Shown here in pieces: positions 1 to 39,251 of a stretch of DNA of 39,251 bases. The translations under genes were made by a program, and so were the position numbers. This stretch comes from Solobacterium sp. (GTDB lineage Bacteria; Bacillota_I; Bacilli_A; Erysipelotrichales; Erysipelotrichaceae), in NCBI GenBank assembly GCA_017539385.1, contig JAFYHC010000051.1, positions 1 to 39,251 of the forward strand, given 5' to 3'. How positions within the stretch are numbered: position 1 is the stretch's first letter; every line of letters starts with the position of its first letter. The notes under the pieces are model-generated. The model was not told the DNA's origin and did no database searches. It worked only from the letters and a program-made list of their open reading frames with translations.

Positions 1-824
1 CGCAGTGCCCTCAGCGTCACGGCATCGCCTTCTGCTTCCGGTGCATAGTTTTTCTCCAGCTGCCAGTCGTTCATCTTCCGGAAAACGAAGGCAGTGCTCA
101 TGTTATCGAGGAAGTAGCGGTAGATCGGTACTGCCGCATCGGTGGAGAAAATGACGGATGCATCGGTCATCTGCGGTGTTGCTTCGGCAGAAAGACGGTC
201 ATGACCGAAGGAGAGCGTCTCTTCAATGTCACGTTTGAGTCCTTCTTTATCGCATGTACCGGAATCATACAGGCGGTACAGTTCGATCTCATGGTCATCC
301 TTACGGGCATTGACAACGACTTCTGTCATGGACTTCGGATAGGTCTCCGTGAAATCCGCACCGGCACTGTTGGCATAGCGGCGTGTAATGAGGCTGGTGA
401 AGATCTCATAGCTGTTGAGATCTTCCGTCTCTGTTTCATGGATGCTGTTCATCGTCTCCAGGAAATCACGTGCCGTCTTTGCGACCGGTGTAATTGGAAG
501 TGCCTCTGTTTCGGCATCCTTCTTCGGATTCAGGGCATAGATCTTATTCTGTACGAGCGAAGCACGGTAGATCAGGTCAGCAATGGCCTTCTTAACATTC
601 TCTTCGCTTTCCGTCGGTGCGATCTCCATGGATGCAGAACCCATGGCATTGCCGTCTTCACTGTTCTTATATACCGTGATGCGGATTCCGTCTGTCTTCT
701 TTGCCCGGTTCTGATCGAGATCGTGCTTGATGAAATAGAATTCCCATCCCTCTTCATGCAGGGAGGTCACTTCCCACGCATCTGCGCCGGAGTGTTTCAG
801 CAGTTCAATGATCCTGTCTGTCAT
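1..824 (-). CDS. pmbA: TldE/PmbA-family metalloprotease-like protein, 3' end cut by window edge
   Basis: My translation from the ATG at 824 gives about 274 residues open to the left edge (family length about 440), starting MTDRIIELLKHSGADAWEV and containing YPKSMTEVVVNARKDDHEIE. TldE/PmbA proteins form heterodimers with TldD that degrade or mature small peptides, such as microcin B17 and other modified peptides; TldE lacks the zinc motif and completes the barrel. The call rests mainly on the coupling to tldD upstream: the tldD stop TAA and this start ATG share one base (TAATG), so translation is coupled and the subunits should be made in equal amounts. The C-terminal half is outside the window and could not be checked. 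Confidence 0.8.
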   Translation of the reverse strand, partial: MTDRIIELLKHSGADAWEVTSLHEEGWEFYFIKHDLDQNRAKKTDGIRITVYKNSEDGNAMGSASMEIAPTESEENVKKAIADLIYRASLVQNKIYALNPKKDAETEALPITPVAKTARDFLETMNSIHETETEDLNSYEIFTSLITRRYANSAGADFTETYPKSMTEVVVNARKDDHEIELYRLYDSGTCDKEGLKRDIEETLSFGHDRLSAEATPQMTDASVIFSTDAAVPIYRYFLDNMSTAFVFRKMNDWQLEKNYAPEAEGDAVTLRAL

Positions 825-2257
825 TATCCGAGCCATCCTTTCGTTTTCAGATACGGTCCGCCGTCTGCGACCTTGACCCATTCCTTATGGCCTTTGCCGC
901 ACCCGCCGGTGCCGAATACTTCGCGGTCTTTCGAGACCATCGTTACATTGCCGAGCAGATCCGGCACATAGCCGGTCATGATCACCGGTGCAACGACGCG
1001 GCCTGTCTTTTTGCCGTCTTTGATCTCATAGGCATGATCGATGATGCACTGGATGCCCCAGTGTTTCGGGTCTTCCATGCCGCTCTGCATGCCTTCCAGC
1101 AGCCATCCGTCTTTCACCGAAGCAATCATTTCTTCGGCAGTGCATGTACCGGAATCAAACATGGTATTGGTCATGCGCGTATAGACTTTGTGTGCATAGT
1201 TCTGCCGCTTGCCATTGCCGGTCGGCACTGTGCCAAGACGCTTTGCACTGAGTGCATCGCAGATGCCGGTCTTCAGGATGCCGTGATCGATCTCGATCAC
1301 ATCCCCTGCCAGTACGCCTTCATCATCAAATGCATAGCTTGTGACATTGTCTGCACAAAGTGCGCCTTCATGCATCGTAACAAGATCACTGCCGACACGC
1401 TGTCCGATATACTGCTGTCCCAGCGCACGTCCCTTAACGAACATATCCATTTCCACGCCATGTCCGAATGCCTCATGGGCGATCAGTCCGGATACTTCCG
1501 GCGTACAGATGATGTCATATTCACCCGGTTCAATGCGTCCGGCATCCAGCAGAAGCAATGCCTGCTGCACAGCGGCTTCCGTCTTATCGGAAAGCTGTTC
1601 AAAGATCTCCGGACCAGCCAGGCCGGAAATACCCTCACGGCCGGCACGTGTCTGTCCGTCTTTATGGACAAGCACCTGGATGAAGCCTTCCGAATACACA
1701 TAGCTTTGCGCCATGTGACGGTTCTTTGTCAGGAAAAGCTTGTTTACATGGGTGGACTGGGCAACAGCCATGCAGTCGATCATGTATTCCGATAAGCCCA
1801 TGGCTTTATCACTGATCGCAGACAGGCGTTCCACCAGTGCCTTTACATCGGTTTCTTCCGGCAGTTCACCAGTCTCTTTTTCAACAAACAGTTCGCACGG
1901 CTCATCGTCCAGCACACCGGTCTTGTATACAGGTGTGTTCAATGATGCAAGCAGATCCAATTGTGCATCCAGTTCCTTCTTCAGCATCGCCGCTGCATCT
2001 TCCGGATGCGTCGGGTCAAAATCATTAAATGCGTATTCGCTGTACAGACCGTTTCTGGCAACATGGACGACGGTTCCCCTCTCGGTCGTCATTGTTTCAC
2101 TGCCGACGGAGCGGGCATGGCGTGAGATCATCACGCGCAGGCCTTTGGAATCTGTAGAGAGAATACTGACATAGTCATATGCTTCTGAAAGGATCTCTAC
2201 GAGTTGTTTCAGACCCGGTTCGATCGATTTCAGATATGCAGAAAAAAATGCCTTCAT
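824..2257 (-). CDS. tldD: TldD-family zinc metalloprotease
   Basis: 477 residues, a normal length for TldD. The zinc motif HEAFGH lies at residues 261-266 within LIAHEAFGHGVEMDMF, and the C-terminal GGCGKGHKEWVKVADGGP segment is typical of the family. TldD is the catalytic half of the cytoplasmic TldD-TldE heterodimer, which clips unfolded or modified peptides through a substrate tunnel. Start is supported by AAAGGA about 8 bases upstream. It overlaps the next gene by one base (TAATG), as expected for a two-subunit enzyme. No modified-peptide precursor or cyclodehydratase gene is seen nearby, so a housekeeping peptide-degradation role is more likely than a dedicated natural-product pathway. 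Confidence 0.95.
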   Translation of the reverse strand: MKAFFSAYLKSIEPGLKQLVEILSEAYDYVSILSTDSKGLRVMISRHARSVGSETMTTERGTVVHVARNGLYSEYAFNDFDPTHPEDAAAMLKKELDAQLDLLASLNTPVYKTGVLDDEPCELFVEKETGELPEETDVKALVERLSAISDKAMGLSEYMIDCMAVAQSTHVNKLFLTKNRHMAQSYVYSEGFIQVLVHKDGQTRAGREGISGLAGPEIFEQLSDKTEAAVQQALLLLDAGRIEPGEYDIICTPEVSGLIAHEAFGHGVEMDMFVKGRALGQQYIGQRVGSDLVTMHEGALCADNVTSYAFDDEGVLAGDVIEIDHGILKTGICDALSAKRLGTVPTGNGKRQNYAHKVYTRMTNTMFDSGTCTAEEMIASVKDGWLLEGMQSGMEDPKHWGIQCIIDHAYEIKDGKKTGRVVAPVIMTGYVPDLLGNVTMVSKDREVFGTGGCGKGHKEWVKVADGGPYLKTKGWLG

Positions 2258-2280
2258 AGTTCTGGTTTCCTTTCGGAAGC

Positions 2281-2289
2281 ATTATACCA
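2281..2289 (-). promoter_or_regulatory. Extended -10 promoter for tldD-pmbA
   Basis: On the minus strand TGGTATAAT is an extended -10 (TGn + TATAAT) about 24 bases before the tldD ATG, leaving room for a short leader containing the ribosome site. No good -35 box is visible at 16-18 bases. Confidence 0.55.
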
Positions 2290-2305
2290 GAAATATGGAA
2301 AGCAT

Positions 2306-3049
2306 TCACCGCTGGGAAACGGTACATGTATATGGATTGCAATAGACACTCACCGTCCCGTTTGCCGTCTGCCATGTTCTGACGCCGTATTCTTTTAGAA
2401 CAGACAGTGTGGCGCTTACTTCTTCTCTCGGCGGATCATTGCGGGAATTGGTGATCACTGCCATGGACGGGGACACCGACTGCAGCAGATCCTCCAGTGC
2501 TGTCAGATAATAGCCGTGATACGGGATCTTGAGAAAGTCCGCATGCATATCATACGTATCCAGAAATTCTTCGATCCGTTCATTGTGGGCATCCCCCATG
2601 AACAGGTATTTGCACTCCCCATAGCGCACCGCCGTAATGAGTGAGGAATTATTCGAGATCTCATTGGTATAGGAGCGTGTTGCCCCAATGATCTGGTACG
2701 TTACCCCATCCAGTGTAAATACTTCCTCATCACGGATAATGACCGGTGTCAGATTTGCTCTCTGCAGTGCCCGCACATATCCCCTTAAGGAGGTACTCTG
2801 ACGCGTTACATAGCTGGAGAAGATCTCCCAGACTTTGAAATTCTTCAGGATTGCTTCGGCACCGCCGACATGATCGCGGTCAAAGTGGGTAATGATCAGG
2901 CGGTCGATCGTTTTCACCTGCATGCCTTTGAGCCATCGCACGACTGCAGAAGACGTATTGTCATGACCGGTATCCAAAAGAACCGTACTGTTGTCCGTAC
3001 GAAACAGGATCACATCGGCTTTTCCGGCATTATACAGATCAATACGCAT
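2306..3049 (-). CDS. ComEC C-terminal-like metallo-beta-lactamase-fold hydrolase
   Basis: 247 residues from the ATG at 3049, chosen over an upstream ATG at 3109 because GGAGG sits 7 bases before it and the protein then begins at the first beta strand, MRIDLYNAGKADVILF. Motif THFDRDHVGG (residues 54-63) is the HxDxDH version of the metal motif used by ComEC-type domains, and LLDTGHDN precedes it as usual. PYHGY and a late ITNSRND also fit. There is no signal peptide or membrane segment, so this is a free-standing cytoplasmic hydrolase, probably binding two metal ions; the ComEC domain acts on DNA, but the substrate here cannot be told. It lies upstream of tldD but has its own spacing and may not be cotranscribed. 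Confidence 0.8.
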   Translation of the reverse strand: MRIDLYNAGKADVILFRTDNSTVLLDTGHDNTSSAVVRWLKGMQVKTIDRLIITHFDRDHVGGAEAILKNFKVWEIFSSYVTRQSTSLRGYVRALQRANLTPVIIRDEEVFTLDGVTYQIIGATRSYTNEISNNSSLITAVRYGECKYLFMGDAHNERIEEFLDTYDMHADFLKIPYHGYYLTALEDLLQSVSPSMAVITNSRNDPPREEVSATLSVLKEYGVRTWQTANGTVSVYCNPYTCTVSQR

Positions 3050-3120
3050 TTGTTTTCCTCCGCTAACCGTAAGGATACACTCTTTTTTTGCATACGGGAA
3101 TAAGCGCATACAGTAAAATT

Positions 3121-3129
3121 TGTTATAAT
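3121..3129 (+). promoter_or_regulatory. Extended -10 promoter for LysR gene
   Basis: TGTTATAAT forms a TGn-extended -10, 24 bases before the LysR ATG at 3154. The -35 region is weak, consistent with an extended -10 promoter. Confidence 0.55.
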
Positions 3130-3153
3130 ACAGTCATACAGTGAGGCAGTCTC

Positions 3154-4050
3154 ATGGATCTGAAACAATTGGAAACATTTATCGCTGCTGTCCGCAGTGA
3201 ATCTTTTCTAACCCCGACCGGCGACCATCACCGCTATGATTCTTCCGCCCATCCGGATATCCTGGCACTGGAGGAAGAACTCGGTGTACTGCTTTTCATA
3301 CGCGAAGGAACCAACAGCGGCATACTGACACCGGCCGGCGAAGTGTTTGCGCGGGATGCCGAAAGGATCCTGCACGATGTACGCATTGCCAAGCGGCGCA
3401 TTGACCGCTTCCGTCCGGATGAATCACGGATCGTCTGTATCGGTACGCTGCCCTTCTTGCGGCAGTACCGGCTGAACCGTGTCTTTGACCGCTTTACGGA
3501 AGAGCATCCCAATGCCGGCTTTATCATGGAACAAAACGATGGCAAGCAATTGATCGACGGCCTGAAGAGCGGATACTACGACGGCATTGTCGTACGCCGC
3601 AACATGGTCAGTTCCAAGGGTCTTGAAACGATCCACCTGGCTGCCGATGAGATCGCTGCGATCGTGTGGGAAGGCCATCCGCTGGCCGATGAACCGGGCG
3701 TTGCATTGGCGGATCTGAAGAACGAAAGCTTCTACCTCGCCCCGTCCACATCCCCTTCGTACGGCATCTGCCGCAAGCTGCTGATCGACCGTCATATTTC
3801 AACGGAAAATGTTACCAGTGCAGCCATGGAGCAGATCCTCGAAGCCGCTGCAGCCAACAAGGGCGTAGCCCTTCTGCCGATCTCCAACCTGACTGTCTAC
3901 CATCAGGAAAATACTGTACCGGTGCCGTTATTGCCAAAAGCAGTCGTCGAAGTCGTCTTTGTATATAAACGGGACGAACAGCGCTGCTCCACCATGAACG
4001 AACTGATTCAAACCCTGCGCTCCCGCGCAAGACCCGTGCCGCGTCTGTAA
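3154..4050 (+). CDS. LysR-family transcriptional regulator with atypical HTH
   Basis: 298 residues, standard LysR length. It opens MDLKQLETFIAAVRSESF and resumes with ALEEELGVLLFIREG and the linker helix, so the winged-helix frame is clear. Residues about 95-290 form the periplasmic-binding-like effector domain. The recognition-helix region, residues 18-35, is unusual: LTPTGDHHRYDSSAHPD replaces the normal small-residue run and S-x-S-R-Q-I pattern, and seems one residue short, without any stop or frame break. DNA binding may be altered or lost. It runs divergently from the MBL-fold gene (gap about 100 bases), the classic place for a LysR target, but that link is only positional. A hairpin terminator follows directly. 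Confidence 0.8.
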   Translation: MDLKQLETFIAAVRSESFLTPTGDHHRYDSSAHPDILALEEELGVLLFIREGTNSGILTPAGEVFARDAERILHDVRIAKRRIDRFRPDESRIVCIGTLPFLRQYRLNRVFDRFTEEHPNAGFIMEQNDGKQLIDGLKSGYYDGIVVRRNMVSSKGLETIHLAADEIAAIVWEGHPLADEPGVALADLKNESFYLAPSTSPSYGICRKLLIDRHISTENVTSAAMEQILEAAAANKGVALLPISNLTVYHQENTVPVPLLPKAVVEVVFVYKRDEQRCSTMNELIQTLRSRARPVPRL

Positions 4051-4053
4051 CAG

Positions 4054-4078
4054 AAAGCCGCACGGCTTTTTTTCTTTT
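4054..4078 (+). terminator. Rho-independent terminator of LysR gene
   Basis: AAAGCC-GCAC-GGCTTT stem followed by a T-rich run, 3 bases after the LysR stop. Confidence 0.8.
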
Positions 4079-4084
4079 CGGCGT

Positions 4085-4113
4085 AAAAAGAAACGGTCAG
4101 CTGACCGTTTCTT
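4085..4113 (-). terminator. Terminator of the SpoIIE-like phosphatase gene
   Basis: Perfect palindrome AGAAACGGTCAG/CTGACCGTTTCT centred at 4100/4101; on the minus strand it ends in TTCTTTTT. It lies immediately downstream of the 4118 stop and faces the LysR terminator, so the two convergent units are cleanly insulated. Confidence 0.8.
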
Positions 4114-4117
4114 CCGA

Positions 4118-6565
4118 TTATGCTTTGGACTTTGTGCGTTCATCCGCAAAGCGTGAAGGTGCGTATTTGAGGAACTTCACCGACAGTTCCGTCAGATCAT
4201 CGTACTGCGGAGCGCCGTTGTAGAATGCATTCACATCGGCAAGAACGCTTTCACATAACGTCTTCGCATCTTCGCCAATATGGGCATTGGCGCACTGCAG
4301 CAGGCGCTCATTGCCATAGAGCATATTATTTGCGTCTGTTGCTTCTACCACACCATCTGTATACAGGAACAGTTCATCACCCGGTTCCAGAACGACCGTC
4401 TGTTCTTTATACTTCGTTGTTTCAAGACCAGCCAGAACAAATCCGGGCTTATCATCCAGGAATTCATATTCCCCGTTTTTCCGGCGGATCAGCGGCTTGT
4501 TATGACCGGCATTGACATAATGCAGTACACCGGTCTCAAGATTCAGATTGCCCATCCATGCCGTGACGAACATGCCGGCATCATTGCCTTCACACAGCTG
4601 TACATTGGCATTTCTGAAGTTGTCATTGACCTTCATCCGGTTTTCAGCAAATGTCTTTAACAGCGTCTTTGCACGCATCATGAATAATGAAGCAGGAATT
4701 CCCTTGCCGGATACATCCGCCACCAGGAACATCAGGCGGTTGCGGTCCAGGAAATAGAAGTCATAGAAGTCACCGCCTACTTCCTTCGCCGGATTCATCA
4801 ATGCATACAGATCCACTTCTTCCCGATCCGGGAATACATTCGGCAAAGCAGAGCGCTGAATATCGCGCGCTGTTTTCAGTTCGGCATCAATACGTGCATT
4901 GGCTTCGGCAATATAGCGCTTCAGTGTATCAACGGTCTCATTGATGTCATCGGAGAGATCATTGAATTCTCGCGAGGATCGTACATCCACGGTGGTATTC
5001 AGATCGCCGTCTGTGATCGCAGCAAGCGATGTATTCACTTTGCGGATATTGCGGACGATCAGATTCTTGATAATCAGATAGATCGTGACGAACATCGTAC
5101 CGAATATGATCGTCAGCAGGAAGAAATTCAGATACAGCGACAGATTTCTGGAGAAGTCCGCTTCCGACTCCGGCAGCACCGCCGCCAGGAAATAGTCTTC
5201 GGTACGCGAATACATATAGTAGTAGGTTTCCCCTTCGACCTGCATGCTGTAGAGTGTATATTCCTCACTGCCCGGCTGGCGGGAGACCGCATTGGTGATC
5301 TCTTTTTCATCCTCTGCAAAGAACAGACCGTTGGTATAGTAGATGATCTGGAATTCGCTGTCCATGACGAACAGGCCGCCGTTTTCACCGATATGACGAT
5401 TGGATACGACCGTGGGCATCAGCGAACTCATCAGTTTTGACATCTGTTCATCGTCATAGGCGATCTGGATCAGCTGTCTGTCCGTTGTCCGTACGGCGCT
5501 GTATTTCAGCGACAGATTCGGATCCCTGTCTGTCGGAAGGAAATCCAGCAGCATTTCATCCGGTCCCATCAGCATGAACATTTCACGGAACTGGGTCAGT
5601 ACAGAGTCTTCGCTGATATCGTAGCCGATGTTTTCCTGCTCACTGGAATCGCGAATGATTCCGCTGGCACCGATGATATTGACCTCATGCACGCCATAGC
5701 GCTCCTTGATATCTTCCAGAATGGGATCGGGTTCGCTGAGAATGCTGGAAGCGATATGCCGGTTTGTCTGCATGATCATTTCATTGCACTGGTTCATGAC
5801 GTCAATGACGGCATCCTGCAGATTCAGCGAGAACAGCTGTGACGTATTGTCTTTGGCGATCTGGTTCTGCAGATGATAGCTGAACACCGATACGCCGACA
5901 TAACCGGCCATGACCGCAAGCACAAGCCGGTTCTGGAATACTTTCGACAGCGTCGGAAGACGTCCCTTGTCCCCCTTTTCATGTTCTGTGAACCATACCG
6001 CAGCCCATACCGCAGCACCAAGCGTCAGTGCATTGGCTGTCACCATCGGGATCGTGCACATCTCAACATAAGCGAAGGCAGCTTTGGGCACATCGACATT
6101 TGTGATGAAGATCATCAGCATATGAATGACTTCCTGCACGACTGCGATCACCACTGCATGACCTGCACTTGGCACTTTGTCTTCAAATACATACTTGCGC
6201 AGTGCCGCAGCGATCAGACCTGCCAGTATGGTGGCAATGGTGCATCCTGCCCGGGTGAATCCCCAGGCATGCGCTGCCCAGCGCTCAATACCGCCGATCA
6301 GACCGGCAATAATACCCGCATACGGTCCAAAGATCAGACCGGCGCTCAATGGCGAAGAGTCGCGGACATTGATTGTCGTCCCGCTGTAGGAAACCCCGCA
6401 CTCCGTGGCAATGATCGCTGTAACGCCAAAAACGATACCGGCTATGATCTGCTTCTGAATTTTATTCAGACGCTGAGCGGTATCTTTGCTGAATCCCCAT
6501 AAAAGACCGATCACTGCCAGAACAGGAACTGCACCGGTCAGCATCAGTTTCACATAAATTTCCAT
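4118..6565 (-). CDS. Membrane sensor with LytS-like 5TM domain, HAMP and SpoIIE/PP2C phosphatase
   Basis: 815 residues. N-terminal residues 1-225 form a 5TM_5TMR_LYT-type membrane domain (signature LIFGPYAGIIAGLIGGIERW near 77-96). An extracellular sensor region covers about 233-476, a membrane helix 477-499, a HAMP linker about 500-550, and a SpoIIE-type PP2C domain 580-797. Metal-binding aspartates are visible in VGGDFYD (D599), ADVSGKG (D617), YTDG (D737) and DDLTE (D789/D790). Such proteins dephosphorylate anti-anti-sigma (STAS) partners after sensing an external signal; no STAS or anti-sigma gene is in the window, so its partner is elsewhere. The LytS-type domain suggests sensing of a small ligand or membrane state. 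The start shows no ribosome site and sits 6 bases from a TAAAAT box. Confidence 0.9.
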   Translation of the reverse strand: MEIYVKLMLTGAVPVLAVIGLLWGFSKDTAQRLNKIQKQIIAGIVFGVTAIIATECGVSYSGTTINVRDSSPLSAGLIFGPYAGIIAGLIGGIERWAAHAWGFTRAGCTIATILAGLIAAALRKYVFEDKVPSAGHAVVIAVVQEVIHMLMIFITNVDVPKAAFAYVEMCTIPMVTANALTLGAAVWAAVWFTEHEKGDKGRLPTLSKVFQNRLVLAVMAGYVGVSVFSYHLQNQIAKDNTSQLFSLNLQDAVIDVMNQCNEMIMQTNRHIASSILSEPDPILEDIKERYGVHEVNIIGASGIIRDSSEQENIGYDISEDSVLTQFREMFMLMGPDEMLLDFLPTDRDPNLSLKYSAVRTTDRQLIQIAYDDEQMSKLMSSLMPTVVSNRHIGENGGLFVMDSEFQIIYYTNGLFFAEDEKEITNAVSRQPGSEEYTLYSMQVEGETYYYMYSRTEDYFLAAVLPESEADFSRNLSLYLNFFLLTIIFGTMFVTIYLIIKNLIVRNIRKVNTSLAAITDGDLNTTVDVRSSREFNDLSDDINETVDTLKRYIAEANARIDAELKTARDIQRSALPNVFPDREEVDLYALMNPAKEVGGDFYDFYFLDRNRLMFLVADVSGKGIPASLFMMRAKTLLKTFAENRMKVNDNFRNANVQLCEGNDAGMFVTAWMGNLNLETGVLHYVNAGHNKPLIRRKNGEYEFLDDKPGFVLAGLETTKYKEQTVVLEPGDELFLYTDGVVEATDANNMLYGNERLLQCANAHIGEDAKTLCESVLADVNAFYNGAPQYDDLTELSVKFLKYAPSRFADERTKSKA

Positions 6566-6571
6566 AACTAT

Positions 6572-6577
6572 ATTTTA
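6572..6577 (-). promoter_or_regulatory. Candidate -10 box very close to phosphatase start
   Basis: TAAAAT on the minus strand ends 6 bases before the ATG at 6565. An ATGCGA at 17 bases upstream could act as a weak -35. If used, the transcript would start at or next to the initiation codon. Confidence 0.35.
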
Positions 6578-6629
6578 CACATTTATCGCTTCCATCGCAT
6601 CGTACGCAGTCAAATTAAAAAAAGATTCG

Positions 6630-6674
6630 AAAAAAAGCAGTGCCCTGCTTTCTGACAGAAAGCAGGATCACTGC
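6630..6674 (-). terminator. Terminator after acetyltransferase gene
   Basis: Long imperfect stem: GCAGTG + CCTGCTTTCTG pairing with CAGAAAGCAGG + CACTGC (6637-6674), followed on the minus strand by a run of at least six T. Confidence 0.85.
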
Positions 6675-6687
6675 CTGCATGACGCAA

Positions 6688-7161
6688 TTATTTCAAACAG
6701 ATCTCCATGCATGTCTTCTGGATGCCGAAGCCTGCCTTCTCATAGAATGCACGGGCGCTGTCATTGCCTTCCCATACATTGAGCGTAACATTGTAGCATC
6801 CCTCGCTCTTTGCATAGTCCAGCACATAGCGGCATAATGCCTGACCAATGTGCTGTCCGCGGCTGGCCGCATCCACGCACAGATCATCGATATACAGCGT
6901 TTTGACGGGCACCATGTTGTCACTATGAGCAGGTGTCTGCATCTGGCAGAAACAATAGCCGCATACCGTTCCTGTTTCATCCTCTGCCGCGAACACCGGC
7001 TGTGCGGGATCGTGCAGGATGACCTTCAGTTCCTCATCACTGTATTTCTTTGTGCCGGGAATGAAGATATCCGGACGTATTGCCGCATGGATGGAAAGTA
7101 CCTGGTATAACAGATCATTGATGCGGGGAATGTCTTTTTCTTCTGCTCTTCGTATATTCAT
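6688..7161 (-). CDS. GNAT-family N-acetyltransferase
   Basis: 157 residues, a complete single GNAT domain. The acetyl-CoA pyrophosphate loop is seen in SRGQHIGQALCRY (about residues 114-126; the usual pattern is R-x-x-G-x-G/A), followed by VTLNVWEGNDSARAFYEKAGF, the standard beta5-alpha4 segment. The N-terminal half (MNIRRAEEKDIPRINDLL) is also typical. Ribosome site GGAGG lies 8 bases upstream. It follows the PTS permease gene by 25 bases on the same strand and may be its operon partner. Substrate cannot be inferred; amino groups of small molecules or protein N-termini are both possible. Confidence 0.85.
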   Translation of the reverse strand: MNIRRAEEKDIPRINDLLYQVLSIHAAIRPDIFIPGTKKYSDEELKVILHDPAQPVFAAEDETGTVCGYCFCQMQTPAHSDNMVPVKTLYIDDLCVDAASRGQHIGQALCRYVLDYAKSEGCYNVTLNVWEGNDSARAFYEKAGFGIQKTCMEICLK

Positions 7162-7186
7162 CGTATGCCTCCGGTATGTCAGTATA

Positions 7187-8239
7187 CTACAATGTCAGAT
7201 CGCCGTCATGGATCCAGCCCGCTTTGCGGCATGCATACGCAAACAGCAGTGTCAGTACAGCCGGCAGAACAAAGGCAATCAGGATCAGTCCGGCCCAGTC
7301 CATGAATGTGACAGATGCCTTGAGACCTGCTTCAATATCCTGGATCCATCCGGTATAGACACCGATCGGACCGACCAGTCCGCACGTACCCATGCCGGAA
7401 GAGACCGGTGTGCCGTTCATCTGCAGACGGAACAGGCACGTCGCAATTGGTCCGGTAACAGCCGAAGCAAGGATCGGCGGGATCCATACTTTCGGATTCT
7501 TAATGATATTAGGCATCTGCAGCATCGATGTGCCAAGTCCCTGGCTCACCAGTCCGCCGGCCCCGTTTTCCTTATAGCTCATGACCGCAAAGCCGATCAT
7601 CTGCGCACAGCAGCCGGCAACTGCCGCTCCCCCTGCCAGTCCGGTCAGGGATAATGCCGCACAGATCGCAGCGGAAGAAATCGGCAATGTCAGTGCGATG
7701 CCGACAAGAACGGATACGATAATGCCCATGAAGAACGGCTGCAGTTCCGTTGCCCACATGATCACAGAGCCAAGCGAACTGGCCGCTTTGCCAATGGCCG
7801 GAGCCAGCAGAACGCTGAGTCCTGCGCCGACTAATACCGTGACGGCAGGCGTCACAAGAATATCTACTTTTGTTTCCTTGGATACGGCCTTGCCTGCTTC
7901 ACAGGCAGCGATCGCGATCAGATAGACAGCAAGCGGACCGCCTGCCCCGCCCAGTGAATTGGCTGCTGCGCCGACTGCCGCCAGCGAAAACAGAACCAAT
8001 TGCGGTGCGTGCAGTGCATAGCCGATGGATACTGCCATGGCAGGTCCTGCTACGGAAGACGCAAAAGTACCGGCATCCACCAGAAAGGGAATTCCCAGCT
8101 GCTTCCCGGCGGTGGAAAGGATCGTTCCAATCAGGAGCGAAGCAAATAAACCCTGTGCCATGGCACCCATGGCATCGATCCCATAGCGGGAAAGAGAGAA
8201 ACGGATATCTTTCTTTTCCAGAAATTCTTCACGTGTCAT
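7187..8239 (-). CDS. PTS_EIIC_2-family sugar transporter subunit IIC
   Basis: 350 residues from the ATG at 8239, preferred to an upstream ATG at 8263 because a near-perfect AGGAGGTGA sits 7 bases before it. The protein is a polytopic membrane permease with about 8-10 hydrophobic helices; family hallmarks are GGAGGPLAVYLIA, ISSAAICAAL and NGTPVSSGMGTCGLVGPIG. PTS_EIIC_2 members occur as stand-alone IIC-like proteins, and no IIA, IIB or sugar-processing gene is next to it, so substrate and phosphotransfer partners are unknown. A 13-base inverted repeat overlaps its presumed promoter, suggesting repressor control. An acetyltransferase follows on the same strand. Confidence 0.8.
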   Translation of the reverse strand: MTREEFLEKKDIRFSLSRYGIDAMGAMAQGLFASLLIGTILSTAGKQLGIPFLVDAGTFASSVAGPAMAVSIGYALHAPQLVLFSLAAVGAAANSLGGAGGPLAVYLIAIAACEAGKAVSKETKVDILVTPAVTVLVGAGLSVLLAPAIGKAASSLGSVIMWATELQPFFMGIIVSVLVGIALTLPISSAAICAALSLTGLAGGAAVAGCCAQMIGFAVMSYKENGAGGLVSQGLGTSMLQMPNIIKNPKVWIPPILASAVTGPIATCLFRLQMNGTPVSSGMGTCGLVGPIGVYTGWIQDIEAGLKASVTFMDWAGLILIAFVLPAVLTLLFAYACRKAGWIHDGDLTL

Positions 8240-8284
8240 ATCGGTCACCTCCTGTGACAACAACGTTATATCACACTTCTTTTA

Positions 8285-8313
8285 AGATGTATAGTCATTT
8301 TGACTATACATCT
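8285..8313. promoter_or_regulatory. Perfect 13-base inverted repeat between divergent genes (likely operator)
   Basis: AGATGTATAGTCA - TTT - TGACTATACATCT lies between the PTS IIC gene (minus) and rluA-like gene (plus). On the minus strand a TATACA at 8288-8293 inside it is 17 bases from a TATAAC at 8265-8270, so a bound regulator would cover the permease promoter. There is no T-run, so it is not a terminator. Confidence 0.6.
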
Positions 8314-8369
8314 GTCATGGACTGTCGGAATTCCCTCCTTTGTGGTATTGTGGATAGCAGGAAAAACAT

Positions 8370-9287
8370 ATGCAATATAGAATAGAAAACATTACGATCA
8401 CGATTACGATCGATAAAAGCCTGCATAAGCGGACTCTTGCGGCACTATTTGAACGCTTTATGATCACCCCGAAAACACAACAGCGCCTGTTTGCGGATCA
8501 TGCCGTACGGATCAATGATGCCGCAGCAGAAAGCCCGGATGCCCTGCTGCAGAGCGGGGATACCGTGTGTCTTGTGCAGAAAGAAGAAGATGTGGACTGG
8601 CCTGCCTCCGATACACTGGCAGAAGTCGTATGGCGCAATGCCTTTCTCATTGCCGTTCATAAGCCCGCCGGACGCATCATCCATTCCGAAGGCTATGGAA
8701 CAGACTGCCTCAATGCGGACGTCGCCGCATGGCTTTTGCAGCAGAATATACATACACCGGTACGCCCATTGCACCGGCTGGACAAAGATACCGAAGGACT
8801 GGTGCTCTACAGTCTGGTTCCGCTGTTTCAGCCATGGTTTGATAATGCCCTCAAAGAGCACCGCATCCGCAGATGCTATCTGGCATTGTGCAAAGGCAAC
8901 TGCACGGAAGGAAAGAAGATGACCATCCGCAAGCCCATCGGCAAAGACCGCCATGTGAATGGAAAGTACCGCGTCTCTGCCACCGGGAAAGAAGCCTGCA
9001 CACAGGCAGAATGCCTGTACAGTCACAATGGCTTCTCATTGATGCGCTGCATCCTGGAAACCGGACGCACCCACCAGATCCGCGTGCATCTATCCGATGC
9101 CGGCTACCCCATCGTCAACGATCCCCTGTACGGCATTTCAACGCATGCATATGAGGGTATGGGATTATGGGCATACGAAGTCACGGTACGCGATCCCCTC
9201 TCCGGCAAGAAGCATACGGTCAAAGACCGCCATGAGCCTTCCTGGCGGAAGCAATTCCCCGTATCAGACAGCAAAAAGAAAGTATAA
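8370..9287 (+). CDS. RluA-family pseudouridine synthase
   Basis: 305 residues. An N-terminal S4-like RNA-binding segment (about 15-72) precedes the catalytic domain. The signature HRLDKDTEGL is at 135-144 with catalytic Asp138; the second motif is ETGRTHQIRVHLSDAGYPIV and NDPLYG. The enzyme isomerises specific uridines in rRNA or tRNA; which of RluA, RluC or RluD-type sites it modifies cannot be told. Ribosome site AGGAAA is upstream, and TGGTATTGT at 8343-8351 may be an extended -10. The stop codon overlaps the -10 of the next gene. Confidence 0.93.
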   Translation: MQYRIENITITITIDKSLHKRTLAALFERFMITPKTQQRLFADHAVRINDAAAESPDALLQSGDTVCLVQKEEDVDWPASDTLAEVVWRNAFLIAVHKPAGRIIHSEGYGTDCLNADVAAWLLQQNIHTPVRPLHRLDKDTEGLVLYSLVPLFQPWFDNALKEHRIRRCYLALCKGNCTEGKKMTIRKPIGKDRHVNGKYRVSATGKEACTQAECLYSHNGFSLMRCILETGRTHQIRVHLSDAGYPIVNDPLYGISTHAYEGMGLWAYEVTVRDPLSGKKHTVKDRHEPSWRKQFPVSDSKKKV

Positions 9288-9288
9288 T
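9283..9288 (+). promoter_or_regulatory. -10 box for patB-like gene, overlapping the rluA-like stop
   Basis: TATAAT includes the TAA stop of the upstream gene, 26 bases before the next start codon, which has AAGGAG. The -35 is weak. Confidence 0.45.
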
Positions 9289-9314
9289 AGGACAAACAGA
9301 TAAAGGAGCCCAAT

Positions 9315-10529
9315 ATGAAGTACGATTTCACTTCCCATATTGACCGCGTCGGCAAAGATGCGATCGCCGTTGATCTTCCTTATAACCGCGTCGGCAATTA
9401 CAGCGACATGCAATTGCGGGATGGCTTTGACATCATCCCGATGTGGGTCGCCGATATGAATTTCAAAGCCTGCCCGACGATCCCGGCCGCGATCATTGCC
9501 CGTGCCGAGCATCCGGCCTATGGCTATTATGCCGTTCGTGATGAATACTATGATGAGATCATCGAGTGGCAGCGCCGCAATCACGGCATCACAGATCTCA
9601 CAAAAGAAATGATCGGCTATGAAAACGGCGTCCTGGGCGGTGTTGCAAGTGCCCTGCGCATTCTGTGCAGCCGCGGTGATACGGTCCTGGTGCATTCTCC
9701 GACCTATATCGGCTTCACAATGGTATTAAGCAACAACGGCTACAACGTCATCCACACCCCGCTCGTCAAAGATGAAAACGGCGTCTGGCGCATGGATTAC
9801 GAAGATATGGAGAAGAAAATCGTTGAGAATCATATTCATACCGCGATCTTCTGCTCTCCGCACAACCCCTGCGGACGTGTCTGGGAAAAAGAAGAAATTG
9901 AAAAAGCCATGGCCATCTACGAAAAGCACGATGTCTATGTCATCAGTGATGAGATCTGGAGCGACCTCATCCTCAACGGCAATACGCATATCCCGACCCA
10001 GTCCGTCAATGAATGGGCAAAGATGCATACCATTTCTTTCTACGCACCAAGCAAGACATTCAACCTTGCTGGCCTGATTGGCAGCTACAATATTGTCTAC
10101 AACGAGCGCTTACGTGACCGGCTGATCAAGGAAGAAAGCCTGTGCCACTACAACAGCATGAATGTGCTCTCGATGCATGCGCTGATCGGTGCCTACAAAG
10201 AAGAAGGCTATGAATGGGTAGAAGAACTGAAACAGGTCCTCTCCAATAACGTCAACTGGGCATATGACTACATCCAGGAACACTTCAAAGGCGTAACCCT
10301 GTCCAAACCGGAAGGCACATATATGCTCTTCCTGGACTGCAAAGAATGGCTCAACGAACATGATATGGACCTCAATACCCTCATTCATCTGGGATGGGAA
10401 GTCGGTGTCATGTGGCAGGACGGCAGCCAGTTCCTTGACCCCTATGCGATCCGCATGAACCTTGCCCTTCCATTCGACCGTGTGCAGGAAGCCTTTGAGC
10501 GCCTGAACACGTACGTATTCAACAGATAA
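9315..10529 (+). CDS. PatB/MalY-type PLP-dependent C-S lyase / aminotransferase
   Basis: 404 residues, class I/II fold. The N-terminal PMWVADMNF (42-50) is diagnostic of the PatB/MalY group, followed by SPTYIGF, SPHNPCGRVW (181-190), SDEIW with Asp212 and the PLP lysine Lys247 in APSKTFNLAG. Members cleave cystathionine or cysteine to release homocysteine or sulfide, pyruvate and ammonia; some also act as regulators (MalY). With no maltose or methionine genes nearby, cystathionine beta-lyase or cysteine desulfhydrase is the best guess. Ribosome site AAGGAG 9 bases upstream. A strong terminator follows, so it is likely a single-gene unit. Confidence 0.9.
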   Translation: MKYDFTSHIDRVGKDAIAVDLPYNRVGNYSDMQLRDGFDIIPMWVADMNFKACPTIPAAIIARAEHPAYGYYAVRDEYYDEIIEWQRRNHGITDLTKEMIGYENGVLGGVASALRILCSRGDTVLVHSPTYIGFTMVLSNNGYNVIHTPLVKDENGVWRMDYEDMEKKIVENHIHTAIFCSPHNPCGRVWEKEEIEKAMAIYEKHDVYVISDEIWSDLILNGNTHIPTQSVNEWAKMHTISFYAPSKTFNLAGLIGSYNIVYNERLRDRLIKEESLCHYNSMNVLSMHALIGAYKEEGYEWVEELKQVLSNNVNWAYDYIQEHFKGVTLSKPEGTYMLFLDCKEWLNEHDMDLNTLIHLGWEVGVMWQDGSQFLDPYAIRMNLALPFDRVQEAFERLNTYVFNR

Positions 10530-10535
10530 TACCCG

Positions 10536-10558
10536 CGGCATCTTCGGATGCCGTTTTT
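10536..10558 (+). terminator. Terminator with TTCG tetraloop after patB-like gene
   Basis: CGGCATC-TTCG-GATGCCG followed by TTTTT, starting 7 bases after the stop. Confidence 0.9.
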
Positions 10559-10570
10559 ATGTATACGGTG

Positions 10571-10576
10571 TACAAT
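10571..10576 (+). promoter_or_regulatory. -10 box immediately before traX start
   Basis: TACAAT (preceded by GTG) ends 6 bases before the ATG at 10583, placing transcription start on the initiation codon; no ribosome site exists between them. Confidence 0.4.
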
Positions 10577-10582
10577 ACACCT

Positions 10583-11314
10583 ATGAGTGAATTCATACTG
10601 AAACTGTTTGCCATGGCATGCATGGCAATTGACCATATCGGTCTCGTCTTTTTCCCGCAGCACCGCTTTCTTCGCTGCATCGGCCGCATTGCCTTTCCCC
10701 TGTATGCTTTCATGATCGCAGAAGGCTTTGCCCATACGGAAAAAAGCGGACATACCGGCAAATATCTGATGCGTCTTGTCCTGCTTGCACTGATCTCGGA
10801 AATCCCCTATGACATCGGCCTGTACGGAAGTTTTCCCCGCATGGACCATACCAATGTGATCTTCACGCTTCTTGTCGGACTATTGATGCTGTACGGCATC
10901 TCACATACTTCTTCCCTGCCGCTGCAGGCAGTGATCGTTGTCCTTTGTGCGTATACAGCAGAGTTCATCCATTCTTCCTATGGCTATGCCGGCGTCACGC
11001 TGATCCTGCTGTATCATCTCTATGTGCAATATGGCAAAGACAAAAACACCGGGACACGCATTCTGATCCTCTGCGGCATCGCCATGCTGTTTGGCGGCTA
11101 CTATCTCTGCCACAATGCCCGCTCCATGGATCCATCCACCGTGATCGCTGTCTTCAAACGCAGCACATGGACGCAGACCGGCGTGCTTGCAAGTGTCCCG
11201 CTCATTGCCTTCTATAACGGAAAAAAAGGACAGGACAGCCCGGTATTCCGCTGGTTCTACCGTCTGTTCTATCCTCTTCATCTGTCTGTATTTACCTTAC
11301 TGCGGATCCTGTGA
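10583..11314 (+). CDS. TraX-family membrane protein
   Basis: 243 residues from the ATG at 10583 (an upstream ATG at 10559 lies inside the preceding terminator's T-run and is rejected). TraX pattern: LKLFAMACMAIDHIGLVF, RIAFPLYAFMIAEGF and EIPYDIGL, with about 8 hydrophobic helices. TraX acetylates F-pilin in plasmid systems, but chromosomal Firmicute homologues are common and belong to the acyltransferase-like membrane group; a cell-surface acetylation role is plausible. No other conjugation genes are present, so a plasmid origin is not indicated. There is no Shine-Dalgarno sequence. Confidence 0.85.
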   Translation: MSEFILKLFAMACMAIDHIGLVFFPQHRFLRCIGRIAFPLYAFMIAEGFAHTEKSGHTGKYLMRLVLLALISEIPYDIGLYGSFPRMDHTNVIFTLLVGLLMLYGISHTSSLPLQAVIVVLCAYTAEFIHSSYGYAGVTLILLYHLYVQYGKDKNTGTRILILCGIAMLFGGYYLCHNARSMDPSTVIAVFKRSTWTQTGVLASVPLIAFYNGKKGQDSPVFRWFYRLFYPLHLSVFTLLRIL

Positions 11315-11325
11315 TCCGCTTTTTT
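11302..11325 (+). terminator. Terminator overlapping the traX stop codon
   Basis: GCGGATC-CTGT-GATCCGC then TTTTTT; the stop TGA (11312-11314) lies at the loop/3'-stem junction, so terminating ribosomes would cover part of the hairpin. Confidence 0.85.
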
Positions 11326-11335
11326 CATCTCCCCG

Positions 11336-11678
11336 TCAGGATGCGATGACCTCCATTGCCTGGCAGTCCGGGTAGTAGGAAATTCTCAGAGATTTATTCC
11401 CGCCCTGCAGTTCATATTCATAATAGTATGCACCATAATCCATGCATATTTTTTTATCACCCTGCCTTTGTAATTTCGGAGAAGATGCCTGTACGCTGTC
11501 AATATATGCTTCTGCATACGCTTCATCTACGTTATACACATAGAGCATTCTGAGGGTCGGAACATATTTATCACCCTTCGTCATGATCGGTTTATCAACG
11601 ATTTCCGGCAGCCAGTCAGCAGACACTGTATCCCACGCATGCCATAGCAGCTGCGATAAGATTTTTGAATTGTTTCAT
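11336..11678 (-). pseudogene. Remnant of a duplicated lipoprotein gene (internal deletion + frameshift)
   Basis: The minus-strand start at 11678 reads MKQFKNLIA, like MKQFKVLMA of the intact lipoprotein at 11871-12806, with an almost identical ribosome-site context (GGAGGGAATCATAGC before ATG versus GGGGGAATCATATC). After about 9 codons the matching frame changes and continues LLWHAWDTVSADWLPEI, equivalent to LLWNTWNSEGNDWLPEI in the intact copy (around residue 205), then to a C-terminus of similar length ending AMEVIAS. About 190 residues, including lipobox and linker, are missing and the join is out of frame. The remaining 96-residue open frame (11336-11626) has no ribosome site of its own. 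A pseudogene is far more likely than a real small gene. Confidence 0.85.
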
Positions 11679-11703
11679 GCTATGATTCCCTCCAAAAAAA
11701 CCA

Positions 11704-11731
11704 AGATCTGTACAATACAATGCACAGATCT
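11704..11731 (-). repeat. Leader hairpin of the decayed lipoprotein copy
   Basis: AGATCTGTAC ... GCACAGATCT stem (one mismatch), matching a perfect palindrome at the same place before the intact copy (12835-12854). On the minus strand it is followed by TTGGTTTTTTT, so it could also terminate the intact gene, whose stop is about 140 bases upstream. Confidence 0.6.
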
Positions 11732-11807
11732 CTGTACTTACTTACATAATTTTTTTAACGCCGATTGACGGGGTGACGCACGGTATGTGCCAAAAACAGC
11801 GAAAGAA

Positions 11808-11830
11808 TTCCTGTCCACTATTCTGTCACA
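11808..11830. repeat. 23-base box shared with 12931-12953 (promoter-region duplication)
   Basis: TTCCTGTCCACTATTCTG + TCACA; the copy at 12931 differs at one base. Both lie about 130-150 bases before an MKQFK start, showing the duplication included the upstream regulatory DNA. Confidence 0.7.
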
Positions 11831-11870
11831 AATTCTGTATATACGATCAGACAATACGTTCCCTGTCACA

Positions 11871-12806
11871 TTAGTTGTGGGAATTTCCGGCTATTATATA
11901 CAGGTAGCCGATTTCTTCATACAGAACTAACATGACATCTTTCGTCATATCGTCATCAGACACATAACACATGGTTCCTTTCATTCCATTAGACCAATAT
12001 TCCGTTCCATTTTCCTGAACTTTCAGATCCGGTGAAGATGAGCACAGCGTTTCCAGATAGGAATTGACAAATGCCTCATCCGCGCCATAGACCTTTATGT
12101 AATATTTGTCTGCTCCCTCCGGAACATACAATGAGTACTCTTTTCCGCTGATTTCCGGCAGCCAGTCATTTCCTTCACTATTCCATGTATTCCAAAGCAG
12201 TGTTACAAGTTCATCTGGTCTCCCATCCCATTTGGATAGATCCGTGATAAACGCGAATTTTGTAGAAGAAAGGGTATGATCCTCCTGCGGAATATTTACA
12301 TCTACATTTGAGAGAGTGAGCAGATCCATTGCTTCCGGCGTTATATATATTGTCTTTTCACTTCCAAAATAAGACAGATAAAGACGATATGCATGACTTG
12401 TTTCACCTGGTTCGATAATTTCATTTGCATTTACACATACATTTCGATAACTGTTTTCATCAAACTCGGCATCCTCTCCAGCAGCATTATGATATACTTC
12501 CTCAGCCGAATGCCCGGCTGAAGGAGAATAAAACAGCTGTGTACTCACCAGACGATCCTTACTGTTATTGGTAATCTTTACCGTAACGATCGTCTTACCC
12601 TCGAAATCTTCTTCACCATACTCAAAAGAAAGCTGATCCGGTGAGAACTCTGCTTTTGCTTCCGGTGTTGGTTCCGGTGTCGTTTCCGGCGTTGTCTCCG
12701 GTGTCTCTTTTGCACTGCCGGATGATGCGGCCGGTGCATTTCCCCCGCTGCACGCTGTCAAAGACAATACCAGACCAACTGCCATAAGAACCTTGAATTG
12801 TTTCAT
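11871..12806 (-). CDS. Secreted lipoprotein of unknown function (intact copy of the duplicated pair)
   Basis: 311 residues: signal peptide with lipobox LTAC (Cys19), then a Ser/Ala and TPETTPEPTPE-type linker to about residue 52, then two regions. The first (55-180) resembles a beta-rich extracellular domain with KITNNSKDRLVST, the sort of segment found in FxLYD/DUF5067-like surface lipoproteins. The C-terminal region begins around LLWNTWNSEGNDWLPEI (about 205). The protein would be anchored on the outer face of the membrane. No function is recognised. A palindromic leader hairpin and a repeated box precede it, shared with the decayed copy downstream. Confidence 0.8.
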   Translation of the reverse strand: MKQFKVLMAVGLVLSLTACSGGNAPAASSGSAKETPETTPETTPEPTPEAKAEFSPDQLSFEYGEEDFEGKTIVTVKITNNSKDRLVSTQLFYSPSAGHSAEEVYHNAAGEDAEFDENSYRNVCVNANEIIEPGETSHAYRLYLSYFGSEKTIYITPEAMDLLTLSNVDVNIPQEDHTLSSTKFAFITDLSKWDGRPDELVTLLWNTWNSEGNDWLPEISGKEYSLYVPEGADKYYIKVYGADEAFVNSYLETLCSSSPDLKVQENGTEYWSNGMKGTMCYVSDDDMTKDVMLVLYEEIGYLYIIAGNSHN

Positions 12807-12834
12807 GATATGATTCCCCCTTCAATGAAAGCAG

Positions 12835-12854
12835 GATCTGTGCCGGCACAGATC
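12835..12854 (-). promoter_or_regulatory. Perfect 20-base palindrome in lipoprotein leader
   Basis: GATCTGTGCC/GGCACAGATC, flanked by GCAG and CTGC that extend the stem. It lies 28 bases before the ATG, after a TAAAAT/TATATA-rich putative promoter. Conserved in the duplicated copy, so it is probably functional as an operator or mRNA 5' stem. Confidence 0.5.
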
Positions 12855-12930
12855 TCTGCATGTATCTATATAGATTTTAAGACCACTTTGGGAGGGTGTT
12901 CAAACAATCTCTGCAGAAACCCGCATAGAT

Positions 12931-12953
12931 TTCCTGTCCACTATTCTGCCACA
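12931..12953. repeat. 23-base box shared with 11808-11830
   Basis: Same box as 11808-11830 with one change (CCACA for TCACA), upstream of the intact lipoprotein gene. Confidence 0.7.
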
Positions 12954-13009
12954 TATATCAGGGATTGCCATATTCTGAAGTCAGTCAGGATCCGGTATGT
13001 CATTGAAAG

Positions 13010-13057
13010 AAAAAAAGGATAGAACAGTCCGGCATCCTGCCGGTCCAGTCCTATCCT
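13010..13057 (-). terminator. Terminator of the tkt-nucleotidase-lipoprotein operon
   Basis: Minus strand: AGGATAG ... CCGGCA-GGA-TGCCGG ... CTATCCT, then TTTTTTT. It lies 19 bases after the lipoprotein stop at 13076. Confidence 0.85.
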
Positions 13058-13075
13058 CTTACCATGTACGGCGGT

Positions 13076-14005
13076 TTAATCAGCCGGCCAGCGGATGCCG
13101 TCTTCGCTCTGGCAGATGTCCGCTTCCTGATCTTCGTCATCATAATGGACGGCGAAGAACGCTGCTTCTTTGTCATTCTGCTTCAATATAAACACAATGC
13201 ATACATCATCATCGATGATTGCTTCTTCTTTTATCACGATCTCCGCACCGGCTTCCAGGAACGGCTTTACCCGGTAATCCTGCTGCAGTGCCTTCTGACA
13301 CAGATCATCATAGCGGCGTCCTGTGCTGTCAGGGAAAAGAGAATATGGCGTGACATCGTGTATGCCTTCCTGCTGGTTTGCGCGCAGCTGTCCGTGTATG
13401 GCATCAAAGCCGCTGAATAGACTGACATACTCTGTATCGGATCGTTCGAAGAGAAGATATGAAGGTGCCTCCATATGATCGTCCTCTTCTACAAACAGGA
13501 ACGGTCCATCATCGACGGCATGATAGTAAATATCTTCCTGATCCGCACCGGTGCCGCTTCTGTCCCAGATGGACACACGCACGCCGCGTCCCGGAATAAT
13601 CAGATATACACTTTCGCCGTTTCTGCTGCGTTCGCCATAAAAGGTGCGCTCGTTTCCGTTTTCCTGCAGGAAGCGGAATTCCGCAATATCCTCAGCCCGC
13701 TTGATGACCGCATCCAGACTGCTTTCTGCCGTGGTGCCCAGGTATGCGATATCCGCCATGCTGTCCGACATTGCATCACGGTATTGTCTGAGCCATTCTT
13801 CTTCCGCATATGCTCTGACCGGCTGAAATACAGATGCAGGTTCCACCGGCTGCGGCGGGATCTCTGCGTCCGGTGTCGGTGTAATGGCCGGCTGTACAGT
13901 TGGAAGCGGCGTCAGATCCGGTTCTTTGGACGAAGCAGAAGAAGGCGGCTGTGCACATCCTACCAACAGGATGGCTGCCGCCAGCGTACAGATCACTTTT
14001 CTCAT
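13076..14005 (-). CDS. Lipoprotein of unknown function, last gene of the transketolase operon
   Basis: 309 residues. Signal peptide MRKVICTLAAAILLVGC with lipobox Cys17, a Pro/Thr-rich linker to about residue 58, then a mixed alpha/beta globular region; an acidic C-terminus (DDEDQEADICQSED). A run of hydrophilic strands (EDDHMEAPSYLLFERSDTEY) gives no recognised family. It starts 8 bases after the nucleotidase stop, with GGGGGAA as ribosome site, so it is cotranscribed. Same general design as the lipoproteins at 11.9 and 18.2 kb but no clear sequence similarity. An outer-face sensor or binding role is possible, not shown. Confidence 0.75.
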   Translation of the reverse strand: MRKVICTLAAAILLVGCAQPPSSASSKEPDLTPLPTVQPAITPTPDAEIPPQPVEPASVFQPVRAYAEEEWLRQYRDAMSDSMADIAYLGTTAESSLDAVIKRAEDIAEFRFLQENGNERTFYGERSRNGESVYLIIPGRGVRVSIWDRSGTGADQEDIYYHAVDDGPFLFVEEDDHMEAPSYLLFERSDTEYVSLFSGFDAIHGQLRANQQEGIHDVTPYSLFPDSTGRRYDDLCQKALQQDYRVKPFLEAGAEIVIKEEAIIDDDVCIVFILKQNDKEAAFFAVHYDDEDQEADICQSEDGIRWPAD

Positions 14006-14013
14006 AATTCCCC

Positions 14014-15474
14014 CTACTCCAGGATCACGATGCGTCCTTCCACATGGGCATCGAGTCCCTGATGAATTGAGAAGTATTCCTCAACGATATTATTGACCGA
14101 TGTCATGACAATGCGCGGCTTCATATTGGCAATGACCTCTTGCACCGGCACACCGAAGAATTCAGTAAAGCTTTTGAAATGATAATTCTGCATGGCAATT
14201 AAGAACGTATCTTCCTCTTCCACCGGCTTTCCTTTGAAGCTGAGTTCTTCGAGTGTATGCGTGCTTTTGCGATAGACGATGCGCATGCCTTTGGAATACT
14301 GGTAGAACTCTGTATGGCCAAGCCATGCCTCATCCCGGAAAATATGCATGATCATGCGGCGCAATTGGGCACCGGTCACTTTGACCATGTGGACGACATC
14401 GTCAAACGGTGTATTCTCCAGCATGTCCTGGTATTCCACAATTGGTCCAAGTTCTTTCTTGCGCAGTGCTCCTGATCCCATAAACATGATATCGAAACTG
14501 GAATCTTCCTGCAGAAGGTCCGCATAGAGGTTGCCGATCTCCGTTTCTTCGATCCGGGAAGGATGGGTGAGACGGCGGGCAAAGCGGGTCACGATGCGTC
14601 TGTATTTGGCATCCGTCTCTGTCTGGTAATACGATAACAGTTCTTCCATGATGGAATCGTTGTCGCACAGGTCTTCGTCCACATCCAGACACTGCCACTG
14701 CAGATCCGTGATCTTATTGCGCCATGTATCATAGACGATATCAAAGCGGCCGATGATCCCGGTGCCGGTGCCGGCCTGTACGATGGGAATGCCGTTAACG
14801 ATTTCCATCTCATCCATAAACGTATGCGAATGACCGCCGATGATCAGATCAACGCCATAGTCCTTTTTCAGCAACGATGCCAATTCCCTGTCCTTTTCAA
14901 TGCCGATATGCGTCAGAAGGATCGTCATATCGGTATCCTTGGTCCGATAGTTGTCACAGATAATCCCGACTTCTTTTGCGGCTTCTTCCACATTGATGAA
15001 GGAACCGATGACTTTTTCCATCCGGGTGCTGGCAAGCACTTCTTCTGTCAGAATACCGATGAACAGGATGCGCATGCCGTCCACATCGATATTCATATAC
15101 GGACGGAACATTCTGGAATTATTCAATGTCACAAACAGATTGGCATTGATGATGGGAAAGGCTGCACACTTTTCCAGAAACAGCAGATGTGCAATGCCGT
15201 AGTCCACCTCATGGTTTCCGATGGCAGCGACATCGGGATCCAGTGTATTCACCAGATCGATCGTGGACAGACCCATGTATTCGGAATCGATGATCGATCC
15301 CCGGAACATATCCCCTGCCATCGCATAGATGACATTCTTTTCTTCTTTTCGTACTTTATTCACATAACCGGAAAGACGCGGCAGTCCGCCTCTTTCTTTT
15401 CCGTCTTTGACGGAAGGCAGGAAATCACCGTGCATATCATTGGAATGCAGGATGACCACTTTCTTTTTCGTCAT
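14014..15474 (-). CDS. Cytoplasmic 5'-nucleotidase / 2',3'-cyclic phosphodiesterase-type metallophosphoesterase
   Basis: 486 residues. All metallophosphoesterase motifs are present: SNDMHGD (Asp13, His15), AGDMFRGS (Asp55), GNHEVDYG (Asn87, His88), THIG and GGHSHT. The C-terminal 5'-nucleotidase domain follows (about 300-486, GSGALRKKELG). Unlike UshA there is no signal peptide, as in YunD-like Firmicute enzymes, so it acts in the cytoplasm. Likely substrates are nucleoside monophosphates or related phosphoesters. It is 18 bases downstream of the transketolase C-subunit with GGAGG before the ATG. This links phosphate-ester release to pentose metabolism, for example recycling of nucleotide ribose, though that is an inference from the operon alone. 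Confidence 0.85.
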   Translation of the reverse strand: MTKKKVVILHSNDMHGDFLPSVKDGKERGGLPRLSGYVNKVRKEEKNVIYAMAGDMFRGSIIDSEYMGLSTIDLVNTLDPDVAAIGNHEVDYGIAHLLFLEKCAAFPIINANLFVTLNNSRMFRPYMNIDVDGMRILFIGILTEEVLASTRMEKVIGSFINVEEAAKEVGIICDNYRTKDTDMTILLTHIGIEKDRELASLLKKDYGVDLIIGGHSHTFMDEMEIVNGIPIVQAGTGTGIIGRFDIVYDTWRNKITDLQWQCLDVDEDLCDNDSIMEELLSYYQTETDAKYRRIVTRFARRLTHPSRIEETEIGNLYADLLQEDSSFDIMFMGSGALRKKELGPIVEYQDMLENTPFDDVVHMVKVTGAQLRRMIMHIFRDEAWLGHTEFYQYSKGMRIVYRKSTHTLEELSFKGKPVEEEDTFLIAMQNYHFKSFTEFFGVPVQEVIANMKPRIVMTSVNNIVEEYFSIHQGLDAHVEGRIVILE

Positions 15475-15492
15475 TGCAAAACCTCCAAAACC

Positions 15493-16446
15493 TTATTCTG
15501 TTGAGTGTATTTCTCTCATCTCCTTTACTGTCTGTATGATCGTTTCCGCTGTCAGTCCGTATTCTTTTAATAATTCTGCTGCACTGCCGGAATGTCCGAA
15601 ACGGTCCTGCACACCGAGTCTTTTGATGCGTACGGGATGGTGCTCACTGCATAGTGCCGCAACAGCTTCGCCAAGACCGCCGATCACATTATGTTCTTCG
15701 ATGGTAATGATCCATTCACATTCTTTTGCACACTGCAGGATCAGTGCTTCATCCAGCGGCTTGATCGATCCCATATTGACTACACGCAGATGGATGCCTT
15801 CTGCTTCCAGGGAATTTGCGGCTTTGAGTGCTTCGCCGACAGTAATGCCAACGGCGATGATACAGCCGTCGTTTCCGTCTTTCAGCACTTCCCCTTTGCC
15901 GATCACAAAGTCACATGGTTTCTCATGAATGATCGGGGATGCGGCTCTGGAAAAGCGCAGATACACCGGTCCTTCATGCTCGTATGCAGCTTTGACCATG
16001 GCTTTGGCTTCACCATCATCGCATGGGCATAATACGGTCATGCCGGGAATGGAGCGCATCAGAGCAAAGTCTTCGCAGCACTGGTGAGAGGCGCCGTCCT
16101 CCCCGACCGATATGCCGCCATGGGTCGCAGCGATCTTGACATTCAGATGACCATATCCAATCGTATTGCGCACCATTTCAAAGGCACGTCCGGCCGCAAA
16201 CATGGCAAAAGAGGACGCAAACGGCACCAGACCGGTCGTTGACAGTCCCGCTGCGACATTGATCATATTCTGCTCAGCGATGCCGCACTGGATATGACGG
16301 TCCGGGAATTCCTTACGGAACAGTTCTGTTTTGGTCGCAGATGACAGGTCCGCATCCAATACCACAATATCTGGATGCAGGCGTCCCAGTTCCGTGATTG
16401 CTTCGCCATAGCTGACGCGTGTTGCCTTCATTTTCTTATCCGTCAT
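15493..16446 (-). CDS. Transketolase C-terminal subunit (split transketolase)
   Basis: 317 residues comprising the pyrimidine-binding and C-terminal domains. Recognisable motifs: DADLSSATKT, IQCGIAEQNMINVAAGL (the conserved catalytic Glu of TPP activation), ATHGGISVGEDGASHQ and SMLEAEG-like C-terminal ITIEEHNVIGGLGEAVAA. Together with the N-terminal subunit it forms a complete TPP enzyme moving two-carbon units between sugar phosphates. Start overlaps the upstream stop by four bases (ATGA), with GGAGGT just before. Split transketolases are common in Firmicutes; some act on sulfoquinovose or sugar-specific pathways, but nothing here points to these. Confidence 0.93.
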   Translation of the reverse strand: MTDKKMKATRVSYGEAITELGRLHPDIVVLDADLSSATKTELFRKEFPDRHIQCGIAEQNMINVAAGLSTTGLVPFASSFAMFAAGRAFEMVRNTIGYGHLNVKIAATHGGISVGEDGASHQCCEDFALMRSIPGMTVLCPCDDGEAKAMVKAAYEHEGPVYLRFSRAASPIIHEKPCDFVIGKGEVLKDGNDGCIIAVGITVGEALKAANSLEAEGIHLRVVNMGSIKPLDEALILQCAKECEWIITIEEHNVIGGLGEAVAALCSEHHPVRIKRLGVQDRFGHSGSAAELLKEYGLTAETIIQTVKEMREIHSTE

Positions 16447-17297
16447 ATGACCTCCAGGGCAGCCCTGTGGGCTTCCAGTTCCATCATGGCAATCTTATAT
16501 TGAATGTCATTGGGTGCTTTGCCATGCCATCCTGCTTCGTTTTCCATATAGGCAACGCCTTTGCCCTTCACCGTAGAAAACAGCAGAACACACGGTTTCC
16601 CGCTTCCCTGTCCTTTCCGGAAGAATTCAAATGCCTCATCGATGTCTTCCAGTTCATGTCCGTTCCGGCTGATGACACGGCATCCGAATGCTTCGAATTT
16701 CTGATCCAGCGGATCGGTATTCATCACATCCTTTGTCCGCCCATCGATCTGCAGTCCGTTCACATCCACCAGAATGCACAGGTTATCCAGCTTATAATGA
16801 GCCGCAAACAAGACGGCTTCCCATATAATGCCTTCTGTCATTTCCCCGTCTCCGCATAATGCAAAGACACGGAAATCCCGGCCGGTCATCTTCGCTCCTT
16901 TGGCCATTCCTGCCGCTGCAGAGAGTCCCTGTCCCAGGGATCCGGTGCACATATCCACACCCGGTGTCAGATTCATATTCGGATGTCCCTGCAAATGCGA
17001 ATCGATATGCCGCAGTGTTGTCAGATCCTCCTTGGGGAAATAGCCCTTATACGCCAGTGCACTGTACAATGCCGGTGCCGCATGTCCCTTGGAAAGTACA
17101 AAGCGGTCCCGGTCCGGATCCTGCGGAGAAGCAGGATCGATATGCATCTCATGAAAATACAGATAGGCCAGTATGTCCGCTGCGGAAAGACTGCCGCCCG
17201 GATGACCGCTATGGGCATAGTAGGTGGACGTCATGATTCCCTTGCGGATATCTGCACCAGCCAGTTTCAGTTTCTTCTTCTCTTCTCTGCTGATCAT
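16443..17297 (-). CDS. Transketolase N-terminal subunit (split transketolase)
   Basis: 284 residues forming the TPP pyrophosphate-binding domain. SGHPGGSLSAADILA (30-44), SKGHAAPALYSALA, TGSLGQGLSAAAG and the TPP motif GDG (149-151) through Asn180 with GLQIDGRTKDV are all present. It is the first gene of a four-gene minus-strand operon: tktN, tktC, nucleotidase, lipoprotein. Ribosome site AGGAG is 9 bases from the ATG. The promoter candidate is TGACAT-17-TATAGT about 60 bases upstream. rpiB at 25.8 kb is a separate pentose phosphate gene in the same window. Confidence 0.94.
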   Translation of the reverse strand: MISREEKKKLKLAGADIRKGIMTSTYYAHSGHPGGSLSAADILAYLYFHEMHIDPASPQDPDRDRFVLSKGHAAPALYSALAYKGYFPKEDLTTLRHIDSHLQGHPNMNLTPGVDMCTGSLGQGLSAAAGMAKGAKMTGRDFRVFALCGDGEMTEGIIWEAVLFAAHYKLDNLCILVDVNGLQIDGRTKDVMNTDPLDQKFEAFGCRVISRNGHELEDIDEAFEFFRKGQGSGKPCVLLFSTVKGKGVAYMENEAGWHGKAPNDIQYKIAMMELEAHRAALEVI

Positions 17298-17355
17298 TGT
17301 TTTGGTCTCCTGATTATATTGATCAAATGATTGTAAAATTACGCTTCTTTTTCAC

Positions 17356-17384
17356 ACTATAGCATGTAAAAGAGACAAATGTCA
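17356..17384 (-). promoter_or_regulatory. Promoter of the transketolase operon
   Basis: Minus strand TGACAT (17384-17379), 17-base spacer, TATAGT (17361-17356). A nearer TATAAT overlaps the ribosome site and is therefore less likely. Confidence 0.5.
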
Positions 17385-17437
17385 TCGTTCGCCGCATATT
17401 CCCTTCTCTTTCCTTCAGGAAATGAAATTCCCCCCTC

Positions 17438-17466
17438 CTGAACCACCTTATCCTTTCTGCTAGAAT
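17438..17466 (+). promoter_or_regulatory. Promoter of the hypothetical gene at 17515
   Basis: CTGAAC (17438-17443), 17-base spacer, TAGAAT (17461-17466). Divergent from the transketolase operon promoter about 55 bases away. Confidence 0.5.
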
Positions 17467-17514
17467 GACATGCTGTCCTCAGACAGCAGAAAGAAAAAAA
17501 CACAGGAGGACAAT

Positions 17515-18120
17515 ATGAACAGAGAAACACTTCAATTACTGGCAGAAACTATTTTTGACACTGGATACTGGTATTGCTGGAATATACAGGATGACATCAT
17601 CCAGCTGGAATTCTGCAATGTGCAGCTCTATGATGAATCCAGGGCAGAAAAAGATATACATACAACAGATGTTCTGGCAGTCCGCTTCAGCGGTCATACT
17701 TTTGCTGTATTTGCAGATCGCCGCCAGGAAGACGGCTGGCACACACATTTTCAGGAGGATGATTCCATTCTGTATCCTGTTGATGAATTTTACATGGGAT
17801 TTGATGATATGGAAAAAGCTCAGTTCATTCTGAACTGGTATGAACAGAAAACATCAATCAAAGACTATAACGGTCTGGAAACACTGGCTTCCGCCAAGCA
17901 TTTCATGTATGCCAGTTGCGGCGATGTATGTTTTATTGTCGGCGGGGATGAGATCTCTGTCATTGGAAGAAATGGTGCATATTCAGAAGAAGACATCCAG
18001 AAAGCATCTGATAAATGGATGGAATACTGGAGAACCTACTGGAAACTGAAAGGAACAGCAGATGCATATCCAAGGGATTTTGCATGTGAAGTGAACATAC
18101 CTTTCAGCTGGGAGCTATAA
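17515..18120 (+). CDS. Hypothetical cytoplasmic protein
   Basis: 201 residues from the ATG at 17515, preferred to an in-frame ATG at 17470 because AGGAGG lies 7 bases before it. Not recognised. No signal peptide or membrane segment; unusually rich in Trp and Tyr (GYWYCWNIQDD, WMEYWRTYW), and acidic. It lacks the codon and composition signs of a shadow frame. It stands alone between its own promoter and a bidirectional terminator. The fold cannot be assigned; small YxxW-rich proteins of this kind are often immunity or SMI1-like proteins, but no SMI1 motif was seen. Confidence 0.75.
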   Translation: MNRETLQLLAETIFDTGYWYCWNIQDDIIQLEFCNVQLYDESRAEKDIHTTDVLAVRFSGHTFAVFADRRQEDGWHTHFQEDDSILYPVDEFYMGFDDMEKAQFILNWYEQKTSIKDYNGLETLASAKHFMYASCGDVCFIVGGDEISVIGRNGAYSEEDIQKASDKWMEYWRTYWKLKGTADAYPRDFACEVNIPFSWEL

Positions 18121-18126
18121 CAAAAC

Positions 18127-18160
18127 AAACACCAGGCAAAATACGTCTGGTGTTTTCTTT
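18127..18160. terminator. Bidirectional terminator
   Basis: AAACACCAG ... CTGGTGTTT stem (18127-18155), followed by TTCTTT on plus and GTTTTG on minus. It separates convergent genes ending at 18120 and 18193. Confidence 0.8.
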
Positions 18161-18192
18161 CGAATATGGATATGACCGCTCAGGTCAGTGGA

Positions 18193-19521
18193 TCAGGGAT
18201 TGCATACTTTGCATGGATCATAGCCATGATCCAGCATATACTGGCGTGTCACGCCGGTAAAATATACCTTGTTGTATTCTTTCATCTTTGCGACCGAGCG
18301 GCATCCCGGAAGATGGAATTTCATGCTGTTGGCGTTGCCGATATAATCGTATGTCGGAGCGGAGCGCGTCGCGGACTGCGGCTGTTCACCGACAGTAACA
18401 TGGAAGGTCTTTTCCGCCATGTTCATATTCAGATCAATGGCGTGGACCTTGATCTCATAGGTTCCCGGCTGCTTTGCATTGACGGTTCCTTCCAGATAGT
18501 AATTGCCGACGATGGCATATTCCGGTCCCTGGCACCATTTCAGTTCCCCGTCCACCGGATCACTGACGGAAACGACATTCGATGCCGGATCATACTCTGC
18601 ACCATATTCCAGAGTGACATTCTCCTGCGCCAGTTTGATCTCCGGCGCTTTGGTATCTTTGACTTCGAACGTGTGGGATACTTCCCTGCGTTCTCCCTGC
18701 AGTTCCAACAGATACGTGACTGTCTGTTTATCGAGAACTTTGAGATCGATCGCATCATTTGTGGAGATTGCAATCTCAGGATCACTGCAATGGATCAAAG
18801 AGAGCGGATCGACGGACTTATCCGAGTATTCCAGGACATCTGTTGTAAATGTTGTTTCTGCCTGGGACAGACGCAGCTGAATCTCAGCGATATCTTCCTG
18901 TTCTTTGCGATAGCGCTGTATTGCACTTTCATCGGTATGAACGGAAGACAGGATGTCTTTGATATCAGCAGAGAAGTCGAATGGTGAATCACTGACCTCA
19001 AAGATCAGGACATAGTTGATCGTGCCGGTTTCTTCTGACAGGAACGCCTGGGCATGCAGGATGCCTTCGGCTTCCCCGCGTACGGTGGGAATGACTGCCT
19101 GGCGCATGCGTATGGAATTGACCGTGATCATGCGGTCGGTTTGGGCAGTGTAGTCACCATTGGTAAAGAAGTGGCCAAAGACGGACGGATCGTTTTCCAG
19201 AAATTCTTCTGTCAGGGCATCGGCGGTTGCTTCTTCGCTGAATGCGGTCAGTGAGACATAGGCACTGCCATTGCGCATTGCATACCATGCGTCTTCGCTC
19301 TCTTTCCAGTCTTTGGGAATCTGGATCGTATAGGCACCAAAGGAGATCACCTGGTTCGTGGCAGGATCAAAATCATGGACCTGTTTACTGGAAGACTCCG
19401 GCGTTTTCTGCGGCGCGGGAGTCGGTGTCGGCTTTGTGGATGAAGCAGAGGATGGTGCACTCTTTCCGCATCCTGCAAAAAGAAGCAGGACTGCTGTAAA
19501 CAACAATAATAACTTCTTCAT
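18193..19521 (-). CDS. Lipoprotein with Ig-like domain and C-terminal Cys/His (Ada-like) motif
   Basis: 442 residues from the ATG at 19521 (GGGAGG before it; an upstream ATG at 19542 is rejected). Lipobox AGC at Cys18, Ser/Thr/Pro linker to about 50, then a globular region (about 60-230) typical of Firmicute lipoproteins with FGAYTIQIPKDW. An Ig-like/cadherin-like module follows, beginning DTKAPEIKLAQENVTLEYG. The last 50 residues, from YIGNANSMKFHLPGC through DPCKVCNP, carry a H-x3-C ... C-x2-C metal motif known in Ada N-terminal-like domains appended to nucleases and surface proteins. Anchored outside the cell. Function unknown; a metal-dependent surface binding role is plausible. Confidence 0.8.
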   Translation of the reverse strand: MKKLLLLFTAVLLLFAGCGKSAPSSASSTKPTPTPAPQKTPESSSKQVHDFDPATNQVISFGAYTIQIPKDWKESEDAWYAMRNGSAYVSLTAFSEEATADALTEEFLENDPSVFGHFFTNGDYTAQTDRMITVNSIRMRQAVIPTVRGEAEGILHAQAFLSEETGTINYVLIFEVSDSPFDFSADIKDILSSVHTDESAIQRYRKEQEDIAEIQLRLSQAETTFTTDVLEYSDKSVDPLSLIHCSDPEIAISTNDAIDLKVLDKQTVTYLLELQGERREVSHTFEVKDTKAPEIKLAQENVTLEYGAEYDPASNVVSVSDPVDGELKWCQGPEYAIVGNYYLEGTVNAKQPGTYEIKVHAIDLNMNMAEKTFHVTVGEQPQSATRSAPTYDYIGNANSMKFHLPGCRSVAKMKEYNKVYFTGVTRQYMLDHGYDPCKVCNP

Positions 19522-19552
19522 ATATTCCTCCCCCATTAACACTATACCGCCG

Positions 19553-19585
19553 TAAAAAAGAAAGACAAGCCGTCAGGGCCTGTCT
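19553..19585 (-). terminator. Terminator of the sugar-binding lipoprotein gene
   Basis: Minus strand AGACAGGCC ... GGCTTGTCT stem (one mismatch) followed by TTTCTTTTTT. It also overlaps a TTGTCT-16-TATAGT candidate promoter of the next minus gene. Confidence 0.7.
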
Positions 19586-19590
19586 CTGAA

Positions 19591-20607
19591 TTAACGGATC
19601 TTTACGTAATCGAAGAGATAGTAGTTTTCGACTGCTTCGCCTTTGATCAGCTGTACTGCGGCATCGGCAGCCTTGTGGCACTGGTCATTCATGCCATTGA
19701 GGACGGTACCGGTCAGTTCGCCTTTCTGGAACATTTCAATGCTTTCGTCCCCGGCATCTGCACCGATCAGATAGATATCTGTACCGACAGTGCGTCCGGC
19801 TTCTTTGATTGCATCCGAAGCACCGTATGCCATCGTATCGTTGTTGCAGAAAACAACTTCAATGGCATGACCATACTGAGCCAGTGCATCGGCAGTGATC
19901 TGCTTGCTCTGTTCGCGGTCCCAGTAAGCGATCTGATCGTCTACGCATTCCACTTCGATACCAGACGCCTGCAATGCTTTGATGGAGTATTCCGTGCGGT
20001 ATTGGGCATCGAGGTCTTCCGGAGCACCTTCGATCATCAGATAGGATACTTTTCCATCCCCATTAAGATCACCATGATTGGCAAGTTCTGCCACGATCTC
20101 ACCCTGGCTTGTGCCGGCCTGGCTGGCACGTGTTCCGACATAGCATACCGATGCATTGTCGAGGATGCCGCGGTAATTGCCTTCCCCTTCGGCACCAAAT
20201 GGTTCATTGTGGATGAAGACAAGCGGGATCCCTGCCTCTGTCGCCTTCTGTACGATCGTATCTGCAGAAGCACGGTCCGCCAGATCAACGATGATCACAT
20301 TGACTTTCTGGGCAATGAATTCATCGATCTGCTTCAGCTGTTCTTTGGCATCGTTTTTGCTGTCCGTCATGGTCACGTTGTACTTGACTGTGTCAGTCTC
20401 GATCTTTTTGAAATAACTGCTCAGTTCCTCCCTGTACATATTCATGAAAGGATCTTCATACGAATGTATTGCCGCAGCGATGGTATATGTTCCGGATTCC
20501 CCTGCAGGCTGTGCGCTGGATGAGCCGGACGAAGCGCTTTTGGAAGAGCAGCCGGCAAGCATGCCAATGGCAAGGGAAGCACCCAGAAGTTTCTTAACGA
20601 TATTCAT
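19591..20607 (-). CDS. MglB-like periplasmic sugar-binding lipoprotein (ABC transporter)
   Basis: 338 residues. Lipobox LAGC at Cys20, then a type I periplasmic-binding fold. The Ca-binding loop DLNGDGKVS (180-188) and following EGAPEDLDAQYRTEY correspond to the galactose/methylgalactoside protein MglB (DLNKDGQ there). DRASAD, FCNNDTMAYGA and GADAGDES are also standard. A galactose or glucose-type ligand is likely, not proved. No ATPase or permease gene is adjacent, so it is an orphan binding protein; MglB relatives also serve as chemoreceptor partners. Ribosome site GGAGGTTGA. Confidence 0.85.
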   Translation of the reverse strand: MNIVKKLLGASLAIGMLAGCSSKSASSGSSSAQPAGESGTYTIAAAIHSYEDPFMNMYREELSSYFKKIETDTVKYNVTMTDSKNDAKEQLKQIDEFIAQKVNVIIVDLADRASADTIVQKATEAGIPLVFIHNEPFGAEGEGNYRGILDNASVCYVGTRASQAGTSQGEIVAELANHGDLNGDGKVSYLMIEGAPEDLDAQYRTEYSIKALQASGIEVECVDDQIAYWDREQSKQITADALAQYGHAIEVVFCNNDTMAYGASDAIKEAGRTVGTDIYLIGADAGDESIEMFQKGELTGTVLNGMNDQCHKAADAAVQLIKGEAVENYYLFDYVKIR

Positions 20608-20639
20608 GCATTCAACCTCCGTTTAAAACTACATGATTC

Positions 20640-20645
20640 ATTATA
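20640..20645 (-). promoter_or_regulatory. -10 box of the sugar-binding lipoprotein gene
   Basis: TATAAT in the minus-strand context CTTATAATG, 32 bases before the ATG. The -35 region is poor. Confidence 0.4.
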
Positions 20646-20723
20646 AGCCCAAGGCACCCAAAATCTGCAGTTTTTTCCATCACCATGCACGAATTGCATG
20701 ATGCGACGGTACCGGATTCGTAT

Positions 20724-20731
20724 GCTAAAAT
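20724..20731 (+). promoter_or_regulatory. Near-extended -10 box upstream of the zinc-ribbon gene
   Basis: TATG precedes TAAAAT (TGC + TAAAAT). A 20-codon reading frame starts at 20747 and ends at 20809, overlapping the main start at 20781; it might be a leader peptide. Confidence 0.35.
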
Positions 20732-20780
20732 GAAGAAAAGGCCGCCATGAAGCAGAAACAGGAACTGCGGCCGTTCCGGA

Positions 20781-22430
20781 ATGGATCCAGCCATGACAGA
20801 AAAAATAACTGATATACATTGCCTGCAGTGCGGTGCCCCCGCCAAGTTTGATATTATCCGGCAGGAATATGTCTGCGGCTATTGCGGCGGGACGGTAGGC
20901 ATTGCAGAAGCGAAAAATGAAAAAAGAGGATACCGGAAGATTCAGCGGGAAAAGATGCAGAAAAGCGCGGAGTCGCTGCAGCTGTTTCATGCGGAATGCA
21001 GCGGATGCGGTGCAGACCTCGTCTTTGCGGAAAGCGAAGCACTGCAGGAATGCCCTTTCTGCACCCGTCAGCTGGTGCGCAGCAGCTGGCTGCTGTCCGA
21101 AGATATGCCAGAGTGCGTCATTCCCTTTGCCATTACGGAAGAGGAAGCAGGACAGCGCGTTCTGGCATGGTGTGATGCCAACAAAAGCAAGAAGGAAGCC
21201 AAGCGCCTTCGTCAGGCAGTATCCCGCATCAACGGGTTCTATCTGCCCTATGAACTGATTCAGGGACCGGTTTCCATGAGTGTGTCGCGCATGGACGGCA
21301 AACGCACGTATACATGCGGCGGCGTGGTGAAAGATACATTCGTCAATACATCGAAGCAGTTGGATAACCTGCTGCTGGATGGCATGGAGCCCTTTGATAC
21401 CGATGCACTGACCGGGTTTGAATTCGGCTATATCGCCGGCACCCGCGTCAAGATCAAAGATCTTGATCAGAAAGACACCGATCAGCGGATAAAAGAAGAA
21501 TGCGAAGAAACCTATACCCCATCCGTACGCACCGTGCTGGAAACAAAAGCCGTGGAAGTGCATGCCGGCACACAGGATACCATTGCCATGCCGGTGCTTC
21601 TGCCGGTGTATTACATCCATGACGGGGATCTGGCTGCGGCAGTCAATGGGCAGACCGGGAAAGTCAGTGTTCGTGCGCTGAAGGAATCCAGCTGGTATTT
21701 TGTACCATGGTGGATCAAGGCAATTGGCGCGTCGATCGTGATATCCCTGCTTGTTTTCGGCGCACTGCGTCTGTTTGGAATGAACGCATCCGGTGCCTTG
21801 CTTCTGACAGGGATCCTCGGATTTTTCTTCCTGATCGTCTTCTTATGCCTTTACAGCGATACGGTGCATAATGCCTTCCGCATTGACAAAGGCAGAAAGA
21901 TATTCACATCCGGAGAAGAGACATTTGTACGGGAATACGGAAAGCTGGTAAAAAGCGATGCGATCCTGGAGCGCAAAACGGAGCCCCCGGTGTTCTTTGA
22001 AACACTGGAAGGAAAAACAGTGCCGGTGGAACTGCGCTTTACAACCGTATGGCGCGTGATCCGGATGGCACTGCTCTGTTTCATTGCTCTCTTTCTGCCG
22101 GTGATTCTGGCATTACTCCTCAACGGCTTTGATTTTTCAAAACTGAATCTTGGCGGATCGGCGGTATGGTTCTGCATTGCTGTCCCCGTTGTACCGGTGT
22201 ATCTGCTGAAATTCGGCATTGTGGAACTGCATGACCGTCCCTGGATCTACATCATCGATGAAAACAGTGCAAAACACCGTTACAGCAAAAGCATTCCGCC
22301 TCTGTTTACGAAAGAAAACATGGGGATGGTGTTACGGGCTTTGTTTGTGCCGCCGGGGTGTCTCGCCGTGTGGTTTGGGATCGTGTGCTTCTTTATGATC
22401 GTTTATCTGACTGCATTTGGTTTTGATTAA
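20781..22430 (+). CDS. Zinc-ribbon polytopic membrane protein
   Basis: 549 residues. Two N-terminal zinc ribbons: CLQCGAP ... CGYCGG (14-36) and CSGCGAD ... CPFC (about 73-94), followed by a soluble region (about 110-290), then about five hydrophobic helices from 311 to the C-terminus. This arrangement resembles the TFIIB-type zinc-ribbon membrane proteins of Firmicutes, where ribbon and membrane parts are often annotated as 'primosomal protein N' by mistake. Function unknown. Start is uncertain: ATG at 20781 or 20793, neither with a clear ribosome site. A long opposite-strand frame here (20604-21620) is a shadow. Confidence 0.75.
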   Translation: MDPAMTEKITDIHCLQCGAPAKFDIIRQEYVCGYCGGTVGIAEAKNEKRGYRKIQREKMQKSAESLQLFHAECSGCGADLVFAESEALQECPFCTRQLVRSSWLLSEDMPECVIPFAITEEEAGQRVLAWCDANKSKKEAKRLRQAVSRINGFYLPYELIQGPVSMSVSRMDGKRTYTCGGVVKDTFVNTSKQLDNLLLDGMEPFDTDALTGFEFGYIAGTRVKIKDLDQKDTDQRIKEECEETYTPSVRTVLETKAVEVHAGTQDTIAMPVLLPVYYIHDGDLAAAVNGQTGKVSVRALKESSWYFVPWWIKAIGASIVISLLVFGALRLFGMNASGALLLTGILGFFFLIVFLCLYSDTVHNAFRIDKGRKIFTSGEETFVREYGKLVKSDAILERKTEPPVFFETLEGKTVPVELRFTTVWRVIRMALLCFIALFLPVILALLLNGFDFSKLNLGGSAVWFCIAVPVVPVYLLKFGIVELHDRPWIYIIDENSAKHRYSKSIPPLFTKENMGMVLRALFVPPGCLAVWFGIVCFFMIVYLTAFGFD

Positions 22431-22443
22431 GACACTGCAGGAA

Positions 22444-22689
22444 TCATTTCAGTTCTTTGATATACCGGACATCACAATGGAAATGTCCTGTATCCATAAC
22501 GGGTTCATCGATACGCATGAATCCGTTTTTTTCATAGAACCGCTGTGCTGCTGTCATGTTTTCCAGTGTTTCGAGATAACACCAGGCCGTGCCTTCATGA
22601 TCACCGCCGAATTCGATCATGCATGCCCGTATCACCTGCTCGACTGCCGCATCATCTTCTTTCTGTATTTCCCTGAACAAAGTATCCAT
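22444..22689 (-). pseudogene. GNAT acetyltransferase with internal deletion
   Basis: 81 residues. The start MDTLFREIQKEDDAAVEQVI and EFGGDHEGTAW match the beginning of a common GNAT subfamily, and CYLETLENMTAAQRFYEKNGF to the end match its C-terminus. The middle, which should contain beta2-beta4 and the R/Q-x-x-G-x-G/A acetyl-CoA loop (about 80 residues in full-length relatives of about 160), is missing, joined in frame. It has AAAAGGGG before the start, so it may still be translated, but cannot bind acetyl-CoA normally. Ends 13 bases from the converging zinc-ribbon gene. Confidence 0.75.
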
Positions 22690-22720
22690 GTATATGCCCC
22701 TTTTCCCAAGTATGCAGCAA

Positions 22721-22749
22721 AGAAAAAAAGCACCTGCAGGAAGTGCTTT
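22721..22749 (-). terminator. Terminator of the YcxB-like gene
   Basis: Minus strand AAAGCAC - TTCCTGCAG - GTGCTTT followed by a T-run. Confidence 0.85.
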
Positions 22750-22757
22750 CAGGCGAT

Positions 22758-23294
22758 CTATCCGCCGATGACAGTGACAGCGATATGATTATCGCGGATA
22801 TAGGCAAGTACCTCTGACTGCCAGCGTTTTTCCAGTGCCAGCACCAGTCCCGGTACGCCTTTTGATACAAAGCAGACAGAATGATCAAATACGCGGACAA
22901 AGGCCACATGATCCCATGCGATCCGGATCTGTTCGGCTTCAGGCTTGCTGAAGTCGATTCCCTTTTCATCGATCGTAAAGACAGAACTGCGCGGATCATT
23001 CATGAGCGAATCGCACATCCGCATCAGCCGATACAGCAGCACACCGCTCATTGCAATAGCAGCAACCAGCAGAACGATAGCCGCAGTTGTCAGTCCATCC
23101 ATTCCCCAGGCGATTCCCATGGCCGTTATGATCACAAGTACGATTGCGCATAACAGGATATAGCCTTTCAGCAGCCGGAAGTTGTCATTGATCTTTCCTT
23201 CCGGCTTTTTGATCAGTTTCTGATACTGTGAAGTGACATTTACAACTTCTCTATAAAACTCTCTGCTCCCTTTTTCATTTACTTCAATCTTCAT
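22758..23294 (-). CDS. YcxB-like small membrane protein
   Basis: 178 residues. Two hydrophobic helices (about 44-63 and 70-90, with LLCAIVLVIITAMGIAWG) separate an N-terminal charged part from a C-terminal domain of about 80 residues with TIDEKGIDFS, RIAWDHVAFVRVFDHSVCF, a layout like YcxB-type (PH-like) proteins. Such proteins are poorly characterised; the C-terminal part is probably cytoplasmic. GGGGGAA precedes the start. It lies 29 bases from the TVP38-like gene on the same strand and may be cotranscribed with it. Confidence 0.65.
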   Translation of the reverse strand: MKIEVNEKGSREFYREVVNVTSQYQKLIKKPEGKINDNFRLLKGYILLCAIVLVIITAMGIAWGMDGLTTAAIVLLVAAIAMSGVLLYRLMRMCDSLMNDPRSSVFTIDEKGIDFSKPEAEQIRIAWDHVAFVRVFDHSVCFVSKGVPGLVLALEKRWQSEVLAYIRDNHIAVTVIGG

Positions 23295-23323
23295 ATTTCC
23301 CCCTTGTACAGATATTCCTGCTG

Positions 23324-24028
23324 TTATTTCTGGTCATTCAGCAGACGGTCCCTGTTTTTTGCAATGACCAGCAGGATGACTACCTGCAGGATGATGGCAA
23401 AGATGGTAAAGGCATACTGTCCGCGGATCAGGTAATGACCGGCGATGCAGTTGAGCAGGATCTGGATCCAGCAGGACTCTGCCACGGCATATATGAATTC
23501 GTGCAGATAGAGTCTGGTGCGGGCAGCGATATATGGAATGATGCCGTTGGGAATGCCCGGTACCATGCAGGCAAGTGCCGTGACAAAGGCAGGATCATGC
23601 CGGTTCATCTGCCGCACAAGCCATGTATTCTTACGGTCCAGACTGAGCATTTCACTCATCTGTTTTCCCATGATGCGGGCTGCGATGAAGACCAGTGCAT
23701 TGCCGGACACAAAGCCCAGCCAGCATACGATAAAGGACTTCCACCAGCCAAAGATGAGTGCGCCGGACACCTGTATCAGCATGCCCGGAAGAATGATGCT
23801 GATGACCTGCAGAACGGACATGAAATAGAGAATGGTCAATCCGCCCAGTTGGGAGCGTCTGGACAGGTATTCCATCAGTTCTGCCTGACTGCCATGCCGC
23901 AGGATCACATAGATCTCGCTGAAAAAAGAACCAATGGTTCGAAACAGCAGAAACAGCGTCAGTGCCGACGCTGCTCCTGTGATCAGATATAAAGTATACC
24001 GTATCGGTTTACGCAGATGTCTTGCCAT
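23324..24028 (-). CDS. TVP38/TMEM64-family (DedA superfamily) membrane protein
   Basis: 234 residues from ATG at 24028. Signature segments: LGFVSGNALVFIAARIMG and VPGIPNGIIPYIAARTRLYLHEF, the VTT domain with reentrant helices. Six or so helices. DedA/VTT relatives include lipid scramblases and transporters in membrane homeostasis; specific cargo unknown. The start is chosen from content: upstream codons in this frame overlap the Nudix gene. No ribosome site precedes it, while TTGACA-16-TACACT ends 7 bases before the ATG, so the mRNA may be leaderless. Confidence 0.8.
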   Translation of the reverse strand: MARHLRKPIRYTLYLITGAASALTLFLLFRTIGSFFSEIYVILRHGSQAELMEYLSRRSQLGGLTILYFMSVLQVISIILPGMLIQVSGALIFGWWKSFIVCWLGFVSGNALVFIAARIMGKQMSEMLSLDRKNTWLVRQMNRHDPAFVTALACMVPGIPNGIIPYIAARTRLYLHEFIYAVAESCWIQILLNCIAGHYLIRGQYAFTIFAIILQVVILLVIAKNRDRLLNDQK

Positions 24029-24035
24029 GAACAGC

Positions 24036-24063
24036 AGTGTAGAACATTCTGCAGAATTGTCAA
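24036..24063 (-). promoter_or_regulatory. Consensus promoter for the TVP38 gene with a palindromic spacer
   Basis: TTGACA (24063-24058), 16-base spacer, TACACT (24041-24036). The spacer contains the perfect palindrome ATTCTGCAGAAT. The -35 overlaps the stop of the Nudix gene. Confidence 0.6.
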
Positions 24064-25667
24064 TATACGCTTTCTTTTGATAATTCCCTTCTGACCAGAT
24101 CCAGTATCGTGCGGTCCGCCGGCAGCCAGTCGACGCTGTCGATCTGTTCTTCCAGCAGCCAGCGTGCTGCTTCATGTTCCACTAAGACCGGGGTGCCGTT
24201 TGTAATATGACACAGCCAGCATTCCATGCTGAGATGGAATGCAGGATATTCGTATTCAATGACGGTTAAGAGTTTTTGCGGCTCTACCGTCATCTGCAGC
24301 TCTTCTCTGATCTCACGCACTAATGCCTCTTCCCCTGTCTCGCCGTCTTCGATCTTTCCGCCTGGGAACTCCCAGCCGTCTTTGCCTTCGCCATAGCCAC
24401 GCTGTGTGGCAAGGACACATCCCTTCTGTATGATCACCGCTGCACTGACACGCAGTGTACGCCGCGGCTGCAGGGCTTCCTGCACCTGCTCATCGATGAC
24501 CGCGTTCGTGCGTGTGCATCCTTCCTGGATGCGTCTGCGCAGTGCTTCATTATTCTCATGCACATGCAGGACGTAAGCACGTGCTGCTTCTTCATAGGCA
24601 TTCTTTGCGCCTTCAGCGTCGCCATCCTCTTCGCGGTATTCGCCAAGCCGCACACAGGCATCCGCCTGTACCAATGGATTATGAATGCATTCCTGCAGAA
24701 GTCCTACGGCTTCTTCTTTCCGTGAATCATGCAATAGATCTGCCAGAGCAATGCGGCCATAGGCATGTCCGTTTTCGATGGCTTCCAGGAGATACCGTTT
24801 GGCTTTTTCCCCGTCTTTCTCGCCAAATAACTGCCCAAGATAGAGACATGCATCTTTTACCCCTGCTTCATACAGACGCTCATACAGATACAATGCTTCT
24901 TCGTGATCTTCTTCCAGAATGCCATGTCCGTCGAAGCAGGCATGTGCCTTGCATTCCATAGCCCATAGATCCCCTTCATCGATCAGTTCATCCAGCAGGC
25001 GTTCTGCAGCGCGTACCGAGCTGTCGGACAGATGCATGCGGCCAGACACATCCAATAAATGCAGGATCATATCTTTGCGGAACGAGCGGTGCAGACGCAT
25101 GGACTCTGGCGGATAGTGGCGGGAAGCGTAATAGTCCTGCCACAGTTCCTTGATCGCCGCAAGATCATCTTTTGCAGGATCCATCTCTGATAATGCCTTC
25201 TGCAGACACTGCCATAAAAAGGCCAGTGAGAATGTACCGGGTGATGGATCGGGACAGTATACATGTTTGTTGTGCAGGAATTCTTTCTTCCAGATGATCC
25301 ATTCACTGTGATCACTGCCGGGAAGTTTCTCCAGGAAGCGTTCTACATCCTGTTCTGCCAGTTCAAACGTTCCCCCGTCATCCGCAAACGGATAGCGGCC
25401 AAGACGCACCAATTGCCATGGACTCATTTCGAGACGGAAGAACGTACGCAGTACATCCGGCTCCGTGATTCTTTCCTGCAGCGAACGAATGCGGGAAGGA
25501 TCCACATAGTAGGTTCCCGCACTGCGGTCATCAAACAGCGGATGCTCGATCCGGCTGGCATTTTCTTCCAGCAGTCCGATCCTGCCTTCTTTGTCCGCAG
25601 GATCTTCCACAAACATCAGTTTCCCATCGCACAAAACCAGATCTCCGTAATTATATGTATGTTTCAT
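24060..25667 (-). CDS. Sel1/TPR-like repeat protein fused to a Nudix (MutT-like) hydrolase
   Basis: 535 residues from the ATG at 25667 (AAGGGGG before it). Residues 1-220 are an unassigned N-terminal region. Helical repeats at about 215-370 (ALYLYERLYEAGVKDACLYL, AKRYLLEAIENGHAYGRIA) look like Sel1-type. From about 406 a Nudix domain follows, beginning RVSAAVIIQKGCVLATQRGY; the Nudix box runs from GGKIEDGE to REIREELQ (437-459) with all key Glu and Gly residues. WEFPGG and the FHLSMECWLCHI strand are like MutT/CTP pyrophosphohydrolases. Substrate probably oxidised or other NTP. Sel1 parts usually mediate protein contacts, so this hydrolase may be tethered to a complex. Confidence 0.85.
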   Translation of the reverse strand: MKHTYNYGDLVLCDGKLMFVEDPADKEGRIGLLEENASRIEHPLFDDRSAGTYYVDPSRIRSLQERITEPDVLRTFFRLEMSPWQLVRLGRYPFADDGGTFELAEQDVERFLEKLPGSDHSEWIIWKKEFLHNKHVYCPDPSPGTFSLAFLWQCLQKALSEMDPAKDDLAAIKELWQDYYASRHYPPESMRLHRSFRKDMILHLLDVSGRMHLSDSSVRAAERLLDELIDEGDLWAMECKAHACFDGHGILEEDHEEALYLYERLYEAGVKDACLYLGQLFGEKDGEKAKRYLLEAIENGHAYGRIALADLLHDSRKEEAVGLLQECIHNPLVQADACVRLGEYREEDGDAEGAKNAYEEAARAYVLHVHENNEALRRRIQEGCTRTNAVIDEQVQEALQPRRTLRVSAAVIIQKGCVLATQRGYGEGKDGWEFPGGKIEDGETGEEALVREIREELQMTVEPQKLLTVIEYEYPAFHLSMECWLCHITNGTPVLVEHEAARWLLEEQIDSVDWLPADRTILDLVRRELSKESVY

Positions 25668-25686
25668 GCGTGCCCCCTTTTTCCAA

Positions 25687-25692
25687 ATTATA
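25687..25692 (-). promoter_or_regulatory. -10 box of the Sel1-Nudix gene
   Basis: Minus strand TATAAT, 19 bases before the ATG at 25667. The -35 candidate is weak. Confidence 0.4.
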
Positions 25693-25723
25693 CCTGAAAA
25701 CAGCGTGTTTTTCCGCTTTCTTA

Positions 25724-25747
25724 CAAAAACAGGATGCATATGCATCC
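25724..25747 (-). terminator. Terminator of the rpiB operon
   Basis: GGATGCAT/ATGCATCC palindrome followed on minus by TGTTTTTG, 12 bases after the rpiB stop. Confidence 0.75.
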
Positions 25748-25759
25748 CGTCTGTATCGT

Positions 25760-26221
25760 TTATTCTGCTGCTTTTAAAGAACCGGTCTCTTCGATCTCAC
25801 TGATCATGGCAACGCGCTCTGCATGACGGCCGCCTTCGTATTCCGCATTCAGCCATTCATCCACGATCATCTTGGCCAGTTCAACACCGATGACACGTGC
25901 GCCAAATGCAATGATATTGCTGTTGTTGTGCATCTTGGACAGCTTTGCTGTATAGGGTTCCGAGCACACACAGGCACGTACGCCTTTGACTTTGTTTGCC
26001 GCAAGAGAGATGCCGACACCTGTACCGCAGATCAGTACGCCGCCGTCTACTTCCCCAGAGGCAACCAGCTTTGCGGCCTTGTATCCGGCAACAGGATAAT
26101 GGAAGCGGTCTGTCGTATCCGTACCGACGTTGATTACTTCGTGTCCCTTGCTTTCCAGGTATGCCTTGATCTCATTTTTCATTTCTACTGCTGTATGGTC
26201 GTTTCCAATAACCAGTTTCAT
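25760..26221 (-). CDS. rpiB: Ribose-5-phosphate isomerase B
   Basis: 153 residues, full length. NDHTAVEMK (7-15), catalytic base Cys65 in ICGTGVGIS, and His98 in HNNSNIIAFGAR are the known active-site residues. The enzyme interconverts ribose 5-phosphate and ribulose 5-phosphate, feeding transketolase. AAAGGAGG precedes the start. It is 18 bases downstream of the Gfo/Idh fusion gene and cotranscribed with it; that suggests the dehydrogenase works on a sugar or sugar-acid. RpiB relatives in such operons sometimes act on other phosphopentoses or allose 6-phosphate. Confidence 0.93.
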   Translation of the reverse strand: MKLVIGNDHTAVEMKNEIKAYLESKGHEVINVGTDTTDRFHYPVAGYKAAKLVASGEVDGGVLICGTGVGISLAANKVKGVRACVCSEPYTAKLSKMHNNSNIIAFGARVIGVELAKMIVDEWLNAEYEGGRHAERVAMISEIEETGSLKAAE

Positions 26222-26239
26222 CGTATCCTCCTTTTTGGC

Positions 26240-27679
26240 TCAGCCAATTGCCTTGATGAAATGTGTATATGCTTTCTTCTGCTGCTTCGCTAATGCACGC
26301 ACGATCAGTTCATGGTCTTTGCCTTCGTGCAGACCGGACACCTGGATCACTGCCAGGATGCCTTCTTTCCCATAGAGCGGGAATGCACCGCCGCTGACGA
26401 CATGCACGCCGTCTTTCTTCCAGTCTTCATAGGATCCGTCCATGCGGTTTTTCACATACACCCATGCACTGGAATGTCCGGTGTCTCTGACACAGGCTTT
26501 CTTTCCATCCGCATAGCGCAGGTTTGCGTCTTTCTTATCATCCGATACATACTGGAACACAGCTACATCATCCGCACACCGGTCAATGCGCACCGCAACA
26601 CCGCGGTCATAGTCTTTTAACAGCGATACGATCGTATTGCCAAGTGCCAGTGCATCCTGCGATGTAAACTGTTCCACGGCAAATTCCTTTTCCTGTGCTT
26701 CCAGGACCTGACAGTCTGCTTCATCATAGCAGGTAAACTGACTGGCAATGGTATCCAGTATTTCCGCTTCCCGGATCATGGACGCATAGGTCATGATATC
26801 ACTTTCCGTTTTTCCCTGCTGTACAAGCGAAGCAAAGTGTGCGATCTCGGAATAGAAATCATCATGTTCATAGGGGAATTCATATTCCGTTTCCCCTTCG
26901 TCTGTACAGATGACAAAGCGGGTGGGACGGTGGAAGTCATGAACGGTGACAATGCCCTTTGTGCCTTTTATAACTGCATCTTTGGGCAGTGCTCTGTCAA
27001 AGCCGCTTTCAATGCGTGCCGTACCGTTATCAAATTTCAGATATGCCTCACTGTAGAGATCGAAGCCATAATAATTGGCATAGGTCATGCAGGGAACCGG
27101 TGTTCCCTTCAGCCAGTCTTCCACGATACCGGCGCAGTAAATGCCGCCGTCCAGCAATGCACCGCTGCCCTTTCCTGCCTGGGTATGATAGGTCATTCCA
27201 AATGCTTCCTTGGGGAACGGAAAGCACATGGAAGCAGATACATCCTCAATGTCCCCGATCACGCCTTCTTCCAGCATTTCTTTCAGTTTCCGATATGCCG
27301 GTACAAAGCGCAGCTTCATCGCTTCCATGAACAATGTATTGTGCTGTTTCGCGCATTCTGCAATTTCACGCATCTCTTCCGCATTCAGGGATGCCGGCTT
27401 TTCACACAGCACCGGAATGCCTTTTTCCAGTGCCTTCAGTGCCCATTCTTTGTGCAAAGCATGCGGCAATGCAAGATAGATCACATCCAGATCCGGATCA
27501 TCCAGCATGTTTTCATGACCGACATAGATCTTTTCACACGGATGCTTTTCGGCAAAGGCTTCCAGCTTTTCCATGTTGCGTCCGCTGATCGCATATAGCA
27601 TGCTGTCAGGCACATGTTTCAGACTGTCCGCAAAACGTCCGGCGATCTTTCCGGCTCCGAGAATTCCCCAACGCAGCAT
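26240..27679 (-). CDS. Gfo/Idh/MocA oxidoreductase fused to a UPF0303/DUF336-like domain
   Basis: 479 residues, about 150 longer than a standard Gfo/Idh/MocA enzyme. Residues 1-120 are the Rossmann domain (GILGAGKIAGRF, EKPASLN with Lys94), followed by the alpha/beta domain to about 325. From about 338, FTSQDALALGN through RDTGHSSAWVYVK and VVSGGAFPLYG to the end, a UPF0303 (heme-degrading/GlcG-like DUF336) domain is visible. GAGGAG before the start. Member enzymes use NAD(P) to oxidise sugars, inositols or dihydrodiols; UPF0303 has no settled function. The cotranscribed rpiB suggests a sugar role. Fusion could reflect a shared substrate; the frame is continuous without repeats at the join. 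Confidence 0.85.
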   Translation of the reverse strand: MLRWGILGAGKIAGRFADSLKHVPDSMLYAISGRNMEKLEAFAEKHPCEKIYVGHENMLDDPDLDVIYLALPHALHKEWALKALEKGIPVLCEKPASLNAEEMREIAECAKQHNTLFMEAMKLRFVPAYRKLKEMLEEGVIGDIEDVSASMCFPFPKEAFGMTYHTQAGKGSGALLDGGIYCAGIVEDWLKGTPVPCMTYANYYGFDLYSEAYLKFDNGTARIESGFDRALPKDAVIKGTKGIVTVHDFHRPTRFVICTDEGETEYEFPYEHDDFYSEIAHFASLVQQGKTESDIMTYASMIREAEILDTIASQFTCYDEADCQVLEAQEKEFAVEQFTSQDALALGNTIVSLLKDYDRGVAVRIDRCADDVAVFQYVSDDKKDANLRYADGKKACVRDTGHSSAWVYVKNRMDGSYEDWKKDGVHVVSGGAFPLYGKEGILAVIQVSGLHEGKDHELIVRALAKQQKKAYTHFIKAIG

Positions 27680-27703
27680 AATTCACATCTCCTCTTCGTC
27701 CGT

Positions 27704-27732
27704 ATTATACGAAAAAACAGGCAGTCTTTCGA
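27704..27732 (-). promoter_or_regulatory. Promoter of the Gfo/Idh-rpiB operon
   Basis: Minus strand TCGAAA (27732-27727), 17-base spacer, TATAAT (27709-27704). It overlaps the preceding terminator's hairpin. Confidence 0.5.
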
Positions 27733-27739
27733 CCTCCTG
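27712..27739 (-). terminator. Terminator of the SHOCT-TIR operon
   Basis: Minus strand CAGGAGGTC-GAAA-GACTGCCTG (one mismatch, one wobble) then TTTTTT, 1 base after the TIR gene stop. Confidence 0.8.
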
Positions 27740-27740
27740 C

Positions 27741-30125
27741 TCATTGTTTGTTCAGTTTTTGATCCATCTCTTCCGAAACGGATAATACTCTCTGTACGAA
27801 TTTCTGCAGTTCTGCATCGATTGGCCGGTGCATTGCAAAGCCGCGCTCAAAGCGGGAAAGATAGTGCTGGAAGAAATCCGACAGTTCGACATCTTCGATC
27901 TGCAGCGGCAGGATCTCCAGACCGTCTCGGCTCATTTTCTGGGCATTGAATACTTCGCATTCCACTTCTGAAGAAGCATTGGATCCTGAGGAGATCAATA
28001 CGATGAAAATCTTTGTCTGTTTCAGTGCTTTCATGATCTGTTCAGGATAGGAACCATAGCGAATATCCCGCTCATAATACCATGCTTTCTCCCCGTTTTC
28101 TTCAAGCATGCGCGCCAGTTTTACGGCAGCTGCACTGTCACGGTGGTTGTAGCTGATGAAGATAAGGGTGCGCCGGTAACTGCCCGGTGCGAGCTTTTCA
28201 CCGATCACTTCGCCATACTTTATCAGCATTTCTTCTTCGCTGATCTCCCCTTCATTCAGTGCTTCGCGGTCCAGAACCATCTCTTTGAGAGACTTCCGGG
28301 ACAATGTCATCTCTTCGTATTCTTCCTCCGTGAGCCAGTCATCATCTTTAATGCAAAGTTCATTTCTAGTCAATTCAATGATGCGGTCAAGCATGGATCC
28401 GACACCGCGTTCCCGGTCAATAATACCGCTTTCCCCGTTTTCGCTCTTTGTGCATAACGGAATGGCATATGCCAGCACAAATGCATCTGCCATTGCCTGA
28501 AAGATATCCCCTGATAACGGCAATGGGAAGTATGCAAGAGAAAACAGAGAAAACTGCGATGCAAACAGCAGAATCCGTGCACCATACAAAGCCGCCAGTG
28601 CCAGCATCAGATTGCGTCCATAGCTGTTGGCTGCCCTGGCAGCTCCTTTGTACAAAGCCCACACCAACACAATACTGCTCATGAATATGATGATGCCCGG
28701 GATCCAGCCTGCTTTCAGCAGGAATGCCATAGGCAACTCCCGGAGTGATCCCATGGAATAGAAATCCACCGCCGGCATATCATACATGGTATAGGAAGAT
28801 GTTCCAAGCATTTGCACCTGCTTTAATGTCTCCATATACTCTGCAGTCCACGGCCTTTCAATTCCCGGTGCGATCAGCTTTGACCAGAGCGGAGACGTAA
28901 ACAGCAGTCCCACCACAGCGATGATATACAGCAATACGGGCTTGCGCAGTCCCCTTTCAAACCGGTTTTCATCGGCCAGCAGTCCGGCATACAGCAGTGC
29001 TGCAATTGGCACACCCAGTATCCAGTTTATCGAATGAAACATTAACGCAAATACGAGCGGAATTACCGCAAGGACAAGAAACGGCTGTCCCAGATGACGG
29101 AATTTGTAACTGGTATATTTACTGACCGTATAGGCTCCGCCCATATAGAGCAATGTGATCAATGCCTGCGGGCCGGCTTCCAGATCCCCGATCCGCAGGA
29201 ATTGCCTTGTGCCGGTATGTGATGCGGCGATACTGGCCAGTCCCAGTGAAATCACTGCATACACCGGCATAGCAAGACGCAATTGCAGTTTGATGGGAAC
29301 AAGTTTTCCCAATAATGCGCCGATACATGCACAAAGCAGTATCGATGCGCAATATAGCGGGATCACGGCTGTTCCAAAGCGCAGAACGGCAGTGGCAGCG
29401 GCACCGGTGATAAGAACCAGTGCACATACCAGAATCACTGCCAGTACACCGCGTGAAATGCCATGGTGCTCTGCACGCAGCGCATTTGGAGACAGATGCC
29501 ACAGTTCCCCGTTTTTCTGTCTTTGTATATCTCCCGGCAGGATCGCTTCGATCTCTCCGGAATATACATTGCGTATGATCGTTTCTTCCCGGTATGCGGG
29601 GTCTTCCTTCCAGCGGGAAAGATACAGATTATCCCCTTCCCGCAGATAGAACGATTCCCTGGGTTCAATTTCAATCCTGCGCTTCTCAGGCCATACGATC
29701 TGCAGCAGCTCCTCTTTCTGACGCACCAGTGTCAGCGGCGAAGCAAACAGACGCAGATTATAGCAGTCTTCGATTTCTCTTTGTTCGATTTCTGCAATCG
29801 TGTCAGCATACTTTTTTCCCGGTTTCCATTTCAGGATCTTAACAGCATGTTCTTCAAAATTTACACACGGGATATAGATGCACCGTTTATACCACAGCGG
29901 TTCTCCCAGTGCTTCATGTTCTTTTTTTCCGATCGGGGCAAATACTTCACCATCCGATGCACGCACAAAAAGCAGACGGCTGCCCATAAAGGGCGGATGG
30001 TCTTTTTCCATCTGCTCGGCATCATAAAGATCCCCGTTCGGTTCATTCGCTGACCAGTACCATCTGCCAAAACTGTCCCGTACTTCGCTGTATGCGGTAT
30101 TTCCCTGCAATGCTATCGTCTTCAT
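27741..30125 (-). CDS. Large membrane protein with C-terminal TIR domain
   Basis: 794 residues. A soluble N-terminal part (1-220, rich in Trp/Tyr: FGRWYWSANEPNGD) has no recognised family. About ten hydrophobic helices follow from 222 to about 560; the order of loops, ending PLPLSGDIFQAMADAFVL, loosely recalls FtsW/RodA (SEDS) proteins, where PFISYGGSS is expected. A charged linker (565-650) leads to a TIR domain (653-780) starting TLIFISYNHRDSAAAVKLAR, with IFIVLISSGSNASSEVECEV; a Glu in 720-724 fits the NADase catalytic Glu position. TIR domains cleave NAD+ or make signalling nucleotides in anti-phage defence. Cotranscribed with a SHOCT gene 2 bases upstream and beside a CRISPR array. Confidence 0.8.
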   Translation of the reverse strand: MKTIALQGNTAYSEVRDSFGRWYWSANEPNGDLYDAEQMEKDHPPFMGSRLLFVRASDGEVFAPIGKKEHEALGEPLWYKRCIYIPCVNFEEHAVKILKWKPGKKYADTIAEIEQREIEDCYNLRLFASPLTLVRQKEELLQIVWPEKRRIEIEPRESFYLREGDNLYLSRWKEDPAYREETIIRNVYSGEIEAILPGDIQRQKNGELWHLSPNALRAEHHGISRGVLAVILVCALVLITGAAATAVLRFGTAVIPLYCASILLCACIGALLGKLVPIKLQLRLAMPVYAVISLGLASIAASHTGTRQFLRIGDLEAGPQALITLLYMGGAYTVSKYTSYKFRHLGQPFLVLAVIPLVFALMFHSINWILGVPIAALLYAGLLADENRFERGLRKPVLLYIIAVVGLLFTSPLWSKLIAPGIERPWTAEYMETLKQVQMLGTSSYTMYDMPAVDFYSMGSLRELPMAFLLKAGWIPGIIIFMSSIVLVWALYKGAARAANSYGRNLMLALAALYGARILLFASQFSLFSLAYFPLPLSGDIFQAMADAFVLAYAIPLCTKSENGESGIIDRERGVGSMLDRIIELTRNELCIKDDDWLTEEEYEEMTLSRKSLKEMVLDREALNEGEISEEEMLIKYGEVIGEKLAPGSYRRTLIFISYNHRDSAAAVKLARMLEENGEKAWYYERDIRYGSYPEQIMKALKQTKIFIVLISSGSNASSEVECEVFNAQKMSRDGLEILPLQIEDVELSDFFQHYLSRFERGFAMHRPIDAELQKFVQRVLSVSEEMDQKLNKQ

Positions 30126-30127
30126 AT

Positions 30128-30880
30128 TTACTGCAGCAGTTTCTTCTTCAGCATGTCATATTCATCTTCCGAGATCGCCCCTTCATCCAGCAATTGCTTC
30201 AATTCCCGGATCCGTGCGATCAGGTCTTCTTTCTGACGTTCTTCCTGTACCGGCTTAACATTTACAGTTTCCCGTTCCACCACCGGCATATCGATGACTT
30301 CTGCACCGTATGGCAGTTCTTTTGCCGATGTACTTCCGATATACAATGGCTCACTGTCATCCAGATTCAATGTGATATTGTTGCGGATCCTGGCATCGAT
30401 CGAAGCCGTACATGGGAATGTAATATAGATGCTTTCATCGGTATATACATCCCGCAAGCGCATCTCTGCCATCACCGGTATTTCCTGCGTCTCAATATGG
30501 GAGCGTACATTGCCCCGTGTATCCGATACTTCTTTCCGCCCGGTACCTACCGCTGCACCGATCACCGTGCCAACGCCTGGCATCAGGATCGTACCGATAA
30601 TCGCTCCGGCAAGACGTCCTTTCCGCTTTCCCCGTGTCTGTGTATTGGATACCTGATCCTGTACAAGCACATCCTGAAAACGCGGTCCGTCCCAGTTATA
30701 TCCCAGCACTTCATATTCCCGGCTGTGTCTTTGATCAAACCAGACGACGCCCGGTATGCCTTCGCTGTAATACAGACGCAGTTCTCCGTATCTCCGGTCT
30801 GTAACAAGATCTTCCCGTCCGTTCACATGTTCCAGCTCTATGGAATGTGTCGGATCATCAAAACTACTAAAGAATGACAT
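30128..30880 (-). CDS. SHOCT-domain protein with glycine-zipper segment
   Basis: 250 residues. N-terminal region (1-80) unassigned; residues 88-114 (GRLAGAIIGTILMPGVGTVIGAAVG) form a glycine-zipper-type hydrophobic stretch; a beta-rich region follows (about 130-200); the C-terminal residues 219-249 are a SHOCT domain (DLIARIRELKQLLDEG then EDEYDMLKKKLL). SHOCT is a short oligomerisation tail. No signal peptide. The following TIR gene starts 2 bases after its stop (TAAATATG), so the two are probably partners. AAGGAGG precedes its start. Confidence 0.75.
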   Translation of the reverse strand: MSFFSSFDDPTHSIELEHVNGREDLVTDRRYGELRLYYSEGIPGVVWFDQRHSREYEVLGYNWDGPRFQDVLVQDQVSNTQTRGKRKGRLAGAIIGTILMPGVGTVIGAAVGTGRKEVSDTRGNVRSHIETQEIPVMAEMRLRDVYTDESIYITFPCTASIDARIRNNITLNLDDSEPLYIGSTSAKELPYGAEVIDMPVVERETVNVKPVQEERQKEDLIARIRELKQLLDEGAISEDEYDMLKKKLLQ

Positions 30881-30906
30881 ACCGTCCTCCTTTCCGTTCT
30901 TCCCCC

Positions 30907-30912
30907 ATTATA
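30907..30912 (-). promoter_or_regulatory. -10 box of the SHOCT-TIR operon
   Basis: Minus strand CCGTATAATGG context, about 27 bases before the ATG at 30880. The -35 is weak; a hairpin with TTTT lies just upstream. Confidence 0.5.
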
Positions 30913-30916
30913 CGGC

Positions 30917-30945
30917 AAAACATCCCGATTTCCTGAACCGGGATG
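30917..30945 (-). terminator. Hairpin between the CRISPR array end and the SHOCT-TIR promoter
   Basis: Minus strand CATCCCG - 11 bases - CGGGATG followed by TTTTG. It would weakly terminate array transcription coming from the right. The T-run is short (4), so read-through is likely. Confidence 0.55.
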
Positions 30946-30970
30946 TAAATGTCGTCTGTTCCATACAGAA

Positions 30971-31690
30971 CATTGAACTCCTTCTAGGTAAATGTGAATG
31001 TGATAGTCATGCTTCGCTTGACGGTGCTACTAAAGAGTTTCAATTCCTTATAGGTAAATGTGAACTCGGAAAGCCGTTTATCGGCTCATCATTTTTGCAG
31101 TGATTATGCTGTTTCAATTCCTTATAGGTAAATGTGAACAAGTTCCGTTTTGTTCAGAAACAGGATCTTAGCAACCCCCAGACGTTTCAATTCCTTATAG
31201 GTAAATGTGAACGCTGCATTATCAGAGAGTCGAAGGTGTAAACCGGTTTCAATTCCTTATAGGTAAATGTGAATACGACTGCAAAGAGGGACGCGAACTG
31301 GCGCCTGTGCCGATGTTCGTTTCAATTCCTTATAGGTAAATGTGAACGGATTATTCAATCGATCCCACGACTCTTCCGTTGCCGACGTTTCAATTCCTTA
31401 TAGGTAAATGTGAACCGAGTGCGACAGATACCCTGGACTCAGAGAAAGATACAGGTTTCAATTCCTTATAGGTAAATGTGAACAAGGTGGTAAGAAGCCT
31501 GATCCGGACGGCGACGGCAGCAAGTTTCAATTCCTTATAGGTAAATGTGAACAGGCATAATTGCACTGATAAAGCAGTTTAGATCTACGACGTTTCAATT
31601 CCTTATAGGTAAATGTGAACTATACTAAGACTCAAATCATTGAACTCGCAAAACTTGCCGCGTTTCAATTCCTTATAGGTAAATATGAAC
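30971..31690 (-). CRISPR. CRISPR array, 11 repeats of 29 bases, no cas genes nearby
   Basis: Plus-strand consensus begins GTTTCAATTCC, middle TTATAGG, end TAAATGTGAAC. Repeats start at 30971 (degenerate, 6 mismatches), 31037, 31111, 31184, 31246 (last base T), 31319, 31387, 31455, 31524, 31592 and 31662 (one mismatch, TATGAAC). Spacers are 37, 45, 44, 33, 44, 39, 39, 40, 39 and 41 bases. On the minus strand the repeat ends GGAATTGAAAC, the usual 8-base crRNA handle of type I-B/III systems, so it is transcribed leftward; the AT-rich leader is on the right and the degenerate repeat is at the distal end, as expected. Type is inferred from the repeat only. Confidence 0.97.
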
Positions 31691-31930
31691 TAAGGTAAAA
31701 TGCTTACCTTTGTACATAATATACCATAGAGAGTTAAGAAATATCATAAAAACAGATGAAAAAGTCTCCCAATCTCGGTGAAGTGAAACAATTTACAATT
31801 GATAATAAATACTATAAACAAGCACTTTTTTGACTGCTGTGCAAAATAACGTACATTGCTTTAAGAGACCGGGAGAAAAAACGAGGTGAAATTGGCAGGA
31901 ATACAGCATAAAAATCTCCCGATCTCCCCT
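31691..31930 (-). promoter_or_regulatory. AT-rich CRISPR leader with hairpin and repeated TCTCCC-N2-TCTC boxes
   Basis: No gene lies between the array and the MFS stop (368 bases). It is AT-rich next to the array. AAGGTAA-AATGC-TTACCTT (31692-31710) is a hairpin touching the first repeat. TCTCCCAATCTC (31765-31776), its inverted form GAGACCGGGAGA (31865-31876) and TCTCCCGATCTC (31915-31926) are three copies of one box. Direction is inferred from the repeat end. Confidence 0.65.
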
Positions 31931-31965
31931 TTTTCGCATTTCTGCATCATTGCTTCTAAATGTAA

Positions 31966-31991
31966 GCATCTTTCACTTGTGAGGAAGATGC
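31966..31991. other. Strong hairpin upstream of the leader, no T-run
   Basis: GCATCTT + TCAC, loop TT, GTGA + GG + AAGATGC. TGCATCATTG also occurs twice around it (31943-31952 and 31989-31998). Function unknown; could be an operator or an RNA element. Confidence 0.4.
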
Positions 31992-32007
31992 ATCATTGTT
32001 GACCGTA

Positions 32008-32046
32008 AAAGAAAAACCGCATTGCCTGTATGCACAGACAAGCGGT
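32008..32046 (-). terminator. Terminator of the bglA-MFS operon
   Basis: Minus strand ACCGC/GCGGT with an internal TTG-CAA and CTGT-ACAG, followed by TTTTTCTTTT; 12 bases after the MFS stop. Confidence 0.8.
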
Positions 32047-32058
32047 CAGTAAGAAGAA

Positions 32059-33282
32059 TTAAGCTGTCTTTTTCTGATAGGCAATAAAGATCAGCACTGT
32101 ATTCACAGCGAGCATTGCCAGCATCAAAAGCAGTGTGCCGGTGTAGTTGCCGGAGAAGTCGAACAGGAAGCCGATCAGGGAAGAGAATACGGCGTTGGCG
32201 ATGGTGCCGGCAAGGGAGATCGTGGGATATGTGCGGCTGTAGTTTTCAAGTCCGAACATGTCCTTAGTGATCATGACGACGCCGACGGTGCCAAGAGAAT
32301 AGGTCAGGCCATAGAGGATGGCTGCTGCGTACATGGATACAGGGATGCGGACCAGCCACATCAGTAAGACGGCTGTAATGGTGAGTGCGCTGTAGATCAG
32401 AAGCGAGATGCGGGAACCGAGTTTGTCGGCCATTGCACCAAGTACGATCTTGCCGATGCTGTTGGCTGCCATGCATACCGACAGCATCATTGCACCGACG
32501 GAAGCTGCCATCTCATACGAGGAAGCGATGCCGGGGAAGTGCTGCGGGAGTGCTGTGGCACCGCAGGCAAGGAAGGAATAGACGATTGCCATTGCCAGGA
32601 AGGCCATGGAAATCTTTTTTACATTGGAAGTGGAAGAGCTGGCTGCGGATGCGGTCTTGCTCTGTTCACCCGTATCACCCAGAGCACGCATGCCTTTTGT
32701 CTTTGGATCAAGGGATGGTACAAACAAGATCGCCGGAAGATTGAGGACGACCATCATCACTGCGACGACAAGATAACCTGCACGCCAGCCGGCGCTTTCG
32801 ATCACCGAAGAGATGATTGGAGAGAATAATGCTCCGGCTACGCCGCTGCAGCTCATGGCGATGCTTGTGGCAAGGCCGACTTTTGCGACAAACCAGTTGT
32901 TGATGATCATTGTGACGCATACAAAGCCCAGGATGCCTGCTGCGAAGCCGCGGGCAGCGTTGAGGATGTACATCATCATAATGTTCTGCGACAGCGCAAG
33001 AAGCGCAGTGCATCCGGCGATGACAGCTGTGCCGATGATGAGCAATGGCCTCAGCCATTCTTCTTTCAGAAGTTTTGGTGCAAACATGCCGCCGGCAGCG
33101 AATACAAGGTTGCAGATGGTCAGGGTCATGCTGACCTGTCCCTTCAGGATGCCGAATTCATCAGCGATCGGGCTAAAGAAGAGACCTGCCACATTGGTGG
33201 GAAGACCGACGGATGTGGCGATCATGCCGGCCATGGCAATCAGGATCAGCAGATATCTGCCGTGTATGCGTGTGTTATTCAT
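32059..33282 (-). CDS. Major facilitator superfamily transporter
   Basis: 407 residues from the ATG at 33282, chosen because AAAGGA lies 6 bases before it; an earlier ATG at 33300 overlaps the beta-glucosidase stop. Twelve hydrophobic helices. The first loop is PTNVAGLFFSPIADEFG; the central loop near residues 205-225 is charged. The second half repeats the pattern (GKIVLGAMADKLGSRIS). It resembles the OFA/YhjX branch rather than sugar-specific MFS proteins, but location with a 6-phospho-beta-glucosidase suggests a glycoside or related substrate. Overlap-free, 10 bases after bglA. Confidence 0.85.
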   Translation of the reverse strand: MNNTRIHGRYLLILIAMAGMIATSVGLPTNVAGLFFSPIADEFGILKGQVSMTLTICNLVFAAGGMFAPKLLKEEWLRPLLIIGTAVIAGCTALLALSQNIMMMYILNAARGFAAGILGFVCVTMIINNWFVAKVGLATSIAMSCSGVAGALFSPIISSVIESAGWRAGYLVVAVMMVVLNLPAILFVPSLDPKTKGMRALGDTGEQSKTASAASSSTSNVKKISMAFLAMAIVYSFLACGATALPQHFPGIASSYEMAASVGAMMLSVCMAANSIGKIVLGAMADKLGSRISLLIYSALTITAVLLMWLVRIPVSMYAAAILYGLTYSLGTVGVVMITKDMFGLENYSRTYPTISLAGTIANAVFSSLIGFLFDFSGNYTGTLLLMLAMLAVNTVLIFIAYQKKTA

Positions 33283-33292
33283 AAGAATCCTT

Positions 33293-34807
<1,515 letters not shown>

Positions 34808-34823
34808 ATATCATTCCATGCTT

Positions 34824-34853
34824 AAAAAGCATGAATAGAAATTCATGCTTTTT
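34824..34853 (-). terminator. Bidirectional-type terminator after the lysR pseudogene
   Basis: AAAAAGCATGAA-TAGAAA-TTCATGCTTTTT; A and T runs on both sides, overlapping the regulator's stop codon. Confidence 0.8.
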
Positions 34854-35730
34854 AATTGGACAAAGTGGATAAATATTCCAGAAACTTTACTTTTGCGGCA
34901 TTCTGCGCCATGTCTTTTTTCCATGCGATGACGGTGCCGGATTCCAGTGCCGGAGACAGCGGACGCTTGACCAGGATGCGCTCATCCAGGTAATCCAGTG
35001 CACCGTCCAAGATGATCGCTGCAGCGTCGGTGCACATGACGGTCTGGGCAGCTGTTGTGCTGAGATTGCTGGTATAGTCCGCATGCAGTTTGCGGATATC
35101 GCAGTCAAACCAGTTGAGCACTTCGGAGCGTGCGCCGCTTCTTTCCGGCAGGATCAGTGAACGCTTCCTGAGATCTTCCCGTGTAATGGCTTCTTTGTGC
35201 GCTAATGGGTCATCTGCTTTGACTAATACGGCCCAGTGTTCTTTTTCCTTCAGCCGGATGAAGTTGTACTTTTCTACACTGACCGGTTCCAGCAGGATGC
35301 CGAAATCGATCAGGCCCATATCCATGCGCTCCTGCACCAGATCGGCAGTACCGGTATAGACAGAGAAATGGACCTGGGGATATTTTTCGCGGAATTGCTG
35401 AGCAAGGCGCAGAATGACAAGATTGGCCGCAAGACCGCCGGTGCCGATGGATACCGTACCGAAGATGTTGTCTTCCCGTACCTGCAGATCTTCCATGGTC
35501 TGATCCGCCAGGGACAATATCTCCTGGGCACGACGCTTCAGCAGTAATCCCTCCTCGGTGAGTGTAATGTGTCTGGAGCCCCGTACAAACAGCTGGACGC
35601 CGGTTTCTTCCTCCAGCATGGCCAATTGCCTGCTTAGTGTGGGCTGGGTGATATGCAGCACCTGTGCAGCTCTGGTAATATTCTCTTACTCTGCTACTGT
35701 CAGAAAGTAGCGCAGTACCCGTAATTCCAT
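34852..35730 (-). pseudogene. LysR-family regulator broken by an in-frame nonsense codon
   Basis: The ATG at 35730 (GGAG 7 bases before) reads MELRVLRYFLTVAE, then TAA at 35688-35686 (codon 15), then ENITRAAQVLHITQPTLSRQLAMLEEETG and a full effector domain in the same frame to 34852 (292 residues if the stop is ignored). The usual sequence there is VA-R/E-E-E-NITRAA, so TAA replaces a Glu (one-base change from GAA) or similar codon. All other residues look healthy, so the change is recent. The nearest in-frame ATG downstream is codon 24 (MLHITQ), which would lose helix 1 of the HTH. It is the likely former regulator of bglA-MFS. Confidence 0.85.
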
Positions 35731-35755
35731 GATATCTCCGTCCTTATGCGTCTAC

Positions 35756-35761
35756 ATTATA
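35756..35761 (-). promoter_or_regulatory. -10 box of the lysR pseudogene
   Basis: Minus strand CCGTATAATG context, 26 bases before the ATG at 35730, matching the sequence at the SHOCT-TIR promoter. Weak -35. Confidence 0.45.
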
Positions 35762-35812
35762 CGGCATACAGAACAAAGCCGTGCATTGATCGGATCCACG
35801 GCTATGTACGAG

Positions 35813-36754
35813 TTATTGTTCAGTGTGTGCCGGTTTGCGGCTGCGTTTGCCAGTGTTGTCGGAGCCGCGTATTTCCTCATGGTAGAAGTAATTCACAATG
35901 GTCGGATGTCCCTTCTCGACACGCTCATACGGTGTCTGGTTGTCCACAAAGCGGCATCCATACTGCGCAGCCATGGCTTCTGCTTTCTTTTCCAGATCTT
36001 CGAAGTATGAGCGGTCTTTCCTGTTGTAGATCTGTTCATACAGCGGTAAGAGATCCGGATACTTCTCAGCGATATAGTCCATGATCGTCTTCTTGAAGCC
36101 GCCGCGCAGATTCAGATTCTCAAGCCATACCAGATCACACTGTTCCCGTGTGCGCAGGAAAATGGATTCGATGTCCGTGATGCCGGGGAAGACCGGGGAT
36201 ATGAAGCATACGGTGCGGATGCCCGCATCGTATACCTGCTTCATGGCAGCCAGTCTGCGTTCAATACTGACGGCTTCGTCCATGTCGTTTTTGAAGTCTT
36301 CATCCAGAGTATTGATGGACCAGGAGACGGTCAGGCGGTTCTTCTGATTGATCTCTTTGAGCAGGTCGAGATCACGCAATACAAGATCGGACTTCGTGCA
36401 GATGAGCAGTTCTGCACCGCTGTCTTTCAGTTCTTCCAATACCCGTCTGGTTCTTCCGTATGTTTCTTCCAGGGGATTATACCCGTCCGTCACTGTACCG
36501 ATATTGACGAACTCACCGGCATATTTGCGCGGATCTTTGATGGCAGGCCAGTCTTTGACATCCATGAATTTGCCCCACTCTTCCGTATGACCGGTAAAGC
36601 GCTTCATGAAGGAAGCGTAGCAGTATCTGCAGGCATGCGGACATCCTACATAGGGGTTGACGCAATAGCCGCCCAGCGGGCTGTTGGATTTGGTCATGAT
36701 ATTCTTTGTTTCTTTTGTGCCGACGGCGATGCCGTTGATTATTTTCTTTTCCAT
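35813..36754 (-). CDS. Radical SAM protein, SPL-like (radical SAM mobile pair protein B type)
   Basis: 313 residues. C-x3-C-x2-C cluster motif Cys38/Cys42/Cys45 in GCPHACRYCYASF, then VNIGTVTDGYNPLEETY and VSWSINTLDEDF, typical of the spore photoproduct lyase-like/Rv2578c radical SAM group. Binds a 4Fe-4S cluster and S-adenosylmethionine; substrate unknown. It overlaps the upstream radical SAM gene by 16 bases, a hallmark of the 'radical SAM mobile pair' described in genome annotation. The C-terminus from EEIRGSDNTGKRSRKP is charged and probably flexible. Confidence 0.85.
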   Translation of the reverse strand: MEKKIINGIAVGTKETKNIMTKSNSPLGGYCVNPYVGCPHACRYCYASFMKRFTGHTEEWGKFMDVKDWPAIKDPRKYAGEFVNIGTVTDGYNPLEETYGRTRRVLEELKDSGAELLICTKSDLVLRDLDLLKEINQKNRLTVSWSINTLDEDFKNDMDEAVSIERRLAAMKQVYDAGIRTVCFISPVFPGITDIESIFLRTREQCDLVWLENLNLRGGFKKTIMDYIAEKYPDLLPLYEQIYNRKDRSYFEDLEKKAEAMAAQYGCRFVDNQTPYERVEKGHPTIVNYFYHEEIRGSDNTGKRSRKPAHTEQ

Positions 36755-37431
36755 TTTTTCTGTTCCTCCAGTACCTGTATGAATTCCTTGGGCAATTGCT
36801 GCACCATTGCGTCTTCGCCCATGATCGGCTCAAGATCTTCTTTCCAGAAGACCGGTATATGCAGATCACTGGCCTGTCTTGTCAAAGACAGTGCCCACGA
36901 TGGATCGGTATGGATCTTCCTGCTTTGTGCACCGGTCATCGTACCGATGACGATCCAGTCAATACCGGACAGATCCACTTCACCCGGATCATCAAACAAT
37001 GGTTCAAATGTCACATGGTAATGCTTTGCTTTCACATTTCTGCGCAAAGCATCAATCCGACCGCATTCCGAGCGTCTTGTGACCGTTACGCCGAACCAGG
37101 CATTGTCGAGATCCGTTTCGATGTCTAATATCTCCGGCATCTTGGAAAGAAACAGGAACTGGTGCTCCGGATGATTCCGTACCCCTTCCAGTGTCTTCTC
37201 CAGCCATTCTTTCTTCCATACGGCAAGATCGCTCATGCCGGTCAGCAGATAGTTTGAAGGACGCTTACGGTCCATTAAGCGCAGCTTATCTTCAAAGAAA
37301 ACAGGACTGGCAAAACCATCGGTTATGTGAAAACGGCGTGCATTATTGCGTGCATAGCAATAGGAACAGCCCACTATGCAGCCGATCACCAGATTCATAT
37401 TCCGGATCTGATTCTTGATGCATACTGTCAT
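36739..37431 (-). CDS. Radical SAM protein, DUF5131-like (radical SAM mobile pair protein A type)
   Basis: 230 residues. Cluster motif Cys18/Cys22/Cys25 in GCIVGCSYCYARNNARRF. Following segments SPVFFEDKLRLM, LLTGMSDLAVW and FLSKMPEIL match DUF5131/Gp37-Gp68-type proteins. Full-length for the family. First gene of the pair; AAGGAG precedes the start. The usual MarR-family regulator of the mobile pair is absent from this side, but the promoter has a long palindrome. Reaction unknown. Confidence 0.85.
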   Translation of the reverse strand: MTVCIKNQIRNMNLVIGCIVGCSYCYARNNARRFHITDGFASPVFFEDKLRLMDRKRPSNYLLTGMSDLAVWKKEWLEKTLEGVRNHPEHQFLFLSKMPEILDIETDLDNAWFGVTVTRRSECGRIDALRRNVKAKHYHVTFEPLFDDPGEVDLSGIDWIVIGTMTGAQSRKIHTDPSWALSLTRQASDLHIPVFWKEDLEPIMGEDAMVQQLPKEFIQVLEEQKKWKRK

Positions 37432-37454
37432 ATCCTGTCTCCTTCCATAAAGTT

Positions 37455-37500
37455 CTATATAGTACCAAATAATAGTACTATATAGGAATATTTACGTCAA
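37455..37500 (-). promoter_or_regulatory. Promoter and palindromic operator of the radical SAM pair
   Basis: TTGACG (37500-37495), 17-base spacer, TACTAT (37477-37472). CTATATAGTAC - 9 bases - GTACTATATAG (37455-37485) is a perfect 11-base inverted repeat covering the -10 and start point, as for a MarR-type repressor. Confidence 0.75.
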
Positions 37501-37528
37501 TGATATGCATCATGTACGGTGCAGATTA

Positions 37529-37558
37529 TTGCGAAATTTGCGTAAATGACAGTACAAT
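37529..37558 (+). promoter_or_regulatory. Promoter of the PrsW-like gene
   Basis: TTGCGA (37529-37534), 18-base spacer, TACAAT (37553-37558). It starts 28 bases from the divergent radical SAM promoter. Confidence 0.5.
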
Positions 37559-37582
37559 ACCAAGAAAAAGGGAGGTTTTATC

Positions 37583-38350
37583 ATGTTGGCAATGCTTATA
37601 TCATTACCCGTATCCATCGGGCTTTTGATCTGGATCTCACGGATGAAGAAACAGGATCCCTTTCCCAGATATACATTTCTGAAGCTGATCATTGCCGGTA
37701 TTATTGCTGAGATTCTGGCAGGCTTAATAACGACCATCGGCGGAGTGATCAATTTGCTTATTCAGATCGGACCGGAGCAGCTGGCATTAATGACCGATAC
37801 GGACAGTGCCCTCAAGATCCTGCAGCAGATCGCAGAAGCAAATAACGATCTGACTGCACAGAATCTGCTGATCAGTTTCATCCGTACGTTCCTTCTGATC
37901 GGTCTTGCGGAAGAGCTGATGAAGTTCTTCGGTGCAAAGATCGTCATGCGCAAGCCGGGAACCGCCAATACATGGATGGATGCCCTGCTGTGCTTTGCAA
38001 TTGCAGCAATTGGATTCCAGCTGTTTGAAGACATGCAGTATGCTTCCGGCAATATCGTAACAGCCATCTTCCGTGCCCTGACCCCCTTCCATTTCACCTT
38101 TGCGGTGATCATGGGGTATTTCTATGGAATGGGCAAAGTGAAGAAAAGCGGTCTATATACCGTTTTTGCACTTGTGGTGCCGGCATGGATCCATACGATG
38201 TATGACTTTTCCATCAATCTGATGACGCGCAATGAGAACTTCGTTGTGCTGGTGCTGGCCATGAATCTGTTCTTGTTCATCCTGACGGTCATTGCGGTGT
38301 TGCAGCTGCGCAGATGGAACAGGGAGGGCACACTGGATATCTCGATCTGA
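37583..38350 (+). CDS. PrsW-family intramembrane metalloprotease
   Basis: 255 residues, about 7 helices. Conserved PrsW residues are present: Glu110-Glu111 in LAEELMKF with Lys114, FED (Glu149) in FQLFEDMQY, His170 in PFHFTFAV, and His204/Asp208 in WIHTMYDF. In Bacillus, PrsW cleaves anti-sigma factor RsiW at site 1; no anti-sigma gene is seen here. GGGAGG precedes the start. It may act with the adjacent membrane protein, though that gene has its own promoter. Confidence 0.85.
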   Translation: MLAMLISLPVSIGLLIWISRMKKQDPFPRYTFLKLIIAGIIAEILAGLITTIGGVINLLIQIGPEQLALMTDTDSALKILQQIAEANNDLTAQNLLISFIRTFLLIGLAEELMKFFGAKIVMRKPGTANTWMDALLCFAIAAIGFQLFEDMQYASGNIVTAIFRALTPFHFTFAVIMGYFYGMGKVKKSGLYTVFALVVPAWIHTMYDFSINLMTRNENFVVLVLAMNLFLFILTVIAVLQLRRWNREGTLDISI

Positions 38351-38390
38351 GGAAGCATACTGAATGTGCATGTAATACACTTAAGTTTTT

Positions 38391-38413
38391 CTGTTCGAAA
38401 ACAGGACTATAAT
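38391..38413 (+). promoter_or_regulatory. Promoter with CTGTT-N4-AACAG box, copy 1
   Basis: CTGTT-CGAA-AACAG then GAC-TATAAT-GAA (-10 at 38408-38413). Near-identical arrangement at 39165-39193. ATG of the next gene follows 26 bases later with AGGAGG. Confidence 0.6.
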
Positions 38414-38439
38414 GAACTGCGTATACATCAGGAGGAAAT

Positions 38440-39084
38440 ATGTTTTATACACATGCACGCAATGGTATTAAAAAGATCTACCTGGCACAGATCCTGAGTC
38501 TTATCAGCGTATTTATGACAGGTGTCGCAGCGGCTTACGCAAATCAGGCTTCCGGCTCCGGTATGAATACGGAAAAAGCAATCGGAATTATGCTGCCGAT
38601 TCTGGCAATCGGTCTGCTCAAGCTGGCCGGTTCACTCGTTGAATTCTTCGGTCTGAAAGAAGCAGCGCAGGATGATGAGAACTTCAAACAGGGATATACA
38701 TATGCTCTGATCAACATCGTATGTTCCATCATTCTTGCTGTACTTTCTGTTTTGAATCTCAAGAACGAAACGATCTCTGATCTTGGAAATTCGATCAGAA
38801 GCATCATCCAGATGATCGTTACACTCTATGTCGTCTACGGCATCAGAAACATTGCCCGCGAACTTGGCAATCATGAGATGGATGAGCGCGGCAAAAAAGT
38901 ATTCTTTATCTATGGCGTCTCCATCATCCTCTCCAGCGCCATTCAGCTGGTCGCCGCATTCCTGAAGGGAAGCGCAAAAATACCGGTTCTTGCAATTCTC
39001 GGTGCTGCTGTGCTGGTGCTGGCTGTTGTCGGCTACTTCATGTATCTGAGCTATCTCAGCAAAGCAAAGAAGATGCTTGGTTGA
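38440..39084 (+). CDS. Hypothetical membrane protein (about 5-6 helices)
   Basis: 214 residues starting MFYTHARNGIKKIYLAQ, with AGGAGGAA before the ATG. Helices are seen near 15-35, 48-70, 85-105, 117-137, 152-175 and 182-205. Charged loops include LKEAAQDDENFKQG and NHEMDERGKK. The family is not recognised. It has no enzyme motif, so it could be a small transporter, a stress membrane protein or a polytopic bystander of PrsW. Promoter structure suggests coregulation with the gene beyond the right edge. Confidence 0.7.
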   Translation: MFYTHARNGIKKIYLAQILSLISVFMTGVAAAYANQASGSGMNTEKAIGIMLPILAIGLLKLAGSLVEFFGLKEAAQDDENFKQGYTYALINIVCSIILAVLSVLNLKNETISDLGNSIRSIIQMIVTLYVVYGIRNIARELGNHEMDERGKKVFFIYGVSIILSSAIQLVAAFLKGSAKIPVLAILGAAVLVLAVVGYFMYLSYLSKAKKMLG

Positions 39085-39112
39085 GCACATAACGCATATT
39101 GAACCGCAAAAA

Positions 39113-39148
39113 AATGGCATGATCCAGCGATCATGTCATTTTCTTTTT
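39113..39148 (+). terminator. Terminator of the membrane protein gene
   Basis: AATGGCATGATC-CAGC-GATCATGTCATT (one G-T pair) then TTCTTTTT. Confidence 0.85.
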
Positions 39149-39164
39149 CTAACAGTAAACAATT

Positions 39165-39193
39165 CTGTTGATAAAACTCAACAGGACTATAAT
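39165..39193 (+). promoter_or_regulatory. Promoter with CTGTTGA-N6-TCAACAG box, copy 2
   Basis: CTGTTGA ... TCAACAG, then GAC-TATAAT-GAA (-10 at 39188-39193). It faces off the right edge; no start codon with a ribosome site was seen before 39251. Confidence 0.55.
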
Positions 39194-39251
39194 GAAATAG
39201 CCAAATATAGAAATACTTAAGCAGCTATCCAGCTCTATGTTTGGCGACATC

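What the first reader, a model, noticed from the sequence alone, without database searches (positions are those of the whole stretch)
27741..31690. TIR-membrane protein + SHOCT partner placed downstream of a cas-less CRISPR array
Seen: a 794-residue protein with about ten membrane helices and a C-terminal TIR domain, a 2-base-linked SHOCT/glycine-zipper partner, and an array whose likely transcription runs into this operon through a weak hairpin. Known: TIR domains are NADase or signalling enzymes in several defence systems, often with membrane partners. Inference: an abortive-infection or membrane-sensing module, possibly one whose TIR is switched by membrane damage. I do not know this exact domain order as a described system.
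Basis: partly seen in the sequence, partly recalled or inferred. Interest (0 to 1): 0.72.

Follow-up and report, generated by a model that had tools for sequence, protein, structure and literature searches.

The report
TIR enzyme on a cell-wall-synthase-like scaffold
Two neighbouring genes in a gut bacterium encode a probable NAD-destroying TIR enzyme built onto a membrane domain with the fold of the cell-wall synthases RodA/FtsW but apparently without their key catalytic residue, plus a SHOCT partner protein; this looks like a new kind of membrane sensor for a TIR enzyme, while the CRISPR array beside it is probably there by chance.

Summary
The gene pair is real. The 794-aa protein (27741-30125, minus) has an N-terminal beta-propeller-like domain that elsewhere is a stand-alone protein, a ten-helix membrane domain, and a C-terminal TIR domain that keeps its catalytic Glu (E724). 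An AlphaFold model of the membrane part, made without any SEDS sequence, matches RodA and FtsW (Z 20.7-22.1; next membrane family Z 14.3). The SEDS catalytic Asp is missing at the aligned position (Arg here, Ala in the one relative), so it is probably a pseudo-SEDS scaffold. The SHOCT gene lies 2 bases upstream.

The operon occurs in one other genome, a Solobacterium MAG from sheep gut, at the same chromosomal site, and in no other genome searched (70 of the genus, 273 of the family, 392 of the phylum). That genome lacks the CRISPR repeat, while the putative operon promoter is conserved there, so the array is not part of the system. Nor is the array orphan: the genome has a type III-D cas locus with near-identical repeats. 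The neighbours are metabolic genes, not a defence island. Best guess: a membrane-sensing TIR NADase used in abortive defence; the defence role is inferred, not shown.

The parts
27741..30125 (-). CDS, 794 aa: propeller-like N domain + SEDS-fold membrane domain + TIR domain
   Evidence: ORF; Pfam TIR_2; AlphaFold model, mean pLDDT 79.6; relative in L037 split into two genes
29487..30125 (-). N-terminal domain, residues 1-213, all-beta; found elsewhere as a stand-alone protein of about 215 aa
   Evidence: pLDDT above 90 for most blocks; also on Paraclostridium plasmids as 'hypothetical protein'
28434..29456 (-). Membrane domain, residues 224-564, ten helices, SEDS (RodA/FtsW) fold; the position of the SEDS catalytic Asp is Arg462
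   Evidence: VIA-align Z 22.1 to RodA 6bar and FtsW 8bh1; profile alignment weak but collinear; Asp position
27759..28172 (-). TIR domain, residues 652-789
   Evidence: Pfam TIR_2 E 2.6e-14; VIA-align Z 17.1 to SPARTA TIR over 131 residues
27954..27956 (-). Codon of Glu724, predicted catalytic residue of the TIR
   Evidence: Aligned with SPARTA E77; Glu in the relative and in the 16 further TIRs read
30128..30880 (-). CDS, 250 aa: beta-rich part, glycine-rich segment (residues about 88-115), C-terminal SHOCT domain
   Evidence: relative 70% identical
30907..30912 (-). TATAAT element of the operon's probable own promoter
   Evidence: conserved with flanks (TGTTTTGCCGTATAATG, and GGTTCAGGA further upstream) in L037; not reported by the consensus scan, so the -35 is weak or different
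30921..30945 (-). Hairpin CATCCCG/CGGGATG followed by four T, between array and SHOCT gene; weak terminator at best
   Evidence: sequence; not reported by the terminator scan; one arm altered in L037
30971..31690 (-). CRISPR array, 10 repeats plus a degenerate terminal copy; judged a neighbour, not part of the system

Best explanation
A two-gene, membrane-bound TIR system. The TIR domain is probably an NAD-cleaving enzyme held in the cytoplasm at the end of a ten-helix scaffold that has the fold of a SEDS cell-wall synthase but has lost the catalytic Asp. In the resting cell the scaffold and the SHOCT partner would keep the TIR domains apart or closed. A change felt through the membrane domain (a lipid-linked wall precursor, membrane damage or a phage protein) would bring TIRs together; they would consume NAD and stop growth, most likely as abortive defence. 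Shown by computation: domain order, SEDS fold, TIR fold with catalytic Glu, N-in/C-in topology, operon with a partner conserved in two genomes, patchy distribution. Inferred: enzyme activity, what is sensed, role of SHOCT, defence.
For: TIR_2 match; E724 aligned with SPARTA E77, whose E77A mutant served as the catalytic control in NAD hydrolysis assays (PMC10474274); Glu in all 18 TIR sequences read; TIR fold Z 17.1. SEDS fold Z 20.7-22.1 for six RodA/FtsW rows, next membrane family WaaL at 14.3, with no SEDS sequence in the input alignment. Positively charged loops between TM2/3, 4/5, 6/7 and 8/9, as expected for both ends inside. SEDS catalytic Asp absent in both members while present in all ten reference SEDS. 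Trio kept together in G037 with order preserved, present in only 2 genomes, and the SEDS part 28% identical while flanks are 54-98%: the pattern of a fast-evolving accessory module.
Against: No defence genes nearby. Only two members are known, so constraint on the active site rests on one pair plus general TIR conservation. Other nearby genes are also divergent (Nudix 54%, MocA 66%), so fast change is not unique to the operon. SHOCT relatives elsewhere stand without TIR. No assay exists; some TIR domains are scaffolds rather than enzymes.
Confidence: 0.45

Rival explanations
1. A cell-envelope stress or wall-synthesis regulator of these bacteria, not defence: the SEDS-like domain senses wall precursors and the TIR acts as a signalling or scaffold domain.
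For: SEDS fold; metabolic neighbourhood in both genomes; SHOCT and N-domain relatives are common genus or family proteins in non-defence settings.
Against: Found in 2 of 70 genus genomes, unlike a housekeeping regulator; canonical SEDS genes are elsewhere in the genome; catalytic Glu conserved.
Confidence: 0.25
2. A toxin-antitoxin pair: the SHOCT protein restrains the TIR toxin; maintenance or selfish role.
For: Partner gene first, 2 bases apart, 70% conserved while the SEDS+TIR part is 35%.
Against: Chromosomal at a fixed site in both genomes; SHOCT relatives occur without TIR.
Confidence: 0.14
3. The TIR makes a nucleotide signal (Thoeris-like) for a separate effector encoded elsewhere in the genome.
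For: TIRs of Thoeris make signals from NAD (PMC11204291); several other TIR proteins in the genome; weak ThsB-profile matches.
Against: No ThsA-like gene in the operon or near it; the partner is a SHOCT protein.
Confidence: 0.12
4. A type III CRISPR accessory: transcripts of the array or cyclic oligoadenylate made by the III-D complex switch the TIR.
For: Array adjacent and pointing at the operon; a III-D locus exists in the genome; Cat1, a CRISPR-associated TIR, is among structural matches.
Against: No CARF or SAVED domain found; the N domain is all-beta and the membrane part SEDS-like; array and repeat absent from G037; the putative operon promoter is conserved without the array; the III-D locus has its own Csx1.
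Confidence: 0.04

Closest known systems
SEDS glycosyltransferases RodA / FtsW (PDB 6bar, 8bh1, 8p1u, 6pl5)
   Same: Ten helices, long loop between TM7 and TM8, overall fold (Z 20.7-22.1)
   Different: 10-12% identity, no Pfam match, catalytic Asp replaced, fused to a TIR and to a propeller-like domain
SPARTA (short Argonaute + TIR-APAZ)
   Same: TIR fold and catalytic Glu; NADase effector of defence
   Different: No Argonaute or APAZ; membrane scaffold instead of a nucleic-acid sensor
TIR-STING (CBASS) and Cat1 (type III CRISPR TIR)
   Same: TIR effector attached to a sensing part
   Different: No cyclic-nucleotide-binding domain recognised here
Thoeris (ThsB TIR with ThsA; TM-macro variant in PMC11204291)
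   Same: TIR and membrane domains in one defence theme
   Different: There the TIR and membrane parts are separate proteins and the partner carries macro or SIR2-SLOG; here they are one chain with a SHOCT partner

Membership tests
TIR NADase | TIR fold | tested here: met
   Pfam TIR_2 E 2.6e-14; Z 17.1 to SPARTA TIR, 131 residues, 1.9 A
TIR NADase | catalytic Glu | tested here: met
   E724 aligned with SPARTA E77; kept in the relative and 16 other TIRs
TIR NADase | NAD cleavage | not testable with these tools
   needs an enzyme assay
SEDS glycosyltransferase | SEDS fold, ten helices | tested here: met
   model built without SEDS sequences; Z 22.1 to 6bar, 283 residues, 4.1 A; membrane-region confidence is moderate, mostly pLDDT 60-88, with the TM7-TM8 loop near 45
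SEDS glycosyltransferase | sequence match to PF01098 | tested here: not met
   no match at E up to 1, nor in the genome scan at E up to 10; profile-profile score 30.6, P 0.0034
SEDS glycosyltransferase | catalytic Asp before TM8 | tested here: not met
   Arg462 here, Ala in G037 at the aligned site; all ten reference SEDS have Asp; alignment in this loop is uncertain
Thoeris | ThsA partner (SIR2-SLOG or TM-macro) beside a TIR | tested here: not met
   partner is SHOCT; no other defence gene among tested neighbours
CBASS / type III CRISPR TIR effector | CARF, SAVED or STING sensor domain | tested here: not met
   only the TIR part of such profiles matches; N domain all-beta, middle SEDS-like
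type III CRISPR accessory gene | conserved linkage to CRISPR-Cas | tested here: not met
   no array in the syntenic locus and no such repeat in the relative's genome; based on two genomes
SHOCT-domain protein | C-terminal SHOCT domain over Pfam cut-off | tested here: met
   32.8 bits against 27

The most novel reading that the evidence does not exclude
A cell-wall synthase fold that has lost its catalytic Asp works as the receptor of an immune enzyme: it senses lipid-linked wall precursor or membrane injury during phage attack and switches on a fused TIR NADase.
Probability: 0.25. Interest if true: 0.82.

Novelty: new variant of a known kind. Interest (0 to 1): 0.56.

Why it matters
Bacterial TIR enzymes are known with many sensors, but none that I know of carries a SEDS-fold domain, and the paper searches combining TIR with SHOCT or FtsW found nothing (open-licence papers only). 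If it senses the wall-building pathway, it would be a bacterial guard of a core process that phages and antibiotics hit, and it is directly testable with a point mutant (E724A) in a laboratory host.

Tried and rejected
Link to the CRISPR array: rejected on synteny and on the relative's lack of the repeat. 'Cas-less' status: rejected at genome level. Defence island: PADLOC on ten window proteins found nothing. Spacers against phages: only chance-level hits. Virus or plasmid carriage: no relative in viral contigs; no SHOCT match in phages; on plasmids only the N domain or the TIR part. More members of the SEDS+TIR family: none beyond G037. Sequence proof of SEDS: PF01098 fails; hhalign is suggestive only (212 collinear columns, score 30.6; reversed control 14.0; best unrelated membrane protein 27.6 over 22 columns; window sequence alone only 18.9). 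First AlphaFold run on the single sequence: useless (mean pLDDT 39.4). BFVD search: no match at E 0.001 or better. N domain: no Pfam family; Foldseek gives only weak matches to propeller proteins, so 'propeller-like' is a lead.

Full report
What is there. The window is a whole contig (G000:C26) of a 2.7-Mb, 85%-complete assembly. The only relative with a name is a Solobacterium MAG from sheep jejunum (JAFWNG010000015, same length and locus as G037:C35), placed in the same genus, so the host is probably a gut member of the Solobacterium group. Two ORFs on the minus strand, 30128-30880 (250 aa) and 27741-30125 (794 aa), are two bases apart. Pfam finds SHOCT in the first and TIR_2 in the second, both over the curated cut-offs.

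Domain anatomy. Residues 1-213 of the long protein match stand-alone proteins of about 215 aa in more than twenty genomes of the family, in varied neighbourhoods, and hypothetical proteins on Paraclostridium plasmids. In G037 this part is a separate gene, in frame with the next but for one stop codon and 18 bases. Residues 224-564 hold ten membrane helices; residues 652-789 are the TIR.

The membrane part. Sequence methods do not settle it: no PF01098 match; profile-profile alignment of the two members with ten true SEDS gives 212 collinear columns at score 30.6, against 14.0 for the reversed control, but the window sequence alone scores only 18.9 and one unrelated membrane protein reaches 27.6 over 22 columns. 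Structure is much clearer. AlphaFold with 19 rows, none of them a SEDS protein, gave mean pLDDT 79.6. VIA-align places RodA and FtsW structures in the first six rows (Z 20.7-22.1, 269-302 residues, rmsd 3.8-4.7); the next membrane family, the O-antigen ligase WaaL, has Z 14.3. Foldseek also lists FtsW and RodA, with modest E-values near 0.002-0.008. Loop charges put both ends in the cytoplasm. The catalytic Asp of SEDS enzymes (from my own knowledge the residue mutated as D255A in RodA structure 6bas) aligns with Arg462 here and Ala in G037, while all ten reference SEDS have Asp; the alignment in that loop is uncertain, so 'pseudo-SEDS' is likely, not proven.

The TIR. The profile of the two members aligns E724 with residue 77 of the SPARTA TIR, and E77A is the catalytic control mutant in PMC10474274. 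The Glu is present in the relative and in the 16 further TIR domains read. TIR structures from SPARTA, plants, SARM1 and Cat1 all match (Z about 14-17).

Distribution. The SEDS+TIR gene occurs in G000 and G037 only: 273 family genomes, 70 genus genomes, 395 of the class and 392 of the phylum (overlapping sets), no viral contig. SHOCT relatives over most of their length exist in about nine further genus genomes but never next to a TIR in the loci read. So the system looks like a rare combination of parts that exist separately in the genus.

Synteny and array. In G037 the operon sits between the same genes: GH1 95%, MFS 85%, LysR 88%, RpiB 98% identical. Within the operon identity falls from SHOCT 70% to N 56%, TIR about 48% and SEDS 28%. 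In G037 the MFS-SHOCT gap is about 130 bp and has no array, and its genome has no such repeat. A stretch around TATAAT is conserved upstream of SHOCT, so the operon probably has its own promoter. In G000 the repeat also occurs on C87 and, one base different, on C55 beside Cas10d, Csx10-like Cas5, three Cas7/Csm3-like proteins, Csx19 and a CARF-HEPN Csx1. The window array is therefore most likely a satellite array of a type III-D system that happens to lie here.

Mechanism. I favour a membrane-sensing TIR NADase used in abortive defence. Steps shown by computation: domain order, folds, catalytic Glu, topology, operon partner, patchy occurrence. Steps inferred: NAD cleavage, trigger, role of SHOCT (a paper that tested SHOCT as an oligomerisation domain did not support it; PMC3581485), and defence. 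The neighbourhood is metabolic, which gives no support to defence. An envelope-stress role is the main rival.

Novelty. TIR fused to sensors is a known theme; a SEDS-fold scaffold in that place is, to my knowledge, undescribed, and the paper searches I ran found nothing (open-licence papers only). Two members make it a narrow finding, hence a middle score.

Noticed in passing
G000:C55, locus L066:155-9710: Type III-D cas operon (Cas10d, Csx10-like Cas5, Cas7/Csm3 proteins, Csx19, Csx1) with no cas1 found in the assembly.
   Followed up: partly
G000:C15, locus L068:6642-7766 (+): 374-aa protein with a tubulin/FtsZ-like N-terminal half (PF00091, E 8.4e-5, below cut-off) and a C-terminal TIR domain; an unusual pairing.
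   Followed up: no
G000:C82, locus L055:9866-10927 (-): 353-aa protein with the TIR most similar to the window's TIR within the genome (40% identity); its N-part looks macro-like by eye but has no Pfam match.
   Followed up: no
G000:C48, locus L175:1264-2661 (+): A divergent SEDS protein (PF01098 E 9e-24) with the catalytic Asp kept, beside the normal FtsW-like gene on C99; 55% identical relative in G067 (L166).
   Followed up: partly
window 29487-30125 (-): Stand-alone relatives of the N domain are spread through the family and on Paraclostridium plasmids with no Pfam family: an unnamed conserved family.
   Followed up: partly
L136:4776-7324 (+): A SHOCT relative in G067 lies directly after a 608-aa membrane protein that looks like a CASTOR-type ion channel by eye.
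   Followed up: no
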